From contig CAMOYA010000014.1 in the NCBI GenBank assembly GCA_946629635.1, positions 1 to 32,311 of the forward strand: 32,311 bases of DNA, in the 5' to 3' direction. Positions 1-32,311 of this stretch are shown one piece after another (position 1 is the first letter of the stretch; each line of letters starts with the position of its first letter). Both the position numbers and the translations under genes were made by a program. Below the pieces are notes generated by a model. The model had not been told where the DNA came from. It ran no database searches and was given only the letters and a program-made list of their open reading frames with translations. The stretch comes from an uncultured Clostridia bacterium (GTDB lineage: Bacteria > Bacillota > Clostridia > Christensenellales > Aristaeellaceae).

Positions 1-298
1 TCGCCAGCCCCAGAATCAGCAGCTGATTTTCCCAGTTCAGCACGACTGTTCCAAGCCCCCAGAGGAAGAAGAAGCAGGCCGCGCCGTTGAACCACCATTT
101 GATCAGCAGCGCTTTCACCCAGTCCCTGAGCCTGATCTTCGGACCGGAGCGGTATTTCCGCAGTTCCGCTTCAGATACCTTCGGGCTGTTTTCCGGCGAT
201 GCGGTGACCAGGTCATCCACAGCCTTTGTGTTCAGCCTGTAGTATCCGGAAACATCCCGTTCCTTCTCGGGTTCCGCCTTCCGGCTTTTTCTGGCCAT
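1..298 (-). CDS. Membrane protein of unknown function, last visible gene of importer operon (3' end cut by window)
   Basis: I do not recognise this protein. About 99 residues are visible. The first 60 are hydrophilic and rich in Lys, Arg and Glu, starting MARKSRKAEPEKERD, so the N-terminus is probably cytoplasmic. Around residue 62 the chain becomes hydrophobic (WWFNGAACFFFLWGLG), followed by a second hydrophobic stretch (NQLLILGLA) that runs off the window, so at least two membrane helices are likely. The ATG at 298 lies 4 bp after the stop of the upstream gene, with a weak purine-rich site (GAGGA) before it, which points to translational coupling within the ABC importer operon. The function may relate to the importer, but that rests on position only. 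Confidence 0.7.
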   Translation of the reverse strand, partial: MARKSRKAEPEKERDVSGYYRLNTKAVDDLVTASPENSPKVSEAELRKYRSGPKIRLRDWVKALLIKWWFNGAACFFFLWGLGTVVLNWENQLLILGLA

Positions 299-302
299 GG
301 CA

Positions 303-866
303 TCAGGCGTCCTCGCCGGAAATGTCGATGGTTCCCATGTTCTCGTTGCCTTCAACCGCCACGCTGGTGTTGATATTCTTAATCAGCGGCCGGTAGACCG
401 GCAGCAGCGCCGTCAGCGCCGCGCCGATGATCAGCAGCACCGTATGCACCTTCAGCATGTTCTGGGCATGGGTGATATAGATATTCGCCCCGGTTGCGCT
501 GATGGGGTTATCCGCCCGCGTAATCGCCTCCGTGATCCGCTGTCCGTAGAAAATATCGCAGTAGATCACGATACCGGTCATGATGAACATCAGAACCAGC
601 ATCGGAATGTTGGTCTTCTTCCGGTGCGGGAATGCGTTCATGAAGCAGACCAGGCTCAGCATGCTCAGCAGCATCGTTGCAAATTCGGCCAGGCCCATGC
701 CGTTGCCGTAAATTTTGGCAGTCGTGTTGGAAATCTGGGTCAGATTCAGGCTGTAGTAGATGAACGCCACCGCCAGAACAACCATGGCAATCATATGAGG
801 TTTCCGCTTCAGGGACACCAGCCATTTACGCAGAAACTCCGGCTTTTTCGAAGGAGCATTTGCCAT
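303..866 (-). CDS. Small four-helix membrane protein of unknown function in ABC importer operon
   Basis: A 187-residue protein I cannot assign to a family. It has a basic N-terminus, then four predicted membrane helices near residues 23-45, 60-80, 88-105 and 138-158, with a basic loop (FPHRKKTN) between helices 2 and 3 and a longer, polar segment (GQRITEAITRADNPIS) between helices 3 and 4. The C-terminus ends in an acidic hydrophilic tail. The start has a clear GGAGGG site formed by the last codons of the upstream ATPase gene, with only 3 bp between stop and start. Topology resembles the two small membrane proteins encoded at 1950-2453 and 2450-3028. It may be an accessory subunit or regulator of the importer, which is inferred from its position next to the ATPase. 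Confidence 0.8.
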   Translation of the reverse strand: MANAPSKKPEFLRKWLVSLKRKPHMIAMVVLAVAFIYYSLNLTQISNTTAKIYGNGMGLAEFATMLLSMLSLVCFMNAFPHRKKTNIPMLVLMFIMTGIVIYCDIFYGQRITEAITRADNPISATGANIYITHAQNMLKVHTVLLIIGAALTALLPVYRPLIKNINTSVAVEGNENMGTIDISGEDA

Positions 867-869
867 TTT

Positions 870-1946
870 TTATTTTCCCTCCTTCCGGATCGCGTTCGTG
901 GTTTCCTTGTCAAAGAAGTGCTTCCGGCCGAACTTCATTCCGACCGAATCCCCGCTTCTGTATTCCGACCAGCCGCGCAGCTTGGCCACGATATGGCTGT
1001 TGTCGCCGACATAACCGTGCACCAGGGTGTTCATGCCCAGGTTCTCGTTGTTCGTCACCTTCACGGCCATGCTGCCGTCCGCGCTCACGTCCTCCGGCCG
1101 CACGCCCAGGGTGATCTGCTTGCCATAATAATCCTTGAGGGTGTCCTTTTCCTCGTCGGTCAGCTCCACCTCGAAGCCGTGGCCCTTCAGCTTTCCGTCC
1201 ACGAATCCCATATCGGAATAGAAATTCATGGGCGGCAGACCGATGAATCCGGCCACAAACAGATTATTCGGCCGGTCATACAGCTCCAGCGGCGTACCGA
1301 TCTGCTGGACATGTCCCATGCTCATGCAAACGATCCGGTCCGCCAGCGTCAGGGCTTCGGTCTGGTCATGCGTCACGTAGAGCATCGTCGCCTTCAGCCG
1401 TTTATGCAGCAGCAGAATCTCGCGCCGGGTGGCGCCGCGCAGCTTCGCGTCCAGGTTGGAAAGCGGTTCGTCGAACAGGAACACCTTCGGGTTCCGCACG
1501 ATGGAACGGCCCATGGCCACACGCTGCCGCTGACCGCCGGAAAGCTGGTTCGGCTTCTTGTTGAGCTGGCTGGTCAGCCCCAGAATCTCCGCAGCCGCCA
1601 GCACCTTCTTGTGGATCACGTTGGGATCCTCTTTGCGCAGCGTCAGGCTGAAGGCCATGTTTTCATAGATGGTCATATGGCCGTACAGCGCGTAGTTCTG
1701 GAACACCATGGCCATGTCCCGGTCCTTTGCCGGCGCCTGGGTGATATCCTTGCCGTCCAGGAGCAGATGCCCGTTGGAGATGTCCTCCAGGCCGGCCACC
1801 ATGCGCAGCGTCGTGCTCTTGCCGCAGCCGGAGGGGCCGACCAGCACGATCAGCTCGCCGTCGCTGACATCCATATTGAAGTCGAAAACGGCCTGCACTT
1901 TGTTGTCATAAATCTTATCGAGGTGCTGCAGTTTCAGTTCCGCCAT
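870..1946 (-). CDS. Sugar ABC importer ATP-binding protein (CUT1, MsmK/UgpC/MalK type)
   Basis: This 358-residue protein is the ATPase that powers a carbohydrate importer from the cytoplasmic face. All nucleotide-binding motifs are present: Walker A GPSGCGKST (37-45), Q-loop Q83, signature LSGGQ (135-139), Walker B VFLFDE (155-160) and the H-loop histidine H193. A C-terminal TOBE-like regulatory region follows from about residue 280, and the total length is normal for MalK-type ATPases. The gene sits within the operon of the permeases and binding protein rather than being a stand-alone shared ATPase, as is frequent in Firmicutes. It may still also serve the second importer at 17162-20463, which has no ATPase of its own. 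The ATG at 1946 is 3 bp after the preceding stop. Confidence 0.96.
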   Translation of the reverse strand: MAELKLQHLDKIYDNKVQAVFDFNMDVSDGELIVLVGPSGCGKSTTLRMVAGLEDISNGHLLLDGKDITQAPAKDRDMAMVFQNYALYGHMTIYENMAFSLTLRKEDPNVIHKKVLAAAEILGLTSQLNKKPNQLSGGQRQRVAMGRSIVRNPKVFLFDEPLSNLDAKLRGATRREILLLHKRLKATMLYVTHDQTEALTLADRIVCMSMGHVQQIGTPLELYDRPNNLFVAGFIGLPPMNFYSDMGFVDGKLKGHGFEVELTDEEKDTLKDYYGKQITLGVRPEDVSADGSMAVKVTNNENLGMNTLVHGYVGDNSHIVAKLRGWSEYRSGDSVGMKFGRKHFFDKETTNAIRKEGK

Positions 1947-1949
1947 TGC

Positions 1950-2453
1950 TTATGCAGCCTCCTTCCCTTTTTCCAGGCTGGCCAGATGGCTGCTCAGCGC
2001 ACGGGATTTCTGTTGATTGATGAACGCTGCGGCGATCAGGCAGACCGCGCTGCCGACCAGATAGATAATGACCCGGATAAACTGGGCGTTCCCCATCACG
2101 ATGGTTTCAGCGCCGTTCACGGTGGTCACGGCGGAGTGCGCCTGCATCGGGATCAGGAAGATCCGGACGATCTGGAGCGCGCCGAGTCCGTACAGCAGCC
2201 AGGAGAAACCGGCCTGATAGTTCTTCACGCCCTCGGACGCCAGAAACGCCATCAGCATGAACAGCAGATTGTAGACGATGGAACCGCCCACCAGGATCTG
2301 GTAATACCAGGTTCCCACGTCAGATTTATATATCGAAACGAAATACAGAACATTCAGCAGAATGGCCAGGTAGCACAGCCTGGATGAAGCCGTGTTCTTG
2401 ATGTAGCGCATCCGGTCCAGCTTGATCAAACGATCGTCCATCGCCTGCGTCAT
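1950..2453 (-). CDS. Small four-helix membrane protein of unknown function in ABC importer operon
   Basis: A 167-residue protein of no recognised family. It starts with a charged cytoplasmic-looking segment, then has hydrophobic stretches near residues 26-42, 50-68, 78-98 and 126-148, consistent with four membrane helices, and ends with a charged tail. A longer reading frame upstream is open to 2744, but it overlaps the previous gene completely. I chose the ATG at 2453 because a GGGAAAGGGGGCGG purine run lies just upstream and because it forms an ATGA overlap (2450-2453) with the stop of the preceding gene, a classic coupling arrangement. It precedes the ATPase gene by 3 bp. The role is unknown; operon position links it to the importer. 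Confidence 0.8.
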   Translation of the reverse strand: MTQAMDDRLIKLDRMRYIKNTASSRLCYLAILLNVLYFVSIYKSDVGTWYYQILVGGSIVYNLLFMLMAFLASEGVKNYQAGFSWLLYGLGALQIVRIFLIPMQAHSAVTTVNGAETIVMGNAQFIRVIIYLVGSAVCLIAAAFINQQKSRALSSHLASLEKGKEAA

Positions 2454-3028
2454 GCCACCGCCCCCTTTCCCTGAGCGATCAGGGCTTGTTCGTCTTTCAT
2501 GAGTTTGCATTTCCAAATGGTGTTTGCGATCAGCAGCACCGTTCCGATCAGGAGCAGCCCGAAGATCACATAATGAATGTCGAACCAGAAGGTCGACTCC
2601 GTATACAGGGTTTTTCTTTTGACCGCATGATCCGCCAGCGCGGCGAAATCGATGGTCAGCCACTGGGCCTTGAACGCTTCGATCTGACCGTGGGCCCAGA
2701 CGATCAGCGCGATGCTGGCAATCGAGAAGATCCCGATGGCGCAATAGTTACCAATGTAATATCTCCGCCGGCTTGCGGTGTTCGTCACGAACAGAAGCGC
2801 GGAGAGCAGGATCATTCCGATGGACGCATACAGGAAGCTTTTGTTAAAGCCCTGCATGTCCATATAGACCTCCGCTCCTTCGATGCTGGATTTTCCGCGC
2901 CGATAGGTGCTGTACAGGGAATCATAGAGGTCTGTCATGATCCCCAGCGAATAGATGAAGATAACCGCGCTGATGATCAGAAGCGCCAGGCAGATGATCC
3001 TTTGTAGTTTCACTTGCTTTTTATACAT
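2450..3028 (-). CDS. Small four-helix membrane protein of unknown function in ABC importer operon
   Basis: A 192-residue membrane protein that I cannot assign. Predicted helices lie near residues 9-30, 65-85, 97-118 and 146-167. A polar loop of about 35 residues separates helices 1 and 2, and another of about 30 separates helices 3 and 4. The start at 3028 (MYKKQ) is preferred over a GTG at 3040 because GTGAGG just upstream acts as its ribosome binding site and would be part of the coding region otherwise. It follows the binding-protein gene across a strong hairpin (3066-3105), so it is probably expressed at a lower level than the binding protein. The stop overlaps the next gene by 4 bp. Confidence 0.8.
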   Translation of the reverse strand: MYKKQVKLQRIICLALLIISAVIFIYSLGIMTDLYDSLYSTYRRGKSSIEGAEVYMDMQGFNKSFLYASIGMILLSALLFVTNTASRRRYYIGNYCAIGIFSIASIALIVWAHGQIEAFKAQWLTIDFAALADHAVKRKTLYTESTFWFDIHYVIFGLLLIGTVLLIANTIWKCKLMKDEQALIAQGKGAVA

Positions 3029-3065
3029 GATAGACCTCACTCCCGTTTGTGTGCTTTGGGGAAAA

Positions 3066-3105
3066 CTCCGGGCGGGAGCGGGAGGTGTTCCCTTCCCGCC
3101 CGGAG
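3066..3105 (-). terminator. Hairpin after the solute-binding-protein gene (attenuator or mRNA stabiliser)
   Basis: A perfect 12-bp inverted repeat (CTCCGGGCGGGA and its complement) with a 16-nt loop lies 15 bp downstream of the binding-protein stop codon. On the transcribed minus strand it is followed by only TTTT and then CCCC, so it is a weak or partial terminator. Such hairpins commonly keep binding-protein transcript levels above those of downstream importer genes. A second importer operon in this window has the same arrangement at 18604-18636. Confidence 0.7.
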
Positions 3106-3120
3106 ACTGTTATGGATTGA

Positions 3121-5187
3121 TTACTGAACGCTGGAGGTGTAGTAGTCCAGCAGGTCTTCCCACGCCATTTCCTTGATGTCCAGATACTGGGCGCCGCCCA
3201 TGGTATCCGCCACATAGTTGGCAGCATCCGCCGGAGAGGTCATTCCCTCGAGGGTGAAGCCCTTGGCGATGATGTCGACCAGCGCGTTCTGGCTGTCCTT
3301 GGCGGTTCCGAACTTCTCGGTCAGGTCAGTCAGGTTGCCCAGCGCCTGGTTGTCTTCCTTGGTGGTCGGCAGAACGGTGGGCACGGAGGTGTACCACGGG
3401 AGTTCCGCGATCGCCAGTTCGGGATGATGGATCGTTCCCAGCGCGATGGCCGTGGAGATCTTGCCGGCGCCTTCCTTGCCGACTTCGTGCGTGCACTGAT
3501 ACTCGAACGCCTGGCTCTTCATGAAGCTCAGCGTGGAGCCCAGGTACTGACGGGCGTAGTTGGTGTAGTTGCCGCTGGCCTTCTCCCACAGTTCAGCATA
3601 GGTCGCATCCGCGATCACGGGCATTTCCTTGCCGTTGAACATGAAGGTTTCGCCTTCCTTGCGGAACGCTTCGGGACCATAGCTCATCATGATGGTGCCT
3701 TCTTCGGAGTAGGCATAGTCGATCAGGGCGAGCGCAGCGTTCAGCTTGTTGGTGTCGCTGCCGACGCCGGCCTTGGAGATTCCCCAGCCGTCGGTCTTCA
3801 CGGAACGCCAGCTCTCGGTGAACCGCATGTAGACGCCGTCGTCAGAGGTGCCGTCATACCAATGGGCCACGGGAACCATAACCGCCATGTACTTTTCACC
3901 GGCCGCATTGTCCAGCTTGGTCTTGTTGTAAACGGTCTGGGTCTGGTTGTAGTCATAGTGCATGAAGCCCAGGTCGTTCTCCAGATAGTTTTCAGTCTTG
4001 ACTTCCTCGCCATTGATGAAAGCGGTGGAGATCAGGCCCTCCTGAACCAGCGCATTCATCCGGCCCAGGGCTTCATAGGTCGCTTCTTCCTGGCGGGCAT
4101 CATGCAGCATGTTGTCAGCGCCGATGTACAGGTAATCCTGACGGGATTCGAGGCCGCGCACGCCGAACAGGGTGCCGGCAAAGCGGAACATATCCGCGCG
4201 GCGGGAGGTGTTGTTTTCCTCGCGGCTGAACAGGCCTTCGATCTTGTCGGTGCCGTTCAGGGTCTGGGGATTCGCAACGACGCAGCGCAGCAGAGCGACC
4301 AGCTCATCCGCATCCCACGCAGCATTCTGTCCCATGTACAGGTTGCTGCGGGCGGTGCCATAGTATCCGTTGTAGGTCTTGTCGATGTATTCGCGCAGCA
4401 TGTTGACCGCGGCGACGCCGTTCAGCGGCGCTTCATTCATCTTCGCGATGATGTTGCCGAACGCATCGTAGTCCTTGGTCACGGTTTCCACCGCGGTGCC
4501 TTCCAGGTTGGGGGTTTCGATCTCAACCTTGCCGCTGGTGGGCATGTAGGGCGTATAAACGGCAGCGCTCAGATCCTTGCAGGCATCGGCGGTGAATTCG
4601 CCTTCGCCGTCCAGCAGCTTCTGGATCCAGTCCACGCGCATCAGGGGCATCTTTTCGATGTCGTTCACGCCGTCGAAATAGGGGCTGAAGTAGATCGCGC
4701 CGTTCTCCACGTTACCGGTGATGGACAGCTTGACGATGGGGTTGGCATCCAGATAGGCCTTGAAGTTGGGCATCTGATCCAGATATTCGCCGATGTTGAC
4801 CAGCAGGCCGGCTTCACCGTTCTCGCTCAGCACAGCAGCGGTACCGCTCAGCATGTCCACCTGATCCAGCTGCTCTTTCCAGTACTCAAATTCCTTGGCG
4901 GCACTGTTGCCCTGATATTTGTCCTCGATGGTGATGCCCAGGAGTTCCTGAACCGCCACCCAGGTGGGCTTGAAGTCGCCGGAATTGTAGGTCTTGCCGT
5001 CGGCCAGGGTCACGCCATCCTTGGCGACTTCCGGGTCGAACCGCAGACCGGTCTTGGAGTTGTTGTAGCCGACTGCCATGCGCAGCACGGTTCCCTTTTC
5101 ATAGGGCAGGGAGCTTTCGGCGGAGACCAGGCTGACCATGGAAAGCAGCATGGCCAGCGCCAAAACCAGGGAAATGATTTTCTTCAT
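3121..5187 (-). CDS. Extracellular solute-binding protein of CUT1 sugar ABC importer (large LipO/YtcQ-like type)
   Basis: A 688-residue exported binding protein that would deliver an oligosaccharide to the permeases encoded just upstream. Residues 1-23 are a signal peptide ending VSA, with no lipobox cysteine, so signal peptidase I cleavage is expected and surface retention is unexplained. The size is well above the 400-450 residues of simple sugar-binding proteins and fits the large binding proteins paired with LplB/LplC-like permeases, several of which handle pectic or other oligosaccharides. The middle is rich in aromatic residues, as expected for sugar stacking. The start has a GGAGG site 11 bp upstream. 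Neighbouring GH28, KduI and KduD genes suggest a galacturonate-containing ligand, but this is inference. Confidence 0.92.
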   Translation of the reverse strand: MKKIISLVLALAMLLSMVSLVSAESSLPYEKGTVLRMAVGYNNSKTGLRFDPEVAKDGVTLADGKTYNSGDFKPTWVAVQELLGITIEDKYQGNSAAKEFEYWKEQLDQVDMLSGTAAVLSENGEAGLLVNIGEYLDQMPNFKAYLDANPIVKLSITGNVENGAIYFSPYFDGVNDIEKMPLMRVDWIQKLLDGEGEFTADACKDLSAAVYTPYMPTSGKVEIETPNLEGTAVETVTKDYDAFGNIIAKMNEAPLNGVAAVNMLREYIDKTYNGYYGTARSNLYMGQNAAWDADELVALLRCVVANPQTLNGTDKIEGLFSREENNTSRRADMFRFAGTLFGVRGLESRQDYLYIGADNMLHDARQEEATYEALGRMNALVQEGLISTAFINGEEVKTENYLENDLGFMHYDYNQTQTVYNKTKLDNAAGEKYMAVMVPVAHWYDGTSDDGVYMRFTESWRSVKTDGWGISKAGVGSDTNKLNAALALIDYAYSEEGTIMMSYGPEAFRKEGETFMFNGKEMPVIADATYAELWEKASGNYTNYARQYLGSTLSFMKSQAFEYQCTHEVGKEGAGKISTAIALGTIHHPELAIAELPWYTSVPTVLPTTKEDNQALGNLTDLTEKFGTAKDSQNALVDIIAKGFTLEGMTSPADAANYVADTMGGAQYLDIKEMAWEDLLDYYTSSVQ

Positions 5188-5243
5188 TGTGGGGTTTTCC
5201 TCCTTTTATTTTTTTGCAGGGCCGCGCCCCGCGGGATAGCGTT

Positions 5244-6134
5244 TTATTCCTTCACGCCGCCGGCATTTGCGCCCTTGGCGAAGTACTTCTGAATAAACGG
5301 ATAGATGATCAGGATCGGAATAATCGAACATACGATCAGCGCGTAGATCATGGAGTCCGGCGCGTATACCCTGTTCCAGCCGGTCATCTGATCCGGGTCG
5401 GTGTACATTTCCAGCTGCAGACGGATGAACACCTGCAGGGGATGCTCGTTCTGGTTGCTGATCATCTGCCGCGCCCAGAAATAACCGTTCCAGCGGCTGA
5501 TGGCGAAGAACAGCGCCACCGTGGCAATCGTGCTCTTGCTCATCGGAATGTAAACCTTGCTCAGTACCTGGAATTCGGAAGCGCCGTCCACAATGGCGGC
5601 CTCTTCGATTTCGCTCGGCACGTTTTCAAAGGCGTTCCGCAGCAGGATGATGTTCATCGCCGCCATACCCATGGCGATGACCACCAGCCATTTGTCATCC
5701 ATAATGCCGATGGACTGGAACACCTTCTGGGTATCCAGGTAGTTCAGGTACTGCGGGATAATACCGGCGCTGAACCACATGGTGAACACCAGAAAGAAGT
5801 TGAACGTTTTCCGGAACAGCAGCCGCTTCTTGCTCAGGGCATAGGCGCCGAGAATGGAGATTCCCAGAGCCCAGATCGTGCCGTACAGCGTCAGGAACAG
5901 CGTGTTGCTGTAGGAGTTCCAGAACATGTTGTTCTGAAACATCGAGGAAAACGCTTCAAACTGGATATCCTTCGGGAACAGGATCACTTCGCTGTATTCC
6001 ACGGCATGCGCGCCGGAAATGGACGCGGACACCGCGTATACGAAGGGATACAGGCACAGCAGCGCGAATACCGTCAGCAGCACGTAGCTGAGAACTTTGA
6101 AGATCAGTTCGGAGATCTCGAGTTTTCTTTTCAT
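5244..6134 (-). CDS. Sugar ABC importer permease, LplC/MalG-like
   Basis: A 296-residue inner-membrane permease with six predicted helices, the usual size for the MalG side of CUT1 importers. The cytoplasmic EAA loop that docks to the ATPase is clear: EIEEAAIVDGAS followed by PMSKSTIA, near residues 183-208. The C-terminus ends in FAKGANAGGVKE, a tail typical of LplC/YtcP-like permeases (KGxxxGxVKG-like). The ATG at 6134 has GGGAGAGG upstream. It is 16 bp after the partner permease and 56 bp before the binding-protein gene. The reaction is ATP-driven import of the ligand captured by the binding protein. Confidence 0.95.
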   Translation of the reverse strand: MKRKLEISELIFKVLSYVLLTVFALLCLYPFVYAVSASISGAHAVEYSEVILFPKDIQFEAFSSMFQNNMFWNSYSNTLFLTLYGTIWALGISILGAYALSKKRLLFRKTFNFFLVFTMWFSAGIIPQYLNYLDTQKVFQSIGIMDDKWLVVIAMGMAAMNIILLRNAFENVPSEIEEAAIVDGASEFQVLSKVYIPMSKSTIATVALFFAISRWNGYFWARQMISNQNEHPLQVFIRLQLEMYTDPDQMTGWNRVYAPDSMIYALIVCSIIPILIIYPFIQKYFAKGANAGGVKE

Positions 6135-6150
6135 GCGAACCTCTCCCTTC

Positions 6151-7206
6151 TCAGTAGAGCGATGTGTTGGCTGCCTTGCGGGCGATGGTGTTGGCGCCGA
6201 TCACCAGCAGCATGCCGACCACGTTGTTCATCATTTCCGCCGCGCTGGCGATTCCCGTGCCCGCGCCGCCGCCCAGGCCGGTCCGATAGGCCAGGGTGGA
6301 AATCACGTCCGCCGTCACATAGGTCTTGGTGTTGTACAGCAGCAATACCTTTTCATAGCCGATGTTCAGCAGGGAACCGATCCGGGTGATCAGCATGATC
6401 ACAATCGTGGACAGGATGCTGGGCAGCACCACATATCTCATCTGCGCCCACTTGCCGGCGCCGTCAATCTGCGCGGCCTCATAGCTCGTCGGCGAAATGG
6501 AAATGATCGCAGCGAAGAATACGATACTTCCGTATCCGGCTTCCTCCCAGATACCGCTGATCTGATAAATCGCGCGGAAATAATCCGGATTATTCAGAAG
6601 GCCTGCGTTGCCGACCTCCTTCGAGATCAGCCCCAGTCCGCTCAGCGCCTGGCTCACAATACCCATCTGACCGATGATGGAACCCTGCTTGACCAGCATG
6701 GTCACCAGGGAGGTCATGACGACCGTGGACATGAACTTCGGAAGATAGGTCATGACCTGCAGCGCGCTGCGAACCGCATTGGAACGGACTTCATTGAAGA
6801 ACAGCGCCAGGATGATCGGCATCGGGAAACCGAAGCACAGACCATAGAAGCTCAGCAGGAAGGTGTTCCGCATGGCCATCCAGAAGTTCTGGCTCAGGCT
6901 GTCGCCTCCGACCAGCAGCCGCTTGAAGTAGCTGAATCCGGAGAACAGCTGGTCATTCACGGGAACGACCGCGTCGGTCACCTTGAAGCAGCCGAGCAGC
7001 TCATACATCGGAAAATACCGCCAGAACAGGAAGACCAGCAGCATCGGCACGAGCATGACGTAAAGACGCCAGTCCTTTACAATGGTGCGGCCAACGTTCA
7101 GCCAGTAATGCTTCTCCACGTCATCCCGAACGACCTGTTCCGGGTTTTCATGATAGGTGCCGCTGACCGGATCCAGAACCAGATAATCCGCCGCTCTCCC
7201 TTTCAT
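6151..7206 (-). CDS. Sugar ABC importer permease, LplB/MalF-like
   Basis: A 351-residue permease with a 45-residue hydrophilic N-terminal extension before the first helix and about six membrane helices after it. The EAA loop reads SYEAAQIDGAGKWAQMRYVVLP (shortened here to SYEAAQIDGAG) in the C-terminal third. The C-terminus (ARKAANTSLY) matches the usual ending of LplB-like permeases. The ATG at 7206 overlaps the stop of the upstream gene in an ATGA arrangement (7203-7206) and has a GAAGGAGG site. It forms the heterodimeric channel with the permease at 5244-6134. The extended charged N-terminus is somewhat longer than usual in this family. Confidence 0.94.
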   Translation of the reverse strand: MKGRAADYLVLDPVSGTYHENPEQVVRDDVEKHYWLNVGRTIVKDWRLYVMLVPMLLVFLFWRYFPMYELLGCFKVTDAVVPVNDQLFSGFSYFKRLLVGGDSLSQNFWMAMRNTFLLSFYGLCFGFPMPIILALFFNEVRSNAVRSALQVMTYLPKFMSTVVMTSLVTMLVKQGSIIGQMGIVSQALSGLGLISKEVGNAGLLNNPDYFRAIYQISGIWEEAGYGSIVFFAAIISISPTSYEAAQIDGAGKWAQMRYVVLPSILSTIVIMLITRIGSLLNIGYEKVLLLYNTKTYVTADVISTLAYRTGLGGGAGTGIASAAEMMNNVVGMLLVIGANTIARKAANTSLY

Positions 7207-7793
7207 TGAAATCCTCCTTCTTTCTCGCGCTGCTCACTCAGCCGCTTCAGATAATGTCTCTGATCCTCCAGCATGCCGTCCAGCCGGGCGACGATCCAGA
7301 GAATCACCAGGGTAAAGATGTAACTGATGACATCCGTGGTAATGAAACCCAGGGCTACCGCAGGGCTCGCTCCGAAGAGGAGGGAGATCAGCCCCCGCCC
7401 GACCTGCATGCCCAGCAGAACGAGCGCCCCGTACAGGAAATTGACCAGCACGTTCTCCTTCAGCTTCCGCCAGCCCCACTTCTTCAGCAGGGGGAGTACC
7501 GCCAGCCCGGCCAGATTGCCGACCCCGTAGATCACGTACTGATTCAGGCCGCCCCGCGATGTCAGCACGAAGACGATCCCGCCCAGTACCGCATGAATCC
7601 CCGCCCAGGGTCCCCACCGGACCATCACGATCGCCGTGATGGCCGACACGGCGGAAACCGTCCATGCCTCCTTGGGAAACCACTGCGTCGCCGCCCGGAC
7701 GATCACCGTTTCAAACACCATGAGGATCAGCGCGAACAGGGACAGATCGATTGCCCGGTATTTTTCCGTTGTCATTTGCCCCTGCACACGCAT
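7203..7793 (-). CDS. Membrane protein resembling an ECF-transporter S component, first gene of the importer operon
   Basis: A 196-residue hydrophobic protein with five or six predicted helices. The first helix starts after residue 13, a segment WGPWAGIHAVLGGIVF lies near residue 60, and NQYVIYGVGNLAGL follows near residue 85. Length, helix number and the glycine-rich middle resemble the substrate-specific S components of energy-coupling-factor transporters, but I see no decisive signature. The last 30 residues are charged and probably cytoplasmic. The ATG at 7793 has GGAGGAG just upstream with a short 3-nt spacing; an ATG at 7775 with AGGGG is an alternative. It is the first gene after the promoter at 7836-7864 and overlaps the permease gene by 4 bp, so it belongs to the importer operon. 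Finding such a protein beside CUT1 permeases is odd. Confidence 0.6.
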   Translation of the reverse strand: MRVQGQMTTEKYRAIDLSLFALILMVFETVIVRAATQWFPKEAWTVSAVSAITAIVMVRWGPWAGIHAVLGGIVFVLTSRGGLNQYVIYGVGNLAGLAVLPLLKKWGWRKLKENVLVNFLYGALVLLGMQVGRGLISLLFGASPAVALGFITTDVISYIFTLVILWIVARLDGMLEDQRHYLKRLSEQREKEGGFQ

Positions 7794-7835
7794 TCTCCTC
7801 CGGCATTTGGCCTTTTTGTCCTGAATTTCTCAATT

Positions 7836-7864
7836 ATTATACATGTTTCTTTCGCCATTCGTAA
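7836..7864 (-). promoter_or_regulatory. Sigma-A-like promoter of the region 1 importer operon
   Basis: On the minus strand a TTACGA element (7859-7864) is spaced 17 bp from a perfect TATAAT (7836-7841). It lies about 40 bp upstream of the start at 7793 and after the stop of kduD (7936). The -35 element is weak, so an activator or a relief-of-repression mechanism is possible. No obvious palindromic operator was found near it. Confidence 0.65.
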
Positions 7865-7935
7865 AGGGGAAATTTCCAGCATTTACTGATTTCAGTTCAA
7901 AAAGTTCCCATGCGGGCATACATATTGCCTGATTC

Positions 7936-8733
7936 TTAAGGCTGTTTGCCGATATAAGCCAGAATGCCGCCGTCCACATACAGAATATGGCCGTTCACGA
8001 AGTTGCTGGCATCGCTGGCCAGGAACACCGCCGGTCCCTGCAGATCCTCCGGAGATCCCCACCGGGCCGCGGGCGTCTTCGCGATAATAAACTGGTCAAA
8101 GGGATGGCGGCTGCCGTCGGGCTGCTTCTCCCGCAGCGGAGCGGTCTGAGGTGTTGCGATGTATCCCGGTCCGATACCGTTGCACTGGATGTTGTGCTCG
8201 CCATACTCGGAGCAGATATTCCGGGTCAGCATCTTCAGGCCGCCCTTGGCCGCCGCGTAGGCGGAAACGGTTTCCCGGCCCAGCTCACTCATCATGCTGC
8301 AGATATTGATGATCTTGCCATGGCCCTTTTTGATCATGGCAGGGATCACGGCCTTGGCGCAGATGAAGGGAGCGTTCAGGTCCACATCGATTACCTTCCG
8401 GAATTCGGCGGCGCTCATCTCAATCATCGGAATCCGGCGGATGATGCCGGCATTGTTCACGAGGATATCCACCACGCCGACTTCCGCTTCGATCTTTTTG
8501 ACCAGCTCCTGAACCGCTTCCTCATTGGTCACATCGCATACATAGCCATGCGCCCGGATGTTCTTCTCCGCATAGGCCTTCAGGCCCTTGTCCACCAGCT
8601 CCTGGTTGATGTCGTTGAAAACGATGGTCGCACCGGCCGCCGCGTAGGCTTCCGCGATCGCGAATCCGATCCCGTAGCTGGCCCCGGTAATCCAGGCAAT
8701 CTTCCCCTGCAGGCTGAAATCGTTCATGTTCAT
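7936..8733 (-). CDS. kduD: 2-dehydro-3-deoxy-D-gluconate 5-dehydrogenase KduD
   Basis: A 265-residue cytoplasmic short-chain dehydrogenase that interconverts 2,5-diketo-3-deoxygluconate and 2-keto-3-deoxygluconate, the second step after KduI in unsaturated uronate breakdown. It shows the Rossmann motif TGASYGIG (16-23), NNAG (93-96), Ser146 and the catalytic pair Tyr159 and Lys163 (YAAAK). The C-terminus has DGG as in the family. The reading frame is open to 8808, but the ATG at 8733 is preceded by AAGGAGGAGG at a good distance, so I start there. It is 107 bp downstream of kduI. Identification rests on the family pattern plus kduI next door; a related SDR is the alternative. Confidence 0.88.
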   Translation of the reverse strand: MNMNDFSLQGKIAWITGASYGIGFAIAEAYAAAGATIVFNDINQELVDKGLKAYAEKNIRAHGYVCDVTNEEAVQELVKKIEAEVGVVDILVNNAGIIRRIPMIEMSAAEFRKVIDVDLNAPFICAKAVIPAMIKKGHGKIINICSMMSELGRETVSAYAAAKGGLKMLTRNICSEYGEHNIQCNGIGPGYIATPQTAPLREKQPDGSRHPFDQFIIAKTPAARWGSPEDLQGPAVFLASDASNFVNGHILYVDGGILAYIGKQP

Positions 8734-8788
8734 CGTAAATACCCTCCTCCTTGTTTTGCATTCATTACAGACTAACGCCGCCCCTTCC

Positions 8789-8815
8789 GTCCCGGATGCC
8801 GCATGCATCCGGGAC
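8789..8815 (-). other. Intercistronic hairpin between kduI and kduD
   Basis: A perfect 11-bp inverted repeat (GTCCCGGATGC and its complement) with a 5-nt loop lies in the 107-bp gap between kduI and kduD. No T-tract follows it on the minus strand, so it is more likely an mRNA processing or stability element than a terminator. Confidence 0.55.
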
Positions 8816-8840
8816 AGGGACGATCGGAAAGCCCCCTGTT

Positions 8841-9683
8841 TTATCTCAGCTCGGTCGTCGGAATCGTGTCCATATCATCGAATTCCTGGTTTTCCCCGCC
8901 CATGGCCCAGATAAATGTATAATTGCTCGTTCCCGCGCCCGCGTGGATCGACCAGCTGGGAGATATCACCGCCTGCTCGTTCTGCATCACGATGTGCCGT
9001 GTCTCCTGGCCTTCGCCCATCATATGGAATACCACGTTATCCTTCGGCACTTCAAAATAGAAGTACACTTCCATTCTCCGCTCATGGGTGTGCGCCGGCA
9101 TCGTGTTCCACACGCTGCCGCTGTCCAGCACGGTCATGCCCATGCTCAGCTGACAGGTCTTCAGCACGGAGGGGTGAATGAACTGGTTGATCACGCGCCT
9201 GTTGCTGGTCGCCGCGTCGCCGCAGGGCTTCTTCGCCGCATCCGCAATCCTGATCAGCCGGTTCTCATAGCTGCAGTGCGCCGGCGCGGAAACGATATAG
9301 AATTTCGCGGGCTTGGAGGCATCCGCGCTCTGGAAATAAACTTCCTTCGCGCCCTTGGTGATGTACAGGCAGTCCTTATAATCCAGTTCATACACCGTGC
9401 CATCCACCGTTACGCATCCGGCACCGCCCACGTTGAACATGCCGCATTCCCGGCGTTCCAGGAAAAACTTCGTCCCGAAGTTGTGCCAGATGTCGATTCC
9501 CTTGTCGATGCTCACTTTTTCGTTCACCGGCATGATGCCCATCGTTACCATCCGGTCCACATGGCTGTATACCACTTCGACCGTGTCCGGCGTGAAGAGC
9601 TTCTCAATCAGAAACTCCTTCCGGGTTTCCTCCGTAGTGTACCGTTTGAAATCCCGCTGGTTGCAGCTGTAACGAATATCCAT
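8841..9683 (-). CDS. kduI: 5-dehydro-4-deoxy-D-glucuronate isomerase KduI
   Basis: A 280-residue cytoplasmic cupin that isomerises 5-keto-4-deoxyuronate to 2,5-diketo-3-deoxygluconate in pectin or glycosaminoglycan breakdown. The length fits the family (about 278). The zinc ligands known from the E. coli enzyme (His196, His198, Glu203, His245) are present at a constant +2 offset as His198 and His200 (AHTHERR), Glu205 and His247. The N-terminal MDIRYSCNQRDFKRY is also characteristic. The ATG at 9683 has GAAGGAGAG upstream. It is 62 bp downstream of the GH28 gene and transcribed with it. Highly confident. Confidence 0.96.
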   Translation of the reverse strand: MDIRYSCNQRDFKRYTTEETRKEFLIEKLFTPDTVEVVYSHVDRMVTMGIMPVNEKVSIDKGIDIWHNFGTKFFLERRECGMFNVGGAGCVTVDGTVYELDYKDCLYITKGAKEVYFQSADASKPAKFYIVSAPAHCSYENRLIRIADAAKKPCGDAATSNRRVINQFIHPSVLKTCQLSMGMTVLDSGSVWNTMPAHTHERRMEVYFYFEVPKDNVVFHMMGEGQETRHIVMQNEQAVISPSWSIHAGAGTSNYTFIWAMGGENQEFDDMDTIPTTELR

Positions 9684-9745
9684 ATGAATCTCTCCTTCAT
9701 TTATCTTTCAACCCGCCCGAACCTCCGTCCGGAGCGAAGCGAAAT

Positions 9746-11296
9746 TCATTTTTCCTCAACGCTTCCGACCTCGATCGCCTCAACCGGTTCTCCTTCAATG
9801 CCCTTCATCCGCACATTCTTCAGCGTTACTTTGTCCACATACCGGAGCACCAGTCCCCTCCGGCAGCATTCCTCGACGCCCTCCGCCATGGCCGGAACCA
9901 GCGGTTCCGCTTCCGGATCGAAATCGAATTCGCAGTCCTTCAGGACAAGATGCTCCACCGGCTGTTCCGGAAGCCCCAGCGCGTATACCACGCAGGCTTT
10001 GCACCCTTCCGCCTTTACCCGCTCAAAATGAATCGTCCCGATGCGGGGCGTCGTCTCATCCACCGGTTGCTTTTCCCGGCTCTGCACCCTCTCGCTGTGC
10101 CCGTCCGGATCGCAGAAGTACATACAGTTGACCGTGATGGGCATCTTCACCCCATCCATCCGGATATCCTCGAACAGGATGTCGTCAATCACCCCGTCCC
10201 TGCCCCGGTCGCGCCGGGTCTTGATCCGAAGGGCCCGGTCATTTCCCCGCATGACACAGTGGTGCGCATGAACCTTTTTCACACCGCCGGCCATTTCGCT
10301 TCCCAGCGTGACACCGCCGTGCCCGTCGAGCATCGCGCACCAGCCAATCTCGATGTTCTCGCTGGCGCGCCGATATTTCCTGCCCAAAGCGATCTTTCCG
10401 CTCTTGATGGCAATGCAGTCATCCCCGACGGAAATCTCCGAACCCAGAAGCCGCACGTTCCGGCAGCTTTCCGGATCGAACCCGTCCGTATTCGGGCTGT
10501 CCCACGGCGCCTTCACGCGGATATCGATGAAATCCAGATCGTCGCTGAAGGCAGGATGCAGGTTCCATGCGGGGCTGTTCATGAAGGTGATGCCCTGTAC
10601 GGTGATGTTTCTGCACCGCTGGGTATACAGCAGGTTGCCCCGCCGGGCAATCCGCTTCTCCTTCGGCTTCACCCACCAGTCTGCTTCGCCGCCCCGGCCA
10701 TCCACAATGCCCTCTCCGATGATCGCGATATCCTCTGAATCGATGGCGGTCAGCGCACCGGCGAACCCGTCCTCCCTGTTTCCTTCCCACATGCCCAGGA
10801 GGATTTCCCCGTCCTCATTGTTGGCCGCGGTTTCCCCGGGAAGGACCGGAAAGCGCGTCCGGTCCGGAATCATCCGCAGGGCAGCGCCTTCCGCGATTTC
10901 AAAAGTCATGTGGCTCTTGAGAAACAGCGGACCCGTGGAGTAATCCCCTTCCGGAACCAGCACGCGCCCCCCGGCAGGACAGCACATGATCGCCGCCTGA
11001 ATCATGGGAGTATCGTCATTCTCCCCGTCGCCCTTCGCACCGAAGTCCCGCACGTTCAGCACGCAGACCTCTTCCCTGGTCCGGAAGGTCAGCTGCTCGG
11101 TCTCTCCGTTCTCCGTCCGGCTTTCAAGCTCATATTCCGTATCCGGTTCCAGGTCGAACAGAGAGGCCACAGACCGGTACTCTTCGCCGATTTCCTCTCC
11201 GTCCAGCCAAAGCGTTCTTTTCTCCCCGGATTCATAAAAGCCTTCCGGATCCAGCAGCACGCTGATGCTTCGGGATGAGATGTACAATACCTGCAT
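9746..11296 (-). CDS. Intracellular GH28 polygalacturonase (exo-type or digalacturonase-like)
   Basis: A 516-residue glycoside hydrolase family 28 enzyme that should hydrolyse alpha-1,4-linked galacturonides. The catalytic motifs are intact: NTD (269-271) in SPNTDGFD, GDD (291-293), GHGG (325-328) and RIK (357-359). No signal peptide is present, so it probably acts in the cytoplasm on imported oligogalacturonides. Residues 1-78 look like a small beta-sandwich (fibronectin-III-like) domain ending before the helix start VRDFGAKGDG, a layout seen in bacterial exo-polygalacturonases. It heads the operon with kduI and kduD behind the promoter at 11422-11450. Exact product (mono- or digalacturonate) cannot be read from sequence. 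Confidence 0.93.
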   Translation of the reverse strand: MQVLYISSRSISVLLDPEGFYESGEKRTLWLDGEEIGEEYRSVASLFDLEPDTEYELESRTENGETEQLTFRTREEVCVLNVRDFGAKGDGENDDTPMIQAAIMCCPAGGRVLVPEGDYSTGPLFLKSHMTFEIAEGAALRMIPDRTRFPVLPGETAANNEDGEILLGMWEGNREDGFAGALTAIDSEDIAIIGEGIVDGRGGEADWWVKPKEKRIARRGNLLYTQRCRNITVQGITFMNSPAWNLHPAFSDDLDFIDIRVKAPWDSPNTDGFDPESCRNVRLLGSEISVGDDCIAIKSGKIALGRKYRRASENIEIGWCAMLDGHGGVTLGSEMAGGVKKVHAHHCVMRGNDRALRIKTRRDRGRDGVIDDILFEDIRMDGVKMPITVNCMYFCDPDGHSERVQSREKQPVDETTPRIGTIHFERVKAEGCKACVVYALGLPEQPVEHLVLKDCEFDFDPEAEPLVPAMAEGVEECCRRGLVLRYVDKVTLKNVRMKGIEGEPVEAIEVGSVEEK

Positions 11297-11421
11297 GGGC
11301 TTTCCTCCTGCATTCCTCTGATCAGATGATCCGTATCGGTCGCGCGGTCTCGGGTGCCGCTTTTTCCTGATTGTTCACTTGCCCAAAGCGCAATTGTCTT
11401 TTTTCTGTCTTTCCATTCAGT

Positions 11422-11450
11422 AGTATACACGACCGGATCCCGCCCATCAA
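11422..11450 (-). promoter_or_regulatory. Sigma-A-like promoter of the GH28-kduI-kduD operon
   Basis: On the minus strand TTGATG (11445-11450) is 17 bp from TATACT (11422-11427). The leader to the GH28 start at 11296 is about 120 nt. I saw no copy of the LacI-type palindrome found in region 5, so control is probably by another regulator outside the window. Confidence 0.65.
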
Positions 11451-11560
11451 GTGTTTTAGCCGACCTTCTCCAGTTTCGTCATCAGATCCTCCGTTTTGTC
11501 CATATTCTGTCGTTCTGCTCCCATCTGCAACATGTCCGGACTTTTTCGGTTCACGGACCG

Positions 11561-12514
11561 CTATTTTTCAATGACTTCAAAGCTTCCCAGGCAGCGGACC
11601 CCTTCCATGGCATCAAGCTCCGCCAGAAGATCCTCTGCCAGGCCGGATTCATCCGTCACCTCAATGATATAGTGATACGTCCCCAGCCGGCTTCCTTCCG
11701 GGCGGTCATGAATCGTAACCAGTTCCACGCCCGTGCTGTGGATCCCGATGATAATATCGTCGATCAGGCTGGCTTCGCAGCTGGCGATCAGGACACCGTT
11801 CGTCCGCGCTGTTCCCTCCTCCGTCAGCCGGGAAGCGGCAAGCACATAAAACCTGGTTTTGTTCGCGTCGCTGATCTGCACATTCTCCGCCAGTACCGAA
11901 AGCCCGTACTGTTCGGCGGCACCCGGTGAAGCGATCGCCGCGAGGGTTCTGTCTCCTGCTTCCGAAACATAACTGGCCGCTGCCGCAGTGCTGGCCATCT
12001 CCTGTACAGCCGCATCCGGAAGGTGTTCCTCTCTCCACACGGCGCTTTGCGCAATTCCCTGCGCATGAGAGCAAATCGTTTGAATGTCTTCGATGGATGT
12101 TCCCGGCAGCGCCATGAGGGTCTGGCTGATTGGAAGAATCACTTCTCCAACCACATACATGTCCGTTTCTGCGATCAGCGCGTCAATATACTGGGTGACA
12201 GCACCTCCCAGCGTATTTTCCTGCGGAATCACCGCGTAATCGGCATTCCCTGCTTTCACATCAGCAATCGCATCCGGAACGGAATTCCTGGGCTGGAAAA
12301 TCCCGTTGGAAAAGAACAGCCGGGCTGCCTCCTCCGTGTAGGTTCCTGCCGGTCCCAGATAGCTGACCCGGGGATTGTCCGCGATTCCAGCGGATGCCGG
12401 ATCTGAAAGCGCAGCGGTTTCGAAGTTTCCGCCTGCGGTGCCGCAGGCTGCCGAAAGTCTGCAAAGCACCAGAATGACCAGCAGATATACAGCTGCTTTC
12501 TTTGTTCTTCCCAT
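11561..12514 (-). CDS. Exported or lipid-anchored prephenate dehydratase-like protein with ACT domain
   Basis: A 317-residue PheA-type protein: prephenate dehydratase domain at about 48-228 and ACT domain at about 237-315. The domain start VSYLGPAGTYTEEAA is typical. The residues needed for catalysis in E. coli PheA are all kept: Asn100 (PQEN), Ser149, Gln152 and Gln156 (SHAQGIAQ), and Thr220 in TRF. What is odd is the N-terminus: MGRTKK, a hydrophobic run to residue 23, Cys24 and then a 20-residue Ala/Ser/Gly/Asp-rich linker, which looks like a lipoprotein signal (although SAAC is not a perfect lipobox). Prephenate dehydratase normally works in the cytoplasm. The ATG at 12514 has GAGGAGG; an earlier ATG at 12556 lacks a site. 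It could be an extracytoplasmic enzyme or an aromatic-ligand binding protein. Confidence 0.88.
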   Translation of the reverse strand: MGRTKKAAVYLLVILVLCRLSAACGTAGGNFETAALSDPASAGIADNPRVSYLGPAGTYTEEAARLFFSNGIFQPRNSVPDAIADVKAGNADYAVIPQENTLGGAVTQYIDALIAETDMYVVGEVILPISQTLMALPGTSIEDIQTICSHAQGIAQSAVWREEHLPDAAVQEMASTAAAASYVSEAGDRTLAAIASPGAAEQYGLSVLAENVQISDANKTRFYVLAASRLTEEGTARTNGVLIASCEASLIDDIIIGIHSTGVELVTIHDRPEGSRLGTYHYIIEVTDESGLAEDLLAELDAMEGVRCLGSFEVIEK

Positions 12515-12592
12515 CTCAGAAGCCTCCTCAACTGTCCGGATGCCGCCTGAATGCACATCCGTTTCTTTTTCTTCACCCTGGCTGTTTTCATG

Positions 12593-12621
12593 ATTATATC
12601 ATATGAAACCGATACTGAAAA
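12593..12621 (-). promoter_or_regulatory. Promoter of the exported prephenate dehydratase-like gene
   Basis: TTTTCA (12616-12621) and TATAAT (12593-12598) are 17 bp apart on the minus strand, and TGA directly before the TATAAT makes an extended -10. It is back-to-back with the plus-strand promoter at 12631-12659. Confidence 0.65.
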
Positions 12622-12630
12622 TGAATACGT

Positions 12631-12659
12631 TTGCGTTCAGCTTTCCGGCATGATATACT
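12631..12659 (+). promoter_or_regulatory. Promoter upstream of the SpoIIE-phosphatase relic
   Basis: TTGCGT (12631-12636) is 17 bp from TATACT (12654-12659). A GAAGGAAAG ribosome binding site follows at 12673-12681. The expression signals are intact although the gene behind them is not. Confidence 0.6.
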
Positions 12660-12680
12660 TTTTTTCAATTCAGAAGGAAA

Positions 12681-13000
12681 GTGATTGCATTGGGCCTCCA
12701 CCGTTCAATTTCACTGATCCTGAATCTGGTTCTGATCCTGCTCTTTGGCGGGATCCCGGGGACGCACTTTTCGTTCATACGGACGGCGTACCGGAAAGCG
12801 CAGATCCTTCCGGCTCCTTCTGGGGCATGGACCGGCTGGAGAAGGCATTGAATCAGGCGCCGGCGCTTCCGCCGGAAGACCTGGTACACAGGATTCGCAG
12901 GGATATTGCCACCTTCGTTTCCGGCGCGGAGCAGTTTGACGATCTGACGATGATGTGCATGGAATACCGCGGAGAAAATGCATCAGGCGCGGAAACATAA
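12681..13000 (+). pseudogene. Relic of a SpoIIE/RsbU-type PP2C phosphatase gene with internal deletion and frame change
   Basis: From a probable TTG start at 12690 (site AAGGAAAG) the sequence reads LGLHRSISLILNLVLILLFGG, a membrane-anchor-like N-terminus. At about 12750-12765 the frame changes. In the next frame the last 80 residues match the end of a SpoIIE-type phosphatase: GDALFVHTDGVPES, a conserved FWGMDRLEKAL, and SGAEQFDDLTMM, which carries the DD metal ligands of the PP2C fold. The several hundred residues expected between the anchor and the C-terminal core are absent. An open frame from 12551 covers the C-terminal part but its upstream portion is not protein-like. I infer an internal deletion that joined the two ends out of frame. 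No function is expected from the relic. Confidence 0.75.
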
Positions 13001-13034
13001 CAGCACCGACAGGGCAGAATCGAACAGAATCGGT

Positions 13035-13063
13035 TTGCAAGCCCCGCCGCTTTGCGGTAAAAT
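13035..13063 (+). promoter_or_regulatory. Promoter of the secreted metallo-beta-lactamase-fold gene
   Basis: TTGCAA (13035-13040) lies 17 bp from TAAAAT (13058-13063), about 30 bp before the start codon at 13095. Confidence 0.55.
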
Positions 13064-13094
13064 GGGTTTGAAAATGTTTCAGGAGGGCAGGCAT

Positions 13095-13949
13095 ATGAGA
13101 AGGCTTTCCGGATTTCTGCTGGCATTGCTGACAGTGTTCAGCATGACAGCGGGCGAAGCGCCGGCGAAGGCGGAGTCAAAGGAGCTCTCGCTGCTTTCCA
13201 TCAACGTTCGGAAGGCGGATGCGCACCTGCTGCGCTGCGGACAAAGCGTATACCTGATCGACACCGGAGAGAAAAAGTATTTTGAAACGCTGTACCGGGT
13301 ACTGAAGGAAAACGCGGTCGGGCGGATCGACGGCGTGATCCTGACGCATTCCCATTCGGATCATACCGGCGGCCTGAAAAAGCTGATGGACTCCGATATC
13401 ACAGTGGATCATGTGTATACAACCGCGTACTGGGCGCCGAAGAAGGAGGGGCAGAAAAATCCGGTCCTCAATGCCCTGAAGAATACCGGAATCGAGCCCG
13501 TTTATCTGAAATCGGGAGACACCCTGCCACTGGACGGCGGTGACATCACCGTGATCGGGCCCCTGGCGGAACAGACGGATCCGGATAACGAGAACAGCAA
13601 TTCCCTGGTGCTGCGCGTGACGGGCGGCGGGGGAAGCATGCTGCTGACAGGAGACATGGAATTTCCGGAGGAGGAAAGCCTGCTGGGCGCCGGGCTGATC
13701 GAACATTCGGATGTGATCAAGATCGGCAACCACGGAGAAGGCGACGCTACGAGTGAAGCGCTGATCGATGCGGTATCCCCTTCCCTGGCGGTGATCTCCA
13801 CCAACACGGCGGATGAGCCGGACACGCCGGATCCCCGGGTGATGCGGCTGCTGAACAGCCGGGGCATCACCGTTGTGCAGACCCAGGAGTCGGAAAAGGG
13901 AATTCTGGTCACGATCCGGGACGGAGAAATCAGCTTCACAAAGCAATAA
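13095..13949 (+). CDS. Secreted ComEC-C-terminal-like metallo-beta-lactamase-fold protein
   Basis: A 284-residue exported hydrolase-fold protein. The signal peptide spans about residues 1-26 (ending AKA). The mature part starts directly with a metallo-beta-lactamase fold: HSHSDH at 85-90 (in LTHSHSDHTGG) gives the HxHxDH metal site, Asp187 (LTGDME) and His213 (GNHGE) supply later ligands. This resembles the stand-alone relatives of the ComEC C-terminal domain (COG2333), not classical beta-lactamases, and may hydrolyse phosphoesters or nucleic-acid-derived substrates outside the cell. The ATG at 13095 has AGGAGGG at 7 bp; the frame is open further upstream but without a site. The downstream gene follows after 84 bp. 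A paralogous type of protein is encoded at 29794-30675. Confidence 0.88.
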   Translation: MRRLSGFLLALLTVFSMTAGEAPAKAESKELSLLSINVRKADAHLLRCGQSVYLIDTGEKKYFETLYRVLKENAVGRIDGVILTHSHSDHTGGLKKLMDSDITVDHVYTTAYWAPKKEGQKNPVLNALKNTGIEPVYLKSGDTLPLDGGDITVIGPLAEQTDPDNENSNSLVLRVTGGGGSMLLTGDMEFPEEESLLGAGLIEHSDVIKIGNHGEGDATSEALIDAVSPSLAVISTNTADEPDTPDPRVMRLLNSRGITVVQTQESEKGILVTIRDGEISFTKQ

Positions 13950-14033
13950 CCGGCCGCTCTCAGGAGAAAAAAGCCGGGGATCCGCCGCAGCGGAAGCCGC
14001 GGCACGTTTCCCCGGAAAAACGGATGGGAAAAG

Positions 14034-14297
14034 ATGAACTACGTATACCTGCTGCGCTGCGCAGACGGAAGCCTGTACTGCGGATGGACAACGGACCTTC
14101 CGTCACGGGTACGCGCGCACAACGCCGGAGCCGGCGCGAAATATACCCGCTCCCGCCTGCCGGCGGAGCTGGTATACAGCGAGCAGTATGAGGACCGGCA
14201 CGAGGCACTGAGCCGGGAGTGGCACATCAAACAGATGAACCATGCGGATAAGGAAGCGCTGATTCAAAGCGCAGGCTGCCGAAGAGCGGAGGAATAA
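14034..14297 (+). CDS. GIY-YIG nuclease-superfamily small protein (YhbQ/YazA type)
   Basis: An 87-residue single-domain protein of the YhbQ/YazA group. The signature appears as NYVYLLRC and SLYCGWT (the GIY and YIG elements, residues 3-18), followed by Arg25 and His29 (PSRVRAHN), the K-Y-T segment (GAKYTRSR), and EALSREWHIKQM near residue 60, which contains the conserved glutamate. The length is normal for the group. Related proteins are predicted DNA nucleases of unclear role. The ATG at 14034 has GGGAAAAG. It ends just before the terminator hairpin at 14282-14311. Confidence 0.93.
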   Translation: MNYVYLLRCADGSLYCGWTTDLPSRVRAHNAGAGAKYTRSRLPAELVYSEQYEDRHEALSREWHIKQMNHADKEALIQSAGCRRAEE

Positions 14298-14311
14298 GCT
14301 CCTCCGCTCTT
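14282..14311 (+). terminator. Intrinsic terminator between convergent genes
   Basis: A perfect 12-bp stem (AAGAGCGGAGGA and its complement) with a 6-nt loop overlaps the last codons of the GIY-YIG gene and is followed on the plus strand by TTCATTT. It abuts the stop of the convergent aldo/keto reductase gene (14312), so it may separate both transcripts, though the minus-strand side lacks a T-tract. Confidence 0.75.
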
Positions 14312-15286
14312 TCATTTATCCATCCCTTCGAGATACGCGACATCCCCTGCGCTGAGCGGGTTTGCTGCCGCGCGGAGATTCATCTGCAAGCGTTCCCGTG
14401 AAGATGTGGAAACGACGGCGAAAACGTTCATGTCGCTGCCGAAGACGTATCGCATGGCAATTTCAGGGACGGAACATCCGTCCCTTTCCGCCAGTTTTTC
14501 CGCCCGTGCCAGCCTGTCCATATTTTCGGGATACAGGTATCCCAGCTGCGCATAAGCGTCGAGGACAGCCCGGGCGCCTTCCCAGTCCCCGGAGCGGAAC
14601 CTGCCGCTGAAGAAACCACGTCCCAGGCTGGAATATGCAATGACAGGCATCCCGTTTCGCGTATACCATGCGCGTGCCTCGCGGTTTTCCGGCCCGGAAA
14701 GCGTCACACAGCCTCCGCCCCACAGATCCCGCAGCTGGCAGGCAAGGCCGAAGTTCGGGCTGGAGACAGCGAAGCCTGCCAGGCCCTTCTCCGCCGCGTA
14801 ACGGTTGGCCTCTTCAATCCGCCGATGGGTCCAGTTTGACACGCCGAAAAGGCGAATCATTCCCTCCCTCCGCGCTTCATTCAGGGTTTCCACAAATTCC
14901 TCCACAGGGGTGTTCGGATCATCCCGGTGAAGAAGATAAATGTCAATGCAGTTCACCCGGAGGGCGTCCAGACTTTTTGCCAGCTGCTCCCGGATCACGC
15001 TCCGGTTCACCATCACCTTTCCCTGACGGATATCCCCGCATTTGGAAAGGATGACCACCTGATCCCGGACACCCCGTTCCAGAATCCACCGGCCCAGCGT
15101 TTCCTCCGCGAGGCCGTAGCTGCGGGCGCAGTCAAAAGCATTGACACCTGCTTCCAGGACACTGTCCAGCAGGGCGGGCGCGCCTGCACCGCCCTGATTG
15201 ACCGGATCCATCGCCGTACCGAAAAAGATCGGTGAGAGCTGCATGGAAAGACCCGGGATCGTTTTTGTCAGCAACGTCTGAGCCAT
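14312..15286 (-). CDS. Aldo/keto reductase
   Basis: A 324-residue cytoplasmic NAD(P)H-dependent reductase of the aldo/keto reductase superfamily, with the TIM-barrel catalytic tetrad Asp52 and Tyr57 (FDCARSYG), Lys82 (LSKCG) and His120 (YLLHRDD). The subgroup is that of YajO/YghZ-like or sugar-related enzymes acting on small aldehydes or sugars; the substrate cannot be told. The ATG at 15286 has GGGAGGA. The gene starts 24 bp after the stop of a glycoside hydrolase gene, so the two are co-transcribed, which suggests a role in processing a sugar released by that hydrolase. Confidence 0.92.
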   Translation of the reverse strand: MAQTLLTKTIPGLSMQLSPIFFGTAMDPVNQGGAGAPALLDSVLEAGVNAFDCARSYGLAEETLGRWILERGVRDQVVILSKCGDIRQGKVMVNRSVIREQLAKSLDALRVNCIDIYLLHRDDPNTPVEEFVETLNEARREGMIRLFGVSNWTHRRIEEANRYAAEKGLAGFAVSSPNFGLACQLRDLWGGGCVTLSGPENREARAWYTRNGMPVIAYSSLGRGFFSGRFRSGDWEGARAVLDAYAQLGYLYPENMDRLARAEKLAERDGCSVPEIAMRYVFGSDMNVFAVVSTSSRERLQMNLRAAANPLSAGDVAYLEGMDK

Positions 15287-15310
15287 TTCATTCCTCCCGA
15301 TATATCCGGT

Positions 15311-16855
15311 TCACATTTCCGTAATCAGCAGCGCCAGGCCATCCCGGGCCGGCAGCGGAAGCTCCGTTTCCCCGCTGAGATGCTCCGCGACCGTTTGCCG
15401 CGTCATGTTCCAGGGATCAATCAGTTCCGCACGGTAGGTTCTGTTCTCCGGCAGGCGGAAGGTCTGCTTTCCATAGCACTGGAGATCAAAGTAGGTCAGG
15501 TACGCCTGCTCGCCGCAATGGGCGGACCATGTATGTTCCCCGGCGAGATGCGCCGTGCGGTTTCGCACATCCATCCGGCGGATGCTGCGGATAAAGTTCA
15601 TCACAAAGGGATGGGCGTCCTCCGGTATTCCGGAGAGCGCTTCGCGGAAGGATTCCTCATCCAGCTCCCACATGTCGGTCAGGCCGCCTTCCGAGGGTTC
15701 CAGCGGACCCGGAAGGCTCTCGACGATTTCCCGGAGGAAAGCGATCCGCTTCGGACTCTCCCCTTTCAGCTTCCCGCCCCGTGCCCACCAGAGAACCTCA
15801 TCCGCCGAAAGGAATGTTTCCCCATGGGTACAATAGGCGCCGCTGGCACAGCAGCGCCAGAAGCGTCGCACCATCTCCTCCCCGGAGATACTGCCCCACA
15901 GATACGGCAGGTTCCCCTCATAACAGCACTCATCGATGACCACCGGCTTGCGGTATTCCCGGATCCACCGGGGGATTTCCGTCAGCGCCTTGGTCTGAAT
16001 GCTGGCATGGGTCACATTCGGCCGGGTATAATCCCAGAAGCACATGCAGTTGTGATTCGAGAGCAGATGATGAACCGGATCATGAGCGGCAACGTACTCC
16101 TCAATTTCCTCCCAGTCCCGGAGACTCTTTCGGTCCATATTGAGGTCGTACTCATTTGCCAGGGACCACCAGATGTCCGGCCAGGCGGAAAGCCGGCGAA
16201 GCAGATAATCCAGATAGATCAGATTGTCCCCCTGCGGCAGGGCGGAAAAGCCCCACCGGTCATAGGGATGGAACAGAATCAGATCGATCTGGATCCCCAG
16301 GGCGGCAATGCGCCGCAGGATCGCTTCAAAGCGGTGCCAGAAGACTGGAGACGGGCGGTTGACATCCCAGCTGCCGTCTTCTTTCTTCTCAAAGGCATAA
16401 AAGGGCGGCTCGTTGTGATTGTAATCATAATCCTTGGGAAAAACGCACATTCTGATCTTGTTGAAGGGAGCGTCCTTCAGGCTCTCCAGCGTCCGGTCGA
16501 CCAGCGCGTCCTCCTGGGAGGCAAGGGCATAGACCGTGGTGCCAAATGGAGCGAACCGCGTTCCGTCCGCATATTCAAAATGGGTATTCACTGCCCGCAC
16601 CGGCCCGTGATGCCCCTCCGCAGCCTCGCAGACTTCCCCGCCTTCCGCGGACACCGCACCGCGGACACGCCACTGCCAGTGACCCGCCTGCAGCGGCAGG
16701 AAGCGGACGACATAGCGCCCATCCCCGTCATAGAAACCGGGAACCGTCACGGTTGTTTCTCCGCAGGAGAATTCCGCGTCCAGGTCCACCCTTGCCCAAT
16801 CGGACAAAAGGGGCTCACCGGAAAAGACCAGTTCAAACGTTTCATACTGTTTCAT
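15311..16855 (-). CDS. DUF5060/DUF5605 putative glycoside hydrolase
   Basis: A 514-residue protein without a signal peptide. Residues 1-80 form a DUF5060-like beta-sandwich. Residues 88-390 look like a clan-A TIM-barrel: SLANEYD places a likely acid/base at Glu235 and VVIDECCYEG places a likely nucleophile at Glu309. The end (from about 430) fits DUF5605. Related DUF4038/DUF5060 proteins include apiosidase-like enzymes, so a role in side-chain sugar removal from pectin is possible, but I infer this only from family likeness and the nearby pectin genes. The ATG at 16855 has GAGGAG. It heads an operon with the aldo/keto reductase. Confidence 0.82.
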   Translation of the reverse strand: MKQYETFELVFSGEPLLSDWARVDLDAEFSCGETTVTVPGFYDGDGRYVVRFLPLQAGHWQWRVRGAVSAEGGEVCEAAEGHHGPVRAVNTHFEYADGTRFAPFGTTVYALASQEDALVDRTLESLKDAPFNKIRMCVFPKDYDYNHNEPPFYAFEKKEDGSWDVNRPSPVFWHRFEAILRRIAALGIQIDLILFHPYDRWGFSALPQGDNLIYLDYLLRRLSAWPDIWWSLANEYDLNMDRKSLRDWEEIEEYVAAHDPVHHLLSNHNCMCFWDYTRPNVTHASIQTKALTEIPRWIREYRKPVVIDECCYEGNLPYLWGSISGEEMVRRFWRCCASGAYCTHGETFLSADEVLWWARGGKLKGESPKRIAFLREIVESLPGPLEPSEGGLTDMWELDEESFREALSGIPEDAHPFVMNFIRSIRRMDVRNRTAHLAGEHTWSAHCGEQAYLTYFDLQCYGKQTFRLPENRTYRAELIDPWNMTRQTVAEHLSGETELPLPARDGLALLITEM

Positions 16856-16925
16856 GGCTAATCTCCTCTGTTTTCAGATGCATCCGTCTCCCCGAGAGAC
16901 GAGCGAACCACAGCTGTCATCAAAG

Positions 16926-16954
16926 ATTATACATAAAACAGGAACCCGTGTAAA
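16926..16954 (-). promoter_or_regulatory. Promoter of the DUF5605 hydrolase-aldo/keto reductase operon
   Basis: TTTACA (16949-16954) and TATAAT (16926-16931) are 17 bp apart on the minus strand, about 70 bp upstream of the start at 16855. The interval 16856-17161 otherwise contains only the divergent promoter, operator and repeat described next. Confidence 0.75.
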
Positions 16955-17024
16955 ACAGAAATCTGCCTGTCTGTGCCGAGGACGGAATCATCCGGGGATG
17001 CTCCTTTTCCGATCCGTGTACGCT

Positions 17025-17067
17025 GACGGTTTCAAAAAAAGATGCGCCGACAGTTTCAAAAAAAGAT
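17025..17067 (+). repeat. Direct repeat upstream of the second importer promoter
   Basis: Two 19-bp copies of GAC(G/A)GTTTCAAAAAAAGAT begin at 17025 and 17049, 24 bp apart, with 18 of 19 positions identical. The second copy runs into the -35 element. The A-tracts could act as an UP element or mark an activator site. Confidence 0.7.
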
Positions 17068-17096
17068 TGACAAGAAAAGCCTCTGCATACTATAAT
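17067..17096 (+). promoter_or_regulatory. Consensus sigma-A promoter of the importer-GH65 operon
   Basis: TTGACA (17067-17072) and TATAAT (17091-17096) are both perfect, with an 18-bp spacer. A LacI-type operator starts 9 bp after the -10, which would block the promoter when occupied. Confidence 0.85.
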
Positions 17097-17105
17097 CAGT
17101 TCGAG

Positions 17106-17119
17106 GTTTAGCGTTAAAC
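17106..17119. promoter_or_regulatory. LacI-family operator O1 (GTTTAGCGTTAAAC)
   Basis: A 14-bp CG-centred near-palindrome in the transcription start region of the importer-GH65 operon. It matches the copies at 24776-24789 (its exact reverse complement) and 24931-24944 (perfect palindrome). The likely repressor is encoded at 22850-23860. Confidence 0.85.
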
Positions 17120-17161
17120 TTAATACAGGATCAACGATCCGCTCATCAGGGAGGTATGAAG

Positions 17162-18592
17162 ATGAACCGGTTTTTCAGGATGATTTCATTGCTGCTGGCT
17201 CTGTGCTGCCTGCTGAATGCGGCAGGCGTTTCCGCCATCGCCGAAGAGGCGGTGGACGCGGATCTGACCTGCACCATTACCCTGGGCAACTGGCCGGCCG
17301 ATACCGCGCCCGATGCGGAAAAGGCGCTTTTCGAGGGCTACCGGGCTGAGATGGCAAAGCAGTATCCGAACGTCACCCTCGTGCCGGATTATTATTCCTA
17401 CACGCTCAGCAATTACGTCCCCATGGCGAAGGCCGGCACCGCACCGAGCATCTTTCAGCCGCCCTTCACGGATCCCCAGCTGCTGATCAGCCAGCATCTG
17501 GTGGGAGATGTAACGGACGCGCTGAGCGAATTCGGCGTGCTGGATAAGTTCAGCCCCTCCTATGTGGAGATGCTGGCAGATGAAAACGGTCGCATCTACG
17601 GGCTTCCGCGGGACGGCTACGTGCTCGGCATGCACATCAACATCAATCTTTTCCGCGAAGCCGGACTGATGACGGAGGACGGACTGCCCAAATATCCGAC
17701 CACGCTGCAGGAGCTGGCGGAATACGGTCAGATCATCCGAGAGAAAACCGGAAAGGCCGGCCTCGTTTTCCCTGCCAGCGAAACATACGGCGGATGGCTG
17801 TTCACAAACATCGCCTGGAACTTTGGATGCGTCGGTGACAGCGCGCTGGAATATCAGGACGAAGACGGGCGCTGGATCTGCAACTTCACATCCCCGGAAT
17901 GTGTCGCCGCCATGGAATACATGCGGGATCTGCGCTGGAAGTACGATATACTCAATGCCGATGCCACGACAACGGACTGGGCGGGTGCACATTCCCTGCT
18001 GGGCACCGGTGAAGCCGCCATGAATTTCGCGGCAGATGACTCCGTAGACCAGCCCACCGCCAACAAGGGGCTTGCCGTTGAGGACTTTGCCCTGATTCCC
18101 TTCCCGGCAGGTCCTGCCGGCAGATATGCCCTGGCCGGAGGCACATGCTACATGTTCGCGCCAAACATCAGTGCGGACCAGGGAAAAGCCCTGATGGCCT
18201 ATCTGAAGATCATCGGCAAGCTGCCTTTCCTGGATGATGAAATCATCGCCGGCATGCGGGCGGACTACGCCGCCAAGCGGGATCGGGGTGCCCCCGTGCT
18301 GCCCGCGATCAGTGCATGGAGCGACGCGGACTATAACGCGGCCAAGCAGGCCATTATCGAGGAATACAGCAACGTGGACATGCGCCTGTACAACGATTTC
18401 TTTGACTCGATCTCCGAAGGAACCATCGCGCTCCGGTCCGAAGAACCCGTATTCGCTCAGCAGCTGTACCGTGAGCTGACCGCCGTCATTCAGCGGATGA
18501 TCACCCGGGAAGGCGCGGATGTTGTCAAAGCGCTGACCAAGGCGCAGGAATCCTTCCAGGAATACCTGGATGACGAAATCAACGACTTCTGA
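17162..18592 (+). CDS. Extracellular solute-binding protein of second CUT1 sugar importer
   Basis: A 476-residue exported binding protein. A signal peptide covers about residues 1-27 (ending SAIA), and the mature chain has the layout of family-1 sugar-binding proteins: an early LGNWPAD strand, KAGTAPSIFQ, GRIYGLPRDG and INLFREAGL motifs that commonly occur in CUT1 binding proteins. No clear lipobox is seen. I place the start at the ATG 17162 (7 bp after GGGAGG) and not at 17156, which abuts the site. It is the first gene behind the consensus promoter and operator O1, and is followed by a hairpin and two permeases. The ligand is probably the disaccharide used by the GH65 phosphorylase of the same operon. 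Confidence 0.92.
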   Translation: MNRFFRMISLLLALCCLLNAAGVSAIAEEAVDADLTCTITLGNWPADTAPDAEKALFEGYRAEMAKQYPNVTLVPDYYSYTLSNYVPMAKAGTAPSIFQPPFTDPQLLISQHLVGDVTDALSEFGVLDKFSPSYVEMLADENGRIYGLPRDGYVLGMHININLFREAGLMTEDGLPKYPTTLQELAEYGQIIREKTGKAGLVFPASETYGGWLFTNIAWNFGCVGDSALEYQDEDGRWICNFTSPECVAAMEYMRDLRWKYDILNADATTTDWAGAHSLLGTGEAAMNFAADDSVDQPTANKGLAVEDFALIPFPAGPAGRYALAGGTCYMFAPNISADQGKALMAYLKIIGKLPFLDDEIIAGMRADYAAKRDRGAPVLPAISAWSDADYNAAKQAIIEEYSNVDMRLYNDFFDSISEGTIALRSEEPVFAQQLYRELTAVIQRMITREGADVVKALTKAQESFQEYLDDEINDF

Positions 18593-18603
18593 TGCTCCCG
18601 CAG

Positions 18604-18636
18604 GAATGCCGGCAGCTTTACGTTCTGCCGGCATTC
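18604..18636 (+). terminator. Hairpin after the second solute-binding-protein gene
   Basis: A perfect 12-bp stem (GAATGCCGGCAG and its complement) with a 9-nt loop lies 12 bp after the binding-protein stop and is followed by TTCATT. It is probably a partial terminator or 3'-end stabiliser, because the permease genes just downstream have no promoter I can see. Confidence 0.7.
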
Positions 18637-18664
18637 TTCATTCGCACGCTACGGAGGAATGGAT

Positions 18665-19573
18665 ATGCAGACTGCACGGCGAAAGAGGTTTTCCGGCGCA
18701 CGGGCAAAGGAAAACTTCCACTCCTGGCTCATCATGCTTCCCGGGCTCGCCCTGATGACTTTTTTCGTATGGGAGCCGCTGATTGAAAGCATCCGCATGA
18801 GCCTGTACAAAACACGGAACGTGGAGCTGGTCCGGTTCATCGGCCTGGACAACTTCATCAGCGTCATCAACAAGGACGATTTCACCCAGGCGCTGACGAA
18901 CACGTTTTCCTATACTTTCTGGAGCCTGCTGATCGGCTTCGTTCTGCCGATCCTGCTGGCGCTGCTGATTGGCGAAACGGTGCGGGGAAAATCCTTTTTC
19001 CGTACTGCCGTGTACCTTCCCAACATGCTTCCCGGGCTCGCTGTCATCATCCTGTGGTCCGCTTTCTTCTCCGGCGAAAAGTCCGGCGTGCTGAACATCC
19101 TGCTGGGACATCTGAACATTCCGCCGCAATCCTATCTCACCCGATACGAGCTGGTGATCCCGATCATTATCGTGATCGCGACATGGAAGGGCGCAGGTGC
19201 AACGGCGCTGATCTATATGGCCGGCATGGCCGGCGTCAATCCCGAGCTGTACGAGGCCGCCGCCATCGACGGCGCAGGCGTGACCCGAAGAATCTGGCAT
19301 ATCCTGCTTCCCGCGATCCGAAAGCTTGCAGGAACCCTCCTGATTCTTCAGATCATCTCCGTCTTCCAGATCATGTACGAGCCGATGGTGCTGACCAAAG
19401 GCGGCCCGGACAACGCTTCCCTCTCCCTGATGCAGCTGATGTGGCAATACGCTTTCGGAGGATCCATGAATTACGGCAAGGCATCTGCCGTCGCAGTCAT
19501 CGTGACGCTGATTCTCCTGATCATGACCGCCATTTATTCATACTTCAACCGCAGGGAGTCCGACTGGGACTGA
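18665..19573 (+). CDS. Sugar ABC importer permease, MalF-like
   Basis: A 302-residue six-helix permease of the CUT1 class. The EAA loop for ATPase contact reads LYEAAAIDGAGVTRR, near residue 195, followed by the usual LLPAI. The N-terminal 20 residues are basic and cytoplasmic. I use the ATG at 18665 (7 bp after GGAGG) and not 18659, which is only 1 bp after it. It lies between the binding protein and the second permease, in the operon with the GH65 enzyme. No ATPase gene is present in this operon, so a shared ATPase, possibly the one at 870-1946, must supply energy. Confidence 0.94.
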   Translation: MQTARRKRFSGARAKENFHSWLIMLPGLALMTFFVWEPLIESIRMSLYKTRNVELVRFIGLDNFISVINKDDFTQALTNTFSYTFWSLLIGFVLPILLALLIGETVRGKSFFRTAVYLPNMLPGLAVIILWSAFFSGEKSGVLNILLGHLNIPPQSYLTRYELVIPIIIVIATWKGAGATALIYMAGMAGVNPELYEAAAIDGAGVTRRIWHILLPAIRKLAGTLLILQIISVFQIMYEPMVLTKGGPDNASLSLMQLMWQYAFGGSMNYGKASAVAVIVTLILLIMTAIYSYFNRRESDWD

Positions 19574-19593
19574 GAGAAAGGCAGGTTTGGTTC

Positions 19594-20463
19594 ATGACTT
19601 CCATCCGACGCACAGGCGTGATCCGTGAATATGACATGCACGCCTCTTCCGTCCGCTTCGGCTATGGCCTGATCATTTTTCTGTGCATCCTCACGGTCAT
19701 TATCGCCGTGTTCCCGCTGATCTGGGTCATCCTGGCCGGTTTCAAGGACCTGAAGGAATTCGTTTCCAGTCCGGCCATTCTTCCCCGGTCGCTGGATCCG
19801 GAACCGTTCATGACCACCTGGAACCAGCTGGGCATTGCCCGGAATTATCTGAACTCCCTGATTTCCGTCGCCGGGAGCGTAGTCTGTGCTCTGATCTTCA
19901 ACGGGCTCCTGGGCTATGGCATCGGCATTCTGAAGCCCCGGGGATACCGGATCGTCAAACGGCTGATCATGGTTTCCATGCTCATGCCGACAACGATCAG
20001 CATCGTTCCCCTCTTCATGAATATCCAGAACCTGAACCTGGGAAATTCATTTGTCCCCCTGTGGCTTTCCTATGGCGCAAACGCCATGTACGTAATACTT
20101 TTCATTCAGTTTTTCGAGTCCCTTCCCTCCTCGATCATCGAAGCCAGCAGGATCGACGGCTGCAACCAGCTTCAGATCTTTTTCCGGATCGTTCTTCCGC
20201 TGTCAAAACCGATCTGTGCAGTCATTGCCATATTTGCGGTCAACGCCGCCTGGTCCGATTTTCTGCTGCCCTATCTGGTGCTGCGTGGCGGTGAGCTGCA
20301 AACGGTCATGGTACGGCTCTTCGTCTTCTCCACCGAACAGACCGTCAATGCGGATACCATGATGCGCGCCGTGGTTTTTTCCATGATCCCGCCCATCATT
20401 CTGTTCTTCATTTTCCAGAAGCAGCTCACGGAAAACACAGTATCCGTCGGGATCAAGGGATAA
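19594..20463 (+). CDS. Sugar ABC importer permease, MalG-like
   Basis: A 289-residue six-helix permease that pairs with the product of the gene 20 bp upstream. The EAA loop reads SIIEASRIDGCNQLQIF followed by VLPLSKP, and the ending NTVSVGIKG is typical of the MalG side. The frame is open from 19054, but that part overlaps the previous permease gene, and the ATG at 19594 is the first that follows it, with GGCAGG about 8 bp upstream. The stop is 18 bp before the GH65 start, so the two are co-transcribed. Confidence 0.94.
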   Translation: MTSIRRTGVIREYDMHASSVRFGYGLIIFLCILTVIIAVFPLIWVILAGFKDLKEFVSSPAILPRSLDPEPFMTTWNQLGIARNYLNSLISVAGSVVCALIFNGLLGYGIGILKPRGYRIVKRLIMVSMLMPTTISIVPLFMNIQNLNLGNSFVPLWLSYGANAMYVILFIQFFESLPSSIIEASRIDGCNQLQIFFRIVLPLSKPICAVIAIFAVNAAWSDFLLPYLVLRGGELQTVMVRLFVFSTEQTVNADTMMRAVVFSMIPPIILFFIFQKQLTENTVSVGIKG

Positions 20464-20481
20464 GCAGAAAGGGGAAAAATC

Positions 20482-22779
20482 ATGGCCAAAGCAGCCGATA
20501 TTTACTTCCGGACGGATCCATGGAAAATCGTGGAGGATCGGTTTGATCCCGCCCATTCCCGGATGGCGGAATCCGTTTTTTCCCTGGCCAACGAAGCCAT
20601 GGGCATACGGGGATTCTTTGATGAGGGCGGCAGTGTGGACAGCCTCCGCGGCACATATACCAACGGCGTGTACGACATCGAACCGATTGGAAAATCCTAC
20701 CGCGGTATCATCACGCAAACCCACTTTATGATTCCTTCCGCAGAATGGCTGATAACGGTGCTGAAGCTGGACGGTGAAACGCTCGACCTCGGGCGCGTCC
20801 GCTTCCGGGATTACCGGAGAGAACTGGATATGCGCACAGGTACGCTCCGGCGGTCCTTCGTATGGGAAACCGTCTCCGGGAAGGCACTGCGGGTTTCCTT
20901 CCTGCGATTCCTGGATATGACACACCGGGAAAGAGCCTGCCAGCGGGTCACGCTCACCCCCCTGAATTTTACCGGAACGATTGATTATTCCACCCGTCTT
21001 TCCTTCAATGTCCTCCACGAGGGCTACGGACGATGCTACTGGCAGGAGACCCGGGTGGACGGCGCACCCGGACGTGCCATGCTGCAGTCCGGAACCACAC
21101 GGTCCGGAAAGGAGCTGTTCGCCGGTATGCTGGTCTCCCTCCCGGAGGACAGCACATTCCGGGCGGAGGAAAAGACTGCGGTTCTTTCCGCCTCCCTTGT
21201 TCTGACGGAAGGAACGGATACCGTTGTGGACAAGCGGGCGGTTCTCCTGTTCAACGGCCTGGAAGGCAATGCGCTGTGGAATGCCGGGATCGCCGCTCTG
21301 GATGCATTTGAAACATCATCCGTTGACGAAGAGGCTGCTGTTCAGCAGGAATACTGGTCCCGCTGGTGGGCCACATCCGACGTGCGCATTGAGCCGTCCG
21401 GAAAAAGCACGGAGGCGGAAGTCTCCGCAGAGCAGCAGGGAATCCGTTTCTGCTCCTTCCAGCTTGCCCAGACATACAACGGCGGCAGCATGCGCCATAA
21501 TATCGGCGCGAAGGGCCTGACCGGCGAAGCTTACAACGGTCACGCCTTCTGGGACACGGAAGCCTGCTGCCTCCCTTTCTATCTGCTGACCCGTCCGGAA
21601 GCCGCCCGGGATCTGCTCCTTTTCCGATACAACACCCTGCCCATGGCGCGTGAGCGGGCAAGGATGCTGGACTGCAGAGGCGCCTGTTACCCGATCGCTA
21701 CCCTCAGCGGCGAGGAAGCATGCTCGCTCTGGCAGCACGCCAGCCTCCAGCTGCAGCCAAGCACCGCCGTAGCATACGGAATCTGGCATTATGTTCATCT
21801 GACGGGAGACGAGACCTTTCTGTGGCAATACGGAGCCGAAATGCTGGTGGAGATCGCCCGGTTCCTGGCCAGCCGCGTGGAGCGCGGCAGCAAAACCGGC
21901 CAGTACGGCTTCTTCGGCGTAATGGGGCCGGATGAATTCCACATGATGGTGAACAACAACGCCTACACCAACTATATGGGAAAGCGCACCCTCTCCTTTG
22001 CCGCTGAAGCAGTGGAGAGAATGCAGGCGCAGAAGCCGGAAAGGTTTCATGCGCTGGCTGCGGGAATCGGACTGCAGCCGGAGGAGCTCTCCTGCTGGAA
22101 AAGGATTGCGGACGGAATGTACCTGCCCATCGGAGAGAACGGCCTGATCGAGCAGCACGATGACTTTTTCAATCTCCCCCACACCGATATCAACGCCATC
22201 CCGGTCAGCCAGTTCCCGCTCTACGATCACTGGTCCTATGACCGGATCTACCGTTCGGACATGATCAAGCAGCCGGATGTGCTGATGTTCCTCTTCCTGT
22301 ATAATTCCTCCTTCACGAAGGAAGTCAAGCGCGTCAACTATGAATTCTACGAGCCCCGCACCATCCACGAGTCCTCGCTTTCCCCGGCAATCCACTCCAT
22401 CCTCGCCGCGGAGCTGGATCGGATGGATGATGCCGTAAAGTTTTTCGGCTACGCAACCCGGCTGGACCTGGACAACTATAACCGCAACACGCGCGAAGGC
22501 CTGCATATCACCAGCATCGCGCTGGCATGGGTCAATATCGTTTACGGGTTTGCCGGAGTACGGACAGACGGGGAACAGCTGTCCTTCGCACCCCGCCTGC
22601 CGGACCGCTGGAAGGAACTTTCCTTCTCCATCGTTTACCGCAGCAGAATCATTCGGATCACCATGGGACGGGAGGCGAGCGTCTTCCGCCTGGAGCACGG
22701 GCAGCCGCTCGAAGTCCGCATCTACGGAAAGGAAACCCTCCTTTCTGATGAAGCCTGTCGGGTTTCCGCGATCCGCTGA
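20482..22779 (+). CDS. GH65 disaccharide phosphorylase (acceptor specificity unclear)
   Basis: A 765-residue cytoplasmic glycoside hydrolase family 65 enzyme. Members split alpha-linked glucosides with phosphate to give beta-glucose 1-phosphate. The conserved landmarks are FWDTE (356-360), the catalytic acid Glu485 in MGPDEFH, Lys596-Gln597 (IKQPD) and the phosphate-site motif TIHESSLSP near 627-635. The acceptor-side stretch that in maltose phosphorylases reads like YPWESA is YPIATLSGEE here (403-412), so maltose is not a safe guess; kojibiose, nigerose, trehalose or 3-O-alpha-glucosyl-L-rhamnose phosphorylase are known family activities. No phosphoglucomutase gene is adjacent. It is last in the LacI-controlled importer operon. 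GGGG-rich site before ATG 20482. Confidence 0.93.
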   Translation: MAKAADIYFRTDPWKIVEDRFDPAHSRMAESVFSLANEAMGIRGFFDEGGSVDSLRGTYTNGVYDIEPIGKSYRGIITQTHFMIPSAEWLITVLKLDGETLDLGRVRFRDYRRELDMRTGTLRRSFVWETVSGKALRVSFLRFLDMTHRERACQRVTLTPLNFTGTIDYSTRLSFNVLHEGYGRCYWQETRVDGAPGRAMLQSGTTRSGKELFAGMLVSLPEDSTFRAEEKTAVLSASLVLTEGTDTVVDKRAVLLFNGLEGNALWNAGIAALDAFETSSVDEEAAVQQEYWSRWWATSDVRIEPSGKSTEAEVSAEQQGIRFCSFQLAQTYNGGSMRHNIGAKGLTGEAYNGHAFWDTEACCLPFYLLTRPEAARDLLLFRYNTLPMARERARMLDCRGACYPIATLSGEEACSLWQHASLQLQPSTAVAYGIWHYVHLTGDETFLWQYGAEMLVEIARFLASRVERGSKTGQYGFFGVMGPDEFHMMVNNNAYTNYMGKRTLSFAAEAVERMQAQKPERFHALAAGIGLQPEELSCWKRIADGMYLPIGENGLIEQHDDFFNLPHTDINAIPVSQFPLYDHWSYDRIYRSDMIKQPDVLMFLFLYNSSFTKEVKRVNYEFYEPRTIHESSLSPAIHSILAAELDRMDDAVKFFGYATRLDLDNYNRNTREGLHITSIALAWVNIVYGFAGVRTDGEQLSFAPRLPDRWKELSFSIVYRSRIIRITMGREASVFRLEHGQPLEVRIYGKETLLSDEACRVSAIR

Positions 22780-22800
22780 TCCCCGACACCCCGCCGGACA

Positions 22801-22842
22801 CAGAACAACCCGCGGAGCACCGTCGCTCCGCGGGTTGTTCTG
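22801..22842. terminator. Bidirectional-looking terminator between GH65 operon and LacI gene
   Basis: A perfect 18-bp inverted repeat (CAGAACAACCCGCGGAGC and complement) with a 6-nt loop sits between two convergent genes, 22 bp after the GH65 stop and 8 bp from the LacI stop. There is no long T-tract on either side, but stem strength and position support termination of both transcripts. Confidence 0.75.
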
Positions 22843-22849
22843 TATGCAT

Positions 22850-23860
22850 TTATAGGTGCCTGACGCTGCCCCGTTCCACCAGGCGCACCGGCAGAATCAC
22901 CTTTCTCTCCTCCATCTCCTGGTGCCGAACCTGAGAAAGGATCATATTCGTTGCCAGAATTCCTTTCTGTTCCGCATCCTGATGGATCGTCGTCAGCCCC
23001 GGTACCGTCAGCTGCGCCAGATAGTTGTCATCAAAACCGACGATTGATTTGCCCCCGGGTACGCTGACCCCGCACTCCGCCATGCCCGCAATGATTCCCG
23101 CTGCCAGAATATCCGCCGAAGCAAAAACACCGGTGATCCCGGGCCGTCCGCTCAGGATATGTCCCAGCTGTTTTCCCTCATCCACCGAAATCTCCTGCGT
23201 AAAAATCAGATTCGGATCAAAACGCATTCCGAATTCCTCCAGGGCACGGCGGTACCCCCGCAGCCGCTGTTCGATGACCCCGCCCGTCCGGATTGTCGGC
23301 GAGGCAAAGGCAATTGACCGATGGCCTCTCTCAAGCAGATGGCGCGTCGCCAGATAGCCGCCTTTTTCATCCTCCAGTCCGACGCTGTAAACATCTGGCG
23401 CGTCCACATAGCTGTCGATCAGGACAAACGGCACATCCAGATTTGCTGCCGCTTCAAAGAACTCATCCTGAAACATGCCGGTCAGGATCAGGCCGCTCAG
23501 GTGCCAGCTGCGGCTCAGGACAGCCAGATCTCTGACGTCCTCCGCAGCGCGCACCATCACGTAGTACCCTTCCTCCCGAGTTCTCTTTTCAATGCCCTCC
23601 ACAAACAGGCCGAGAAAAGGGTCGCTCATGGTGCTGCCGGTATTCTGGGGCGTCAGATGGGTGATCACACCGATGATATGCGAATGCTGGTTGGCCAGAG
23701 AACGCGCGGACATACTGGGGACATAATGTTCCCGCTCAATAATGCCGCGGATCCGTTCCAACTGTTCAGGCGATACGCGGCTTTTCCGGTGGTGCACCAC
23801 ATTGGCGACGGTGGTGATACTGACGCCGGCTTCCGCCGCGATATCCTTCAGTGTTACCAT
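22850..23860 (-). CDS. LacI-family transcriptional repressor of the region 5 sugar locus
   Basis: A 336-residue DNA-binding regulator. The N-terminal helix-turn-helix is LKDIAAEAGVSITTVANVV (residues 4-22), the hinge helix contains SARSLAN with the leucine that intercalates at a central CG step, and the rest is a periplasmic-binding-protein-like sugar-sensing domain (IIGVI, GLILTG, VLIDSY, GFDD). The operators at 17106, 24776 and 24931 are all CG-centred, as this fold expects. I start at ATG 23860, which has GGAGGG upstream; the frame is open to 24001 without a site. The gene is convergent with the GH65 operon and has its own promoter without an operator copy, so autoregulation by the same site is not evident. 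Confidence 0.93.
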   Translation of the reverse strand: MVTLKDIAAEAGVSITTVANVVHHRKSRVSPEQLERIRGIIEREHYVPSMSARSLANQHSHIIGVITHLTPQNTGSTMSDPFLGLFVEGIEKRTREEGYYVMVRAAEDVRDLAVLSRSWHLSGLILTGMFQDEFFEAAANLDVPFVLIDSYVDAPDVYSVGLEDEKGGYLATRHLLERGHRSIAFASPTIRTGGVIEQRLRGYRRALEEFGMRFDPNLIFTQEISVDEGKQLGHILSGRPGITGVFASADILAAGIIAGMAECGVSVPGGKSIVGFDDNYLAQLTVPGLTTIHQDAEQKGILATNMILSQVRHQEMEERKVILPVRLVERGSVRHL

Positions 23861-23914
23861 TCTTTCCCTCCGAACCGGATTCACAGCTGTCAAGGCTGTA
23901 TAAACATGGCCAGT

Positions 23915-23943
23915 ATTATAGTCATATTGGTGTTTTCTGGCAA
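23915..23943 (-). promoter_or_regulatory. Promoter of the LacI-family gene
   Basis: TTGCCA (23938-23943) and TATAAT (23915-23920) are separated by 17 bp on the minus strand, about 55 bp upstream of the start at 23860. No copy of the GTTTAACGTTAAAC palindrome is present here. Confidence 0.7.
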
Positions 23944-24018
23944 GCATCCGATCAGTTTTTCCATTCGAAAAAGTGCGGAAGCAGATGGACTGCTTCCGCA
24001 CGGGAGCCTGTTGGATGT

Positions 24019-24747
24019 TTATTCGAGCGCCGCCAGATAATCCCTGATCGGCAGATCCCCGGGTTTGCCGGTCTCTTCCACCGTCATGCCCGCGAGAATC
24101 GTCTCGCTGCTGGTCGCATCGATGGGCGCGATGGGATCGGAGAAACTGATCTCATCCAGCCAGATGACATTCTTCGCAAATGCCCGGATATGGAACGCGT
24201 TGGTCATGCCCGGGAATCCGCTCGCTTCCAGGTCAATGACCAGGTCCTGCCAGTCCGTCGTGATCACGGGATGGCTGCCGTCCTTGAGCACCAGGTCAGA
24301 GAAGCGGGCCGCATAGAACTTTGAATCTTCCGGATGCCAGTCCATGATCAGCTTGTTCTCTTCGCCGCCTTCAGCGCCCTTGATCCGGATCGTCAGATAC
24401 CTGCACCAGCTGATGCCTTCCAGAGCCCACATGTTCACCGCTTCGCCCCAGTTGCCCATCCAGTCCGCCGCATGGGCGAAATAGTCATCTTCACTGTCAT
24501 AGTCTTCCGGATCGTATTCCTTCGGCCGATAGTCAATCTTGATGGCCCCTTCCTCATTCTTGGCGCGCAGGTTTGCCCAGTTGTCCCACCAGATGTTGAC
24601 GCCGTTGGGACCGAGCTCCGGCTTCGCGTTGGGATCCCGGTCATCAAAATTGTCCCACAGGAAGCTTACAGTCTCCTCCGCCAGCGCAGAAGAAAGAACC
24701 GCAAACAGCATCATGGCAGAAAGGATGATGGCAAGAAACTTTTTCAT
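24019..24747 (-). CDS. Small secreted carbohydrate-binding-module-like protein
   Basis: A 242-residue exported protein with a signal peptide ending ALA at residue 23. The mature part is acidic, rich in Trp and Asp (FLWDNFDDRDPN, NIWWDNWANLR, DWMGNWGEAVNMW) and reads as a single jelly-roll-like domain (LTIRIKGAEGG, LVIDLEASGF, NVIWLDEISF), the pattern of carbohydrate-binding domains such as the CBM11-like group. No catalytic motif is visible. A short linker follows. The ATG at 24747 has GAGGAGGG; a start 15 bp upstream has none. Its promoter carries operator O2, so it is induced with the importer and the secreted glycosidase. It may hold polysaccharide at or near the cell; how it is retained on the surface is not apparent. 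Confidence 0.75.
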   Translation of the reverse strand: MKKFLAIILSAMMLFAVLSSALAEETVSFLWDNFDDRDPNAKPELGPNGVNIWWDNWANLRAKNEEGAIKIDYRPKEYDPEDYDSEDDYFAHAADWMGNWGEAVNMWALEGISWCRYLTIRIKGAEGGEENKLIMDWHPEDSKFYAARFSDLVLKDGSHPVITTDWQDLVIDLEASGFPGMTNAFHIRAFAKNVIWLDEISFSDPIAPIDATSSETILAGMTVEETGKPGDLPIRDYLAALE

Positions 24748-24775
24748 GGTAACCCTCCTCATTCATTTGTAATAG

Positions 24776-24789
24776 GTTTAACGCTAAAC
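24776..24789. promoter_or_regulatory. LacI-family operator O2 (GTTTAACGCTAAAC)
   Basis: The exact reverse complement of O1, extended by symmetric AG/CT flanks. It lies about 15 bp downstream of the -10 element of the minus-strand promoter at 24805-24833, a position that blocks initiation. Confidence 0.87.
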
Positions 24790-24804
24790 CTATTTCTTGA
24801 CCCG

Positions 24805-24833
24805 ATTATAGCATGGCTGATTTGCCCTGTCAA
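24805..24833 (-). promoter_or_regulatory. Perfect-consensus sigma-A promoter of the secreted CBM-like gene
   Basis: TTGACA (24828-24833), 17-bp spacer and TATAAT (24805-24810) on the minus strand. Such strength with a downstream operator fits a tightly repressed, highly inducible gene. Confidence 0.85.
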
Positions 24834-24888
24834 GCACCAAAAAGGACAGGATTTCAACTTTGGGTGAACGAAAAAGCGCTCCATCATC

Positions 24889-24916
24889 TTGTTTTTTTTC
24901 GCCGGATCTGTATAAT
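24889..24916 (+). promoter_or_regulatory. Promoter of the secreted beta-helix glycosidase gene
   Basis: TTGTTT (24889-24894) and TATAAT (24911-24916) with a 16-bp spacer, divergent from the promoter at 24805-24833. Operator O3 begins 14 bp after the -10. Confidence 0.75.
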
Positions 24917-24930
24917 GAGAGAAGAGACAA

Positions 24931-24944
24931 GTTTAACGTTAAAC
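24931..24944. promoter_or_regulatory. LacI-family operator O3 (GTTTAACGTTAAAC)
   Basis: A perfect 14-bp palindrome with a central CG, 14 bp downstream of the -10 element and 28 bp before the start codon at 24973. It is the symmetric version of O1 and O2 and probably the tightest site. Confidence 0.88.
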
Positions 24945-24972
24945 TGCAATATAAACAGGGAGGATGATTCTG

Positions 24973-27015
24973 ATGCTCATTCGGAAACCGCTTCGCCTTC
25001 TCTGCCTGCTGATGGCATTTCTTTTACTCCCGTTCCCGCCGCCGGGGCATGCTGAAGAAGCAGCTCCACAGCTGACCGTATACGAAGGGCCGAAGACCAT
25101 GACTTCATCCGCTGACTGTTCCGTCAGCGTCTGCGGCGTCGAGCTCTTCGTATACGATGTCATGGTGAATCACGAGCACATCTGGAACGCCAATACCGTA
25201 CCCGTGACCACTCCCATGACCTATTTTGACTTTTCCGGAACCGTGACGGTGGAGGTCCGCATGCCCGGTCTTCCGCACCCTGTGGAAAGTGCTCAGGTGC
25301 TCCCAAGCTCCGCGGGAGTTGCCGCGGAAGTTCGGGACGGAGCCGTTTGCTTCACCCTCTCATCCCCGGGTCAGTATACCGTCGTCTTCAACGGCGATGT
25401 GAACAAGGCGCTGCATCTCTTCGCCAATCCGCCGGAAACGGACCTGCCGGATCCCGCGGATCCGAATGTGTTCTGGATCGGACCGGGCGAATGGGTCATG
25501 GACGCCATCTCCCTGACGGATCACCAGACGCTGTATCTTTCCGGCGGCGCCGTGCTCCATTCCATCATATCCGTGGCCAATGCGGAGGATGTGCGGATCT
25601 GCGGCCGCGGCATCATTGACGGCAGCGACTACCCGGCATGGAACCAGCCCGGTTCCCTGGCCCGGGTGCCCATCGATCTGAACCATTCCAAAGATGTCCG
25701 CGTGGAAGGCATCTCCCTGGTCAATTCCAACTGCTGGAATTTCAACTCCTTTTCATCCCGGAATGTCCGGATCGACAATGTCAAGATCATCTCCGGCCGG
25801 CAGAACGGCGATGGGTTCACCTTCCAGTCCTGCACGGATCACCTGGTGACCCGGTCCTTTGCCCGTACCTGGGATGACAGCCTGGTCATCAAGAACTATT
25901 CGGGATCAACCAGAGGAATCACCTTCCGGGACATGCAGGTATGGACGGATCTGGCTCAGTCCATGGAAATCGGTTATGAAACCGACAAGGGGCTGACGCT
26001 CGATCCGGAAATCTGTGATGTCCTGTTTGAAAACATCACTGTGCTGTATAATTTTCACAAGCCGGTCATCAGCATTCACAACAGCGACGATGCGGCTGTG
26101 CACGACATCACCTGGCGGAATATCACCGTGGAGAACGCCATGATGCAGGGGGATAACGGTTTCAACAGGGAGCTGATTGAAATGACCCTTCAGAACTCCG
26201 CCTGGTCCACCGTCCGGGATGAGTTTGGCACCATTGATCATGTGCTGATCGACGGGCTGACCGTTGAAAAGACCGCGGACGGAAAGGTTCCCCCCTCCCG
26301 ATTTTCAGGGCATGACGGGGATCATCAGATCACGGACGTTGTTCTTCGCAATATACGGATTCTCAATCAGGACATCACTGATCTGAAAGCCATGCGGCTT
26401 TCCACGGATGAATTCTGCGGGGGAATTGTCATCGAGCCCCCTGTGGCAGGTGCGAAAACCGCCGAAACTGTGGATCCTCTCCTGTCGACGTCTCCACACG
26501 AAGATCCGGCCGTCACCGTCATCGCTGCACCGGAACAGACCGGCGCGCAGCGGCCACCCTGCTTCCCGGATCCGACAGACAACTATATTCCTCTGCCGGA
26601 AACGGAAAACTACGCCCTTGCAAAGCCTGTCATTTCCGGAGCGCACACGGATGTATACAGGGACGTGAATGTCAACGACAGCAAAACGGATACCTACTGG
26701 GAGAGCAAGGGCTTTCCTGCGGAGATTACCTTTGACCTGGAGAAAACCTGTACGGTATCCACCGTCGCGGTCTGCCTGAATCCATCTTCCATCTGGGAGC
26801 CGCGGATCCAGGAAATCGCGGTGCTGGTCAGCACGGACGGAATCAGCTACACGGAAGTGGTTCCGGCAGAAAAGTACAGTTTTGATGCCGCCACCGGCAA
26901 CCGGATCCGCATCGACTTCGATCCGGCTGATGCCGCCTTTGTACGCCTGGTATTCACCATGAACTCATCCTCCCGAACCGGAGGCGCTCAGGCCGCTGAA
27001 ATCTGTGTGTATTAA
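24973..27015 (+). CDS. Secreted beta-helix glycosidase of the GH28/GH49 (clan GH-N) type with C-terminal discoidin-like domain
   Basis: A 680-residue exported enzyme. The signal peptide ends near residue 27 (GHA). An N-terminal beta-sandwich (about 30-165) precedes a right-handed beta-helix (about 166-500), and a linker leads to an F5/8 type C-like domain (about 545-680), probably a sugar-binding module. The active-site region is NGDGF (Asp280) and WDDSLVIKNYS (Asp301, Asp302, Lys307). This differs from the NTD, GDD, HGG and RIK set of true polygalacturonases and looks closer to GH49 dextranase-like enzymes. The substrate is therefore uncertain. The start at 24973 lies 9 bp after GGGAGG; an ATG at 24964 touches the site. 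Operator O3 controls it. Confidence 0.82.
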   Translation: MLIRKPLRLLCLLMAFLLLPFPPPGHAEEAAPQLTVYEGPKTMTSSADCSVSVCGVELFVYDVMVNHEHIWNANTVPVTTPMTYFDFSGTVTVEVRMPGLPHPVESAQVLPSSAGVAAEVRDGAVCFTLSSPGQYTVVFNGDVNKALHLFANPPETDLPDPADPNVFWIGPGEWVMDAISLTDHQTLYLSGGAVLHSIISVANAEDVRICGRGIIDGSDYPAWNQPGSLARVPIDLNHSKDVRVEGISLVNSNCWNFNSFSSRNVRIDNVKIISGRQNGDGFTFQSCTDHLVTRSFARTWDDSLVIKNYSGSTRGITFRDMQVWTDLAQSMEIGYETDKGLTLDPEICDVLFENITVLYNFHKPVISIHNSDDAAVHDITWRNITVENAMMQGDNGFNRELIEMTLQNSAWSTVRDEFGTIDHVLIDGLTVEKTADGKVPPSRFSGHDGDHQITDVVLRNIRILNQDITDLKAMRLSTDEFCGGIVIEPPVAGAKTAETVDPLLSTSPHEDPAVTVIAAPEQTGAQRPPCFPDPTDNYIPLPETENYALAKPVISGAHTDVYRDVNVNDSKTDTYWESKGFPAEITFDLEKTCTVSTVAVCLNPSSIWEPRIQEIAVLVSTDGISYTEVVPAEKYSFDAATGNRIRIDFDPADAAFVRLVFTMNSSSRTGGAQAAEICVY

Positions 27016-27016
27016 G

Positions 27017-27060
27017 AAACGGAGCCGCGCTTCATCCCCGAAGCGCGGCTCCGTTTTTTT
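27017..27060 (+). terminator. Strong intrinsic terminator after the secreted glycosidase
   Basis: A 15-17 bp GC-rich stem (ACGGAGCCGCGCTTC and complement, 27019-27054) with a 6-nt loop is followed by seven T. On the minus strand it is followed by TTTCTTAAT, so it may also stop the convergent esterase transcript. Confidence 0.92.
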
Positions 27061-27131
27061 CCTTCACGCGGAGCTGAACCCGTTTTCCGGTTTCACGGAT
27101 CTGTATGCCTCTCACGCAGGACAGGGGGCCT

Positions 27132-28106
27132 TCAGGCTTTCATCCCCATTCCCTGTTTGTTCATCCATGCCCAGGCCAGCTCCGGCCACACCGTCACCTC
27201 CGGCACGGTTTTCTCCTTCGGGCGATCCGCCGCATCGTCTGCATCAAAATACGAGAGCATGACCTTCGCCCACTCGGTCATCGGCACTTCTCCGCCGCGG
27301 ACGGCACGGACCGCCCGGTCGTTCTGTTCCATGGTATAAGGGGCGCAGAAGCGGCCCTCCACCCAGTCCTCATTTGCCAGGGAAAGTCCGTGGTGCCCTT
27401 CGGAAAACACATGCATCGCGTACGGCACACCGTGCGCGCGCAGCGCATGGGCAAACATTTCGCTGTTTTCCACCGGCACGGATTCATCCGTCGCCGTATG
27501 CCAGAGGAAGCAGGGCGGAGTATCGGCCTTCACCTGCGTCTCCAGAGACCAGTAGTGCAGCGCGTCCGCCGGCGCATCCTTCCCCAGCAGCGCATCAAAG
27601 GATCCCCTGTGCGCATATTCACCGGAAGAAATGACCGGATAGCTCAGAATAGCCGCATCCGGCCGGGCTGAAACATCCCCATATTTCTCATCCTTCACAT
27701 CCTCCCAGTGCACGCAGGCGCTGGCACACAGATGTCCTCCCGCCGAAAAACCGCACAGTGTGATGCGATCCGGATCAATATGGAACTCTGCCGCCCGCTT
27801 CCGAACGACCCGGATCGCCCGCGTCAGATCCCGCAGCGGCTGATCCTGCAGCGGCACATCCTGCAGCGGATTGACCGTATAGGTCAGCACGAATGCATTC
27901 ACGCCAAAGTCATAGAATCTGCGGGCAATGATCTCTCCCTCCCGGGGAGAAACAAAGAAATATCCCCCGCCGGGAACAACCAGCAGGCAGGGCCGGAGCC
28001 GCTGGTCCTCATCATGGATATACGTCGTCAGACCGGGGACAAAGCCAAAGGACCGAGAATAGCTGTATTCCCCGTCTTCCCAGATGGCAAACCTTTCTGT
28101 CTTCAT
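27132..28106 (-). CDS. Alpha/beta hydrolase, esterase-like (acetyl-esterase/BD-FAE type)
   Basis: A 324-residue cytoplasmic serine hydrolase. The oxyanion-hole motif is PGGGYFF (45-51), the nucleophile elbow is GFSAGGH with Ser121, and the acid and base are probably Asp207 (TATDESVP) and His238 or His239 (SEGHHGLSL). This is the layout of the hormone-sensitive-lipase/BD-FAE esterase group, whose members remove acetyl or feruloyl groups from plant-cell-wall oligosaccharides. The ATG at 28106 has GGGAGG. It has its own promoter (28147-28176). The substrate is not known; an intracellular role on imported acetylated oligosaccharides fits the neighbourhood. Confidence 0.88.
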   Translation of the reverse strand: MKTERFAIWEDGEYSYSRSFGFVPGLTTYIHDEDQRLRPCLLVVPGGGYFFVSPREGEIIARRFYDFGVNAFVLTYTVNPLQDVPLQDQPLRDLTRAIRVVRKRAAEFHIDPDRITLCGFSAGGHLCASACVHWEDVKDEKYGDVSARPDAAILSYPVISSGEYAHRGSFDALLGKDAPADALHYWSLETQVKADTPPCFLWHTATDESVPVENSEMFAHALRAHGVPYAMHVFSEGHHGLSLANEDWVEGRFCAPYTMEQNDRAVRAVRGGEVPMTEWAKVMLSYFDADDAADRPKEKTVPEVTVWPELAWAWMNKQGMGMKA

Positions 28107-28146
28107 CTTTTCCTCCCGCGCGCCTCAGGCGCTTTTTTCCGCCTTT

Positions 28147-28176
28147 AATATACCCCAGGGGGAACATGCCTGTCAA
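28147..28176 (-). promoter_or_regulatory. Promoter of the esterase-like gene
   Basis: TTGACA (28171-28176) and TATATT (28147-28152) are 18 bp apart on the minus strand, about 40 bp before the start at 28106. Confidence 0.7.
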
Positions 28177-28192
28177 AAGAAATGACAAAGCC

Positions 28193-28225
28193 GAAAAAAC
28201 CGTCCTCCGTTTTTCGGGGAACGGT
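28193..28225 (-). terminator. Intrinsic terminator of the MATE exporter gene
   Basis: On the minus strand an 11-bp stem (ACCGTTCCCCG with CGGAGGACGGT, one mismatch and one G-T pair) with an A5 loop is followed by six T. It lies 19 bp after the stop at 28244. Confidence 0.8.
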
Positions 28226-28243
28226 CTGAAAAATGTCCGGAAT

Positions 28244-29677
28244 TCATGCCGCACGGCGCAGACGGATGATTTTCCGTCTGGCAGCACTGATTGCGGATGC
28301 ATCCTCAGTATCGGGCATCAGGCGCTGCCGCAGGGAACGCATCACCTGCCAGTAACATGGGAACAGGAATGCATCCGCCATCACCCAGGCAGCCGGATTC
28401 GCAAAGCATGCGCCCGTAAACCCGGCCACAGGCACCACGAACAGGGCAACCGCCGTCCGCGCCACCATTTCAAATAGTCCGGCCAGCATCGCGACGCGGG
28501 TAAATCCCATCCCCTGGATGCTCAGGCGGACAATATTCACAAACAGCAGCGGAATATAGAAGGAAGCATTGATCAGCAGATAGGTGGAGCCCATCTCCAT
28601 AACCGCCGGAGCCGCCGACGGATCAATGAACAGCGCCAGCAGCGTCCTGGAAAACAGCGCCACCACGCCAAAGGCAATCAGGCAGTACCCGATTCCAAGC
28701 ACAGAAGCACACTTAAGGCCCTGATTCACCCGATCCAGCTTTCGGGCGCCCATGTTCTGGCCGGCATATGTCGCCATGGTCGAGGACAGCGCGTCAAACA
28801 CGCTGGCAAAGAACGCGCTGATCTTGCCGGCCGCACTGACGGCCGCCACCTCATTCACACCCAGGCCGTTCACCGACCACTGCACCATCACCGATCCGAT
28901 CGCCGTAATGGAGAACTGCAGCCCCATGGGAAGCCCGATCCCCAGCATTTTTCTGGCCAGGGCAGGTTCAAATACGCGGTCTTCCTTCTGAAGATGCAGA
29001 ATCGGAAAGCGCCGGACCATTACCATGACGCACCCGATTCCCGAAATCAGCTGACTGATCGCGGTCGCCACCGCTGCACCGGCCACCCCCATGCCGCATA
29101 CGATGATCAGAAACAGGTCCAGCACGATATTGACCAGGGAAGCCACCACCAGAAAAACAACCGGCGTCCGGCTGTCCCCCAGCGAGCGAAGAATGCCGCA
29201 CGCCATGTTATACAGCACGCAGCATGGGATCGCGGCAAAGATGATCCCGATATATGATGCCGATGCATCCAGGATTTCCTCCGGCGTATTCATCAGGCGC
29301 AGCAGCGGTTTGCACAGAAGGGTCGCCGCCAGCGCAAACGCCAGGCTCAGCACGGCGCTGAGAACAACGGAGTGAAACACGCAGCGACGCACTTCCCGCT
29401 CATCCTTCGCGCCAAATGCCTGAGCCACCGGAATCGCAAATCCGGAGCACAGACCCAGGCACAGGCCAATGATCAGAAAGTTCACAGACCCGGTTGCCCC
29501 GACAGCCGCCAGCTTTTCCGGTCCCAGATACCGGCCGACGATGGCGGTATCCACAAAGCTGTAAAACTGCTGAAAAAGAACGCCGAACAGAAGCGGCAGC
29601 GCAAAGGAGACGATCAGCTTCATCGGCCTGCCTTCCGTCAGATCGCGTGTCAGAGTCCGGGCCATGTCAAAATCCAT
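28244..29677 (-). CDS. MATE-family multidrug/Na+ antiporter-type exporter
   Basis: A 477-residue integral membrane protein with about 12 predicted helices in two homologous halves, as in MATE exporters. The first helix region PLLFGVLFQQFYSFVDTAIVGRYLG and the later GMGVAGAAVAT and GLPMGLQFS segments (each shortened or partial here) are typical. It probably couples cation influx to export of a drug or metabolite. The start at 29677 directly follows AAAGG; a second ATG at 29665 is a reasonable alternative with better spacing. It has its own promoter and terminator and is a single-gene unit. The substrate cannot be told. Confidence 0.94.
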   Translation of the reverse strand: MDFDMARTLTRDLTEGRPMKLIVSFALPLLFGVLFQQFYSFVDTAIVGRYLGPEKLAAVGATGSVNFLIIGLCLGLCSGFAIPVAQAFGAKDEREVRRCVFHSVVLSAVLSLAFALAATLLCKPLLRLMNTPEEILDASASYIGIIFAAIPCCVLYNMACGILRSLGDSRTPVVFLVVASLVNIVLDLFLIIVCGMGVAGAAVATAISQLISGIGCVMVMVRRFPILHLQKEDRVFEPALARKMLGIGLPMGLQFSITAIGSVMVQWSVNGLGVNEVAAVSAAGKISAFFASVFDALSSTMATYAGQNMGARKLDRVNQGLKCASVLGIGYCLIAFGVVALFSRTLLALFIDPSAAPAVMEMGSTYLLINASFYIPLLFVNIVRLSIQGMGFTRVAMLAGLFEMVARTAVALFVVPVAGFTGACFANPAAWVMADAFLFPCYWQVMRSLRQRLMPDTEDASAISAARRKIIRLRRAA

Positions 29678-29709
29678 CCTTTCGCGATCCTTTCCGGATC
29701 GTCCGGGAT

Positions 29710-29738
29710 GTTATAGCACTTTCCCATGAGCATTGCAA
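29710..29738 (-). promoter_or_regulatory. Promoter of the MATE exporter gene
   Basis: TTGCAA (29733-29738) and TATAAC (29710-29715) are 17 bp apart on the minus strand, about 35 bp upstream of the start at 29677. Confidence 0.6.
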
Positions 29739-29793
29739 TAAAAGGGTGGATCAGATTCTCCGTTTCATCCTGAAATACGGCCGTTTTGATCAG

Positions 29794-30675
29794 TTAAAAC
29801 ATATCAGCATACTGCGTGATGTACCAGTCGGTTCCGTCTGTCACCATCACGACCCGGCCGCCGGTCGTATTGTAAAAAGGAATCTTCGCCGCTTTCATCT
29901 GCTCCGTTGCCTTCGGGGAACCAGACTTCCGATTGGTGACAAAGATGAAGCCCGGATCCACGGTCGCCAGAAAATCCTGCACGATCCGAACCAGACCGTG
30001 ATGCGGCATTTTCATGATATCCGCCTTCAGCTGATCCCCGGACAGCACTTTCAGAATCCCCTGCTGGGCGGCACCGGTCGCGTCCCCGGTCATCAGCACG
30101 GTCGCATCCCCAAAGGTGACATGCATGATGGAGCTGCGGGCATTGGGATCCCCTCCTTCCTCCCACCAGTAAAAGGAAAGCTCCGCCCCGCCAAAGTTCA
30201 CCGTTTCCCCCTGAGCAAGCTGATGATAAGGGATGCCGGCCTTTTCAAGCTCCCTGACAGCGCTGCGCTGGGTATCGTTCCGGTAATCCGGGCGAAAGCT
30301 CGACCAGAATTCATCCGCCCTGAATCCATGCTTCATCATCTGGGTCACGTTCTGGAGATGGTCGTCATGAGGATGGGTATTATAGATGATATCCACCCGT
30401 TCCCCATAGCCCATCTCCGTCAGCGCCTCCGTGAGCTTTTCCCGCCATTTCCGGACGCCTCCGTCAATCAGCATGGATTTTCCGCCGACTTCCATCAGTG
30501 TGCAGTCGTTGATCAGCGTTGCGAACGCGGTCAGCCGAAGCACTTCCTTCTCCGCCCACTCCGCCGGCGGTTCCTGCCCCACGTGGATCTCCGCCGCACC
30601 GGGCAGAATCACGCCAAGAAAAAGCAGTCCGGTCACCCAGGCCGAAAGAGCTCTGATCCATACATGATGCTTCAT
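29794..30675 (-). CDS. Secreted metallo-beta-lactamase-fold protein (ComEC-like)
   Basis: A 293-residue exported protein with a signal peptide ending near residue 28 (PGAA) and a metallo-beta-lactamase fold in the mature part. The metal site is HPHDDH at 101-106 (in NTHPHDDHLQN), with a later aspartate in MTGDATG and histidines in MPHHG. The general architecture matches the secreted protein at 13095-13949, but sequence similarity looks low, so they are family members rather than a recent duplication. The ATG at 30675 has GGAGGG at an unusually long 13 bp; the frame is open to 30753. The substrate and role are unknown. It is a single-gene unit with its own promoter. Confidence 0.85.
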   Translation of the reverse strand: MKHHVWIRALSAWVTGLLFLGVILPGAAEIHVGQEPPAEWAEKEVLRLTAFATLINDCTLMEVGGKSMLIDGGVRKWREKLTEALTEMGYGERVDIIYNTHPHDDHLQNVTQMMKHGFRADEFWSSFRPDYRNDTQRSAVRELEKAGIPYHQLAQGETVNFGGAELSFYWWEEGGDPNARSSIMHVTFGDATVLMTGDATGAAQQGILKVLSGDQLKADIMKMPHHGLVRIVQDFLATVDPGFIFVTNRKSGSPKATEQMKAAKIPFYNTTGGRVVMVTDGTDWYITQYADMF

Positions 30676-30742
30676 CTGTTCTAACTTCCCTCCATGATCA
30701 AGATGCCGGATATTTCTCTGCGCACACTGCACAAACACGCAC

Positions 30743-30771
30743 ATTATACTCACAAGAAGCCTTTTTTACAA
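30743..30771 (-). promoter_or_regulatory. Promoter of the second secreted metallo-beta-lactamase-fold gene
   Basis: TTGTAA (30766-30771) and TATAAT (30743-30748) are 17 bp apart on the minus strand. It is back-to-back with the plus-strand promoter at 30817-30845. Confidence 0.7.
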
Positions 30772-30816
30772 ACTTGCTGCGCTTTCCTCCGACGATTGCC
30801 GAATGCCTGCGGCACG

Positions 30817-30845
30817 TTGACATTCCATCTGCCGTCAAGTATAAT
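30817..30845 (+). promoter_or_regulatory. Perfect-consensus sigma-A promoter of the DUF3048 gene
   Basis: TTGACA (30817-30822) and TATAAT (30840-30845) are exact, with a 17-bp spacer, about 70 bp before the start at 30919. No operator-like palindrome was seen, so strong constitutive expression is likely. Confidence 0.85.
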
Positions 30846-30918
30846 GAAGCGATTGTTTCCTATTTTGTCTAAAGCAAAGATGGAAACGGTTATTCTCATG
30901 AGGAGGTACTGAATCATA

Positions 30919-32058
30919 ATGAAAAAACTGATTGCTCTGCTGTTGACCACCCTGCTGATGTTCTCCTGTCTGTCCTTTGCTTTTGCAGATACCATCGCTG
31001 TGACGCAGGACGCAGTCGATAACGCACAGGTAAGTACTCCCGCATCGTTGGGTAACAATGCTGTCATCGAAGGTTTGGATCCGTTTACCGGCCTTTCGGA
31101 CAACGGCGAAGCCTTCACCCCGGTGATCCTGGTGATTGACAACAATACGGAAGGATATCCTCATTGGGGCGTCGGATCCGCCAGTGTGATGATTCAGATT
31201 CCGAACATGTCCACCGGCAATACCAAAATGCTGGCGCTGTTCTCCACCACTTTCCCGGAGCTCGCAGGCGGTTCCCGCAGCGCACGGATGACTGCGCTTC
31301 CTTTCGCTACCGCCTTTAATGCTGCCTTTGCGTCCGCCAACTACGGCCCGCATCAGGATGCGGTGGATACTTTGGGACTCAGCCAGTCGATCCAGTTCGA
31401 TTACTGGCGGAAAAAATGGGGACTGCTGGCACAGACAAGCAGTGATAACGCCAATAAAAAATGGTTTGATTTGCTGGGTGGCGGCTCCTACAAGCATCGC
31501 GTTCCTGTTGAAGAGGTCAATGGTGTATTTGACGCGTCTCTGGTTGCTCATATGCAGGAAATTCATGATATGCTGATCCGGAACGGCGTTGCCTTTGAAA
31601 AGCGTCCCTTCCTGTTCACGGATACTCCGCTGGATCGCGGCGTCATTGCCAACGAAGTCGACGTCACATTCTACGACAACCACAACAGTTCTTCTTCCAA
31701 CAAGGCAAGCAATTGCATCTTCTATTACGATGAGGGACTGGGATATTCCCGTGAAAATGCCGCCGGCATCGAAATTGACCGGACTTCAAAGGATATCCTG
31801 TATTTCTCCAATCTGATCATTATGCGCATTCCCGTTGAAAGTGCGGATGGATATCTGTACTGGAGAAACAACATGGTCGGCGGCGGTATCGCGGACATCT
31901 TCCAGAACGGCCATTACATTCAGGGCTCCTGGTACCGCGAAAATGACACAAGCCGCATTATTTTCATGGATGAGCAGGGAAATGAACTGCAGTTCCAGCG
32001 CGGAAAAACATATATCGTCGCGTCAGATGACTGTGCGGTTGTCTCCTATGAAGAATAA
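30919..32058 (+). CDS. Exported DUF3048 (YerB-like) protein
   Basis: A 379-residue secreted protein with a signal peptide ending AFA at residue 23. The mature part has the DUF3048 pattern: a GLDPFTGL segment near residues 52-59, VIDNNTEGYPHWGVGSASVM near 72-91 (abbreviated: VIDNNTEGYPHWG), GGSRSAR at 117-123, which corresponds to the GPVRSAR motif of the family, and YGPHQDAVDTLG after it. YerB-like proteins are usually lipoproteins of unknown function; this one lacks a clear lipobox. An AGGAGG site lies 12 bp before the ATG. The next gene follows closely and is probably co-transcribed. Confidence 0.87.
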   Translation: MKKLIALLLTTLLMFSCLSFAFADTIAVTQDAVDNAQVSTPASLGNNAVIEGLDPFTGLSDNGEAFTPVILVIDNNTEGYPHWGVGSASVMIQIPNMSTGNTKMLALFSTTFPELAGGSRSARMTALPFATAFNAAFASANYGPHQDAVDTLGLSQSIQFDYWRKKWGLLAQTSSDNANKKWFDLLGGGSYKHRVPVEEVNGVFDASLVAHMQEIHDMLIRNGVAFEKRPFLFTDTPLDRGVIANEVDVTFYDNHNSSSSNKASNCIFYYDEGLGYSRENAAGIEIDRTSKDILYFSNLIIMRIPVESADGYLYWRNNMVGGGIADIFQNGHYIQGSWYRENDTSRIIFMDEQGNELQFQRGKTYIVASDDCAVVSYEE

Positions 32059-32091
32059 TCAACGCGGTTATACATGAAAGGATCGATCATT

Positions 32092-32311
32092 TTGAAGTCC
32101 AGATGGGTTTGGATTGGCCTGATTCTTCTCCTGCTCTGTCCGGTTTTCGCTCAGGCAGAGATAGAATTCAATGGGATCTTCTACTCGGAGGATTCTGAAT
32201 ATATCGATCTGGGAGATATGGAGGTCAGTGACTGGGAAGCGCTGACCTCCTTCCTGGATCAGCTGCCGGCGCTCCGGCGGGTGGATATGTGGAACAACCG
32301 AATGACAGCGG
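32092..32311 (+). CDS. Exported leucine-rich-repeat-like protein (3' end cut by window)
   Basis: Only the first 73 codons are present. A TTG at 32092 is the likely start because AAAGGA lies 9 bp upstream; an in-frame ATG at 32074 has no site. The N-terminus KSRWVWIGLILLLLC is a signal peptide, with cleavage likely after FAQA. The mature part contains WEALTSFLDQLPALRRVDM, which resembles the L-x-x-L-P-x-L pattern of bacterial leucine-rich repeats. It follows the DUF3048 gene by 33 bp, so the two are probably one operon. Function unknown. Confidence 0.65.
   Translation, partial: MKSRWVWIGLILLLLCPVFAQAEIEFNGIFYSEDSEYIDLGDMEVSDWEALTSFLDQLPALRRVDMWNNRMTA

Follow-up and report, generated by a model that had tools for sequence, protein, structure and literature searches.

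The stretch of DNA analyzed here, referred to as the window, has a length of 32,311 nucleotides and carries on its reverse strand (11561..12514) the gene of a putatively exported prephenate dehydratase (PDT)-ACT protein, P0001, whose translation comprises 317 residues without an internal stop. The N-terminus resembles a signal peptide (residues 1–23; 12446..12514, reverse strand as for all parts of this gene) with a charged start and a hydrophobic core, and is recognized by the crude signal rule described below. It is followed by the codon of Cys24 (12443..12445), a predicted lipidation site in the sequence S-A-A-C that is invariant in five aligned members of the clade, and by a low-complexity linker (residues 25–48; 12371..12442) with low block pLDDT and no invariant columns. 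The PDT catalytic domain (residues 50–227; 11834..12367) matched PF00800 with 183.7 bits (gathering score 25.2; E-value 3.7e-54). Column counts cover its E99-N100 pair in a PQENT motif (12215..12220), the catalytic segment S149-H150-A-Q152-G-I-A-Q156 (12047..12070), and the motif T220-R221-F222 (TRF; 11849..11857). An ACT-like domain (approximately residues 239–316; 11567..11800), placed by alignment and the structure model, has altered ligand motifs, with H269-D-R-P272 (11699..11710) replacing ESRP; it had no Pfam match, PF00800 being the sole match of P0001 at an E-value of 0.001 or better. An earlier note on this DNA had described a signal-like N-terminus with Cys24 and a linker ahead of a complete PDT-ACT protein retaining Asn100, Ser149, Gln156 and Thr220-Arg-Phe, and all of these are present in the translation at the same positions.

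A Shine-Dalgarno sequence, GAGGAGG (12523..12529, reverse strand), is located 8 nt 5′ of the ATG at 12514, and approximately 80 bp upstream of the gene a consensus match suggests a sigma-70-like promoter (12593..12621, reverse strand; TTTTCA-17-TATAAT with TG before the second hexamer, 10 of 12 consensus matches). The frame also offers a longer GTG start, which is not needed to explain the gene. Divergent from the gene lies what remains of the C-terminal end of a SpoIIE-type phosphatase gene (12752..12967, forward strand; PF07228 positions 121–191 of 192, 6.1e-13); the initial two thirds of the domain are missing, and the assignment of this remnant to the PDT system is weak. Positions 12978-13949 (forward strand) encode a metallo-beta-lactamase-fold protein (PF00753), which by eye shows a signal-like segment downstream of an internal Met. 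On the other side, positions 3121-11296 (reverse strand) contain what we take to be a pectin/uronate uptake and breakdown-like cluster with polygalacturonase-, KduI- and KduD-like genes and an ABC transporter.

Judging from its sequence, P0001 is a deviant branch of PF00800. It scored 207.1 bits against PRK11898, below the equivalog cut-off of 219 bits, as did seven further PDT-bearing proteins among ten scored (177.1–199.0 bits), so that all eight exported members tested miss the NCBIfam PDT equivalog. The solute-binding-protein family 3 domain that would mark a PheC-type enzyme was not detected in P0001 by Pfam. An AlphaFold2 model built from five sequences reached a mean pLDDT of 78.5, with low values for the signal and the linker (block pLDDT 30–35 over residues 21–40), and contains the strands and helices of the ACT-like region. 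In an alignment of 12 members, the first invariant column does not appear before residue 51. The best PDB matches of the model were PDT structures (TM 0.70–0.72 by query length). The PDT fold is akin to that of type II periplasmic binding proteins, and the model also resembled, weakly, binding proteins and the sensor domains of BvgS and EvgS.

A search profile built from 12 members yielded 39 matches in 38 of the 308 genomes of the window's family, representing 9 of its 50 genera (1e-70). None of 397 genomes sampled elsewhere in the phylum contained a clade member (1e-60), and an order-wide draw of 396 genomes returned only four matches, all inside the window's family. Four named MAGs carrying an exported PDT were retrieved by a pattern-based scan. 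Two of them are labelled Erysipelotrichaceae by their records and have a GC content of 0.42–0.45, the median over the family's loci being 0.60. The dataset of 43 members thus consists of the window copy, 38 further copies in the family's genomes, and the four MAG copies. This spread is a lower bound, since the profile counts refer to 1e-70 or 1e-60 only and the MAGs stem from one pattern-based scan. Viral carriage was rejected on the basis of a pattern-based scan of viral contigs, which returned 21 stretches and no relative. Several contigs end near the gene, and in one member (L112) the contig end has removed most of the ACT domain.

Among the loci obtained by a search for 100 relatives and by the MAG scan, the score to P0001 falls from 321 to 135 bits between exported and other PDTs. 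A tree was constructed from the 43 exported and 61 cytoplasmic-type PDTs; the latter set, also used for the column counts, holds one domain of at least 200 residues per locus with duplicates dropped, and the control set for the signal analysis contains 65 sequences. The exported PDTs form a single clade (support 100/100) on a long stem of 2.66 changes per column, and its sister row is a cytoplasmic-type PDT of the same order (L022; support 96/95). Bootstrap values are rough, the tree contains long branches, and many forks within the exported group stay open. The window copy groups with L105, L047 and the Erysipelotrichaceae and Ruminiclostridium MAGs, and L038, which belongs to the window's genus, groups with copies from other genera; the remaining members of that genus were not placed by the tree. 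These mixed-lineage groupings suggest that the exported PDT has been transferred between lineages.

Export signals were assessed by a crude rule, which asks for a charged start and a 10-residue hydropathy of at least 1.8 near a start codon. In clade and control alike, every start codon upstream of the PDT domain was considered and the best one taken. For the window copy the hydropathy was 3.35 and the net charge +3, with a lipobox-like Cys at position 24. The rule recognized 42 of the 43 clade members but only 3 of the 65 cytoplasmic-type PDTs, and two of these three pass from a start lying over 100 codons inside the frame. The one clade member missed (L047) has its first Met far upstream in a long upstream frame; a hydrophobic stretch and a LAAC lipobox are visible in it by eye. 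Four members (window, L048, L050 and L100) have a lipobox Cys by rule, L047 has one by eye, and those of L049 and L105 are atypical; all seven fall within one eight-member subclade (support 100/99). The M-G-C of L101 and L103 is ambiguous as a lipobox. Most members without a lipobox resemble type-I signals by eye, and in many the AxA-like site runs almost directly into the PDT domain. Lipid anchoring therefore appears to characterize the window's subclade and not the whole family.

Could the protein be cytoplasmic, with a wrongly assigned start producing a spurious hydrophobic N-terminus? Conservation of the N-terminal sequence is poor, and export is predicted here from a sequence rule. Nevertheless, the Shine-Dalgarno sequence sits at the ATG, all 43 members have a signal-like N-terminus (42 recognized by the rule, one by eye) versus 3 of 65 controls, and the phosphatases fused to some members (see below) have unfused relatives that, by eye, begin signal-like too. 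We thus consider a cytoplasmic protein very improbable. A mis-start of P0001, which the earlier note had named among the findings that would speak against export, was rejected on account of the Shine-Dalgarno sequence 8 nt before the ATG and of the homologues, which share the signal and none of which starts at the PDT domain. Export of P0001, though a prediction, is strongly supported by the signals throughout the clade.

The catalytic residues E99, N100, S149, Q152, Q156, T176, T220, R221 and F222 are present in 43 of 43 exported PDTs, and E99 and N100 also in all 61 cytoplasmic PDTs. Residues beside them (Q98, T101, S157, S175, Y223) are altered as a set. Q98 occurs in all exported and in none of the cytoplasmic sequences, as do Y223 and R161; S175 is found in 43/43 versus 2/61, and S157 in all exported members, where all 61 cytoplasmic PDTs have Cys. 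That Cys157 is lost would be in keeping with an oxidising environment. A cysteine pair, C148 and C246, is present with each residue in 39 of 43 members; a disulphide between them was rejected, as L050 lacks the first only and L109–L111 lack the second only. In the ACT domain, where GALV and ESRP are the ligand motifs for feedback by Phe, the Gly of the GALV motif is retained in 3/43 exported versus 60/61 cytoplasmic PDTs, the window copy having Ser. The HDRP that replaces ESRP is largely conserved (H269 in 42/43, D270 in 41/43), compared with E in 56/61 and S in 59/61 of the cytoplasmic PDTs. Changes in ESRP are reported to desensitise the PDT of E. coli to aromatic amino acids (PMC11980547). 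The sister row L022 already reads HARP at this site, and the ACT motif change may thus be older than export. The ratio dN/dS was approximately 0.08 between the window copy and L047, at a dS of 1.83 that is near saturation, and 0.07–0.19 between L087 and L090; by these sequence comparisons, the gene is under purifying selection.

The genome of the window (2.07 Mb in 130 contigs, 87% complete) contains two PDT genes, P0001 and a chorismate mutase (CM)-PDT-ACT gene on contig 79, and its single CM_2 match lies in the same frame as the latter PDT. The second pheA for which the earlier note had suggested looking is thus present as a CM-PDT. A separate CM-PDT was found in 35 of the 38 genomes bearing the exported PDT, and a housekeeping role of the exported copy was rejected for this reason. 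The 38 genomes contain 36 CM_2 matches: 35 agree with the other PDT in contig and open-frame length, and the 36th (G053:C8, L143) shows nothing signal-like at its start by eye. An exported chorismate mutase was thus not found among these 36 matches and was rejected as a partner. If prephenate is the substrate, it would therefore come from outside or leak from the cell. Three genomes (G273, G287 and G325; loci L092, L095 and L099) have the exported PDT only and no CM_2 match; they possibly represent Phe auxotrophs or assembly gaps.

Nine of the 43 exported PDTs are fused to an exported-type phosphatase. HAD-PDT order occurs in L039, L040 and L099, PDT-HAD order in L101 and L103, and PDT-histidine phosphatase fusions in L082, L109, L110 and L111. 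The fusions were called by Pfam except in L039, whose HAD scored 26.6 bits, just under the Pfam cut-off of 27, and in L040, where it was placed by a local profile alone. Such a phosphatase gene lies within 6 kb at nine more loci, giving a total of 18/43, or 12 loci after collapsing sister loci, which inflate such counts (L039/L040, L087/L090, L093/L096, L101/L103, L109–L111). HAD proteins were found at 12 of the 43 loci (5 fused, 7 near) versus 0.33 of 43 expected by chance from the 73 HAD matches of this type in the 38 genomes; the HAD and histidine phosphatase profiles were built from five and four PDT-fused copies, respectively, and the fused cases are thus not independent. His_Phos_2 was matched in 14 of 61 genomes, and three histidine phosphatases tested were nearest to the glucose-1-phosphatase/inositol phosphatase family, below its cut-off. 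In the window genome, HAD and histidine phosphatase genes of these kinds occur once each, on contigs other than that of the window, and no such phosphatase or transporter adjoins the PDT gene in the window.

Fusions of the HAD and histidine phosphatase modules to one another and to DUF3089 also occur, so their link to the PDT does not have to reflect a shared pathway; the PDT seems to be a further component of a secreted toolkit whose parts are shuffled. Secreted-type proteins combining HAD, histidine acid phosphatase and DUF3089 modules in varied orders were identified by local profiles, and by Pfam on L144, L145 and L148, at L144 2523-5801, L145 1560-4847 (reverse strand), L147 1436-3817 (reverse strand), L148 2467-4881, L149 2254-4653, L150 2079-4124 and L151 1377-3638 (reverse strand). 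Two exported PDTs have other N-terminal extensions. In L034 (8396-9050), a 218-residue part beginning HYEHDPR had no match in Pfam or PDB, and in L105 (8069-9799) the PDT stands behind a region of approximately 310 residues with sub-threshold likeness to phytase-like and SMP-30 families.

Other neighbours vary between loci, and a fixed operon around the exported PDT was thus rejected. An amino-acid ABC importer directly precedes the PDT in L087 (by Pfam) and L090 (by clustering), with a binding-protein/permease fusion, an ATPase and the PDT in one run, and related transporter genes are nearby in L091 and L107. Carbohydrate-enzyme neighbours occur, as a raw count, at L033, L035, L040, L049, L105 and the window. 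In L033 (6921-9845), a rhamnogalacturonan lyase gene overlaps the start of the exported PDT by four bases, which suggests translational coupling of the two.

Signalling genes adjoin the PDT at 7 of the 43 loci, in addition to the SpoIIE remnant of the window. In L101, L102 and L103, a histidine kinase and a response regulator directly precede it (Pfam on L103, the rest clustered); L099 has a histidine kinase after the PDT, the genes before it in L093 and L096 are HATPase_c_2, STAS and one without a match (Pfam on L096, L093 clustered), and in L082 a STAS gene is divergent from it. These neighbours, the window remnant and the weak structural likeness of the model to binding proteins and the BvgS and EvgS sensor domains would fit an extracytoplasmic receptor, in which the PDT fold binds an aromatic ligand at the cell surface and reports through the neighbouring regulators while catalysis is slow or vestigial. 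Against it, invariance of the catalytic residues in 43/43 members is unexpected for a pure binder, the signalling neighbours are confined to the loci named, and no membrane anchor exists besides the lipobox, which most members lack. A receptor is in our view unlikely. The earlier note had proposed either an extracytoplasmic enzyme or an aromatic-ligand sensor or binding lipoprotein. Export is supported on the sequence level, and of the two branches we favour the enzyme over a pure sensor, since the catalytic set shows no drift and some members are fused to other enzymes. Against an enzymatic function, the rewritten ACT motif may cost activity, as a mutation did in EqPdt, a secreted PDT of powdery mildew, where replacing the Asn of its NSRP motif abolished activity (PMC11980547).

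The residues changed near the catalytic ones and the long stem of the clade indicate that the substrate may not be prephenate. The protein could then be a changed catalyst, for example an N-acyl homoserine lactone (AHL) acylase like GqqA of Komagataeibacter europaeus or a non-aromatising prephenate enzyme. GqqA has a PDT-ACT fold and combines PDT activity with the cleavage of AHLs (PMC8192741), its structure (7am0) matched our model as well as those of ordinary PDTs (TM 0.71–0.72, 26–27% identity), and the set-wise replacement beside the catalytic residues and the fusion to other hydrolases would also agree with a new reaction. By sequence, however, GqqA is far from being the closest (69 bits versus 121 bits for 4lub), and the canonical PDT residues are kept in the exported clade. 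We regard a changed catalyst as a rather improbable but live alternative. GqqA further differs from the exported PDTs in being an AHL acylase and in that the main text of its report does not use the term signal peptide (PMC8192741).

The reading that we favour, and hold to be slightly more probable than not, is an exported, feedback-free PDT that acts outside the cell within a secreted enzyme toolkit, its activity and substrate both being predictions. Such an enzyme would convert prephenate, arogenate or a close analogue outside the cell to phenylpyruvate (or Phe), the substrate coming from the lysis of microbes or plant cells, or from overflow of the cell itself. It would be free of feedback control and constitute one module of a toolkit that includes acid phosphatases. 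The product might be taken up, consistent with the amino-acid ABC importer next to some members, or alternatively be read as a lysis cue, consistent with the signalling genes next to others.

Compared with the cytoplasmic PheA-type PDTs (PF00800, PRK11898), the clade has the same fold, domain order and catalytic residues including TRF, but differs by the signal, the mostly replaced GALV and ESRP motifs, and the NCBIfam score below the cut-off. The exported dehydratases described in bacteria in PMC10520331 belong to the PheC family, and that study, which calls the export of shikimate-pathway enzymes an enigma, favours signalling over biosynthesis for the exported fusions of chorismate mutase and cyclohexadienyl dehydratase (CM-CDT). 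PheC and these fusions share with our clade the export, the retention of a separate cytoplasmic CM-PDT and the lack of feedback, which was measured there and is predicted here, and transporter or signal-related neighbours are found in some CM-CDT loci as they are next to exported PDTs (PMC10520331). By analogy, the exported PDT may work like PheC. Yet PheC is related to solute-binding proteins whereas the exported PDT belongs to PF00800, and the CM-CDT fusions are proteobacterial and joined to chorismate mutase whereas the exported PDTs are joined to phosphatases (PMC10520331). EqPdt is a counterpart, a PDT with an ACT domain, the TRF motif and NSRP in place of ESRP, which is uninhibited by aromatic amino acids and acts outside the producing cell; it differs in that it is fungal, is described as having no signal peptide, acts inside plant cells and works with a secreted chorismate mutase (PMC11980547). 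Among the literature matches listed, which comprised titles and abstract beginnings with subscription papers and preprints outside this scope, there was no exported bacterial PheA-type PDT, and the novelty of the clade is provisional.

More tentatively, and as a possibility that we do not expect to hold in full, the clade may represent a secreted, feedback-free PDT module of single origin that moves among gut Firmicutes lineages and forms, together with two unrelated phosphatase folds, an exchangeable component of a surface toolkit, where it would turn intermediates spilled from lysed neighbours or plant cells, possibly including a substrate other than prephenate, into a nutrient or into a signal for partner-switching or two-component systems. 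The clade is known from rumen and gut bacteria, and nearly all genomes bearing it have kept an ordinary intracellular PDT. A bacterial PDT of the PheA type that carries a signal, has its feedback site rewritten and is repeatedly fused to secreted-type phosphatases would be an independent instance of an exported dehydratase. The protein is small enough for an immediate assay, which could show whether spilled intermediates are salvaged or lysis is sensed in the gut.
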